Assembly: GCA_007129405.1 (NCBI GenBank)
Contig: SKVN01000041.1
Coordinates: 1-42,171 of the forward strand
DNA from: Kiritimatiellia bacterium
Lineage (GTDB): Bacteria > Verrucomicrobiota > Kiritimatiellia > UBA8416
Reading direction: 5' to 3'
DNA: 42,171 bases
In this document: piece by piece, positions 1-42,171 of the stretch
Position numbering within the stretch: the stretch's first letter is position 1
Layout of the letters: every line of letters begins with the position of its first letter
Notes under the pieces: generated by a model
What the model saw: the letters and a program-made list of their open reading frames with translations, nothing else
Database searches by the model: none
Told to the model about the DNA's origin: nothing
Position numbers and translations under genes: made by a program

Positions 1-2
1 AT

Positions 3-1190
3 CTCGATGAAATGCTACAAAAGGCCGAAGGTGCACCGGTCATAAGAATGGTCAACATGATTCTGGTCGAAGCATTACGCACCTCCGCCAGCGATATTCA
101 TATCGAGCCGATGGAAAAAACCATGCGGTTACGTTATCGCATCGATGGAGCCTTGATTGAAAGCCCGGCTCCGCCAAAAACTTTGCAGGCAGCCATTACC
201 TCCCGTATCAAGATCATGTCTGATCTTGATATTGCAGAGCGTCGTGCTCCACAGGATGGACGATTCAACATACGCGCTCTGGGAAAAGAGGTTGATTTAC
301 GTGTTAGTATTCTCCCGACCGTGCATGGCGAAAAAATTGTTATGCGCACGCTCGACAAATCATCTTTGTCACCCAGTTTGGCATCTCTGGGCTTAGACCC
401 CGTATCGGAACGATCCATGACGTATGCCATTCAACAACCGCACGGCATTATCCTGGTTACGGGGCCTACCGGTAGCGGCAAGACAACAACGCTGTACTCC
501 TGTTTGCAGGATCTGAATAAGGTCGATGTCAACATCATCACCTGTGAAGATCCCGTAGAGTATCAATTAGCAGGAATCAATCAGGTTCAGATCAATGACG
601 ATGTAGGTTTGTCTTTCGCCTCGGCACTTCGCTCCATTCTACGGCAAGACCCGGACATTGTGCTGGTAGGTGAGATTCGAGACAAGATCACAGCAGAAAT
701 TGCCGTAAAGGCTGCTCTGACAGGACATTTGGTCTTAAGCACCTTACATACGAATGATGCAGCCGGCGCGGTAACACGCTTAATCGACATGGGTATTGAA
801 CCATTTATGTTAGGATCTGCACTGGTTTGTGCACAAGCCCAACGCTTGTACCGGAAACTCTGTCCGGCTTGCAAAAAACCCGTTGAAATAAGCCCGGACA
901 TGTTTGAAGTAAATCACATTGATCCTGCGTTCTTTGGCGACGCAACGATTTATGGTGCCGGGAATTGTCCTCGGTGCACAAATGGTTACAAGGGGCGCGG
1001 TGCTATCATGGAAGTATTGCTTGTAGATGAAGAGATTCGTCACGGTATTTTGTCAGGCATGAACACAGGGGAAATTCGCAATTTGGGGATCAAACGCGGG
1101 ATGGTCAGTCTAAAAGAGGCTGGACTGACACGTGTTAAAAATGGCATCACAAGTCTGGAAGCTGCGTTAGCCGTAACAGGCGGCGATTAA
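3..1190 (+). CDS. pilB: Type IV pilus assembly / type II secretion ATPase (PilB/GspE), 5'-truncated
   Basis: Hexameric cytoplasmic ATPase that powers pilin polymerisation or pseudopilus assembly at the inner membrane. The open frame runs off the left edge: sense codons (L-D-E) precede the first in-window Met at position 12, and the N-terminal domain of the family is missing, so this is a partial gene. Numbering from that Met, I see the N2-domain motif ASDIHIEP (26-33), Walker A GPTGSGKTT (151-159), an Asp box near 173-184, Walker B-like IVLVGEIRD (216-224), a His box near 239-250 and the zinc-binding cysteines C284, C287, C319 and C322. The tetra-cysteine motif separates PilB/GspE from PilT. 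pilC follows after 46 bp, and a separate pilT lies at 23.5 kb, which favours a type IV pilus over pure type II secretion. Confidence 0.93.
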   Translation, partial: LDEMLQKAEGAPVIRMVNMILVEALRTSASDIHIEPMEKTMRLRYRIDGALIESPAPPKTLQAAITSRIKIMSDLDIAERRAPQDGRFNIRALGKEVDLRVSILPTVHGEKIVMRTLDKSSLSPSLASLGLDPVSERSMTYAIQQPHGIILVTGPTGSGKTTTLYSCLQDLNKVDVNIITCEDPVEYQLAGINQVQINDDVGLSFASALRSILRQDPDIVLVGEIRDKITAEIAVKAALTGHLVLSTLHTNDAAGAVTRLIDMGIEPFMLGSALVCAQAQRLYRKLCPACKKPVEISPDMFEVNHIDPAFFGDATIYGAGNCPRCTNGYKGRGAIMEVLLVDEEIRHGILSGMNTGEIRNLGIKRGMVSLKEAGLTRVKNGITSLEAALAVTGGD

Positions 1191-1193
1191 GCG

Positions 1194-1209
1194 TGGCATC
1201 AAACTTGAT
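1194..1209 (+). promoter_or_regulatory. Weak sigma54-like -24/-12 element before pilC
   Basis: TGGCAT is followed after 5 nt by TTGAT, so the -24 GG is correctly placed (10 nt to the -12 dinucleotide). The -12 element reads GA, not the expected GC, which is a serious mismatch. A start near 1220 would give a short leader for pilC. Reported only because a much better sigma54 promoter is present ahead of the minor-pilin operon and a sigma54 activator is encoded nearby. Confidence 0.2.
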
Positions 1210-1236
1210 TACTATGCATAAAGATAAGGTTAGATC

Positions 1237-2379
1237 ATGAGCCCACCCGTAAACAGAAGTCGTTCCCCAGTAGCGCAATCCAAAAATGCTTCTGCTAAAA
1301 AAACGGCCCCCCGAAAAGGCGGGAAGATTGTCGGGGCACGCAAAATTGTCAACACCCTATTACCTGGGTTTTCCCGTCAGATGGCAGCCATGTTATCGGC
1401 GGGTATGCCGATCGTAGCGACGCTCGAAGCTCTGCATGAGCAAGCGGACAACCCGAACTTCAAAATCGTCATTGCAGGTCTCAAGGCCAACATTGAAAAC
1501 GGGGCAGCTTTTTCCGAAGCTTTACGTAAGTATCCTACCATCTTTGATGATCTCTATTGCAATATGGTGCATGGTGGAGAAATGGGGGGACAATTACCTG
1601 AAACCATCGGTCGTCTTGCTGGCTTTTTAGAAGCATCTGCCAAACTTCGCCGCAAAGTAAAATCTGCAATGATGTACCCTGTTATTGTTTTGTGCATTGC
1701 AATTATTATCGCCATCGGACTCATCACGTTTGTTGTGCCCGTCTTTGGCGAGATGTTTTCGGATTTTGGGGCCGATCTTCCTGGGCCTACGCAATTCTTG
1801 CTTAATCTCAGCGATGGTTTACGCGCATATGGTTTCTATCTACTGGGAGGCCTTGTTGCCGCTGGGTTCGCTTTTAAACGATGGATAAGCACAGAAAAAG
1901 GTGCTTACGCCATGGATCAATTTTCTTTGCGAGCCCCTGTGTTTGGTGAATTGAAACGGCGCGTGGCCTCAGCACGATTCGCACGTACCTTTGGACAATT
2001 AATCCGCAGCGGCGTCCCGATCCTCCAGTCCTTGAAAATTGTTTCAGGCGCAACAGGAAGCGTTGTCGCGGGTGCTATTATCTCAAAATCGGCACAAGCC
2101 GTCGAAAATGGTGAGCCGTTATCAACGACCTTGGTCAATCAAACGATTTTTCCTATTTTGCTGGTGCGCATGCTACAAGCAGGCGAGAAGACCGGCAAAA
2201 TTGATGAAATGATGGATAATATTGCAGATTTCTACGATGATGAAGTGGAGACAATGCTTGCAGGCTTAACCTCCTTGCTAGAGCCTTTGCTCATGGTCTT
2301 TCTAGGGGTTATTATCGGCGGCATAGTCCTTTGTATGTTTTTGCCCATCTTTAAAATGGGTGAAATCGTCGGTGGGTAA
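1237..2379 (+). CDS. pilC: Type IV pilus / type II secretion inner-membrane platform protein (PilC/GspF)
   Basis: Polytopic inner-membrane protein that couples the assembly ATPase to pilin extrusion. The 380-residue length is close to the usual ~400 of the family. Two homologous T2SSF domains are visible: one around residues 45-170 (QMAAMLSAGMPI, then GGEMGGQLPE), and a second around 245-370 (FARTFGQLIRSGVPI, then QAGEKTGKIDEM). Each ends in a hydrophobic segment (about 145-172 and 345-370), with another at about 195-215. The N-terminal 35 residues are Lys/Arg/Ser-rich and cytosolic in character. The AAGG-containing stretch 5' of the ATG is a plausible ribosome site. It follows pilB by 46 bp and is probably co-transcribed with it. 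Confidence 0.93.
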   Translation: MSPPVNRSRSPVAQSKNASAKKTAPRKGGKIVGARKIVNTLLPGFSRQMAAMLSAGMPIVATLEALHEQADNPNFKIVIAGLKANIENGAAFSEALRKYPTIFDDLYCNMVHGGEMGGQLPETIGRLAGFLEASAKLRRKVKSAMMYPVIVLCIAIIIAIGLITFVVPVFGEMFSDFGADLPGPTQFLLNLSDGLRAYGFYLLGGLVAAGFAFKRWISTEKGAYAMDQFSLRAPVFGELKRRVASARFARTFGQLIRSGVPILQSLKIVSGATGSVVAGAIISKSAQAVENGEPLSTTLVNQTIFPILLVRMLQAGEKTGKIDEMMDNIADFYDDEVETMLAGLTSLLEPLLMVFLGVIIGGIVLCMFLPIFKMGEIVGG

Positions 2380-2388
2380 TACGTTTCG

Positions 2389-2410
2389 CCTTTCAAGAAT
2401 TTGAGAAAGG
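2389..2410 (+). terminator. Stem-loop after pilC, weak terminator candidate
   Basis: CCTTTC and GAAAGG pair around a short AT-rich loop just after the pilC stop. It is followed by ATAACTTGTTTT, not a clean T-run, so intrinsic termination would be inefficient. It separates pilC from the regulator gene. Confidence 0.3.
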
Positions 2411-2415
2411 ATAAC

Positions 2416-2443
2416 TTGTTTTCCCAAAATTAGATTGTATGAT
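2416..2443 (+). promoter_or_regulatory. Possible sigma70 promoter for the sigma54 activator gene
   Basis: TTGTTT (3/6 to the -35 consensus), a 16-bp spacer, then TATGAT (5/6 to the -10 consensus) at 2438-2443. The regulator ATG is 56 bp beyond. The -10 is good but the -35 is poor. Confidence 0.35.
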
Positions 2444-2498
2444 GCTCACATCTCGCAAGCGAGCAAACCCGATGAAATAGTAATATACGGAGAAGATC

Positions 2499-3872
2499 AT
2501 GGCCCGAATTCTACTGGTGGATGATGAACCGAGCATATTGAGTGTACTCAGCACGGTATTGCAGGCAGAAAATTATGATGTCGTTTCAGCTTCGGACGGT
2601 CAAAAAGCACTCGATCTCATTCAATCTGACGAATTTGATCTCGTTATCTCCGATATACGCATGACACCGGTTGATGGCATCGAGATTTTGAAAGCACTTC
2701 ACAAAGCGGGATCACAAACATCGGTGATTATGCTCACGGCGTATGGTTCCGTCGAAACGGCGATCGAGGCGCTTAAACTTGGTGCATTTGATTATGTAAC
2801 CAAGCCATTCAAAGTTGATGAGCTACTCATAACCGTGCAACGCGCGTTGCAGTACAGAAACGCCATAACCGAGAATGCCGATCTTAAGGAAAAACTGCAA
2901 ACCCGTTATCAGTTCGATAACATCATAGCGGAAAGCCCCGCCATGAAAAATGTTTGTGACATGATTCGGCGCGTTGCGCCTACTGACACAACGGTATTGA
3001 TCAATGGCCCGAGTGGCACAGGAAAAGAACTTGTCGCGAAAGCCATTCATGCACATAGCCAAAGATCCAAAAAAGACTTTTTGCCGGTAAATTGTGCAGC
3101 ACTGCCGGAACCTTTGCTTGAATCAGAAATGTTTGGTCACGTGAAAGGAGCATTTACAGGGGCCGCAAGTGACAAAGTCGGACTTTTTGAAGCCGCCCAT
3201 GGCGGAACCATATTTCTGGACGAAATAGGCTCCATGCCTCTCTCCATCCAAGGAAAACTTCTCCGTGTTCTGCAAGAGCGTGAAATACGAAGAGTTGGCA
3301 GCAATAAAACCATCAGTGTAGATGCGCGCGTCCTCGCAGCAACAAATGTCCCCCTGGAAAGTTTAATCGAGGAAGGAAAATTCCGGGAAGATCTCTTCTA
3401 CCGCTTGAGTGTCATTCCGATTGCCATCCCTCCACTCAAGGAGCGAACGGAGGATATTCTCCCGCTTGTATATCATGTAATGCGGAAAGAAATTCCAGAA
3501 GGAAAAGAATACCCCTCGCTGGCGCCGGATGTTTGTGCGAGCCTGGAACAGTATAACTGGCCGGGAAATGTACGTGAACTCGAGAATGCAATCAAACACG
3601 GCATCACATTTGCGCGTGATAACCGTATTACAGGCGATGTCCTCCCGCCAAAAATCATGGCGGCTTCGCAAGCAGTGGGAACGGCAACCCCAAGTAAACA
3701 GGCCCCCATTGATGCTGAACGCGCTAAATCCCTGAAATCTTTTCTTCGTGAGCAAGAAAAAGGATATTTAAACAAAGTGCTACAATCCACAGGCGGCGAC
3801 AAAGAAAGGGCTGCCAAATCCCTGAAAATCAGTCTCGCGACACTGTACCGCAAGCTGCCCGGCGAAGAATAG
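2499..3872 (+). CDS. Sigma54-dependent response regulator (NtrC/PilR/AtoC type)
   Basis: Transcription activator of three domains, 457 residues. The receiver (1-115) has the acidic pair D8/D9, phospho-acceptor D52, T80 and K102. The AAA+ domain (about 140-375) has Walker A GPSGTGKE (170-177), an intact GAFTGA loop (217-222), which is the sigma54-contact motif, and Walker B IFLDEIG (238-244). A Fis-type helix-turn-helix lies at about 420-455 (GGDKERAAKSLKISLATLYRK). GGAG 6 nt before the ATG supports the start. No partner kinase lies next to it. It sits after pilC and converges on the minor-pilin operon with only 12 bp between the stop codons, so a PilR-like role controlling pilin genes is likely. 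This inference is strengthened by the sigma54 promoter at 7630-7645. Confidence 0.93.
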   Translation: MARILLVDDEPSILSVLSTVLQAENYDVVSASDGQKALDLIQSDEFDLVISDIRMTPVDGIEILKALHKAGSQTSVIMLTAYGSVETAIEALKLGAFDYVTKPFKVDELLITVQRALQYRNAITENADLKEKLQTRYQFDNIIAESPAMKNVCDMIRRVAPTDTTVLINGPSGTGKELVAKAIHAHSQRSKKDFLPVNCAALPEPLLESEMFGHVKGAFTGAASDKVGLFEAAHGGTIFLDEIGSMPLSIQGKLLRVLQEREIRRVGSNKTISVDARVLAATNVPLESLIEEGKFREDLFYRLSVIPIAIPPLKERTEDILPLVYHVMRKEIPEGKEYPSLAPDVCASLEQYNWPGNVRELENAIKHGITFARDNRITGDVLPPKIMAASQAVGTATPSKQAPIDAERAKSLKSFLREQEKGYLNKVLQSTGGDKERAAKSLKISLATLYRKLPGEE

Positions 3873-3884
3873 GCACCATCTGCG

Positions 3885-5033
3885 CTACCGCAGCCATCCA
3901 CCAACAAGCACTTCAGGTGGAATGGTGGGTTGTAACGGATCCCAGTCTGGACTATCCGAAGGATGCACCACATCTGTTTTGTTATTGATCTCGGTATATC
4001 CGCCCGAAATGATCCCACCATTCAGATCTACGTTGTTATTCACATAGACATTCAGTTTTGCATAAATCAAACCATTGATTGTGCCTAGGTTGCCAATATC
4101 CACGCTCCCTGTCGACAAAATCGCGGGCATCCCCGGATTGGCGGTCTGATGATATTGATTGCGAAGCGTTACATTGCCATTGACAACGAGCGTTCCATGC
4201 CAATTTCCCGCACTAATTTCCACATCGCCATTCACGTAAATGATGCGATTGGTGCCTGAAGGGATATACTCTTGACGATTAGCACCTTGCCCGCTGGCGT
4301 ATGTATTTGCACCAAAGTCCCGAAAAGCAGACCATGCTTGTCCATTTTCGAAATAAAGCCCTTCATCAATCGCTAACTGGCGATAACTATCAAAATTAAA
4401 TTGCGGTAATTCTCGCTCGGCCACATTTTCCTGCCTAGTCGCAGTCAATATCGAATCAACATTACCCACGGCAGAAATAAAAACCTCCGCAGCTCCATCA
4501 GCAGGCAAAAAATCTGCATTGGCGGCAGAGTTACCCCCACCCGTAACCACCTCGGTATTGGAATGTACGTTTCCTTTAATCGAAAATGCCGCTGTATTAA
4601 ACCGCACATCGCCCCCGGACAGAATGGCTCCATCCAAGGAAAAGAGAGCATCATTATGATCCCGGTCCGTCCCCAGCAATTCAACGGAAGCAATCCGCGA
4701 CACAGAATCGATCACCCCGCGACTCGTAATAATGACACTGCCATTCGGAGTCGTTTCGCTAACCACCCGATATTGCCCGCCAGCAAAAACCGCTTGATTG
4801 GTACTATCTTGCCACATTTCATAATTGTCACTCAATCGACCAATCATGTCTGCAATACCGGCTTCCGCTATTTGCAGTGTCTGTGAATCACGCAATTGCC
4901 GTCGCATACGAAAGCTGGCATTTGAAGCCATCGCCAAGATGGCAGCACTCGATAGCATAAGAATTGCACAAAAAAGCATCACGACCAACATGGCCGAGCC
5001 GGCTTTCCGGTTAGCATTCAGTCGTATTTTCAT
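3885..5033 (-). CDS. PilX-like minor pilin-associated secreted protein
   Basis: Last gene of the minor-pilin operon, 382 residues. A short basic N-terminus (MKIRLNANRKAG) leads into a hydrophobic helix at about 14-38, then a region rich in Gln/Arg (residues ~42-60) of the kind seen after the PilX N-terminal segment. There is no canonical G|FTLxE site. The distal half has repeated beta-strand patterns built on Asn-Gly-Asp/Asn-Val steps (GNVHSNTEV, VNGDVEISAGN, VNGNVTLRN), suggesting a beta-helical fold. The start is set by AGGAGG six bases before the ATG at 5033. An in-frame ATG 15 bp upstream would make the Shine-Dalgarno itself code for Arg-Arg, so I reject it. Probably exported and part of, or presented by, the pilus tip. 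Exact role unknown. Confidence 0.75.
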   Translation of the reverse strand: MKIRLNANRKAGSAMLVVMLFCAILMLSSAAILAMASNASFRMRRQLRDSQTLQIAEAGIADMIGRLSDNYEMWQDSTNQAVFAGGQYRVVSETTPNGSVIITSRGVIDSVSRIASVELLGTDRDHNDALFSLDGAILSGGDVRFNTAAFSIKGNVHSNTEVVTGGGNSAANADFLPADGAAEVFISAVGNVDSILTATRQENVAERELPQFNFDSYRQLAIDEGLYFENGQAWSAFRDFGANTYASGQGANRQEYIPSGTNRIIYVNGDVEISAGNWHGTLVVNGNVTLRNQYHQTANPGMPAILSTGSVDIGNLGTINGLIYAKLNVYVNNNVDLNGGIISGGYTEINNKTDVVHPSDSPDWDPLQPTIPPEVLVGGWLR

Positions 5034-5088
5034 TCTGCGCCTCCTCATTTTCAGGGTTCTCTCTTATGCAAAATACGCTATTCCTGCA

Positions 5089-7173
5089 TCATCGCCCCGT
5101 ATTCAACGGGCGTACCTCCGTGATACCCGTCACCTTCTCTGTGCCAAAAGGTCCTTCCTGGAATATTTCGAGTTGGATTTCGACCCCGCGAACAAAAGAC
5201 TGACCATTTACTTCTGCCGTAACAATCCCGTAATCAGGGCCCCGGGCGAGATCGACAACCAGATCCACAATGCCCGTTGGTGCCTCCCATGCAATGGTCA
5301 CATCACGTAATACGGGCAATTTTGTGTGGTCGCCGGCAGACGTAAACGATGCTTCATACTGAACATAGCGTCCCCCATTAATCCAACTGATATTGCTGTT
5401 TTCATTGTCCGTCAGTCCCAAAGTGGGATACCAGTCAGCATCGTGCATATCGGGAAAATCCGAACTGCGAACCCGCATGCGGATGTTCCCATTTGCCCCA
5501 TGTTCAACTTGCGTCCAGGACAATCCTGTAAATTCAGGCGATGATACCCGGGTGTCGAATACACCGGATCGGTAAACCGCATTCGAATAAAGCACCTCCA
5601 TACCCTCCAAGGCAATCACGGTATTTGTTGGTTCATGGTTGATATACGTGAATGTGTAAGCAGGGTCGCCTTCCCATACACTTGCTGAATTTAATAATAC
5701 GGGATTATCATTAAAGGCATTCTTGCGTTGCCATTTGAGGAGATAACTTTTCTCACGATCAATAACGTATGGAATCCAGTCGGACCACACCAATGTGTCT
5801 GCATCAATGCGGATGTGCACAGAGCCATCAAACCGAACTTGTTGAACATCACCAATCGCAAAATCATCATCCACGCCACGTTCTCCAAATCTCACATTGC
5901 GAACATGTAAATGGGCATTGGTTCCAGCACTAAACGCAAATCGGACAAAATCGCCATCAAACAAAATACCTTCAGGGCCACTGGTATCTGCGCTTCCGTG
6001 AATAACGTTCACGACATCCTCTATTCCAGTCATAATCATGGAAGAGTTGGTTGTAGCAGTAACATAGACAGCCTCCCAACTCCGATCATGGTTTACCGCT
6101 ATTACTACTTCAGGGATAAAGGGCGGTTCATTCGTGAAAGACATATCAACGCCACGCCTGCAGTTCCATGCCATTTTCCCCGGCGGATTGTCAAATGTTG
6201 TGTCATTCCAGATGTCGTTATGCACATAAAAGGTCAATTGAGTCGTCGTTGAAGCCGCGCCTATGGTTGGCATGAACGTAAGTTGGCTGCGTCCGCTCCA
6301 AGAAGCACCATGCATCGACATATCTTCCGCTATGATTGTGCCTCCATTTGTCGATGCGCTGAAGTAGGGGTCAGTTGGTCGAGTATGTTCCGGCAGAAAC
6401 CATTCCGCTTCCCGCGGACTACCGCTATAGCTCATGGCAAAACGGTCGACACCGAGCTTATACCCAGTACTCTCGTCGTTTTTCCCCTCTATCGTAAAGG
6501 TCAGTTCGTGCACGCCATTGCTGAGAACAACGCTGCCCCAATTGACCGGACGCGCACGCTCATACTGTGGCGCATACCCATCGAAGCGCGTTTCAGGTGG
6601 GCGAAAGGTCATATTCACGAGATTGCGGAATATCACTTTGCTCGTGGCCGTTTCGCCATGCAGCGCGGCAGCCTGAATATCCGCTACATCCTGCGATTGC
6701 ACTACGATCGCAAGCTGATCGTAAAAATCCGCAGCCGATGCCGATTGGTTGCGCGGATGAAATGTGGAGCGAACCAATTCATCCGGTGATCCCGCCCGCA
6801 CATGATATACAACCGTCGTATCCCAAATTACATTGCCCGCGCTGTCGCGCGGTAATAATCCGTCGCTGCCAGGCGTTGCGAGTGGAAAGCTAATCGCAGT
6901 ATATTCAGCAGCATCCGCTGGGTAAAACGCCATGAGTCCAATTCCCACGCTTGAAAGCCGAAGGTCATGCCGCAAACGCTCCATCGATATTTCCAGGTTC
7001 ATATGCAATTCAGAGCGAACCCCCGCCGCGCGCCATGAGCGGAAAGTGTGAACCAAAGCAGATGTCACCCCACCGATAATGATCGTCGAGATCAGCGATG
7101 CCACAAGAACCTCTAAAAGCGTAAAACCACGAGAGCGGCGGTGCAAAAAGAATAAAGTATACCGGGTCGACAT
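5089..7173 (-). CDS. Large prepilin-like protein (PilW/GspJ-type N-terminus)
   Basis: Middle gene of the minor-pilin operon, 694 residues from the start chosen here. Residues 12-22 give HRRSRG|FTLLEV, a class III prepilin-peptidase site with the conserved Glu at +5, followed by a hydrophobic helix to about 45. The remaining ~640 residues are much longer than normal PilW/GspJ proteins (about 200-350) and contain beta-rich sequence I cannot assign, so this may be a tip adhesin-like minor pilin. Two starts compete. A GTG at 7185 overlaps the upstream stop as GTGA. An ATG at 7173 is preceded by GTGAGG six bases away, and I prefer it. Translation is probably coupled to the upstream gene in either case. 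Confidence 0.82.
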   Translation of the reverse strand: MSTRYTLFFLHRRSRGFTLLEVLVASLISTIIIGGVTSALVHTFRSWRAAGVRSELHMNLEISMERLRHDLRLSSVGIGLMAFYPADAAEYTAISFPLATPGSDGLLPRDSAGNVIWDTTVVYHVRAGSPDELVRSTFHPRNQSASAADFYDQLAIVVQSQDVADIQAAALHGETATSKVIFRNLVNMTFRPPETRFDGYAPQYERARPVNWGSVVLSNGVHELTFTIEGKNDESTGYKLGVDRFAMSYSGSPREAEWFLPEHTRPTDPYFSASTNGGTIIAEDMSMHGASWSGRSQLTFMPTIGAASTTTQLTFYVHNDIWNDTTFDNPPGKMAWNCRRGVDMSFTNEPPFIPEVVIAVNHDRSWEAVYVTATTNSSMIMTGIEDVVNVIHGSADTSGPEGILFDGDFVRFAFSAGTNAHLHVRNVRFGERGVDDDFAIGDVQQVRFDGSVHIRIDADTLVWSDWIPYVIDREKSYLLKWQRKNAFNDNPVLLNSASVWEGDPAYTFTYINHEPTNTVIALEGMEVLYSNAVYRSGVFDTRVSSPEFTGLSWTQVEHGANGNIRMRVRSSDFPDMHDADWYPTLGLTDNENSNISWINGGRYVQYEASFTSAGDHTKLPVLRDVTIAWEAPTGIVDLVVDLARGPDYGIVTAEVNGQSFVRGVEIQLEIFQEGPFGTEKVTGITEVRPLNTGR

Positions 7174-7181
7174 AACCAGCC

Positions 7182-7598
7182 TCACATTTTAACCGCAACG
7201 AGTGTTTCCATCGTCAGAGGAGCAGACAATGCTCCGTCCGACCGTATGGGGAAACGCACACCAACTTCAATTAAAACCGTGTATGGGGCCGTTAGCGTAT
7301 TCGTGTTGATGGTGGTCGAACGACGAAACGTGCCCATCGCATCGATATTCCCGTTGTGATCGATCCGTGTCTCGCTCTCTTCTAGCAGTTCGATACTGCT
7401 GTAATCAAAACTTCTGGCACGTTGAATACGGTTGCGTGCAATAGCATTCGCCCGGTAATGGTTTACGGAAAGGTTTAATGCATGAAACCCCATGATAAAA
7501 GCACTATAAAAGGCTCCTAGAAATAGCACCAATATAGCGGAAGCTACCATCACTTCCGTCAAGGTAAATCCCGCTCGACCCTGCTTAGACGTTTTCAT
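7182..7598 (-). CDS. PilV/GspI-like minor prepilin
   Basis: First gene of the minor-pilin operon, 138 residues. The N-terminus KTSKQGRAG|FTLTEV is a textbook prepilin-peptidase site with Glu at +5 of the mature protein, followed by one hydrophobic helix (about 16-38). The small C-terminal domain ends in KM. I place the start at 7598 because AGGAGG lies upstream (7612-7617, 13-nt spacing, slightly long) and the peptidase leader is then a normal 10 residues. An earlier in-frame Met at 7670 would add a Cys-rich, non-leader-like extension and would lie upstream of the predicted sigma54 start site. The stop overlaps the next gene. Confidence 0.85.
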   Translation of the reverse strand: MKTSKQGRAGFTLTEVMVASAILVLFLGAFYSAFIMGFHALNLSVNHYRANAIARNRIQRARSFDYSSIELLEESETRIDHNGNIDAMGTFRRSTTINTNTLTAPYTVLIEVGVRFPIRSDGALSAPLTMETLVAVKM

Positions 7599-7611
7599 AA
7601 CTCTTGTGCAG

Positions 7612-7617
7612 CCTCCT
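7612..7617 (-). promoter_or_regulatory. Shine-Dalgarno AGGAGG for the PilV-like gene
   Basis: Perfect AGGAGG on the - strand, 13 nt before the ATG at 7598. It lies just downstream of the predicted sigma54 transcription start (about 7619), giving a leader of only about 20 nt. Confidence 0.6.
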
Positions 7618-7620
7618 GGT

Positions 7621-7641
7621 ACATAACATAGCATGTTATGT
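7621..7641. repeat. Perfect 9-bp inverted repeat upstream of the minor-pilin operon
   Basis: ACATAACAT (7621-7629), 3-nt spacer AGC, ATGTTATGT (7633-7641). It overlaps the -12 half of the sigma54 promoter candidate and abuts the Shine-Dalgarno. It could be a repressor operator or an mRNA stem, but if transcription starts near 7619 it would not be in the mRNA, which favours a DNA-level role or coincidence. Confidence 0.6.
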
Positions 7642-7645
7642 GCCA
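7630..7645 (-). promoter_or_regulatory. Sigma54 (-24/-12) promoter for the minor-pilin operon
   Basis: The - strand reads TGGCACATAACATGCT: TGGCAC, 5 nt, then ATGCT. GG and GC are separated by exactly 10 nt as required, and five of the six -24 positions that matter plus the -12 GC are consensus (TTGC becomes ATGC). The predicted start, about 12 nt beyond the GC, falls near 7619, immediately before AGGAGG and the PilV-like ATG. An NtrC-type activator with intact GAFTGA is encoded 4 kb away in the same locus. Confidence 0.65.
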
Positions 7646-7747
7646 TACACGAGGAATAAATTAAATGCATACATTAACGGCATAAAATGGGTTGATTTTG
7701 TATCGACATTTCGCACGAACGCCAACAAAACGCAAAATTGAGAACAT

Positions 7748-9286
7748 TCAGGTTAGCAACGTTTCTTCTTCCGGAGTATGCGCATGCGTCCGTTTCTGGT
7801 AGGGCCAAGGCACATGACTCAATATGAAAGCGCCAAATCGGCTCAAAACCAACGTGCCACCGCCAAACAATAACAACGCACCGACAGGATACCCGCCATA
7901 CGCCTCGCCAAACTCCCGATAAAGAGCTCCTAGCAAAATAAGCATGAGCATAACAGGCGTAATAAAACAAATGGCAATGTCCCATAGCGGCCAGACTTTG
8001 CGCCCACTGACCGCAAATATATGCTTTCGCATCTTGGGTGCTTTCATCAACCACCCCACTAAGATGCACTCAAGGATTCCTCCAAGAATCAAGGCATATG
8101 CGTTTACAAAATGATCGACGATATCGAGAATGTACAAGCCAGCATGCGTTGTAAAAATGATGCTTCCTGCCATTCCTAAGACACACAAAACGGAAACCGT
8201 TTTCTTGCGCTCGAATTTGAACTTATCGCACACGGAACAAGTAAAAGCCTCCGTAAGAGATATGGCCGAAGAAATACCTGCAATAATAAGGACAAGAAAA
8301 AAGAGCGCGCCGAAAAGGCGGTTTCCCGCAGGCAACTGGTTAATGGCCTCGGGATATACCACAAATGCGAGCCCGGGGCCAGCCGTGATGGCCTCTTCGA
8401 ATGCAACACCTTTCGTCTGTGCCATATATCCAATCGTGCCAAAAACGGCCAATCCAGCAAAAATGGAGTAAGAGCAATCAATCAAACATGTAATGATCGC
8501 ATTTGACGTAATATCAGATTTCTTGGGCAGATAGCTGGCATACGTGATCATAATCCCGAACCCTAGGGAAAGCGTGAAGAAAATTTGCCCGTATGCCGCA
8601 ATCCAGACACTGCGCCCCTCGGCGGTCAGCAAAGATATCTTGCTCCACTCAAAGCGCAGGTAATGATTCCACACGGCATCCGTGGCCCCCTCGAGTTGTA
8701 ACGACCACGCTACGAGAATAATCGTCATAACAAGAAGCACGGGCATGAACAATAGGCTCGCCTTCTCGATACCATGCCGAATTTCCTTGAAGCAAATCAA
8801 CCAGCAGAGCACCCATGTAAGTAAAGCCCCCGCAAAAATTGGCCAACGAATACCTACGAATTCGAACGGACCCGATGAAACCTGTAAAAAATGCTCTTCA
8901 AAGAAAACACCGGTTTCCGCTCCCCATCCGAGATTAAGAGCCAGCAAAAAGTAATTGAAGCACCAACCGATCACGACAGCATAAAAGAGATTAATGCCAA
9001 AAAAGGCCACGATCGGCATCCACCAGCCAAAAGGCTCCCATAAATGATGCACACGCGCAAAAGCCAAAGGTGGCGATGCCTTTTCGCGATGTCCCAAACC
9101 ATATTCCAGAATCATCAGCGGAATGCCCGCAGTAAGCATGGCAACCAGATACGGAACCAGAAAAGCTCCTCCTCCGTTTTGATAGGATACATAACTAAAG
9201 CGCCACACATTTCCAAGCCCGACCGCGGACCCAACTGCCGCCAGCAAAAAACCGACTTTACTCCCCCATACACTACGTCCCTGCAT
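7748..9286 (-). CDS. Neurotransmitter:sodium symporter (NSS/SNF) family transporter
   Basis: Inner-membrane Na+-coupled carrier, probably for an amino acid or related small solute, of the LeuT fold. Length is 512 residues (LeuT is about 515), with around 11-12 hydrophobic segments. The N-terminus carries the family signature: WGSKVGFLLAAVGSAVGLGN, then VWRF and NGGGAFLVPY, which form TM1, its unwound Na+/substrate-binding break, and TM2. The start is supported by AAAGGAG six bases upstream of the ATG. It is a single-gene unit. Upstream lies the 14-mer repeat array, and downstream is the minor-pilin promoter. Substrate cannot be read from the sequence. A Na+ gradient could be supplied by the oadGAB pump encoded in this window. 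Confidence 0.92.
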   Translation of the reverse strand: MQGRSVWGSKVGFLLAAVGSAVGLGNVWRFSYVSYQNGGGAFLVPYLVAMLTAGIPLMILEYGLGHREKASPPLAFARVHHLWEPFGWWMPIVAFFGINLFYAVVIGWCFNYFLLALNLGWGAETGVFFEEHFLQVSSGPFEFVGIRWPIFAGALLTWVLCWLICFKEIRHGIEKASLLFMPVLLVMTIILVAWSLQLEGATDAVWNHYLRFEWSKISLLTAEGRSVWIAAYGQIFFTLSLGFGIMITYASYLPKKSDITSNAIITCLIDCSYSIFAGLAVFGTIGYMAQTKGVAFEEAITAGPGLAFVVYPEAINQLPAGNRLFGALFFLVLIIAGISSAISLTEAFTCSVCDKFKFERKKTVSVLCVLGMAGSIIFTTHAGLYILDIVDHFVNAYALILGGILECILVGWLMKAPKMRKHIFAVSGRKVWPLWDIAICFITPVMLMLILLGALYREFGEAYGGYPVGALLLFGGGTLVLSRFGAFILSHVPWPYQKRTHAHTPEEETLLT

Positions 9287-9320
9287 ACCTATCTCCTTTA
9301 CTAGGTTGTAACTTCATTGT

Positions 9321-9426
9321 TTACACACTTACTCGCCTACACTTAATCCCCTACACTTACTCGATATTATGAGCACTGACTTTCGAGTAAGTGTAAGCGA
9401 TCAAGTGGTTCCGATTAAGTGTAAGT
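9321..9426. repeat. Symmetrical array of six 14-bp repeats (three facing three)
   Basis: Left arm: three contiguous 14-mers at 9321-9334, 9335-9348 and 9349-9362, each containing ACACTTA followed by CTC or ATC. Right arm: three contiguous 14-mers at 9385-9398, 9399-9412 and 9413-9426 in the opposite orientation (GAGTAAGTGTAAGC, a degraded GATCAAGTGGTTCC, GATTAAGTGTAAGT). The central gap is 9363-9384. The innermost units form a perfect 13-bp inverted repeat (TACACTTACTCGA at 9352-9364 against 9383-9395). The second left unit matches the outermost right unit over 11 bp (9338-9348 against 9413-9423). It lies upstream of the NSS gene. Confidence 0.85.
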
Positions 9427-9492
9427 AGTTTCTCCTCCGCATCATCTTGGCTGCCCAAGTGCCCTTGCTAACCGGTAACTTCAATACCCTGT

Positions 9493-9517
9493 AGCCTGCT
9501 TTCGATGTAAGCAGGCT
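9493..9517. repeat. Perfect 9-bp stem, 7-nt loop hairpin
   Basis: AGCCTGCTT (9493-9501), loop TCGATGT, AAGCAGGCT (9509-9517). It lies about 130 bp beyond the uvrB stop on the - strand. REP-like or a Rho-assisted 3' end structure; no U-tract. Confidence 0.6.
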
Positions 9518-9601
9518 CGCGCGTGGATCGTTCATAGCCAGCCCGTAAAAAGCCCCAAGGACTCTCCACGGACACCACATGCACTACAAACGCACCAGCC
9601 G

Positions 9602-9618
9602 CGCTTTCGGCGAAAGCG
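9602..9618. repeat. 7-bp stem, 3-nt loop hairpin close to the uvrB 3' end
   Basis: CGCTTTC (9602-9608), GGC, GAAAGCG (9612-9618), 30 bp beyond the uvrB stop. It may stabilise or end the uvrB operon mRNA. No U-tract on either strand. Confidence 0.5.
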
Positions 9619-9647
9619 GGTTACTCTTTCTTGCCCCAAAAAACGTC

Positions 9648-11624
9648 TTACCTATCTTTTACATCCTGCTTCAACGCATTCCAGCGGTCACGCAAGGTGG
9701 CAGCCCGCTCAAACTCCAACGCGGTTGCAGCCTCTAGCATTTCTTGCTCTAACGCCTGTATGGCCTCGTGTACATCGTAATCCTCGCCACCTTCTGCAAC
9801 AACCTTACGCTCAATTTCCTGCTCATCATATGTAGTGCGCAAGCCCGCGTCAATTGCGCGGATTGTGCTAACCGGAGTAATATGATGTTCTTCATTATAG
9901 GCCAACTGACGCTCACGACGGGCACGGGTGATATCGATCATCCGCTGCATCGAGTCCGTGATCTTATCGGCATACAAAATGACGCGCCCCTGCACATGGC
10001 GTGCGGCACGCCCCGCCGTTTGAATCAAGGCTGTCTCCGAACGCAAAAAACCCTCCTTGTCAGCATCCAAAATTGCCACAAGTGAGACCTCCGGCAAATC
10101 CAAACCTTCTCGCAGTAGATTAATGCCGATCAAACAATCAAAGTCGCCTTTTCGAAGACGGCGCAAAATATCCACACGTTCAATCGCATCGATATCGCTA
10201 TGCAAATATTCCACCTTGCACCCCATCCGACTCAAATAGGCGGCTAAATCTTCTGCCGTACGTTTTGTCAGCGTCGTAACCAAAACGCGTTCGCCTTTTT
10301 CGGACTGCGTTCGCACGCACTCCATCACATCATCAATTTGTCCTGCAAGCGGGCGAACTTCAACCGGGGGGTCTAACAATCCGGTTGGTCGAATCACTTG
10401 CGGCACCACCTCTTTGCACACCTGCCGTTCAAATGTACCCGGCGTGGCACTTGTAAAAAGAATGGGGCCGGTGGCGGTCAGGAATTCATCAAAGGCCAAC
10501 GGGCGATTATCGGCGGCAGATGGCAGGCGGAATCCATGCTCAATCAGGGTTTGCTTGCGCGACTGATCCCCGTGGAACATGGCGCGCAGTTGCGGAATAG
10601 TAACATGTGACTCATCGATCACGGTAATAAAGTTGTCGGGGAAATAGTGCAACAGCGTCGCCGGTGGCTCACCTGCTGCGCGACCACTGAGATGCCGTGA
10701 GTAGTTCTCAATACCACTGCAATACCCGAGCTCCTTCATCATATCGAGATCATATAATGTGCGTTGCTGAAGGCGCTGCGCCTCGACCAACCGGCCAGCC
10801 GACTCCAACTCCCGTAATCTTGCATCAAGCTCGTCCCGGATGCGTGCTAGTGCCGTTTCCACTTTGGCATGTGGCATCACAAAGTGTTTTGCAGGCGATA
10901 TGCTAATGCGCTCCAGAGCCCGCATCACACGCCCGGATTCCGGGTCCAGTTCCTGAAGTTGTTCGATTTCATCGCCAAAAAACGTAATGCGTAATCCGAG
11001 TCTGGAATAGGAAGGAAACACATCAACGCAATCACCCCGCACTCTGACATTTCCGGGAAGTGTTTCAAAATCATTGCGGTTATACTGAATCGCAACGAGT
11101 TTCTCCAGCAAGGCTTCGCGACGCAGCGCATCCCCCACCGTCACCTGTATAAGCATGTCACTGTAGTCTTCAGGTGACCCGAGACCATAGATGCAAGAAA
11201 CGGAAGCGACAATAATCACGTCTCTACGCATTAAAAGCGCATTGGTAGCCGAAAGGCGCAAGCGCTCGATCTCTTCATTGATGGAAGCGTCCTTCTCAAT
11301 AAACGTGTCGGTCTGGGGAATATATGCTTCCGGCTGATAGTAATCATAATAACTGACAAAATATTCTACCGCATTGTCAGGAAAAAACATCTTCAGTTCA
11401 TTGTAAAGCTGGGCCGCCAACGTCTTGTTGTGTGAAATCACGAGGGCGGGCATATTTGTCCGTGCAATTACATTTGCAATGGTAAACGTTTTCCCGGAGC
11501 CGGTTACCCCTTCAAGAGCTTGAAAACGTTCTCCACGGTGTAGCCCGGAACACAGTGCTTCGATGGCTGTCGGTTGATCACCTGCCGGGCTGTAAGAGGA
11601 TACTAAATTATACCGTGGCTCCAT
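9648..11624 (-). CDS. uvrB: UvrABC excision-repair subunit UvrB
   Basis: DNA damage-verification helicase of nucleotide excision repair, handing damaged DNA from UvrA to UvrC. The protein is 658 residues, normal for the family. Visible are Walker A GVTGSGKT (39-46), the beta-hairpin region rich in Tyr (YYDYYQPEAYIPQTDTFIEK), the DESH helicase box, the late helicase motifs (LREGLDLPEVSLVAILDADK and QTAGRAARH), and a C-terminal UVR helix pair (about 615-650) that binds UvrC. I choose the ATG at 11624: the family begins close to (F/Y)xLxSxYxPxGDQPxAI, and GAGG lies 9 nt upstream. The gene overlaps the end of the response-regulator gene by 17 bp, so it is translated from the same operon mRNA. Confidence 0.97.
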   Translation of the reverse strand: MEPRYNLVSSYSPAGDQPTAIEALCSGLHRGERFQALEGVTGSGKTFTIANVIARTNMPALVISHNKTLAAQLYNELKMFFPDNAVEYFVSYYDYYQPEAYIPQTDTFIEKDASINEEIERLRLSATNALLMRRDVIIVASVSCIYGLGSPEDYSDMLIQVTVGDALRREALLEKLVAIQYNRNDFETLPGNVRVRGDCVDVFPSYSRLGLRITFFGDEIEQLQELDPESGRVMRALERISISPAKHFVMPHAKVETALARIRDELDARLRELESAGRLVEAQRLQQRTLYDLDMMKELGYCSGIENYSRHLSGRAAGEPPATLLHYFPDNFITVIDESHVTIPQLRAMFHGDQSRKQTLIEHGFRLPSAADNRPLAFDEFLTATGPILFTSATPGTFERQVCKEVVPQVIRPTGLLDPPVEVRPLAGQIDDVMECVRTQSEKGERVLVTTLTKRTAEDLAAYLSRMGCKVEYLHSDIDAIERVDILRRLRKGDFDCLIGINLLREGLDLPEVSLVAILDADKEGFLRSETALIQTAGRAARHVQGRVILYADKITDSMQRMIDITRARRERQLAYNEEHHITPVSTIRAIDAGLRTTYDEQEIERKVVAEGGEDYDVHEAIQALEQEMLEAATALEFERAATLRDRWNALKQDVKDR

Positions 11625-12300
11625 TCTCCTGCACCTCGCCTTGTTCAAGCCACTTTCGTGCAATCTTTGTTACATCGTCTGAACGAGAAATGTTTAGCTT
11701 ATTTTTGATATTCGCCCTGTGTGTCTCAACCGTCTTAGTGCTGATATTAAACGTAGCTGCAATTGCATTGCGATCCAGCCCTTCTCCTAAAGCACGGAAT
11801 ATATGCAACTCACGACTCGTGAGAATCGAGGCAACATCCGCCGGAAAAACAGTTTGATCGGGGCCACCCTGCTTTCTCTCATCGCCTAATAAATCCCGTA
11901 AAGATTCGCTTACATAACGCTCTCCTGCAAGAACGGTATGTATAGCCTGCAAAATTATTTTGGAAGGAGCCTGTTTCATCACATATCCCATGGCCCCTGC
12001 ACGTAGCGCACGCTCGGCGTACAGGGCCTCGTCATGCATGGAAAGAATCAAAATCCGAATACCGGGATACTTTTCCGTTAGCATTTTTGTCAACTCGATC
12101 CCATTGATTCCATCCAGAAAAACATCGACACTAACCAAATCCGGTTGTGTTTGCGCGATCTTTCGAAGTGCTTCATCAGCACTACCCGCTTCCCCGCAGA
12201 CATATAAAGCTGCATCACGTTCGATCATTTGGTGTAGACCATCACGAACAATCGGGTGATCATCCACAAGCATGATCTGCGCTTGTCGTTGCATTTCCAT
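11608..12300 (-). CDS. NarL/FixJ-family response regulator
   Basis: DNA-binding response regulator, 230 residues. The receiver (about 8-125) has D13/D14, phospho-acceptor D59 (VSVDVFLDG) and a conserved Lys near 110. A LuxR-type helix-turn-helix lies at about 165-222 (LTSRELHIFRALGEGLDRNAIA, then STKTVETHRANIKNKL). The start at 12300 is preceded by AGGAG seven bases away; an earlier Met at 12321 lies before that site and is rejected. It follows the histidine kinase gene by about 100 bp and is very likely its partner. The short HisKA_3-type kinase and LuxR-type regulator pairing is the classical NarX/NarL arrangement. Targets are unknown; its own operon is a possibility. Confidence 0.93.
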   Translation of the reverse strand: MEMQRQAQIMLVDDHPIVRDGLHQMIERDAALYVCGEAGSADEALRKIAQTQPDLVSVDVFLDGINGIELTKMLTEKYPGIRILILSMHDEALYAERALRAGAMGYVMKQAPSKIILQAIHTVLAGERYVSESLRDLLGDERKQGGPDQTVFPADVASILTSRELHIFRALGEGLDRNAIAATFNISTKTVETHRANIKNKLNISRSDDVTKIARKWLEQGEVQENGATV

Positions 12301-12402
12301 ACTGGATCTCCTGTACATCAAATCATCACTGCCGTAATTGGATCGTTGCTACAATCTGCTGCGATTTCCGCAAAGCCATAACAAAACCGATTCAATATTC
12401 GA

Positions 12403-14109
12403 CTAAAGCCCTTCGCCATCCATCGCTTCCTGCAATGCTGGATTAAAGTGACATATCACAATCGTACCACCTTCCGATTTTGGAAGGATTTCCAATTTGC
12501 CGCCCGCCAACATGGCACGATAATGCATAATTTTCAGCCCCATGCCACTGCCATCTTTCTCCAGCGAAAAACCCTCCCCATCATTTTCGATACAAAGAAT
12601 ACCTTCCGGCCCAGCAAAGCGTAGAGAAACAACGATGCGTGATATATGCACGGCATGCTTCAACGCATTATTTATCGCTTCCTGCGCAATACGATACAAA
12701 TTGGTCGCCAAGGCATTGTCTAAATCAGCAACCGTTTCGTCAGCACATTGTAAAAAACATGCAATCCCATGGTGCTGTCTGATTTCCTTCAAAAGTGCTT
12801 GAAGAGCAGTAACAAGCCCTCGGTTGAGAATGTCCACTGGCAAAAGACCCCGCACAATTTGTTTCATTTCTACCAGTGCTGCGTCAATGATATCGATGAT
12901 CTTATAAACAGCAGCAGCATCATCTCGGCCAGCATCATCGAATTTTTCGGCTAAAACGCGTGTAAGATAAAGAATACCAATCAGTTTCTGTCCAATCGAA
13001 TCATGTAAATCCCGTCCAATACGAGCCCGTTCATTGCCGCTAACATGTAATAGATCCTGGGCAATCTTTGCGCGTTCGCGCATCTCCGACTCCAGAGCCG
13101 CATTCGCCGAAGCCAACTCCGCAGTGCGTTGTCGTACGCGCTGTTCCAGCCTGCGCTGCGCCTCTTGCAAGGCCGCCGTTTTATTGTCTACCTCGAGCTT
13201 CAATGCAAAATTCCACCCCAGAATCAACGTAATCACAAAGCCAACCAAAGCCACTGCAATGGCTGTCACATACCAGAATGTCGGAGATCGATAGAACGGA
13301 CGGGGATCAAACACAATCCAACGGTCATAGATTCTGCGTCTTTCCTCCCGCGTAATTTGGGACAATGCCTTATTCAGTATACTATGTAATTGGGGCAGAT
13401 CGCTTCGTGATGCAAAACGAAACTCATACAACGCGCCTAACGTTGCAGCCAAACGAAGATTCGTAAGCCCCTCTTCTTCAATATAGTACGATGCCGAAGC
13501 CAGATCGGTAACCATGACGTCAACCTCACCCAAGGCAGTCTTGATCAATCCGAAGCGATCACTTTCCACAGGAATAAGCTGTAGTTCGCGATTCGCATGG
13601 TGCCGCAAAAAGCTTTCGATGCCATACCCGTGGCCAACACTCATCCGCAAATCCCAGATATTTTCAGGTTGAAACCGTTCCAGTAACGTGGCGCGCACGA
13701 CGGCGATCACCGGAATGCGCATGTACGCATCGGTAAACAGCCAATTTGCTTCACGATCCGGCGTATGAAATATGACCGGATGAATATCTACTTTTCCCTG
13801 TTTTTCGAGGGCTAGAACCTGCTCCCATGATTCGGCATGCAGTCGTAAAAACCGAATACCCAATTTACGTTCGATCAACGACATGAAATCATTTGAGATT
13901 CCCTGATAAATCTGATGGTCTTCGATAGACTGACTCGGGGTCCAGCGGGGGTCGGGTGCTACTGCAATATCGCGGTAGTTCGCCTGCAGCCAAGCCCGCT
14001 CTTCCGGTGTGAGAAAGTCGCGCCTCCCCCAATTCACCTGCCAGATGCTCAGCGCCGCACTGATGATAATAAAACCCGAAAAAACCCACCGCACAAAGCG
14101 TTTCATCAT
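12403..14109 (-). CDS. Hybrid-free sensor histidine kinase with periplasmic solute-binding sensor domain
   Basis: Membrane sensor kinase of 568 residues. An N-terminal membrane anchor (about 8-25) is followed by a periplasmic family-3 solute-binding (Venus-flytrap) domain at about 33-265 (LTPEERAWLQAN..., IAVAPDPRWTP, LGEVDVMVTDLASASYYI, EERRRIYDRWI), as in BvgS/EvgS sensors. Then come TM2 (276-299) and a coiled coil (about 305-355). The HisKA_3 phospho-acceptor H369 sits in GRDLHDSIGQ. The HATPase domain has the N box near 473-486, a G1 box ENDGEGF (508-514) and a G2 box SGMGL. It probably senses a small extracytoplasmic ligand directly. Its ATG overlaps the PHP gene stop (ATGA), so it is translationally coupled to a housekeeping-type gene, which is unusual. 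Confidence 0.93.
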   Translation of the reverse strand: MMKRFVRWVFSGFIIISAALSIWQVNWGRRDFLTPEERAWLQANYRDIAVAPDPRWTPSQSIEDHQIYQGISNDFMSLIERKLGIRFLRLHAESWEQVLALEKQGKVDIHPVIFHTPDREANWLFTDAYMRIPVIAVVRATLLERFQPENIWDLRMSVGHGYGIESFLRHHANRELQLIPVESDRFGLIKTALGEVDVMVTDLASASYYIEEEGLTNLRLAATLGALYEFRFASRSDLPQLHSILNKALSQITREERRRIYDRWIVFDPRPFYRSPTFWYVTAIAVALVGFVITLILGWNFALKLEVDNKTAALQEAQRRLEQRVRQRTAELASANAALESEMRERAKIAQDLLHVSGNERARIGRDLHDSIGQKLIGILYLTRVLAEKFDDAGRDDAAAVYKIIDIIDAALVEMKQIVRGLLPVDILNRGLVTALQALLKEIRQHHGIACFLQCADETVADLDNALATNLYRIAQEAINNALKHAVHISRIVVSLRFAGPEGILCIENDGEGFSLEKDGSGMGLKIMHYRAMLAGGKLEILPKSEGGTIVICHFNPALQEAMDGEGL

Positions 14110-14969
14110 GCTCCATTGTAGTTGGACAAAGGTACGTTCATATGCACGAGTAATTGGTCAAGAACATCGTCTGACACGTAGACATTCCCAAATCCGCGTC
14201 CAAGCATAATTGCCGGATTTATATCACCGTGAAAATCCGACCCCCCCGTTTGAATCAGGCCATATTCATTGGCTAGTCGTTGATAGAGGCGCCGACTATC
14301 ATTACTGTGTTCGGGGTAATAGACCTCGATGCCTTGCAGACCAAAGGAAACAAGCTCACCAATACATGCATGTAGTTGTTTTTCAGATAACGTCATGGTA
14401 CAGGGGTGCGCCAAAACAGCAACACCTCCATGGTTCCGAATGGTTTGCACACATGCTGCCGGTGTTAAACGATACCGATCACAATACGCGGGACACCCCT
14501 TGCCCAAGAAACGAACAAATGCTTCTTGAAAGCTCTTTACATAACCTTTCGCTTGCATAGCAGCGGCAATGTGCGGCCGCCCGGTAACGCCCTGCCCGGC
14601 CACATTGGCGACTTCGGCTGCCTCCACGGGATAGCCCAGTTCCGTCAGGATCGCTAGAATCTTTTCATTACGTTCCGCTCGACTCGACTGGATACGCGAC
14701 AACTCCTGTTGTAACGCATCAATCGAAGCCGCTGGAATATACCCCAGCACATGCATGGTGCCGGGAGAGAAGTCGGCACTCAATTCAACCGCCGCAATGC
14801 CGCGGATCCCATATTGCTCGCAAGCCGCCAAAAAAGCATGACACCCCCCCACGGTGTCATGATCAGTCAAAGCGGCCGCCGTAAGCCCGGCTTTACGGCA
14901 TGCTTTTGCCAACGATTCTGGCGTCAAGCTGCCGTCTGACTCCTGCGAATGCATATGCAGGTCAATCAT
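14106..14969 (-). CDS. PHP-domain phosphoesterase (RNase AM / nucleoside-3',5'-bisphosphate phosphatase family)
   Basis: Metal-dependent cytosolic phosphoesterase of 287 residues; the E. coli family member RNase AM (YciV) is of similar length. PHP metal ligands are all visible: HxH at DLHMHS (5-7 region), TDHDTVGG, the family glutamate in AAVELSADF, AHPCTM, and GSDFHGD near the C-terminus. Family members remove 5' nucleotides from RNA ends or hydrolyse 3',5'-bisphosphonucleosides. The ATG must lie at 14969, because the HxH motif begins at residue 4; the upstream Shine-Dalgarno is weak. It starts 9 bp after the stop of the IMP cyclohydrolase gene and overlaps the kinase start by 4 bp. Confidence 0.88.
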   Translation of the reverse strand: MIDLHMHSQESDGSLTPESLAKACRKAGLTAAALTDHDTVGGCHAFLAACEQYGIRGIAAVELSADFSPGTMHVLGYIPAASIDALQQELSRIQSSRAERNEKILAILTELGYPVEAAEVANVAGQGVTGRPHIAAAMQAKGYVKSFQEAFVRFLGKGCPAYCDRYRLTPAACVQTIRNHGGVAVLAHPCTMTLSEKQLHACIGELVSFGLQGIEVYYPEHSNDSRRLYQRLANEYGLIQTGGSDFHGDINPAIMLGRGFGNVYVSDDVLDQLLVHMNVPLSNYNGA

Positions 14970-14978
14970 CTTATCACA

Positions 14979-15659
14979 CTAGGCAGAATGAATGTTGTAA
15001 CTATTCTTAACCTCGGATTCCGATACGCGCGCAAAATACTGCGCAATCGCTGTATCATACGCTGCCGTGTGTGCAAATGCCTTCTGCATCAACGCAAAGC
15101 GGCGGGCCAAGGAAATTGTACCATTTTCAGAAGCCAGTTCGGCAAGTACGACATCATAATCCGCGGGATCGGTCACAGAAGCCACCCGCACATAATTTTT
15201 GGCTGCTGCACGAATCATGCATGGACCACCGATGTCAATATTTGTGCGCGCTTGTTCCGGCGTCACACCGTCGACGGAAATGGTCTGCGAAAAAGGATAC
15301 AGATTGACCACAACCATATCAATGGCAATAGCCTCCGTCCGCACCAAATCGTCCTGATGCGCTTGATTGTAGGTTTCACTCAGCAGGCCAAGATAGATTT
15401 TGAAGTCCAATGTTTTTACGAGACCACCCTGCATTTCGGGTTGTCCGGTATAATCCGAAACGGAAACCAAATGCTCCGCCACCCCCGGCACATCGCGAAG
15501 AAGTGCATACGTTCCACCCGTGGAATAAATCTTGATGCAATCACAAGATGCAATTAATCCTTTTGCCAACGTATCCACGCCCCTTTTGTCGGAAACACTA
15601 ATCAGCACATTCCGAACAGCAACATTCCCATCGATCTCACGCACGATATTCAGTGCCAT
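14979..15659 (-). CDS. purH: Stand-alone IMP cyclohydrolase (PurH N-terminal domain only)
   Basis: Last step of de novo purine synthesis, FAICAR to IMP. The protein has 226 residues and contains only the MGS-like IMP cyclohydrolase half. Visible motifs are VLISVSDKRGVDTLA (near residue 18), STGGTYALLRD, VKTLDFKIYLGLL, VVVNLYPFSQT, NIDIGGPCMIRAAAKNY and DPADYDVVLAEL. The AICAR-transformylase half of the usual ~520-residue bifunctional PurH is absent and the frame ends cleanly in TAG. The usual KTLHPxxxGG motif is altered to KTLDFKIYLG. I choose the ATG at 15659, with GAGG five bases upstream; an earlier in-frame Met at 15749 would add 30 unrelated residues. It is the first gene of a probable five-gene operon. 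Confidence 0.88.
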   Translation of the reverse strand: MALNIVREIDGNVAVRNVLISVSDKRGVDTLAKGLIASCDCIKIYSTGGTYALLRDVPGVAEHLVSVSDYTGQPEMQGGLVKTLDFKIYLGLLSETYNQAHQDDLVRTEAIAIDMVVVNLYPFSQTISVDGVTPEQARTNIDIGGPCMIRAAAKNYVRVASVTDPADYDVVLAELASENGTISLARRFALMQKAFAHTAAYDTAIAQYFARVSESEVKNSYNIHSA

Positions 15660-15900
15660 ATCATCCTCACTCTTTTCTGGTTCATTCCACGTATCCTCTA
15701 GCCTGTAAATTTCATGAATACTAACAAAATCTGACGCCAAACAAACCATTTTCGCACATTTCCCGTTAAATACCGCTCATGGATAAGCCTGTACATCATA
15801 TCGCGGGCGCGTATTGCACCCCGTAAAATGCAAGCGCAGGCACGTAACCGGAATTTCTGGTTTTGCTATACAGCAGATCTCATGCTATGCAATCCCGTCT
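15660..15900. other. Divergent intergenic region, purH-N / priA
   Basis: 241 bp separating two divergent transcription units. It must hold both promoters, but I see no hexamer pair good enough to name, no tRNA-like fold and no clear riboswitch. The only small symmetry is TTCATGAA near 15711. Confidence 0.5.
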
Positions 15901-18114
15901 ATGAGTGTAGCATCATATCGTATTGCACGTATCGTGGTGGATATTGCCATTGAACGCGCCTTTGATTATTTGATTCCCGATGCGTTGGTCGATGACGTGC
16001 AAGTGGGATCACGTGTGACCGTTCCGTTTGGTTCGCGGCACGTGCAGGGCTATGTGGTCAAACTGATCTCAGAAAGCGACGCCGGTTGCACCTTGAAGCC
16101 TATTACCAAACGCGTCAGCCCAATCCCTTATCTGGACGAACAACTTCTTACGCTACTGTCCTGGATTTCTGCCTATTACGGCGCGCGTATGGAACAATGC
16201 ATCCGGACCGCGCTACCCGGTCCCGTGCGCAAAACGGGTGCTGGATTCCGCGAACAACAAGCCGTCCGACTCGTCGAAAATGCCAACATTTCCCAAAAAA
16301 ACACGGAACAACAGCAGCGCATCATCGATCTTTTACGTAGCGCAGGTGGAACACAAACCGTCACTGCGGTATTACAACAAACGCGGACATCACGCACCCC
16401 GCTGCAAACGCTCGTTCGAAAAGGTGTGCTTGCGCTTGAAACCGCCATACAACCGCGCGATCCCTTCGCGCATAGTTCTGTTATACGTACCGAACCCCTC
16501 GAACTTATGCCTGCCCAGCAAAAAGCGCTGCATCTTGTGTTGCAACTGATGAAAGAAGAAAAGCCCAAACCGATTCTTTTGCATGGTGTTACGGGCAGCG
16601 GAAAAACGGAAGTGTACCTGCAAGCCATCGCTGCCGCCATCAAATGTCAACAACAAGCGATTGTGCTTGTTCCCGAAATCGCACTAACGCCACAGACCGT
16701 TTCGCGATTCCGCGCCCGCTTTGGAGAACGTATCGCCGTGTTACATAGCCACCTATCGGAAGGAGAGCGCCATGACGAATGGCATCGTATCCGTACGGGT
16801 AACGCAGATGTCGTTATTGGAGCTCGTTCGGCAATATTTGCCCCAGTCCCCCATCTTGGACTTATTATTGTGGACGAAGAGCACGAGCCAAGCTACAAGC
16901 AATCAGAGGCCCCAAGATATCACGCGCGCGACGTTGCTGTTATGCGCGCACACCAAATCGGCTGCCCCATTATCTTAGGGTCGGCCACACCAGCCTTGGA
17001 ATCATGGAGCAATGCGCAACGCGGCAAGTATATCCTTTGCACACTGCCAGACCGTGCCGATTACCGGCAGATGCCAACGGTGCAAGTCGTGGATATGCGT
17101 ATAGAGGCTGAACGCCATGGACAGCCGGTCATTTTTGCCAAAGATCTTCTCGATGCTATGCAAAGCCGTCTACAGCGCAAAGAGCAAATGATGTTATTTC
17201 TCAATCGTAGAGGATTTGCTTCATCCCTGATTTGCCCTAAATGTGGCTATGTTTCCGAGTGTACGAGCTGCAGCATTTCGCATACCTACCACAAAACGCA
17301 ACATGCTTTACTATGCCACATCTGCGGCGGACGCAGATCCGTGCCCGAGCATTGTCCCCAATGTAGCGACCCCTCTTTTCGCTATGCAGGATTTGGCACC
17401 CAACGTCTGGAAGACATCGTTCGAAAATGCTTCCCCCATGCACGTGTCGCACGCATGGACACCGATACCACACGTGGCAAAAACGGGTATGACAGCATTC
17501 TGGATGGTTTTCGAGACCGCCGCATTGATATTCTTGTCGGCACCCAAATGATTGCCAAAGGATTGCACTTTCCCAACGTCACCTTAGTCGGCATCATGTT
17601 TGCCGATATGAGTTTGCACATGCCCGATTTCCGTGCCGGTGAACGCACCTTTCAATTGATCACCCAAGTAGCGGGCCGTGCGGGACGCGGGGAAGTGGCT
17701 GGTGAGGTTTTCATTCAAACCTATACCCCACATCACACCGCCATTCAAATGGCTCGCCAAATGGACTATGCCGGATTCGCCAGCGCGGAATTGGCCTTTC
17801 GCCAAGAATTGTTCTATCCGCCCCACTCCCATTTGATTTGTTTACACTTTCGAGGAGCCAATGAAGCCGAAGTGCGCCTATCCTCGGAATCTGTTGCCCG
17901 TATGCTGCAAGCCGAAGCGCCCGCAAACCTGATCATTGCAGACGCCACCCCCGCACCATTGGCGAAAGCAAAAAATATTTATCGATATCAAGTGATGATA
18001 CGCTGCAAGTCGGTTCGCAAGACGCTGCGCTACTTTCGCAAAATTGCCGCATCCCTTCCCCTTCCGCAAACCGTCACACTGGCCCTTGACGTAGATGCCG
18101 TGGATTTGATGTGA
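15901..18114 (+). CDS. priA: Primosomal replication-restart helicase PriA
   Basis: 3'-to-5' DNA helicase that rebuilds the replisome at stalled forks. The protein has 737 residues from the ATG at 15901 (typical is about 730). The N-terminal DNA-binding domain (about 1-105) includes VGSRVTVPFGSR. Walker A GVTGSGKTEVY begins at residue 229, the DEEH box follows (IIVDEEHEPSYKQ), and then the GSATPALESW motif. The zinc-binding cysteines occur in paired CPKC, CTSC, CHIC and CPQC motifs. The C-terminal helicase motifs are GTQMIAKGLHFPNVTLVG and QVAGRAGRG. A more upstream in-frame Met at 15814 would add 29 residues not found in the family. The Shine-Dalgarno is weak at either site. Confidence 0.96.
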   Translation: MSVASYRIARIVVDIAIERAFDYLIPDALVDDVQVGSRVTVPFGSRHVQGYVVKLISESDAGCTLKPITKRVSPIPYLDEQLLTLLSWISAYYGARMEQCIRTALPGPVRKTGAGFREQQAVRLVENANISQKNTEQQQRIIDLLRSAGGTQTVTAVLQQTRTSRTPLQTLVRKGVLALETAIQPRDPFAHSSVIRTEPLELMPAQQKALHLVLQLMKEEKPKPILLHGVTGSGKTEVYLQAIAAAIKCQQQAIVLVPEIALTPQTVSRFRARFGERIAVLHSHLSEGERHDEWHRIRTGNADVVIGARSAIFAPVPHLGLIIVDEEHEPSYKQSEAPRYHARDVAVMRAHQIGCPIILGSATPALESWSNAQRGKYILCTLPDRADYRQMPTVQVVDMRIEAERHGQPVIFAKDLLDAMQSRLQRKEQMMLFLNRRGFASSLICPKCGYVSECTSCSISHTYHKTQHALLCHICGGRRSVPEHCPQCSDPSFRYAGFGTQRLEDIVRKCFPHARVARMDTDTTRGKNGYDSILDGFRDRRIDILVGTQMIAKGLHFPNVTLVGIMFADMSLHMPDFRAGERTFQLITQVAGRAGRGEVAGEVFIQTYTPHHTAIQMARQMDYAGFASAELAFRQELFYPPHSHLICLHFRGANEAEVRLSSESVARMLQAEAPANLIIADATPAPLAKAKNIYRYQVMIRCKSVRKTLRYFRKIAASLPLPQTVTLALDVDAVDLM

Positions 18115-18122
18115 CCCCCAGC

Positions 18123-18154
18123 TTGACATTATCGACGCTACCCTTGAATATGGA
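18123..18154 (+). promoter_or_regulatory. Possible promoter for the FtsB-like gene
   Basis: A perfect -35 TTGACA at 18123-18128. The best -10 candidates (GAATAT at 17-bp spacing, TATGGA at 20-bp spacing) match only 3/6. It may be a weak or activator-dependent promoter downstream of priA. Confidence 0.3.
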
Positions 18155-18179
18155 ATAGGAGAACTTCAGGAGCTGTTTC

Positions 18180-18470
18180 ATGACGCTTACACAAATCATT
18201 TATCGCACCGCACTCATTGTGATCGCTGTTGCAATTTTAACCGCGCTCGGCATGTTGCTCTTTCCCGTAATTCGTGATGCAAATGCGCTGCGGGATGAAA
18301 AAGCGGCTTTGGAAACCGAAATTGCGCTCAAAGAAGACCGCATCCAGCAACTGAAATCATATCAAGAGCGATTTATCAATGATCCGGATTTCGTCGAACA
18401 CACCGCGCGCGAACTGGGATTGGTAGCACCAGGCGAAACCGTATATGAGTTCAGTACCGAAACGCGTTAA
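18180..18470 (+). CDS. FtsB/DivIC-like septum formation initiator
   Basis: Small bitopic membrane protein of 96 residues, the normal size for FtsB/DivIC, which with FtsL and FtsQ scaffolds the divisome. One N-terminal transmembrane helix (about 9-30) is followed by a coiled coil (about 33-62: LRDEKAALETEIALKEDRIQQL) and the conserved tail in which an Asp-Pro step (NDPDFVEHTARELGLVAPGE) precedes a GE motif. GGAG seven bases before the ATG supports the start. It lies 65 bp after priA and 10 bp before the lipoprotein gene. Assignment is by architecture, so either FtsB or DivIC naming is possible. Confidence 0.85.
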   Translation: MTLTQIIYRTALIVIAVAILTALGMLLFPVIRDANALRDEKAALETEIALKEDRIQQLKSYQERFINDPDFVEHTARELGLVAPGETVYEFSTETR

Positions 18471-18480
18471 GGAGTGTACC

Positions 18481-19233
18481 ATGTTAAAACACCATATCTT
18501 CGTGTTTGGTTTGTTACTACTGATTGTCTTTTCTGGAAGTGGTTGCATTGAAATGGATCATCACCTTCAAATCCAGCGCGATGGTAGTGCCGTATATCGC
18601 TTGCATTATGCCATTACCGAACAAGCCATCACGCAGTTTCGCGCTATGTTCTCCTTACGACGTGACTTAGCCTTGGCTGAAGGATCGGTTCCCGCCCGGG
18701 ATCCAGCCCCCCTGATCATGACGTTCCTGGACCCTAGCACTTCTGCTATTCGTGAACAGTTGCAGCAATGGCAGCAATATGGGGTTTCGATGCGTTCCTT
18801 GCGCCAAAACACACGCCCGCAATGGCGTGACTTTTCGCTTGTGCTGGACATCGAAGATATCAGTAGACTCGCGGATATACCTTTTTTTGCCCAGCAAGGA
18901 TTCTCGCTAGAACGTAAGGAAACCGGGCAATATATTTTTAACCGCCCGGCACTCGTAAAAAGTGCCGACCGTATTCCGCCGAATTTTTCCCAGCAGGAAA
19001 TCGAACATATACGCCCATTCCTGGCCGGGTTTTCCACAGAAGTACGAATCGAAGTGCCAGGGCGCATCACCTCTACCACAGCAAATCAAACCAGCTTGCA
19101 AACCGCCATTTGGACGTTTGACTTCAATCGACGCCCCGAGTCTTTACACCAGCTTATGCTGCAACAATTCCATGTGATATTCCAGCCTCCAAGCGGCGTA
19201 GCATTGCCCCATGTTCGACTTGCAGAAGAGTGA
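18481..19233 (+). CDS. Secreted lipoprotein of unknown function
   Basis: Putative outer- or inner-membrane-anchored lipoprotein of 250 residues. The signal peptide (MLKHHIFVFGLLLLIVFSGSG|C) ends in a lipobox-like GSGC with the acylated Cys at about residue 22. The mature part begins with IEMDHHLQIQRDGSAVYRLHYA, a beta-strand-turn pattern seen in LppM-like and related lipoproteins, then a mixed alpha/beta region. The start is set by AAGGAG six bases upstream; an in-frame ATG 36 bp earlier would overlap the FtsB-like gene and disrupt the signal peptide. Co-transcribed with the FtsB-like gene. No catalytic motif seen. It converges on rdgB with only a 5-bp gap. Confidence 0.75.
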   Translation: MLKHHIFVFGLLLLIVFSGSGCIEMDHHLQIQRDGSAVYRLHYAITEQAITQFRAMFSLRRDLALAEGSVPARDPAPLIMTFLDPSTSAIREQLQQWQQYGVSMRSLRQNTRPQWRDFSLVLDIEDISRLADIPFFAQQGFSLERKETGQYIFNRPALVKSADRIPPNFSQQEIEHIRPFLAGFSTEVRIEVPGRITSTTANQTSLQTAIWTFDFNRRPESLHQLMLQQFHVIFQPPSGVALPHVRLAEE

Positions 19234-19238
19234 AATAC

Positions 19239-19850
19239 TCACACGATTTTAAAAGTCCCGTCTACAAGCCATGTTCGCAAGGCCGCCTGTAAAGCTTTCC
19301 CACGATGAGAGATGCGGTGTTTCTCCTGTGCTGGCATTTCGGCAAAGGAGCATGCATACCCATCGGGAACGAATAACGGATCGTATCCAAATCCACCCTG
19401 CCCGCTTGCCTTGGTAAGCAACGTTCCGGCACACACGCCCGACACCGTATCACAGATCCCATCCGGGGTTGCCAGAGCAAGCACGCATTGAAAATGAGCC
19501 TTACGACTGGATACCGTGCGCATTTTATCAAGCAAGAGTGCATTGTTGGCAGCATCGTCACATGAATCCCCTGCAAACCGTGCACTACGCACTCCGGGTG
19601 CGCCATCAAGCGCATCAACACATAGTCCGCTGTCATCCGCTAATGTCATGAAGCCTGAAGCTTTGGCCAGCGTGATCGCTTTCTTACGTGCATTGTCGGC
19701 AAAACTTTCACCGTCTTCTTCCACTTCTGGCAAATCCTGCGGAGCATCCTCTATTGTGCATACATGAAAATGCCCGTTCACGCTACGCAACAAAGATTGC
19801 AATTCGGCGCATTTTTTACGATTTCGTGTTGCAAGAAGAATTGTTTGCAT
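19239..19850 (-). CDS. rdgB: XTP/dITP pyrophosphatase (RdgB/HAM1)
   Basis: Cytosolic house-cleaning enzyme that hydrolyses ITP, XTP and dITP to monophosphates, preventing damaged purines entering DNA and RNA. The protein has 203 residues (typical ~197). The N-terminal motif ILLATRNRKKCAEL (4-17), the acidic DDSGLCVDAL motif, the GARFAG-like VRSARFAG, the GYDPLF motif and the C-terminal SHRGKAL are all present. The ATG at 19850 starts only 4 bp after the oadB stop, and the alternative at 19874 would overlap oadB. The last gene of the oadG-oadA-oadB-rdgB cluster; its presence there is probably transcriptional convenience. Confidence 0.95.
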   Translation of the reverse strand: MQTILLATRNRKKCAELQSLLRSVNGHFHVCTIEDAPQDLPEVEEDGESFADNARKKAITLAKASGFMTLADDSGLCVDALDGAPGVRSARFAGDSCDDAANNALLLDKMRTVSSRKAHFQCVLALATPDGICDTVSGVCAGTLLTKASGQGGFGYDPLFVPDGYACSFAEMPAQEKHRISHRGKALQAALRTWLVDGTFKIV

Positions 19851-19854
19851 AAGG

Positions 19855-21189
19855 CTATCCCGCAAACATGGCAACTAGCCGCAGCAATATGCCAGCCGCG
19901 ACGGCAGAACCGATAACCCCGGCGACATTCGGACCCATTGCATGCATCAGTAGAAAATTATGCGGATCGGAATCAAGTGCCACTTTATTTACAACACGTG
20001 CGGCCATGGGAACGGCAGAAACCCCTGCGGCACCAATCAATGGATTGATAGGATCTTTGGAAAACCAATTCATCACATGTGCGAGCAAAAGGCCAGAGGC
20101 TGTACCGACGGCAAACGCCACCAGTCCCAATGCAACAATACCGAGTGTCGCCACGCTTAAAAACTGATCAGCGGCCAATTTGGATCCAACAGCAAGTCCC
20201 AGAAGTATGGTAACGATATTGATTAATTCATTCGATGCTGTCTTGGAAAGACGTTCAACCACGCCGGACTCTTTCATGAGATTACCAAACATCAACATCC
20301 CAACTAACGGGGTCGCTGATGGCAACAGCAGAATGCACAATCCCAAAACAACGAAACAAAAAAGGATTTTCTCGGTTCGGCTGACATGCCGTAATTGTTT
20401 CATCTTGATCTTGCGCTGCTCTTTCGTGGTAAGAAGCCGCATAATGGGAGGCTGGATTATCGGTACCAACGCCATGTAAGAGTACGCAGCCACAGCAATC
20501 GACCCAAGCAGTTCCGGCGCTAACTGGCCCGCAAGAAAAATGGCAGTCGGCCCATCGGCGCCACCGATAATCCCAATTGACGCGGCATCTGCAACCGAAA
20601 AATCCATGCCGGGCATAAGGAGTGCCCCGATGAGCGCAAAGAAAATCCCGAATTGTGCAGCCGCCCCTAATAATGCTGTTTTGGGATCCGCAATCAGGGG
20701 CCCGAAATCGGTCATGGCTCCAACCCCCATAAAGATCAGCAAAGGGAATAGCGAAGGGGCCTCGATCCCAAAGTCATAGATTGCCTTCAAAATCCCGCCA
20801 TCTTCGCCAATGCCTGCCAATGGAATGTTCGCCAGAATACCACCAAAGCCAATGGGCAATAAAAGCAAAGGCTCGAACTTGTGCACAATGGCCAGATAGA
20901 TCAACCCGCATCCCACGATAATCATCACCAATTGGCCTAGTCCCGGGTGCAAAATGGAATCCGGACGGGCAATCGTATGATCTTCTGTTTCTGCTGCATC
21001 CATGAAACCATAAATGCCCGTTGATTGAAACAATCCCACTACCGTTTCTTTCACGCTAACCTTTTCAGCAGTCGCCTGATGATCCGACGCTTCCGCTAAG
21101 GCATGTACCGGGAGCATCGCCCCTGTGCATAGCACAAGGGTCAAAATAGCCCCTGTACGCTTCATACATAAAATGACATCACTGCACAT
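19855..21189 (-). CDS. oadB: Na+-translocating oxaloacetate decarboxylase, beta subunit
   Basis: Multi-spanning inner-membrane subunit that decarboxylates carboxybiotin and exports Na+. The protein has 444 residues from the start chosen, with about nine or more hydrophobic segments. Family signatures are visible: [56 protein letters not shown], and [25 protein letters not shown] at the C-terminus. An extra N-terminal hydrophobic segment resembling a signal peptide ([22 protein letters not shown]) precedes the core. For the start I prefer ATG at 21189 (GGGAG nine bases upstream) over GTG at 21195 (spacing too short) or ATG at 21165 (no ribosome site). It lies between oadA and rdgB. Confidence 0.95.
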
Positions 21190-21210
21190 AATCACAAACT
21201 CCCAACCGCC

Positions 21211-23010
21211 TCAGCTTATTTTCAAGAGGACTTGCCCTGCCGTAACCGTGCCTCCCGGTGCCACCAACACCGAAGCTACAGTTCCAGCCTTTGGGGATTT
21301 AACGGGAATTTCCATTTTCATGGCTTCCAGAATAACCAGTTGATCGTCTTCTGCCACCGTATCTCCCTCTTTGCACATTACCTTGAATACGCTTCCAGGC
21401 ATAGGTGCCGTGATCTCTTCAACATCGCCATCGGCAGGACGAGCAGCAGAAGGAACTGCCGACCCCTCCCCGCCTTCCGAAACCGATATTTGATAACGCT
21501 TCCCATCAACGACCAATGCATCGCCTTCTTTTTGTACCTCATAGGATTTCCCGTTGACGTCAACGCTGAATACAGTAGCGCGCGACGACGGGATGTCTTG
21601 ATCTTTGGCATTCTTGCGCACCATCACCTTTGCCTCGCCACGCAAATAGGTAATCCCTTTCTCCTTGCAAGTTGCCGCAATAAACAGATTTTCTTCCGTT
21701 TTTTCGATGCCAGCTTCATCAAGCATGATTTCTGCAGCCTTCAAACCTTTTTTGGGATCCGCATCATCTAATTCCAGCGGGGTTAGTTTTGTTGGTTTTA
21801 AACCCAGTTGTTCGGAGGATATACGCACGACTTCAGGATCTGGATTCACAGGCGTCTTACCATAATAGCCCAACACCATCTTCCCGTAGCCCTCGGCAAT
21901 CTTTTTCCACGGACCGAACATCACATTATTGAATGCCTGCTGGAAGTAGAACTGGGAAACCGGTGTCACGGATGTACCAAAGCCCCCTAATCGCACAACC
22001 TCTCCCATGGCGTGAATAATCTCGCTAAAGCGATCCATGATATCATGATCGCGCAACATCTGGGTGTTTGCCGTCAAGGCCCCACCCGGCATCGGGCTCC
22101 AGAGAATCAACGGTTCCACAGCAATAGCCTCAGGTGGAAGAAAATAATCCTTCATGCATTCCTGGAAAATCCTCTCCGCCTCCATCACTTTTTCGATATC
22201 GACGCCAAGATCATAGTCCGTCTGCCGCAATGCATGCCACATGACGACCAGATCCGGTTGACAAGTCCCACCGGATACAGGAACCAAGGAAAGATCAATC
22301 GCATCCGCACCTGCATCCAAAGCCGCTTTGTACGACATAACACCAATCCCACCGGTTTCATGCGTATGAAAATGAATGTGCATCCCTTCTGGTAACATTT
22401 TGCGGGCGCGCCGGATCGTCTCATATACTTTGGCAGGTACGGATGTACCCGATGCATCCTTGAAGCAGACAGAATCAAATGGAACATCCGCATCGAGAAT
22501 CGATCGCAAACACATTTCATAAAAATCCGCATCATGCGCCCCCTCGCAACCGGGCGGAAGTTCCATCATCGACACACAAACCTGATGCTTAAGACCCGCC
22601 TCATGAATGCATTTGCCACTGTAAATCAGGTTGTTCACGTCATTCAGGGCATCAAAATTCCGAATACTTGTGATACCGTGTTTTTTGAAAAGTTTTGCAT
22701 GTAACTGGATCACATCAGAGGGCTGCGAGTCCAAGCCCACTACATTCACACCACGTGCCAGTGTCTGTAAATTCACATCCGGCCCCACCGTGGAACGGAA
22801 ACGATCCATCATATGAAAAGCATCCTCATTGCAATAAAAGTACAACGACTGGAAACGTGCCCCGCCCCCCGCTTCCATCCAATCAATCCCGGCATCGCGA
22901 GCCGCCTCAACGGCAGGCAAAAAATCGTCCGTTAGAACACGTGCTCCATAAGCAGACTGAAACCCGTCCCGGAACGCTGTACACATAAATTTGATTCTTT
23001 TTTTTCCCAT
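21211..23010 (-). CDS. oadA: Oxaloacetate decarboxylase, alpha (carboxyltransferase/biotin) subunit
   Basis: Peripheral catalytic subunit, 599 residues, that transfers the carboxyl group of oxaloacetate to biotin. Domain order: an N-terminal carboxyltransferase TIM barrel (about 5-290; DGFQSAYGARV, DASGTSVPAKVYE, HIHFHTHETGGIG, PVSGGTCQPDLV), a conserved PYC_OADA helical domain (about 300-470), and a C-terminal biotinyl domain. The biotin-accepting Lys is K565, in the canonical EAMKM, at the right distance from the C-terminus. A Pro/Ala linker precedes it. It follows oadG by 17 bp. The protein alone could also be read as the B subunit of a pyruvate or methylmalonyl decarboxylase, but adjacent gamma and beta genes settle the assignment to a Na+-pumping decarboxylase. 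Confidence 0.96.
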   Translation of the reverse strand: MGKKRIKFMCTAFRDGFQSAYGARVLTDDFLPAVEAARDAGIDWMEAGGGARFQSLYFYCNEDAFHMMDRFRSTVGPDVNLQTLARGVNVVGLDSQPSDVIQLHAKLFKKHGITSIRNFDALNDVNNLIYSGKCIHEAGLKHQVCVSMMELPPGCEGAHDADFYEMCLRSILDADVPFDSVCFKDASGTSVPAKVYETIRRARKMLPEGMHIHFHTHETGGIGVMSYKAALDAGADAIDLSLVPVSGGTCQPDLVVMWHALRQTDYDLGVDIEKVMEAERIFQECMKDYFLPPEAIAVEPLILWSPMPGGALTANTQMLRDHDIMDRFSEIIHAMGEVVRLGGFGTSVTPVSQFYFQQAFNNVMFGPWKKIAEGYGKMVLGYYGKTPVNPDPEVVRISSEQLGLKPTKLTPLELDDADPKKGLKAAEIMLDEAGIEKTEENLFIAATCKEKGITYLRGEAKVMVRKNAKDQDIPSSRATVFSVDVNGKSYEVQKEGDALVVDGKRYQISVSEGGEGSAVPSAARPADGDVEEITAPMPGSVFKVMCKEGDTVAEDDQLVILEAMKMEIPVKSPKAGTVASVLVAPGGTVTAGQVLLKIS

Positions 23011-23027
23011 GACGAATATTTACCTCT

Positions 23028-23270
23028 CTACACTTTATTTGTATTCGGCTTCATGTGGTCCAAAGCAACGGCGATAGCAGCCACGACCGATGCAATATTC
23101 TCGGGCTTGGCCGCTGCGCCAGACGGTGCCGAAGAATCTGCCTCTCGATAACGTTCTTCATTCGCTTTGAAATAAGCACCTACAGCCATCATGACGACAA
23201 CCATCAGACACAAAAATATAAAGACCATACCGATTCCGGTAGCCATCAATAATAGCCCTTGTCTTAACAT
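23028..23270 (-). CDS. oadG: Oxaloacetate decarboxylase, gamma subunit
   Basis: Small membrane subunit (80 residues) that assembles the alpha and beta subunits and in other bacteria binds Zn2+. One N-terminal transmembrane helix (about 5-32; GLLLMATGIGMVFIFLCLMV) with the family's GMxxVFxFL pattern, then an Ala/Pro-rich cytosolic tail ending in a predicted helix (IASVVAAIAVALDHM). GGAAAGG 5' of the ATG is a plausible ribosome site. First gene of the oad operon. The tail lacks the Zn-binding His cluster seen in some homologues, with only one His visible. Confidence 0.9.
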   Translation of the reverse strand: MLRQGLLLMATGIGMVFIFLCLMVVVMMAVGAYFKANEERYREADSSAPSGAAAKPENIASVVAAIAVALDHMKPNTNKV

Positions 23271-23352
23271 GTCCGAATACCTTTCCGTTCAAAAACGCTA
23301 GTCGTGATATATAAACACACGAACAAGGGAAAAACAAACAAAGATCGAACCA

Positions 23353-23378
23353 TTCAAATGTAAAAACTGCCATTTGAA
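23353..23378. repeat. 8-bp inverted repeat in the oadG/pilT divergent region
   Basis: TTCAAATG (23353-23360), 10-nt gap, CATTTGAA (23371-23378). It lies about 85 bp upstream of oadG and about 150 bp upstream of pilT. It could be a dimeric-regulator site or an mRNA stem; no T-run follows it. The rest of 23271-23528 holds no gene that I can see. Confidence 0.45.
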
Positions 23379-23461
23379 CAAAAAGATGTAGTCTCGGCTT
23401 GCAGATCCGCACACACAATCCGCAATAGCCGCACGCACGCGTAGAATCCGACAATGTGCAA

Positions 23462-23473
23462 GCAAACGTTTAC
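23462..23473. promoter_or_regulatory. LacI-family-like operator upstream of pilT
   Basis: GCAAACGTTTAC, 10 of 12 positions palindromic around a central CG, the half-site style of LacI/PurR-type repressors. 56 bp before the pilT ATG. No LacI-family gene is present in the window, so this is only a pattern match. Confidence 0.25.
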
Positions 23474-23528
23474 AAACAACGGATCTCGCCGTATATTGCT
23501 TCCAGATTTTAAACAAAGGAGCTTGCAG

Positions 23529-24614
23529 ATGATACATGACATTTTATCTGCCGCTGTCGAACGCGGTGCCTCTGATATTCACTTGAAAGCTGATCACCAT
23601 CCCGGGTTTCGCATCAACGGCACACTTGCGGCGGCGGATTTACCGGTACTCTCTGCAGAAGATATTAAAGCAATTGTCAAGGAAATCACACCTGCGCACC
23701 TATTGGATGTGTATGAACGCGAACACGAAATTGATTTTTCGCATATCGAACCAGAGGTTGGCCGCTTTCGCGTAAATGTATTTAATGCACAAGGGATTCC
23801 CGTGATTGCATTTCGACATGTCAAACAAAAGATTCCGACGTTTGAAGAGCTTCGCCTTCCTGATATTTTGCACAAAATCATCGAAGCCCGGAACGGCATT
23901 ATTCTTTTAGCCGGAACGACGGGAAGCGGTAAATCCACCACGCTCGCCGCGATGATCGGCACCATTAACCGTACACGCCCTTGCCGTATCATTACCGTTG
24001 AAGATCCCGTCGAATATATATTCACCGATGACAAGGCCATGATTACGCAGCGTGAGGTGGGAATTGACACCCTAAGCTTCGAAGCCGGACTAAAAAACAT
24101 GATGCGACAAGACCCCGATGTCATTCTCGTGGGGGAAATGCGCGACGCCGTGAGCATTCGTACCGCATTTCTCGCCTCCGAAACTGGCCATCTTGTATTC
24201 TCGACGCTACACGCCGGAACCGCAGATTTAGCGATTCCTCGTATTATCAATGTGTTTCCCAGCTATGAACAGGACAACGTACGTCTAGCCTTGGCCGCCA
24301 ATCTTCGCGCCATAATCTGTCAGCGCCTCATTCCGGATGTTGATGGCGGTCTGATCCCCGGTGTCGAAATTCTCATTAATACACCCACTGTGCGCAAACT
24401 GCTCGAACAAGGGCGCCTGAGCCATATTGCAACTGCCATTCAAGGCGGACGCGAAGACGGCATGCAATCATTTAATCATTCCGCGTATGACCATATCATC
24501 AACGGGCGGATCACAGAATCAGAAGGTTTGAAAGTGGCGACAAACCAGGAATCCCTGCGCATGAACCTGCAAGGCATATTCTTGGATGAAGATGCCAAAA
24601 TCATTGGCGAATAG
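23529..24614 (+). CDS. pilT: Type IV pilus retraction ATPase PilT
   Basis: Hexameric ATPase that depolymerises the pilus and powers twitching or DNA uptake. The protein has 361 residues (typical ~345-380). Visible: N-terminal ASDIHLKADHHPGFRING (14-31), Walker A GTTGSGKST (129-137), an Asp box (about 153-163), Walker B-like VILVGEMRD (198-206), a His box (219-230), and a degenerate C-terminal PilT motif (TVRKLLEQGR where PilT usually has AIRNLIREGK). No tetra-cysteine, unlike the PilB at the left end. The start is fixed by AAAGGAG seven bases before the ATG; an earlier Met at 23454 precedes that site. It is separated from the main pilus locus by 16 kb and followed by a ketosynthase gene. Confidence 0.93.
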   Translation: MIHDILSAAVERGASDIHLKADHHPGFRINGTLAAADLPVLSAEDIKAIVKEITPAHLLDVYEREHEIDFSHIEPEVGRFRVNVFNAQGIPVIAFRHVKQKIPTFEELRLPDILHKIIEARNGIILLAGTTGSGKSTTLAAMIGTINRTRPCRIITVEDPVEYIFTDDKAMITQREVGIDTLSFEAGLKNMMRQDPDVILVGEMRDAVSIRTAFLASETGHLVFSTLHAGTADLAIPRIINVFPSYEQDNVRLALAANLRAIICQRLIPDVDGGLIPGVEILINTPTVRKLLEQGRLSHIATAIQGGREDGMQSFNHSAYDHIINGRITESEGLKVATNQESLRMNLQGIFLDEDAKIIGE

Positions 24615-24632
24615 ACGCGACAGGAAAGTCTT

Positions 24633-25883
24633 ATGCCTGCATTAGGATCTCATAAAGTCGTCGTTACTGGCGCGGGTTGTGTGTCGTGTCTCGGAATCGG
24701 ACAACACGCCTTGCGTTCTGCATTGCAACGGCAGACAAGCGGACTGGGCAAAATCACGATGTCCCCTGCGGTCACTACCAAGACAACAGCAGGGGGTCAA
24801 ATCAACCGCGAATCATTACGTGCGGCCCTGCACGATGCACGGATTCGGTATGACGATATAGCACTCGATACGGCAACGCTCGCGTCCGAAGAAGCGTTGC
24901 AGCAGGCAGATGTGCTAGCGCATCATGGCAAACCACGCGAGATACCCGTTCTCGTCGGGGCAGGCGCTTCCAACGTAGAGCGTTTCTTTCAAGCCAATGA
25001 AACCTTTTTCTCCAAGGGGGCCAGATGGGTTCGCCCGACAACGGTACCGCGCTGCATGAATAATGCCATCAGCGCACAACTTGCGATGCGATTTGGTCTC
25101 GAGGGTGCCAACTTCGTGATCTCTGCCGCCTGTGCCTCCAGTACAGCAGTACTCGGATATGCTTATCGCATGATTCACTGCGGATATTGGCAGCAGGCAC
25201 TCTGTGTGGGAGCCGATACGATTTTCAGCCCGTTTACGCTGGCGGCATGGGACAACTTAGGTGTGATGAGCCGTTGCGCCGATCCACAGAAAGCCTGCCG
25301 TCCATTCGACCGTGATCGTGATGGTTGTGTTATTGGAGAAGGCGCAGCCGTTATTTATCTGGAATCAGAGGATGCGGCCCGAATCCGGGGCGTAAGCCCA
25401 CGTGCAGAAATTTGTGGTTTTGGCGAAAGTTCCGATGCGTCCCACATTACCACCCCCAACGAAAAAGGCCAAACCAAGGCGATGCAAGCCGCACTGGAAG
25501 ATGCTGGCATCAAGGTCGACCATCTCGGGTGGATACATGCCCATGGAACCGGAACGGTGGCCAATGATGCGGTGGAAGCCCTCTCCATGAAATCCATTCT
25601 GGGGCAAGCGGCATCAACGGTGCCGGTATCCTCGCTCAAGCCGTATTACGGACATATGATCGGTGGTTCGGGAACCATGGATTTGCTAGCCACCATACTG
25701 AGTCTGGAGGAAGGTATCATTCCTGCTTCCATGAATCTGGATACTCCCGATGAAGCAGCACAAGGATTGAAATTTGCTCCCGCTACGCGCACAACACTGC
25801 AAAGGCCCTATGTTATGAAAAACAGTTTCGGATTCGGCGGCAGCAATGCCGTTCTGATTGTTAAAGCGGCCGCGACAGATTAA
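24633..25883 (+). CDS. fabF: Beta-ketoacyl-ACP synthase (KAS I/II family)
   Basis: Condensing enzyme that extends acyl-ACP by two carbons with malonyl-ACP. The 416-residue thiolase-fold protein has the catalytic triad: Cys167 in SAACASS, His304 in HAHGTGT, and His341 in KPYYGHMIGGSG with Lys336 preceding it. The distal His motif differs from the usual KSxxGHxxGAAG, as (Y-Y) and (G-G-S-G) replace common residues, so this may be a paralogue and not the housekeeping FabF. It starts 18 bp after pilT, with AGGAAAG upstream. No acyl carrier protein, dehydratase or other polyketide gene is nearby, so its partner pathway is unclear. Its TAA shares the sequence TTAA with the convergent pyrC stop, with a 4-bp overlap. 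Confidence 0.87.
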   Translation: MPALGSHKVVVTGAGCVSCLGIGQHALRSALQRQTSGLGKITMSPAVTTKTTAGGQINRESLRAALHDARIRYDDIALDTATLASEEALQQADVLAHHGKPREIPVLVGAGASNVERFFQANETFFSKGARWVRPTTVPRCMNNAISAQLAMRFGLEGANFVISAACASSTAVLGYAYRMIHCGYWQQALCVGADTIFSPFTLAAWDNLGVMSRCADPQKACRPFDRDRDGCVIGEGAAVIYLESEDAARIRGVSPRAEICGFGESSDASHITTPNEKGQTKAMQAALEDAGIKVDHLGWIHAHGTGTVANDAVEALSMKSILGQAASTVPVSSLKPYYGHMIGGSGTMDLLATILSLEEGIIPASMNLDTPDEAAQGLKFAPATRTTLQRPYVMKNSFGFGGSNAVLIVKAAATD

Positions 25884-26884
25884 GAATTCCTGCATCTCCA
25901 GCCAAGCGTTTCGCCAGCCCGAAAAGGGACCACGCCGCCATATTCGGGCGGCACTATCTGCTCGACTTTTTCGAGTGTTAGCTTCCCCTTGGGCGCAGGC
26001 AAACCATAAAATGTGTGCCCGAAAACACACGCGAAGTCGTGCAGTCGATCCAGAAAACCAAGCCGTTCAAATGTGTCGGCAAGATACGGCAAAAGCAAGG
26101 GTGCCGTAAAAACGCCGGCACAACCGCAAGCCCCCTCCTTGGCCGAGCGTGGATGTGGGGCTGAATCAGACCCCAGAAAAAAACGCGGATGTCCCGCTGC
26201 GACAATTTCCCGCAATGCCTCACGATCATGCGGATACTTAGCCACCGGCTTGCAGAAATTATGATTCTTTCCTGCCCAGTCATCGACTGTGAGCTCCAAA
26301 TGATGCGCGGTAATGGTGGCGCCAACCGTGTCCCCTAGCCCCTTTACACATGCGACGGCTTCGCGCGTCGTTACATGCTCGAGAACGATGCGCAACATGG
26401 GGAATTGCTCGTGGATACGCGCTACTTCTGGTAGAAAGCGCTCCTCGGCATTTAAAATGCAAATATCGGCCTCGGACTGACTTGGCACTTCCCCATGCAA
26501 CAACAGGAGTAAACCCGCCTTCTCCATGGCGGAAAACAACGGATCATACCCCCGTAAGTCGGCCACACCCCAGTGAGAATTCGTGGTCACACCCTGCGGA
26601 TAGCACTTTACGCCGACAACACCAGCATCCTTTGCCGCAACCATATCTTCTGGTCGCAAATCCGGACATAGATATAGTGTCATCAGGAAATCAATACCGG
26701 TGTTCCCCGATTCCAGTTCACGTTTGTAACGTATCGCGGATTCGATTGTGGTAATCGGCGGATCTGTGTTCGGCATCACGACACAACGTCCCACTCCGCC
26801 AGCGCGCGTTAATGGCACTACATTTTGCAACATGTCCCCTTGGCGCAAATGTACATGCATATCATCCAGTAATGGTAATTGCAT
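25880..26884 (-). CDS. pyrC: Dihydroorotase (PyrC, type II)
   Basis: Zinc enzyme that interconverts carbamoyl aspartate and dihydroorotate in pyrimidine synthesis. The 334-residue length fits short type II PyrC. Metal and substrate residues are visible: H10, H12 and R14 in MHVHLR, the carboxylated Lys K93 in GVKCYPQGVTTNS, H130 in LLLLHGE, H170 in EHVTT, the HH pair near 194, and D240 in LGSDSAPH. It starts 8 bp after the GtrA-like gene and is the last gene of the fumC-HAD-gtrA-pyrC string. The Shine-Dalgarno is embedded in the end of the upstream gene. Confidence 0.96.
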   Translation of the reverse strand: MQLPLLDDMHVHLRQGDMLQNVVPLTRAGGVGRCVVMPNTDPPITTIESAIRYKRELESGNTGIDFLMTLYLCPDLRPEDMVAAKDAGVVGVKCYPQGVTTNSHWGVADLRGYDPLFSAMEKAGLLLLLHGEVPSQSEADICILNAEERFLPEVARIHEQFPMLRIVLEHVTTREAVACVKGLGDTVGATITAHHLELTVDDWAGKNHNFCKPVAKYPHDREALREIVAAGHPRFFLGSDSAPHPRSAKEGACGCAGVFTAPLLLPYLADTFERLGFLDRLHDFACVFGHTFYGLPAPKGKLTLEKVEQIVPPEYGGVVPFRAGETLGWRCRNS

Positions 26885-26892
26885 AAAAGACC

Positions 26893-27453
26893 CTATCCCT
26901 TAAAAATGACAAATCGCCGCATGGCGTAATTTATTAGAAGCGCACTTATGGTGTTCGAACCAAAAGCCAGCGTCGTCATCACGCCATAGCGGGCAATTAA
27001 AACGGACTGCAGGCTGGTCCCGATAACCATAGAGACAGCAGAAACCGCATAGAACAAACCAATTTCGACAAACCAATGATGCCGCCCCTTTTTGAACACA
27101 AACAGGATGTTCAAAACATACGCGACAGCATTCGCGATGAAAAATGCAATCGTTGTAGATATGGCAGCATGCAATGCGCGCCGGCCCTCGTCTACTTCAC
27201 CCGGTGTTATTCCGAGCAAACGTACCATCCAATCGTCCTCTGTGAGCGAGGGAAACAACCGCCAGCCAATGAGAAAGAAGAGGCTAATATGCACAGCCGT
27301 GGCGGTCCCCCCCGCAACGCCATATTTAATAAATTGCGCCATTGCTCCCGCATCATGACTTAAAAACCAGCGCAATTGGGCCAGTCTACGCGAAAACCCA
27401 TTCGTTTCTTCCGCAAATGTTATCCGATCATCCACCATGCTCTTGTTCTCCAT
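26893..27453 (-). CDS. GtrA-like integral membrane protein
   Basis: Small membrane protein of 186 residues with four hydrophobic segments in the GtrA-like pattern (QFIKYGVAGGTATAVHISLFF near 50-70, then IANAVAYVLNILFVFKKGR, and a C-terminal pair ending FVIFKG). Family members are proposed to flip or accommodate undecaprenyl- or polyprenyl-phosphate sugars in cell-surface polysaccharide synthesis. An N-terminal extension of about 45 residues is hydrophilic. The start at 27453 overlaps the upstream stop as TAATG, giving tight coupling; the longer Met at 27498 would sit wholly within the upstream gene. Substrate unknown. Confidence 0.85.
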   Translation of the reverse strand: MENKSMVDDRITFAEETNGFSRRLAQLRWFLSHDAGAMAQFIKYGVAGGTATAVHISLFFLIGWRLFPSLTEDDWMVRLLGITPGEVDEGRRALHAAISTTIAFFIANAVAYVLNILFVFKKGRHHWFVEIGLFYAVSAVSMVIGTSLQSVLIARYGVMTTLAFGSNTISALLINYAMRRFVIFKG

Positions 27454-28076
27454 TACCGCACGCCTGGTGCAGGATGCGCAAGCTGCAGCTCTTGCCAACC
27501 GCGAAAACGCTGAACACCATCACGCAGGTTGTCTACACGCAAACTGCGATTCCACGGACGGTCAAACAACGCCAAGGCCCAATCGGTATGTTCTGCCAGA
27601 AATTGCATCATGTCAGGCGAATCATCTACTACCAAGGCATATTCAGCCTTGGACACTTCTTCAAGCGTGTATTGTTGCACACCCGCGACAGGAGCATGCC
27701 CACGCCGGTATTTATCCACGAACGTAATGCCATCATAAGGCACTTCATAGGCCTCCAACCAAGCACAGGAAATATCATGTGTTGCTGGTGGACGTCCCGT
27801 CACAATCTCGATCCGGCAACCAGCCGCAGCCCAACTCTGCATGCCCGCAATTGCATCCGGTATCGGCGGTATCGAATATAGCATCTCCTCATCATGAAAC
27901 AGCGTAAATAAATCCAACTGCTCCAATGCATCGAGTCCGAAGGATTTGTTTAGATCAAAGGAATAGATATCCTCGAAAGCGACAGGCTTGCCATAACGAT
28001 CACCCGAAATTTGTGCAAGGCGGCGAGCGGATTCACAAAGCACGTCATCAAAATCCACATATACAGGCATCGTCAT
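27453..28076 (-). CDS. HAD-superfamily phosphatase, 5'(3')-deoxyribonucleotidase-like
   Basis: Cytosolic hydrolase of 207 residues. Motif I DFDDVLCES (8-16) supplies the nucleophile Asp and general acid Asp; motif II VTGRPP (about 94-99); motif III is near the helix with the KYRRG basic stretch; motif IV VDDSPDMM (about 149-156). This order fits the NT5C-like small HAD group, which removes phosphate from deoxynucleotides or similar compounds. Substrate is not certain; a phosphoglycolate or other HAD role cannot be excluded. It overlaps fumC by 4 bp (ATGA) and gtrA by TAATG, so the three are one message. Confidence 0.8.
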   Translation of the reverse strand: MTMPVYVDFDDVLCESARRLAQISGDRYGKPVAFEDIYSFDLNKSFGLDALEQLDLFTLFHDEEMLYSIPPIPDAIAGMQSWAAAGCRIEIVTGRPPATHDISCAWLEAYEVPYDGITFVDKYRRGHAPVAGVQQYTLEEVSKAEYALVVDDSPDMMQFLAEHTDWALALFDRPWNRSLRVDNLRDGVQRFRGWQELQLAHPAPGVR

Positions 28077-29470
28077 ACGCCAATCCCCTTGGGTTTTGTC
28101 ATGTCAGCAGGCTGCACCCATGTATCAAATTGATCTTCTGTCAAGAGTCCACTTGCCAATGCCACTTCCCGCAGTGTCTTGCCTTCACGCCAGGCCTGCA
28201 GTGCCAAGGCGGCCGCACTGTCGTATCCGATATGCGGATTGAGTGCGGTAACCAACATCAGCGACCGATCCAGATGCGCGCGTACTTGCTCCTCATGTAC
28301 GGTCAGATCCTGCAAACATTTATCGGCAAACGAACAGATACCATCCGCCAAAAGCGTAATCGATTGCAGAATGGCATGCGCCATCAAGGGTTTATACACA
28401 TTCAATTCAAATTGTCCCTGCGTACCCGCAAATGCAATCGCAGCATCATTGCCGAAAACGCGACAGCAGATCATGGTAAGCATCTCGCATTGGGTGGGAT
28501 TTACCTTTCCCGGCATGATCGAGCTGCCGGGTTCATTTGCGGGCAATTGCAATTCCCCCAGCCCACTACGCGGACCGCTGCCCAACCACCGGATATCATT
28601 CGCAATCTTGAACAAGGCCCCGGCAAGGCTGCGCAAGGTCCCCGAAAGCCGTACGATGGCATCATGCGCGGCCAGGCCGGCAAACAAATTCTCCTGTTGC
28701 ACAAATGGCAACCCTGTGCTGGAAGCAAGCCTCTCGGCCACCTTCAACCCAAAAGCAGGGTGCGTATTGATGCCGGTTCCGACAGCCGTTCCCCCAACAG
28801 CCAATTGGCACACTTCGGGCAAGGCTTGTTCAAGAGACAAGCGTGCCTGACGTATCTGCGCTGCATAACCGGAAAACTCCTGTCCGACGGTTAATGGCGT
28901 TGCGTCCTGCAAATGTGTCCGACCGATCTTTACGATATCCGCAAAGGCGGCAACCTTTTCGTCTAATACCGTCTGCAGCTTCTCAAGAGACGGAAGCAAA
29001 CGCTCCGATAGCGCCATCGCTACCGATACATGCATCGCCGTCGGAAAGATATCATTCGTGGACTGGCCCTTGTTTACATGATCGTTGGGGTGTACGGGTG
29101 ATTTTACTCCGCGCTTGCCGCCCAGCAACTCACTGGCGCGATTTGCCAGAACCTCATTCATATTCATATTCGACTGCGTGCCACTGCCGCTCTGCCAAAT
29201 CCGCAAAGGAAAAGCATCCAGCCCTATCGTGCCGCTGATAATTTCTTCAGCAGCTTCGCTGATAGCGTCAACCACGGATGCATCAAGCAGTCCCAGTTCC
29301 GCGTTCACCTGGGCCGCTGCTTGCTTCACGCGAGCTAGACTCAACAAAAATTCTTTAGGTAGACATTCATCGCCCACGGCAAAATTTTCAATGGCCCGCT
29401 GCGTTTGGGCGCCATAGTAAGCCTCATCAGGAACCGCAACCTCACCTAAGGCATCTTTTTCCATTCGCAT
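28073..29470 (-). CDS. fumC: Class II fumarate hydratase (FumC)
   Basis: Iron-independent fumarase, fumarate to malate, in the TCA or fermentative C4 branch. The protein is 465 residues from the ATG at 29470 (typical ~465). Visible: N-terminal MEKDALGEVAVPDEAYYGAQTQRA (near 3-26), GSGTQSNMNMNEV (about 100-112), the strongly conserved GRTHLQDATPLT, and the superfamily signature GSSIMPGKVNPTQ (about 315-327). AGGTG lies six bases upstream of the chosen ATG. An in-frame Met 303 bp upstream would extend into the divergent neighbour's coding region and is rejected. It leads the fumC-HAD-gtrA-pyrC unit. Confidence 0.95.
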   Translation of the reverse strand: MRMEKDALGEVAVPDEAYYGAQTQRAIENFAVGDECLPKEFLLSLARVKQAAAQVNAELGLLDASVVDAISEAAEEIISGTIGLDAFPLRIWQSGSGTQSNMNMNEVLANRASELLGGKRGVKSPVHPNDHVNKGQSTNDIFPTAMHVSVAMALSERLLPSLEKLQTVLDEKVAAFADIVKIGRTHLQDATPLTVGQEFSGYAAQIRQARLSLEQALPEVCQLAVGGTAVGTGINTHPAFGLKVAERLASSTGLPFVQQENLFAGLAAHDAIVRLSGTLRSLAGALFKIANDIRWLGSGPRSGLGELQLPANEPGSSIMPGKVNPTQCEMLTMICCRVFGNDAAIAFAGTQGQFELNVYKPLMAHAILQSITLLADGICSFADKCLQDLTVHEEQVRAHLDRSLMLVTALNPHIGYDSAAALALQAWREGKTLREVALASGLLTEDQFDTWVQPADMTKPKGIGV

Positions 29471-29586
29471 AATATGCACCTGTAATTCACTAAAAATCGA
29501 ACGAACGTAATTCGTTTCGAGTACCGTACAAGCCATACCACGAAATGTCACTGACAAATCATGTACGGTATGATAGCACCTTGCAC
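29471..29586. promoter_or_regulatory. Divergent regulatory region of fumC and the fused MFS/spermidine-synthase gene
   Basis: Two symmetric elements are present. A perfect 9-bp inverted repeat has half-sites TACCGTACA (29522-29530) and TGTACGGTA (29562-29570), 40 bp apart. Between them lies an 11-bp palindrome TGTCACTGACA (29546-29556). This arrangement suggests binding sites shared by both promoters. No sigma70 hexamers are convincing. Confidence 0.5.
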
Positions 29587-32151
29587 ATGAAAATCTTTGT
29601 CCTTGTCTTCTTTTCCGGTTTTGCCGGCCTTGTATATCAAGTGCTTTGGATGAAGCAACTCGGGTTGCTTTTCGGAAGTACGGCGCATGCTGCCGCCGCC
29701 ACGCTAGCATGCCTCTTTGCCGGATTTTCACTCGGAAGCTGGTTTTGGGGTCGGCGTGCAACCCAAACAGCAAATGCGTTACGTCTCTATGCTACACTCC
29801 AATTGGGCATCGCAATAACCGCCATTTTCTATTTTGGCATTCTGCAGGGCTATTACCGAATCTATCCTTTCTTCTACCAACATATCCACTCGCGCCCGTT
29901 ATTGCTTGCCGTTAAATTCCTACTGACGTCCCTCCTCATCTTTCCGCCCGCGTTCTGCATGGGTGGCACCCTGCCCGTGATTGGACAATATTTAATTAGC
30001 AAGCGCAATGTCTTCGGTGTCACTGCCGCGCGCGTGTACGGGATCAACACGCTTGGCGCTGCCCTAGGCGCCTTTATGGCAGGCTTCTTCTTGCCGCTCT
30101 GGTTTGGCTTCCGATTCACCTTTCTCGGCGCCATGATCATTAGCGCAGGCGTCGGGCTACTGGCCTTTTCCATTGCAAATCGAAACCGATCAGTGCATAC
30201 CGATCACCCCCTGCCTCCGCCACAGGAACCACCCGCTCCGAAGCATACAGCACACCACGCCACGGCGCGGCGCGGGCGCTGGTCCATCTTGCCACTTTGC
30301 TTTATCTCCGGATTCGCGTTTCTGGCTCTTGAAGTTCTCTGGACGCGCATGTTTGGACAAGTGCTCGAAAATTCGGTCTACACCTATTCTACCATTCTTG
30401 TTATCGTACTGATCTGTCTGTCCGCTGGCGCACTGATCAGCTCGTGGCTATCCCGCACCCGCATATGCCCGTATTTAATGCTTACCGCGCTTACCTTGAT
30501 GAGTGGAGTCGCCATTGCACTCACGCCCTTTGTGCTGATGCACCTGACCGACAATCTACAAATTATTGCCTTTCGCGGGTCATGGGCGGCGTACATCCGT
30601 TTGGTTTTTCGACAGGGATTCATGACGTTCGGACTCCCCGCTTTGCTTGCAGGTACCATTTTCCCTCTTTTGATGAAGGCCGAGGAACGGTACGCCGAAT
30701 CCGCCGGCAAAAGCCTTGGTCGTATGACGGCGGTTGACACGGCTGGCTCCATTCTCGGGGCATTGCTCTGCGGCTTTGTGTTTTTGGAATGGTTCGGCAT
30801 GTGGCGTACGATGCAAGCGATCGCCATCCTGTACCTCGCAGCATCCTTTTTCCTGCCATTTGCCTGGGACAAACGCGGCATTCCAATCAAATGTACAAGT
30901 GTTCTGGTCATCATACTCGTTTTTACCAGTTTGGATCCCACGCACCTTCCCATCACTAGTATTGACCCATTGCGCGATCCCGAAGAAGTACTGCAAACCT
31001 GGGAAGGACGCGATGTCACGGTTGCGGTCACGAAAGACCGCCATGGATTGGCCATTAAAATCAATTCCCACTACGGCCTCGGCTCCACCGGATCCTACAT
31101 GCAATCGCGCATGCAAAATGATATTCCCTTATTTGCCTATCCGGAAACCGAAACGATCTTCTTTCTCGGAATGGGGTCGGGTATCACCGCGGGCGGTGCA
31201 TTAGATCCGCAATTCCCCAACCCCCGCCGTATCATCACGGCCGAACTCATCCCCGAAGTTATCGAAGCGGCCCGAACCTTCTTCACCGACTATAATGATT
31301 TTGATTATACCGGTGGGCTTTTTGAGGATCCAAGATCGACAATTCTGGCAGAGGATGGAAGACATTTCCTGATGGCATCCGGACAAACATTCGACATGAT
31401 CAATTCCGATCTCTTTGTGCCCTTCCGCATCGGTGATGGAAATCTATATAGCAAAGAGCATTTTGAAAGCGCCAAACGCAGTTTGAATCCAGGTGGCGTT
31501 TTTGTGCAATGGTTGCCACTCTACATGATGACCGAATTTGAGCTTTTTGTTATCACGCGAACCATGCTCGAAGTCTTCGAGCAGGTTTCGCTCTGGCGGG
31601 GCAACTTCCAGCCGTTCGAGGAGGTAATCGCACTCGTTGGTCATACCCCACCCTTTGTGGTTCCACCATCACGGCTGGACGGTCTGGCAGATCGTCGGGC
31701 AGCCGTTGCAGGGCGCACACATCGCGATCTGCAGCATTTAGCGCTCCCTCTCGATGCACAAAACATCATGTTTTTTTATGCCGCCAATGTGACAGCTTCG
31801 CGCGAGCTGTTTGACGATTATCCTGTCAATCGCGATGATCATCCGTTAATCGAATACATGGCCCCGCGCACGTATCGCCAGGAAACGGACGGGCCGACCC
31901 CCTGGTTTGTCGGACCCCGCATCTTGCGATTCATTGAGGAACTTCAGCGACGCTGCCCGCCCCATCAGGATCCACTCCTCGCCGGGCGTTCCCCGCAAAC
32001 AAAACGTCTACCACTGGCTGGTACTGCATTCCATCGGGCGAACATCTGGGAAAGGCTCGGTCACGAACCCGGTTTGCAAGACGAATGGCAACGTTTTGTC
32101 TCCCACTGGACCAGCCAACATACAGACGGAAGACCGAAGACTGAAGACTGA
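29587..32151 (+). CDS. Membrane-fused spermidine-synthase-like protein
   Basis: Large protein of 854 residues. The N-terminal half (about 1-450) has about a dozen hydrophobic segments in an MFS-like pattern beginning MKIFVLVFFSGFAGLVYQVLW. The C-terminal half (about 460-700) is a spermidine-synthase-like domain: LGMGSGITAGGAL for the SAM-binding loop, TAELIPEVIEAAR, and DGRHFLMASGQTFDMINSDLFVP. These 'fused MFS/spermidine synthase' proteins are common in PVC bacteria; whether they make polyamines is not established. The ATG at 29587 precedes the conserved TM1; an earlier Met at 29545 is upstream of it. The 3' end carries a heptamer repeat that provides the last residues and stop. Confidence 0.85.
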   Translation: MKIFVLVFFSGFAGLVYQVLWMKQLGLLFGSTAHAAAATLACLFAGFSLGSWFWGRRATQTANALRLYATLQLGIAITAIFYFGILQGYYRIYPFFYQHIHSRPLLLAVKFLLTSLLIFPPAFCMGGTLPVIGQYLISKRNVFGVTAARVYGINTLGAALGAFMAGFFLPLWFGFRFTFLGAMIISAGVGLLAFSIANRNRSVHTDHPLPPPQEPPAPKHTAHHATARRGRWSILPLCFISGFAFLALEVLWTRMFGQVLENSVYTYSTILVIVLICLSAGALISSWLSRTRICPYLMLTALTLMSGVAIALTPFVLMHLTDNLQIIAFRGSWAAYIRLVFRQGFMTFGLPALLAGTIFPLLMKAEERYAESAGKSLGRMTAVDTAGSILGALLCGFVFLEWFGMWRTMQAIAILYLAASFFLPFAWDKRGIPIKCTSVLVIILVFTSLDPTHLPITSIDPLRDPEEVLQTWEGRDVTVAVTKDRHGLAIKINSHYGLGSTGSYMQSRMQNDIPLFAYPETETIFFLGMGSGITAGGALDPQFPNPRRIITAELIPEVIEAARTFFTDYNDFDYTGGLFEDPRSTILAEDGRHFLMASGQTFDMINSDLFVPFRIGDGNLYSKEHFESAKRSLNPGGVFVQWLPLYMMTEFELFVITRTMLEVFEQVSLWRGNFQPFEEVIALVGHTPPFVVPPSRLDGLADRRAAVAGRTHRDLQHLALPLDAQNIMFFYAANVTASRELFDDYPVNRDDHPLIEYMAPRTYRQETDGPTPWFVGPRILRFIEELQRRCPPHQDPLLAGRSPQTKRLPLAGTAFHRANIWERLGHEPGLQDEWQRFVSHWTSQHTDGRPKTED

Positions 32152-32156
32152 AGACC
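32129..32156. repeat. Four tandem heptamers (GAAGACY) spanning a stop codon
   Basis: GAAGACC, GAAGACT, GAAGACT, GAAGACC in a row. They encode the last residues of the upstream gene and contain its TGA (32149-32151). Since 7 is not a multiple of 3, gain or loss of a unit would change the C-terminus. Confidence 0.85.
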
Positions 32157-32184
32157 TTCAATTCGGTCAATCAGGTCAAGACCC

Positions 32185-33780
32185 TCATGCTCCCGTATTC
32201 TGGGCATAGGCGCGATGCTCCGTGCGTGCTAATTCGGCCAGCAGTTTTTTCAGCATGGCCGTAACGATAGCAGCGTAAGCTGGATCATCAGCTACATTTC
32301 GCAGCTCATCGGGATCCTCCCGCCGATCAAACAGCAGCGTTTCCTGTGTCGGTGCGTAATAAACAAGCTTGTAGTTATTTGTAACCAGTGATCGCATTTG
32401 CAAGGCTCGAAAAGGCCCTTTCACCCAGTCTAGTTCGATCAAGGCATTTTTGCGAAAAGGAGGCACGCCGTGTTTAAGCACAGGTGTTAAAGCCTCCCCC
32501 GGCAAGGCAGGTTCGGGAACCGTGCCCGGCTCATCACAATGGGCTGCGCGAAGCGTGTCATCCGGATGCGGCACACCCGCCAGATCCAATACCGTCGGAA
32601 CGAGATCCAACTGGCTCACAACATCCTCGATGATATTTCCCGCATGCTGACAACCAGGGACCTTGGCAATAAAGGGAATATGTGCATGCGCATTGAACGG
32701 AAAGATACCCTTGTAGAACAAGCCATGCTCCCCCAGTTGATCGCCATGATCAGAAATAAACATAACGACGGTATTGTGGACCTGCCCTGTTTCATCCAGC
32801 GCATCGAGCACCCGGCCAATCTGTTCGTCGATATGCGAAATCATCCCATACGTCTGCCGGATACATGCGCGCGTCCAATCCGGATCAAACACCTCTTGTC
32901 CAACCCCAAGCTGCCGTAAGGCGTCGCAGTGATTATCGCGACTTAGTTGCACCGAATGCTCCGGTAGCGATATTTCCAGATCCGTGTATACGTCTGCCCA
33001 TTTCTGTACCGCTGCAAAAGGCTCATGTGGATCCGGAAACGAACACCAAATATAAAATGGTTGCGCAGAGCCTTCGCGACACCCGACACCCGACACTTGC
33101 TCACCATCACCCGTCACCAGACAACTGGCCGCCGAAATGTGATCCCGGATAAATGCAATCGTCCGATCTGCAATCCAGTGATTGTAATGCAACTCCGGAT
33201 CAATCGTGAGTGCCTTGGGATGATCATGCCGATATCGATACCCTTCATATGCCCCCGGATGCGCCTTCTCCAGCCATGTCACATAATCACCATAGGCATA
33301 ATTTACATGCCCGTTACAGACGTCTAACGTCTGGTAGCCGTAATAATTATCCGGAAATTCCTTGTAATGCTTGCCTTCCCAATGCCCCGGCCAATCCCAG
33401 TAGATACGTCGCTCGGGATTCAAGCTTGTATCTTCATCCGGCGCAATCGTTCGACCACCCCATATCTTATGATGCAATTTCCCGACGGCATGCGTTCGAT
33501 AGCCAGCATCTGCCAGAATGCCGGGCAACGTGGGGATGGTTTCATCGAGATGGATGCCATTGGTATAAACACCAGACGCACGGTTCGTGAGCCCCGTGAG
33601 CATCGTAGCGCGAGCAGGCATGCAAACCGGACTTGAACTAAAACAATTGCGAAACAGTGTACCTTCAGATGCCAGACGATCCAGATTCGGCGTCTGCACA
33701 TGCGGATGTCCCATGCACCCGAGATGATCACCCCGCTGCTCATCCACGCAAAAGATCAAAAAATTGGGACGCTGTTTCAT
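32185..33780 (-). CDS. Cys-type (S1 family) arylsulfatase-like sulfatase
   Basis: Hydrolyses sulfate esters, probably from sulfated polysaccharides. The protein has 531 residues. The formylglycine motif C53-M-P-A-R (CxPxR) is intact, so it depends on an FGly-generating or anaerobic sulfatase-maturating enzyme, not seen here. Calcium/metal ligands are suggested by D13/E14 (CVDEQRGDHLG) and D344/H345 (SDHGDQLGEHG). No signal peptide is visible (MKQRPNFLIF runs directly into the first beta strand), so a cytosolic location is suggested. The start is supported by GAGGAG seven bases upstream. Residues 222-235 come from a 42-bp heptamer array. The 3' end is 33 bp from the convergent upstream gene's stop. 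Confidence 0.93.
   Translation of the reverse strand: MKQRPNFLIFCVDEQRGDHLGCMGHPHVQTPNLDRLASEGTLFRNCFSSSPVCMPARATMLTGLTNRASGVYTNGIHLDETIPTLPGILADAGYRTHAVGKLHHKIWGGRTIAPDEDTSLNPERRIYWDWPGHWEGKHYKEFPDNYYGYQTLDVCNGHVNYAYGDYVTWLEKAHPGAYEGYRYRHDHPKALTIDPELHYNHWIADRTIAFIRDHISAASCLVTGDGEQVSGVGCREGSAQPFYIWCSFPDPHEPFAAVQKWADVYTDLEISLPEHSVQLSRDNHCDALRQLGVGQEVFDPDWTRACIRQTYGMISHIDEQIGRVLDALDETGQVHNTVVMFISDHGDQLGEHGLFYKGIFPFNAHAHIPFIAKVPGCQHAGNIIEDVVSQLDLVPTVLDLAGVPHPDDTLRAAHCDEPGTVPEPALPGEALTPVLKHGVPPFRKNALIELDWVKGPFRALQMRSLVTNNYKLVYYAPTQETLLFDRREDPDELRNVADDPAYAAIVTAMLKKLLAELARTEHRAYAQNTGA
33076..33117. repeat. Six heptamers forming an in-frame 42-bp insertion in the sulfatase gene
   Basis: On the - strand: GTGACGG, GTGATGG, TGAGCAA (degraded), GTGTCGG, GTGTCGG, GTGTCGC. 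The 42 bp encode 14 residues, V222 to R235, between a helix (AFIRDHISAA) and the conserved strand PFYIWCSFPDPHEPF of the sulfatase. Confidence 0.85.
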
Positions 33781-33787
33781 ACATCAA

Positions 33788-33799
33788 CTCCTCAAGGAG
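33788..33799 (-). promoter_or_regulatory. Palindrome covering the sulfatase ribosome site
   Basis: On the - strand CTCCT-TG-AGGAG, with the Shine-Dalgarno in the right arm. Outer CATC/GATG arms could extend pairing to the base before the start codon. A stem would hide the ribosome site. The rest of 33781-34001 holds no gene and no convincing promoter. Confidence 0.35.
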
Positions 33800-34001
33800 A
33801 GGATGTATCAACTTTCGGCAGCAACTGTCCATCAAAACGCGATGTACTTGACGAATCAGTGGTCGCGATGGTTACGAACAGGACGCCATGATGCCATTCA
33901 CCCCCTTTTTTGCATCCTGCAAGTAATCTCAATCGTCTATCTTTGTGGCTGACCGCAAGCCCGTCTCATGTACCACAACCACCGGCGAACAGATGAAATG
34001 A

Positions 34002-37000
34002 TTAGGGATTCATCCAGTCGTGCTGGACGAGGAGCTGGAAGAAGATGGGCTGGATCATGCCTTCTTCGGTCTCAATGAATAATGGGAATGGCACGCAGAC
34101 AAGATCGACCTCGTGGTCGACGCCGCCCTCAGCCATGAGCTCGGGTTCTTCGTATGAGATCCACCAAGTCTCCAAGTCCGCGCTGAATCGGACGAGATAT
34201 TGCAGATTGGCAGTCTCACGGTCTTTCCGCCGCGGGAACACGGCGATCGGTTCTATGAAGCCGAACGCATCTTCCCGAAAATCGATTCTGGGCAATCCTG
34301 GGTCGATTAAACCATTGGAATCATACTTGACCCCGCCTGGTGCATACGCACGGGGATCCATGCCAAGAAAATACCGCACCAGATTGGACACACCGTCACC
34401 CGCCGCGCTGGCGTAAGGATCGGCCTCCGGACCCGTCAGCTCATTCGCTGCCGCCCAAACACCAAAGGGTGTCGGGGGGGGCGGGATCGTCGTCCTCGGC
34501 ACTACCGCCCGATAAGACGTACCAATGCGGATTTCATCGAAGATCGTCGAACCACGATCCCAGATGGTGATCGATGAAGAATTACTTTGATCGTAGTCCG
34601 CTTTCAAGGTTGCGAAAGCGGTCGACTCGTCGGGTTCGTCATCCAGCGTATCCTCGACACGGAATAGAAATAGTTCATCCTCTTCGCCCTCCGGCCTGAA
34701 ATTCACCTTGCCGACCACCAACGTCGTATCGCGATGCGTGGCACCCGTCTGCAAGGGTGGCCTATAACCGCCTTGGGAGATTGTACCATCTATGCTCCCT
34801 TGCAAAAACATAAGTGCCTTTATACTACCGTCACCAGAGCTGATCACCCCATCCGACTCGTTTCTCAAGGTAACACCAAGTGCTGTCCGGCCTGCAAAAT
34901 CTTTTTTACCGTTGTCCTCATTGTCGTTCGTGCGGAAGGCTGCACCACCGATAATGAATGTACCCAAGGCATTATCGCGAGGCGGGCTAATCAAGAGACT
35001 GAACCACATCGTGTTGTTATCATCAAACAGGGAAGATTCGAACCTAATCTCATCTGTCATAATCCGCCGCGCCCGCCATCCGACGTTCGAAGGAAGCCGG
35101 GTGAGTCCACTACCTGCCGTTGGCAGATTCTCGAAATCGAGTCCACCGACCGCATTGATCGTTGTCCCGTTTCCATAGCTGAAACTCGTCCGTCCGGTCT
35201 CGAAATCGATGTTTTGCCCTTGACCGCTCGTGCGCCAGCGGCCAGTTTCATCGGTCCGCAGACCAATGCCACCATCGCGCCCCTCAATACTGCTGTTCAC
35301 GCCCTCATAATCAAAGGGCTCATACACGACCAATCCCGCAGCACCTGTATCCACCACAATTTCTACCGTCGCGGAATCGACTTGTCCCTCGCTATCCATA
35401 ACTTGGAAGGTGAAGGAGTCCGGCCCCACGTAATCCGGTGGATAGGAGTAGGACAAATCCGGCGCTGTGCCTGTAAGCCTGCCATACTCCGGTAGCGTCA
35501 ATACGCTGAAGATCAGCGGGAATCCCTCTGGGTCGATACCCGTCAAGGTGATCGGGTTCTCAACACCGGGCGAGGCAGACACCGTTTGTGCTTCGGCGAT
35601 CGGGGGCAGATTCTCGGGTAGGTTTCCATCCGCATCACGCAATGTCACCACAACACTATCATAAGCCTCCGTCAGTCCGCGGGCATCGCTCATGACCACT
35701 TCGAAGCCATACGTACCGGGAACACCGTCGAATTCCACAAGCGTGTTATCGCTGACGTCCGTGCCGTTGGGCGTGAAGGTCACCTCCCCCGCACCATGGA
35801 CTTTGCGCCAGGTAAAGACACGTCCCTCGCCTTGCGCCAGGTCAGTGGCACTGGCACGCAGCATCGTCTCCACTTGTGGCAGGTTCATGGAGGGGTCATC
35901 CGCTGTAATGGAATCGATGGTCTTGAATGCCCGCAAGGGGCGTGGATCGGTATCTGCAGCAATTGCCGCCAGCACCGCCCGGGCTTCAGCCTCGCGATTG
36001 GTCATGAATTGGTCGCGCAAGAACGCAGGCACTTCTGGATCCGGTCGCACATGCAGTGAGCTGGCCGCATAGTCCTCCAATACCGCCAAGCCCGCTTTGT
36101 ACGAAGCGACACGTATGTCGTCGATCATGAAAATCATACTCAGCGGCACACCTTCGGCAATGTCGTGTTTCTCCAACACTTGAATGCCACCGAGGCGGAT
36201 TCCATCGCTAAACATCTTGTCCGCCGGCGCCCGCACCGCAATGGAGTCGACGATGGTATCGGCCAGCGCTTCCACGTCTTCCAGCGTGAGATTTTGATAG
36301 GTGCGCTGCAATCCGCTACGAGCAAGCCCGGTCGGCGTCTTGGCAATCGCGCGGATCGCCGGATAAAGTGCCTCGCGATCGACGCCCGTGAGATCGTCCC
36401 AAATCACACCGCGCGGGCCATAGGCGGTACCATGGTAGAAAAGCAACATGCCAATGCGACCATTCGTCAGGTGCAAGGGGTCGCCTTCGCGCAGCGGGAG
36501 TACAGGTTCAGCCGTGGAGACGGCAGCGGCGAGGATGGTCTCCAGTTGCGACAATTGCGCACTACGCGGCAGATAGCGCATGGCTTCGGCCGCCATGAAA
36601 CTGACATGCGCATCAGGATCGGTCAACAAGGCGGCGAGTGTAGCCGCACGGGCATCGGCAGTGGCCTCGTCCTCATACTTACCCAGCACGATGCAGGCAC
36701 CGATGCGCGCGTCGCCTTCCGAATCGTTGGCAAGTGCCGTGATGTGCGCCAGTGTCGCGCTATCGAGTTCGCGTGTTGCCAGTTCTTCCCCGGCACGAAG
36801 GCGAACCATCACCGACCAATTGGCCAAGTCCTCAATCAACTCGGCGTTACTGCGCTCCAGCGCCTGATAACCATCCGCCGCGCGCGCCGCGCTGACTTCC
36901 TCCGCTGTCAAGTCGCGCGTCTCATCCTGATCGCGTCCGGTAATGTGGAGCTGCCGCAGGGGCAGTGCATAGGCCAGCAGCGCGGCGGTGCTCATCCGGT

Positions 37001-38417
37001 AGCCGTAGTATGGGTTGCCACTGTGGTAACCGGTTAGTGGACCGTAACTATTCAGGCAGTCGTAGTCAAAGACACCATCCCAGCGGCGGCTCAGATCGAG
37101 GTGCCAGGCAATTTCCTTGAAATGTGCGGCCGCCGCCAACTCGCCGCCTTGCGCCGCGCCAATCGGGGCCCACAGAAAATTGAAAAATGCCCCGGTGTGG
37201 CCGACCTCGCGCTCAGAAGCACCGGCGGTAGCCATTTTTGCAAAAAATCTTGCCTCGCTCTGGCGGTTATCCAAGAGCGCCAGCGCCAGCGCGGTTAGGC
37301 CACTTTTGCCATTGGATTCATGGGAACTCCCGCTAGGCACATGCTCGCCATAAGGGATCGCGCCCTTACCAGCATAGGATGCAAAAAACGTACTGGCCCG
37401 TTCGATGGCGGGATCAATCGTCGGATGATCAATCCCGCATTCGCGCGCCAGCAACAAGCCCAAAAAGGTCTGTAGCCCAGGCGTGTTGATCGTGCCATAG
37501 ACGCCACCCATCGGTCCATTCGGGCTCCCATCGAGATTTTTATCGGCAAAAATATGCCCCGTTGTACCAAACAGGCTGGTGTTTTTTGCGATGTTAACGG
37601 CAAAGGCTTCGATCCCCGGCAGCACTTCTTCATCACCGGTCAGCAGGTAATACTCCGCCAGCACAATCAAGCGGCTTCCACGTTGCCAGGCCGCATTGGC
37701 GGTACCATCGCGCTCGTCCGACATCATTTGCGCACGGGTCGCCGCATTCGGCACCAAGGCCCGGGCACGCGACTGTGCCACGCTCATGCGCGCAGCATTG
37801 CCGGGGTCGTCCGGATTGTTGCCAGCTAATAGACTCAGAATGCCAAACGAGTCACGCCCGGCGCCCTCATTTGAATCTAAAATCGCCTGCAAACCCTCCG
37901 CAAGAATCTGGGCGGATTTCGGGCAATTGTAGGGTGCCGTCGGACTATAGGCTCCAAAGTGTCGCAGCGTCAGACTCACCGTAGTGGTTTCGCCATCACG
38001 CCAGCGCAGCAGCTTGAGGATCGCGGGATCATGCGCTTCAGCATCTGCAATGGCATAAGCCAGGCTCTTGCGGGCATCCGCATCGAAAAGCTCCGGCTCT
38101 GCGCCCGTTCCGCTGGCGCCGAGAATCACATCGTCTGCCTGCATCAGGCCATCCGCAGGTGACCCCGAGGCCGCACTCATCACCAGAATCTGTCGGCTGG
38201 TACTGGTATCCGCCACGCGATCACCGGAGTTAACATGAAACACCCAGCCGCGCATCCCCGTAGGACCGAGGTTGACCGTCCGATTGTTCAGTCGCGTGCC
38301 CCCCGCAGTGAAATCCGGATTTGCCCGGGAAGAGCACGGGAACGTTAATAACATCATCAGCGAAAGCATCGCCAAGGGAAAGGCCAACATACGGGGGCGG
38401 TCAAGAAGTGAACTCAT
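34002..38417 (-). CDS. Large secreted DUF6288-like protein with cadherin-like and LamG-like C-terminal regions
   Basis: Exported protein of 1471 residues. Signal peptide about 10-33 (LAFPLAMLSLMMLLTFPCSSRA). Residues ~35-150 have a PDZ-like character (GPTGMRGWVF, ASGSPADGLMQADDVILG), leading into an alpha-helical toroid-like region (about 160-540), then HEAT-like helical repeats (about 540-720), which together resemble DUF6288 proteins of PVC bacteria. A cadherin/Ig-like segment follows (about 875-1015; PPIAEAQTVSASPG, then PDYVGPDSFTFQVMDSEG). A jelly-roll/LamG-like region opens with VYEPFDYEGVNSSIEGRDGG (about 1020-1340). The C-terminal ~120 residues carry a GDGVSNLVRYFLGMDP calcium-loop-like element. 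No PEP-CTERM tail. Ribosome site unclear; a second Met at 38390 could also serve. Function unknown, probably a surface or polysaccharide-associated protein. Confidence 0.8.
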   Translation of the reverse strand: MSSLLDRPRMLAFPLAMLSLMMLLTFPCSSRANPDFTAGGTRLNNRTVNLGPTGMRGWVFHVNSGDRVADTSTSRQILVMSAASGSPADGLMQADDVILGASGTGAEPELFDADARKSLAYAIADAEAHDPAILKLLRWRDGETTTVSLTLRHFGAYSPTAPYNCPKSAQILAEGLQAILDSNEGAGRDSFGILSLLAGNNPDDPGNAARMSVAQSRARALVPNAATRAQMMSDERDGTANAAWQRGSRLIVLAEYYLLTGDEEVLPGIEAFAVNIAKNTSLFGTTGHIFADKNLDGSPNGPMGGVYGTINTPGLQTFLGLLLARECGIDHPTIDPAIERASTFFASYAGKGAIPYGEHVPSGSSHESNGKSGLTALALALLDNRQSEARFFAKMATAGASEREVGHTGAFFNFLWAPIGAAQGGELAAAAHFKEIAWHLDLSRRWDGVFDYDCLNSYGPLTGYHSGNPYYGYRMSTAALLAYALPLRQLHITGRDQDETRDLTAEEVSAARAADGYQALERSNAELIEDLANWSVMVRLRAGEELATRELDSATLAHITALANDSEGDARIGACIVLGKYEDEATADARAATLAALLTDPDAHVSFMAAEAMRYLPRSAQLSQLETILAAAVSTAEPVLPLREGDPLHLTNGRIGMLLFYHGTAYGPRGVIWDDLTGVDREALYPAIRAIAKTPTGLARSGLQRTYQNLTLEDVEALADTIVDSIAVRAPADKMFSDGIRLGGIQVLEKHDIAEGVPLSMIFMIDDIRVASYKAGLAVLEDYAASSLHVRPDPEVPAFLRDQFMTNREAEARAVLAAIAADTDPRPLRAFKTIDSITADDPSMNLPQVETMLRASATDLAQGEGRVFTWRKVHGAGEVTFTPNGTDVSDNTLVEFDGVPGTYGFEVVMSDARGLTEAYDSVVVTLRDADGNLPENLPPIAEAQTVSASPGVENPITLTGIDPEGFPLIFSVLTLPEYGRLTGTAPDLSYSYPPDYVGPDSFTFQVMDSEGQVDSATVEIVVDTGAAGLVVYEPFDYEGVNSSIEGRDGGIGLRTDETGRWRTSGQGQNIDFETGRTSFSYGNGTTINAVGGLDFENLPTAGSGLTRLPSNVGWRARRIMTDEIRFESSLFDDNNTMWFSLLISPPRDNALGTFIIGGAAFRTNDNEDNGKKDFAGRTALGVTLRNESDGVISSGDGSIKALMFLQGSIDGTISQGGYRPPLQTGATHRDTTLVVGKVNFRPEGEEDELFLFRVEDTLDDEPDESTAFATLKADYDQSNSSSITIWDRGSTIFDEIRIGTSYRAVVPRTTIPPPPTPFGVWAAANELTGPEADPYASAAGDGVSNLVRYFLGMDPRAYAPGGVKYDSNGLIDPGLPRIDFREDAFGFIEPIAVFPRRKDRETANLQYLVRFSADLETWWISYEEPELMAEGGVDHEVDLVCVPFPLFIETEEGMIQPIFFQLLVQHDWMNP

Positions 38418-38722
38418 AATATAAATACGGCCTAGACCGCTCCAATTGTTACGGATTGCAGTTTTTTCTCAATTATTGACGCTTATAAATCCCTCAAACC
38501 GATCGATTCCAGTTTACCCACATATTATGCGCAAGACCCACGGCAATCGATAAGAAATCGGTTTCAGGTTAGGACGAATACCCACCCGTCCTGCCTGTGT
38601 GTGATCCTACGCAGATAGGCTGGACCCAGCATCTAAAAGAGCAATTTCACTATACAACGGTAGCAGAATCGGGGTGGTGGCGTCAACTGGAATGCAAGCG
38701 TCGAATGCAAGCTTACCCCCCC
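38418..38722. other. 305-bp gap between the secreted-protein gene and the duplicated 773-residue gene
   Basis: No coding sequence that I trust. It should contain the promoter for the secreted-protein gene (transcribed leftward) and the 3' end of the 773-residue gene. It holds the LacI-like palindrome at 38554-38565. A + strand open frame here runs antisense into the 773-residue gene and looks like a shadow. Confidence 0.5.
38554..38565. promoter_or_regulatory. LacI-family-like operator upstream of the large secreted-protein gene
   Basis: GAAATCGGTTTC, palindromic at 10 of 12 positions around a central CG, the style of LacI/CcpA-type operators. About 140 bp upstream of the ATG. No LacI-family gene in the window. 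Confidence 0.3.
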
Positions 38723-41044
38723 TTACGCATACTCCATCCAAGCCGTAACCACACAATCCTGATCGGCAACAAACCGGATCCAGTGCGCACTGAAGTCTTC
38801 CGGGAACGTATACGTAAGCGTCTTTCCCGCCTTAACCACAAACGTCTCGTACGGAAGCCAGCCGCTCTGGTGATCTACATTGATCTCGACACGAATGGTA
38901 GCTTCCTGATCAGCCAACAGCATCAAAGACTTCCGGTCGTACCCCGTCATCAAATACGGGTCCGATGCCACACCGGCAATTACTGCAGTATCCTTCCATG
39001 GCCCGCCTACTCCAGTGGGCTTTCCAAGCTGCCAAAGATCGTCAATGGCCCCGCACCAGATTGCACCGCCATCTTTCCCGCGGAATACATGGCCATCTTC
39101 CTTCGCATCCGCAGCAACGCCTGATAGCACCAGCAATCCCTGCCACGTGCAATAATCGTGAATTTGTTTGTTGTGGCTCGCCACAGGTCGCATGCGCTCC
39201 CAGTCAGGATCCACCTTATACCCGGAACGCGGAATCTCGTAGAATGTTCCATGGATATTCGCCAGATTGCGCTCCGACTCCAGCTCTCGCACAGCACGGG
39301 GCCAACCGAATGCAAACGGTTTATCAAACGCGGCATTACCCTTGGGTAGACGATAACGCACCGCACCATCCGTCACGATAACCGAAGCATCATCCACCGC
39401 GAACACCGTTTCAATCGCCACCTGTTCGGCAATCGCCTCATTCCGTTGTACGGGCTCAAACGTCAGCTCTCGAGAAACGCGATAACTGGTTGAATCATCG
39501 GCACCCAACACTTCCAATCCGCGTGTTTCGCGTGCCGGATAAAGTAATCCACCCAGCACCTCTTGTCCCACAGACCCAATTCCTTCGAACAATGCCATAT
39601 CTGCTTCCTGCAAATGCGCATCCGTGCCATGAAAATAGGCGGTAGCCACACAGTCGCGATCCACCGCGAATCGTATCCAGATGGCCTTCAAATCTGCAGG
39701 AATGGTGATCGTAGCGAAATCATGTACCTCGCAGCTTTGCCATGCCTGCCAGACACCTGTTCCAGACACATCAGTTTCGATGCTGATCGTTGCGGATGAC
39801 GATACAGCCAGATGCACCACGCGCCGGTCAAATCCATCTACCAATAGCGGATCTGACCACACCCCGGCCCTTACCTCGTCGCGGACCCATGGCCCACCAT
39901 ATGCACTCCGCGGGCCCCATTGTTGCAAGTCCTCGAAAGTGCCAAACCACAGGTTGCTTTGCGGCTGACCGCAATGCTTGTGCCCCATCACCGAAGCTTC
40001 ATCCGTTGCAATCACCAGACGCCCATTCCAATGACAGAAATCCGGGATGTAGCGAATGTGACTCGATATAGGCTTAATCCCTTCCGAGTTGCCCCGTGAG
40101 AAACTTTGCGGGAAGGCATAAAACATACCGTGCATATCCATCATCATGCGACCATCGCCAATCTCACGAATGCGGGGCCATTCCGTAAACCAGCCATGAT
40201 TCGGATCATTGTTGTGGGCCGCCTTGGGTAACAGATAGGTGTACCAGACACCATCCTGCAGCAACTTCAATCGCAACGAGCGGCGATCCCAGCCAATCGA
40301 CCACAACGGTGCATGTTCGTCGGGCGCGCCATAAATCCCACCAGGCCCCGTGACTTCTGTGAACTGGCGGCGCTCGATAATTTCCCAGGTCTTGCCATCC
40401 CACTGTGCAAGCACGCCAGCATTTTCCTCATCCGGTGGTAAATCCTCGACTTGGAAGTATTGGGCAGCCTCGTGCACACCGCGCTCCCCATTGTTGGACA
40501 TGACCAAACGTCCTTGCGCTGTGTAAGCCCCTTTGGCATGCCACCCCGGTACCGCTTTCATGAAAAGCAGCTTCACCGCAAGGCTATATACATCCACCTC
40601 ATAGATCATACCCTCCATATCTACGTAATAAACCATGCTCTCTGGTGCTTCCAAATGACGCGCAATCGCCGTGATACGTCCCGGCATTGATTGCGGAGTA
40701 ATCACGCGTACCTTGCCCGCCGCATCAATCACATAAGGCCCGATCAGAAGCTGGTTCGATTCTTTGTGGATCATGCGACCAGCAGGCGTCCCCCCTACAC
40801 TCTCGGGATGAATCGTCTGATGCATACCCGCATCCATGGAATACAGTTTGTGCGTACTGCCATCTGGGAAGTGAGCGCCATAGGTAATCATGTACAAACG
40901 CTCTGCCCACGGCACGATCGCACCAATCCCCACCTCATCGAGCTTGAAGGACTCTCCCGGCTCAACGGTATATGCACATAGATGTGGATACACACCACTA
41001 ATCATCTGGTACTCCGCACCACCCTGATTCATATTTCTGCTCAT
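38723..41044 (-). CDS. 773-residue protein of unknown function with an internal duplication
   Basis: No family recognised and no signal peptide (MSRNMNQGGAEYQMISGV), so probably cytosolic. Two related modules are visible, about residues 245-470 and 540-771. Each has a GGPW element (383-386; 680-683), then V-x-AGV-x-SDP-x-L (391-400; 688-698), G-[FY]-DR-[RK] (404-408; 701-705), and ends with WIRF, then D-x-DCV-x-TA (456-469; 755-768). The N-terminal third is rich in short strands with Gly/Asp turns (YVDMEGMIYEVDVYSL), suggesting a beta-propeller-like fold. AGGGG seven bases upstream supports the ATG. A divergent AraC-family gene lies 221 bp away and is its likely regulator. No catalytic motif is seen. 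Confidence 0.75.
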   Translation of the reverse strand: MSRNMNQGGAEYQMISGVYPHLCAYTVEPGESFKLDEVGIGAIVPWAERLYMITYGAHFPDGSTHKLYSMDAGMHQTIHPESVGGTPAGRMIHKESNQLLIGPYVIDAAGKVRVITPQSMPGRITAIARHLEAPESMVYYVDMEGMIYEVDVYSLAVKLLFMKAVPGWHAKGAYTAQGRLVMSNNGERGVHEAAQYFQVEDLPPDEENAGVLAQWDGKTWEIIERRQFTEVTGPGGIYGAPDEHAPLWSIGWDRRSLRLKLLQDGVWYTYLLPKAAHNNDPNHGWFTEWPRIREIGDGRMMMDMHGMFYAFPQSFSRGNSEGIKPISSHIRYIPDFCHWNGRLVIATDEASVMGHKHCGQPQSNLWFGTFEDLQQWGPRSAYGGPWVRDEVRAGVWSDPLLVDGFDRRVVHLAVSSSATISIETDVSGTGVWQAWQSCEVHDFATITIPADLKAIWIRFAVDRDCVATAYFHGTDAHLQEADMALFEGIGSVGQEVLGGLLYPARETRGLEVLGADDSTSYRVSRELTFEPVQRNEAIAEQVAIETVFAVDDASVIVTDGAVRYRLPKGNAAFDKPFAFGWPRAVRELESERNLANIHGTFYEIPRSGYKVDPDWERMRPVASHNKQIHDYCTWQGLLVLSGVAADAKEDGHVFRGKDGGAIWCGAIDDLWQLGKPTGVGGPWKDTAVIAGVASDPYLMTGYDRKSLMLLADQEATIRVEINVDHQSGWLPYETFVVKAGKTLTYTFPEDFSAHWIRFVADQDCVVTAWMEYA

Positions 41045-41074
41045 AGCTTTTCCCCTTTTTATAAAAATCGCCGG

Positions 41075-41102
41075 ATTCTACTGACGTCGTTCCAATCATC
41101 AA
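41075..41102 (-). promoter_or_regulatory. Sigma70-type promoter for the 773-residue gene
   Basis: On the - strand TTGATG (4/6), 16-bp spacer, TAGAAT (5/6). The predicted start near 41068 would give a leader of about 24 nt carrying AGGGG. Confidence 0.5.
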
Positions 41103-41121
41103 TGTGATGTCCCGAGATCCC

Positions 41122-41138
41122 ACTGGCCTTGTGCCAGT
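41122..41138. repeat. 6-bp inverted repeat in the divergent AraC region
   Basis: ACTGGC (41122-41127), CTTGT, GCCAGT (41133-41138), 20 bp upstream of the -35 for the 773-residue gene. Possible operator. Confidence 0.4.
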
Positions 41139-41229
41139 ATTGCATAAAGTTGCGCCTTATATGCTCCAAACCAACCTCAACATCACCGCAAACCATATCG
41201 CTGCTGCCAACAAACACAAGCATCGGAAC

Positions 41230-41259
41230 TTGTCATAATTGTATGTATAGTTGTATTAT
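41230..41259 (+). promoter_or_regulatory. Sigma70-type promoter for the AraC gene
   Basis: TTGTCA (5/6), 18-bp spacer, TATTAT (5/6). The start site would fall at about 41266, the A of the ATG itself, and no Shine-Dalgarno is visible, so the message may be leaderless. Confidence 0.5.
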
Positions 41260-41265
41260 TTAATC

Positions 41266-42168
41266 ATGGACACAAAGCAAAACAAACCTTCACATGGGCC
41301 TTACCAAATGCATTACAGGGATTGGCTCACGCTATCGACGCATTTGATATGGTGCTATGACCACGCCATCCTCTCGCGGCAAACGGCGGCAACACACGGT
41401 CCCAGTACTGATGCTTGGCACACGCGGGCATGGCTCGTTCGGTCTGGCTGGATCGAGGTGGAACAAAACAAGCGATGCAAACGTGCCGAACCCGGTCAAT
41501 GGATGTTCTTGGATAACACCCCCCACAAACGAAGAAGCGCAAAAGAAACGCATATTCTATCGGTTGCATTCGAGGCGACATGGCCAGATGGAACCAGCCT
41601 CTTCTCCACGGGGTTCCCGTTGGTCGTGGATGCAGCCGCCTATCCAGAATTGGAGCCCAAACTCGAAACGGTTGCCAGAACCATGCGTGTCCCGGCAGAG
41701 GCATACGACATCCGCGATCAACCTATGGACTATTGGACAACATTACGATTGCAGCGTGACTTCTGCGACTGGTTACTGGCTCTTTGGAACGTACTACACG
41801 ATCACGATATTGCGCCAACCACACATTTGAGCTTCGATACACGCGTTATGCAAGCCGTGCGCCTGTTGGATGCCCACCCATTGGGCAAACCCCTGAATCA
41901 GCAAGCTATTGCAGAATCGGTGGGTATGAGTCAGGTGCAGTTGACCCGCATCTTCGTAGCTGATTTGCGCGTAACTCCACGCCAATATTTTGAAAAGCGC
42001 CGCATTGAGCATGCCCGACGTCACTTGATGCTATCAGGCGTGCAAATCAAGGAAGTCGCCATCACACTAGGTTTTTATGATTTAGCCCATTTTTCCAAAT
42101 GGTTCAAAAATATCCATCATGTGACACCCACAGCATATCTGCAAATCCAAAGAGGCAAGCAGCCGTAG
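41266..42168 (+). CDS. AraC-family transcriptional regulator
   Basis: Regulator of 300 residues with an N-terminal ligand-sensing region (about 1-195; includes GWIEVEQNKRCKRAEPGQWM and a beta-strand-rich middle) and a C-terminal AraC double helix-turn-helix (about 200-297: LNQQAIAESVGMSQVQLTRIF, then IKEVAITLGFYDLAHFSKWFKNIHHVTPTAY). The second HTH shows the family signature, G-F-x-[DS]-x-x-x-F-x-[KR]-x-F, then TPxxY. The ATG at 41266 has no Shine-Dalgarno; a TTG 15 bp earlier is a less likely start. It diverges from the 773-residue gene over 221 bp, which suggests it controls that gene, probably in response to a sugar-like ligand. Confidence 0.92.
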   Translation: MDTKQNKPSHGPYQMHYRDWLTLSTHLIWCYDHAILSRQTAATHGPSTDAWHTRAWLVRSGWIEVEQNKRCKRAEPGQWMFLDNTPHKRRSAKETHILSVAFEATWPDGTSLFSTGFPLVVDAAAYPELEPKLETVARTMRVPAEAYDIRDQPMDYWTTLRLQRDFCDWLLALWNVLHDHDIAPTTHLSFDTRVMQAVRLLDAHPLGKPLNQQAIAESVGMSQVQLTRIFVADLRVTPRQYFEKRRIEHARRHLMLSGVQIKEVAITLGFYDLAHFSKWFKNIHHVTPTAYLQIQRGKQP

Positions 42169-42171
42169 CCG

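Follow-up and report, generated by a model that had tools for sequence, protein, structure and literature searches.

A short in-frame array of the heptamer GTGTCGG lies within an intact sulfatase gene of a Kiritimatiellia bacterium (GCA_007129405.1, contig SKVN01000041.1, positions 1 to 42,171, hereafter the window), where an array of this repeat family was probably inserted or grew in place and was kept because it preserves the reading frame, is free of stop codons, and sits in a tolerant surface loop. The features concerned are collected in Table 1.

Table 1. Features of the sulfatase gene and of its repeat-bearing loop (window positions).
Feature	Position	Strand	Remarks
Sulfatase gene, intact	32185..33780	minus	531 aa; PF00884, E=2.4e-48
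Helix-to-strand loop expansion, 22 aa (66 nt)	33067..33132 (approximate)	minus	measured against outgroup sulfatases
Exact GTGTCGG array, 20 bp, 2.9 units	33077..33096	minus	in-frame translation VSGVGC
Spacer TGAGCAA (counted as the third unit by the first-pass annotation)	33097..33103	minus	1/7 match in register
Two degenerate units, GTGACGG GTGATGG (probable)	33104..33117	minus	11/14 matches to GTGTCGG

The gene product belongs to the sulfatases, scoring 165.4 bits against PF00884 (cut-off 25), matching SGSH_C as well in profile searches, and carrying the C-x-P-x-R formylglycine motif as CMPAR at residue 53; C53, R57, D13, K101, H103, D344, H345, and K357 are invariant in the alignment of sulfatase orthologues. 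In an AlphaFold model derived from a shallow alignment of eight sequences (mean pLDDT 67.5), insert residues 220-238 form a low-confidence loop (pLDDT < 50), preceded by a helix (195-219) and followed by a strand (242-248), in agreement with the placement between helix and strand proposed by the first-pass annotation of this sequence. The best-matching solved sulfatases align as far as residue 104 or 152 and resume at residues 237-239, the insert remaining unaligned between these points. In the sulfatase fold, the end of strand 242-248 that receives the insert is presumably the one facing away from the active site.

Read on the minus strand, the exact array consists of GTGTCGG GTGTCGG GTGTCG (TRF: 2.9 copies, 100% match), with the two degenerate units upstream of it within the gene. 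These units are probably genuine, because only 0.012% of the 14-mers in the window match GTGTCGG equally well and because GTGACGG adjoins GTGTCGG elsewhere in the same genome (C108:4499). Six 7-bp units had originally been counted here; the period-7 array is real and in frame, but its copy number was overstated, as the six registers give 6, 5, 1, 7, 7, and 6 matches of 7 to GTGTCGG. Six GTG-initial words are present at spacings of 7, 6, 8, 7, and 7 nt, the third unit being GTG-initial only if spacings of 6 and 8 nt are allowed. The array is composed of head-to-tail 7-bp units beyond chance expectation, and the window holds two lag-7 runs of at least 13 matches against 0.005 expected from Markov-shuffled windows. 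GTGTCGG contains no stop codon in any of the six frames, a property shared by about half of all heptamers. The other of the two runs is a GAAGACN array (32122..32158, plus strand) that extends across the 3' terminus of a neighbouring 868-aa ORF, stop codon included; it does not belong to the sulfatase insert and serves as context only.

Comparison with other sulfatases points to an insertion at this site. From helix to strand, the four outgroup sulfatases have 26 residues and the orthologue L006 has 27, compared with 48 in the window sulfatase and 43 and 59 in the orthologues L005 and L004, respectively; the difference of 66 nt from the outgroups replaces the 42 bp first given for the insert. 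The inserted segment is missing from all four outgroups in the alignment, and the extra residues are unrelated among the window sulfatase, L004, and L005. In view of the 22 extra residues relative to the outgroups, and of the low-confidence loop modelled at residues 220-238, the expansion appears to be an insertion. The nearest orthologue lacking it (L006) shares only 56% identity with the window sulfatase, and the single same-genus genome has no orthologue of the gene. That the segment is instead an ancient functional loop, whose DNA looks repetitive by chance, would be in keeping with the natural length variability of this site in sulfatases; we nevertheless regard it as highly improbable, given that the outgroups have no such residues and the orthologues have different ones at the same place. 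The comparison with sulfatases lacking the insert, which the first-pass annotation had recommended, thus came out in favour of insertion, and the observation that it had named as fatal to the idea, namely homologues encoding the same residues by unrelated codons, was made in none of the homologues compared.

The loop has been filled by repeats in other sulfatases as well. Two orthologues (64% and 61% identity) hold unrelated repeats in it: ATTCCGC-type units broken by a palindromic element in L004, and a 10-mer repeat in L005. Three AATGCGG arrays in the L004 flank belong to the repeat family found in the L004 insert, and that genome contains further ones. Likewise, two paralogous sulfatases of another genome, G030, hold heptamer arrays in the helix-strand loop, one (L103:6885-8378) with GTGTCGG on the other strand, translated as PRHPTPDTRH, and the other (L103:1430-3952) with GGAATGC-type units, translated as RNAERGM. 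In the latter gene, the loop insert is accompanied by a second, separate heptamer insert close to the C-terminal domain. Among 97 sulfatase-like ORFs collected by profile search and scanned, four heptamer arrays were detected, three of which lie in the helix-strand loop; the associated probability of clustering (P ~5e-4) is a guide only, as the 25-aa target was picked post hoc. Judged from these sequences, the loop is a recurrent landing place for different repeats in orthologues and paralogues, and the 10-mer of L005 shows that it accepts ordinary local duplication too. The window sulfatase comes from a metagenome bin that is 76% complete and split into 203 contigs, a setting in which an assembly artefact might be suspected; such an origin is extremely improbable, since the frame is open across 531 aa and inserts of this kind are found at the same loop in bins obtained independently by other projects.

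Beyond the sulfatases, repeats with a period of seven are widespread in these genomes. Exact period-7 arrays of at least 19 bp number 8 in the 401 kb sampled from the window's own genome, 13 in the 320 kb from G030, and 10 in the 314 kb from G029, compared with mostly 0-5 arrays for each other single period that is not a multiple of seven in the same three samples. The sampling was partly aimed at GTGTCGG matches, and with the aimed and GTGTCGG arrays removed, 4, 6, and 7 period-7 arrays are left (own genome, G030, and G029) vs. averages of ~0.4, 0.7, and 1.3 per other period, the counts being drawn from samples and pattern searches. Many heptamer families are present, and most 14-, 21-, and 28-bp repeats of the own genome can be read as strings of heptamers. 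In nearly all families each unit includes at least one GT (AC on the opposite strand), a feature noticed post hoc, as was a possible preference for GT as the start of the unit. Three consecutive copies of GTGTCGG are present in 7 of the 57 relatives, the reversed control giving none, and, in a phylum-wide search, in 7 of 289 genomes. Another genome of the same class, G083, is matched 17 times by the heptamer in reversed form (GGCTGTG x3); given its richness in this pattern and the phylum-wide figure, the notion that GTGTCGG is uniquely special among heptamers was dropped.

The window's own genome harbours GTGTCGG-family sequence at three places (C45, C108, and C194), of which C108:4499 is a mixed GTGTCGG/GTGACGG array immediately 3' of a stop codon. 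The search for arrays outside genes, also suggested at the outset, was therefore successful in the own genome, and in relatives as well, whose GTGTCGG arrays appear, as read by eye, to lie mostly between genes or at gene edges in a sample that is ~86% ORF. Because both states occur within one genome, and with outgroups lacking the segment, the original suggestion that an intergenic-style repeat became protein sequence is supported. Local replication slippage alone, wherein a chance 7-bp duplication grew to three units without any link to arrays elsewhere, could draw on the 10-bp duplication in the L005 loop and on the general over-representation of heptamers among bacterial simple repeats (PMC4692102); it is unlikely to be the whole explanation, however, because GTGTCGG turns up again at unconnected sites of the own genome and among the relatives, together with GTGACGG variants.

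Several further genes carry such arrays in frame. In the own genome, HydF contains in-frame GTCTGTG, GTGTCGG, and GGTTGAT units together with a palindrome and is ~40 aa longer than solved HydF, and in-frame arrays are likewise found in a GH3 enzyme and a CusB-like adaptor. A PdxB-like dehydrogenase bears one inside its NAD-binding domain, a multihaem cytochrome and an O-antigen-ligase-like protein have arrays of their own, and a GH95 enzyme of the L004 genome (L206:1-1932) accommodates ~110 residues of in-frame heptamer mosaic between its catalytic and C-terminal domains. The in-gene status of these arrays rests on Pfam, solved structures, and alignment, codon-usage scoring having missed the window and HydF genes as coding, and some arrays near gene ends may reflect misread starts. 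Other in-gene arrays measure 24, 29, or 32 bp. None of these lengths corresponds to a whole number of heptamer triplets, so that the earlier argument from exactly six units and 42 bp is not supported and selection would act on the total length of an insert and not on the number of its units. A phase-variable switch, as raised by the first-pass annotation, in which gain or loss of heptamers toggles the sulfatase off and on, might be envisaged, since adding or removing a single unit is predicted to end the protein early, 26 or 48 codons past the array start. It is very unlikely here, given that the perfect tract has fewer than three copies and degenerate neighbours, that no strain variants were found (the one same-genus genome lacking the gene), and that the similar in-frame inserts in unrelated enzymes (HydF and the PdxB-like dehydrogenase) argue for tolerance as opposed to switching.

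Other repeats accompany the heptamers in these genomes. A 27-bp palindrome or hairpin, GTCCKCCGWAGCYTTRGCGAAGGMGGA (GTCC...GGMGGA; L116-L147), is found in 17 of 57 relatives (control, 0), shows matching changes in both arms, sometimes lies in or beside heptamer arrays, and is sometimes read in frame. Hairpin-like palindromes occur within the related inserts L004, L056, and L129 and are absent from the window sulfatase gene. Homologues of Y1 transposases are present in the own genome. Direct repeats of the CGAGTAAGTGTAGG type, spaced 14 or 28 bp apart, lie at window positions 9325-9363 and at L046, L056, L060, L083, and L092, and form clusters throughout the own genome, with 24 of these spacings counted in 0.4 Mb; they are possibly binding sites.

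Insertion or growth of a GTGTCGG-family array in the sulfatase gene can be pictured as follows. The family is among the many with a period of seven that this PVC-group lineage contains, and an array would have entered the gene, or expanded within it, by insertion or seeding, with slippage as the presumed amplifier. Purifying selection would have removed frame-breaking cases, retention requiring that the total added length, partial units and flanks included, be divisible by three; the lack of stop codons in six frames would have made the array survivable in a gene. Having fallen in a surface loop that leads from a helix to a strand running toward the active site, the array would have added disordered residues at almost no cost, and its effect on the enzyme is presumably near-neutral. 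A more far-reaching proposal, that an active process of this lineage, with a built-in seven-nucleotide step, keeps seeding tandem heptamers of diverse sequence into spacers and genes, as single or mosaic arrays and often with a hairpin, and thereby steadily lengthens protein loops, is regarded as doubtful.

One would expect coding sequence to lose repeats whose unit is not a multiple of three; in the genomes described here, they are kept inside conserved enzyme domains. The helix-strand loop seems to be a site at which repeat DNA can be turned into protein harmlessly, and, filled several times by unrelated repeats, it offers a natural set of independent insertions for studying the route from non-coding repeat DNA to protein, the protein sites that take up such DNA, and the preference for a step of seven bases.

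Among known systems, the S1 sulfatases with solved structures (choline-sulfatase 7oz8 and sulfatase 9ihk) share the family and core motifs of the window protein and align on both sides of the insert, the alignment stopping before it and resuming at residues 237-239, after the repeat. Rickettsia palindromic elements and intragenic REPs, the latter reported for the verrucomicrobium O. terrae as well, are found in frame in unrelated protein genes and are tolerated there (PMC10969869, PMC3733652), and the sulfatase array resembles them as repeated DNA inserted in frame and tolerated; nevertheless, those elements are palindromic hairpins, whereas the array of the sulfatase is built of direct tandem units and shows no palindromic pattern. 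The tandem repeats in Borg ORFs are similar in that nucleotide tandem repeats give rise to disordered protein segments (PMC9879509), although the in-ORF units of Borgs are all divisible by three; with a unit of seven, each copy shifts the frame and the whole insert restores it. A literature search for the repeat sequences themselves returned no match, and the closest parallels are the TAACTGA heptamer repeats of Beggiatoaceae, cyanobacteria, and Bacteroidetes (PMC4679880) and the GGGNATC heptamer repeats of Xanthomonas and Nostoc (PMC4692102). Both are made of 7-bp head-to-tail units, occur in many copies per genome and sporadically across distant lineages, and lie mainly outside genes, with some in ORFs. 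The studies in question describe one dominant heptamer family per genome, whereas many families coexist and mix here; furthermore, one strand of TAACTGA encodes stops, and where this repeat lies in genes it is mostly found at protein ends (PMC4679880), unlike GTGTCGG, which is stop-free on both strands and is also found inside conserved domains. With these distinctions, the sulfatase array is read as a variant of the already known heptamer repeats of bacteria.
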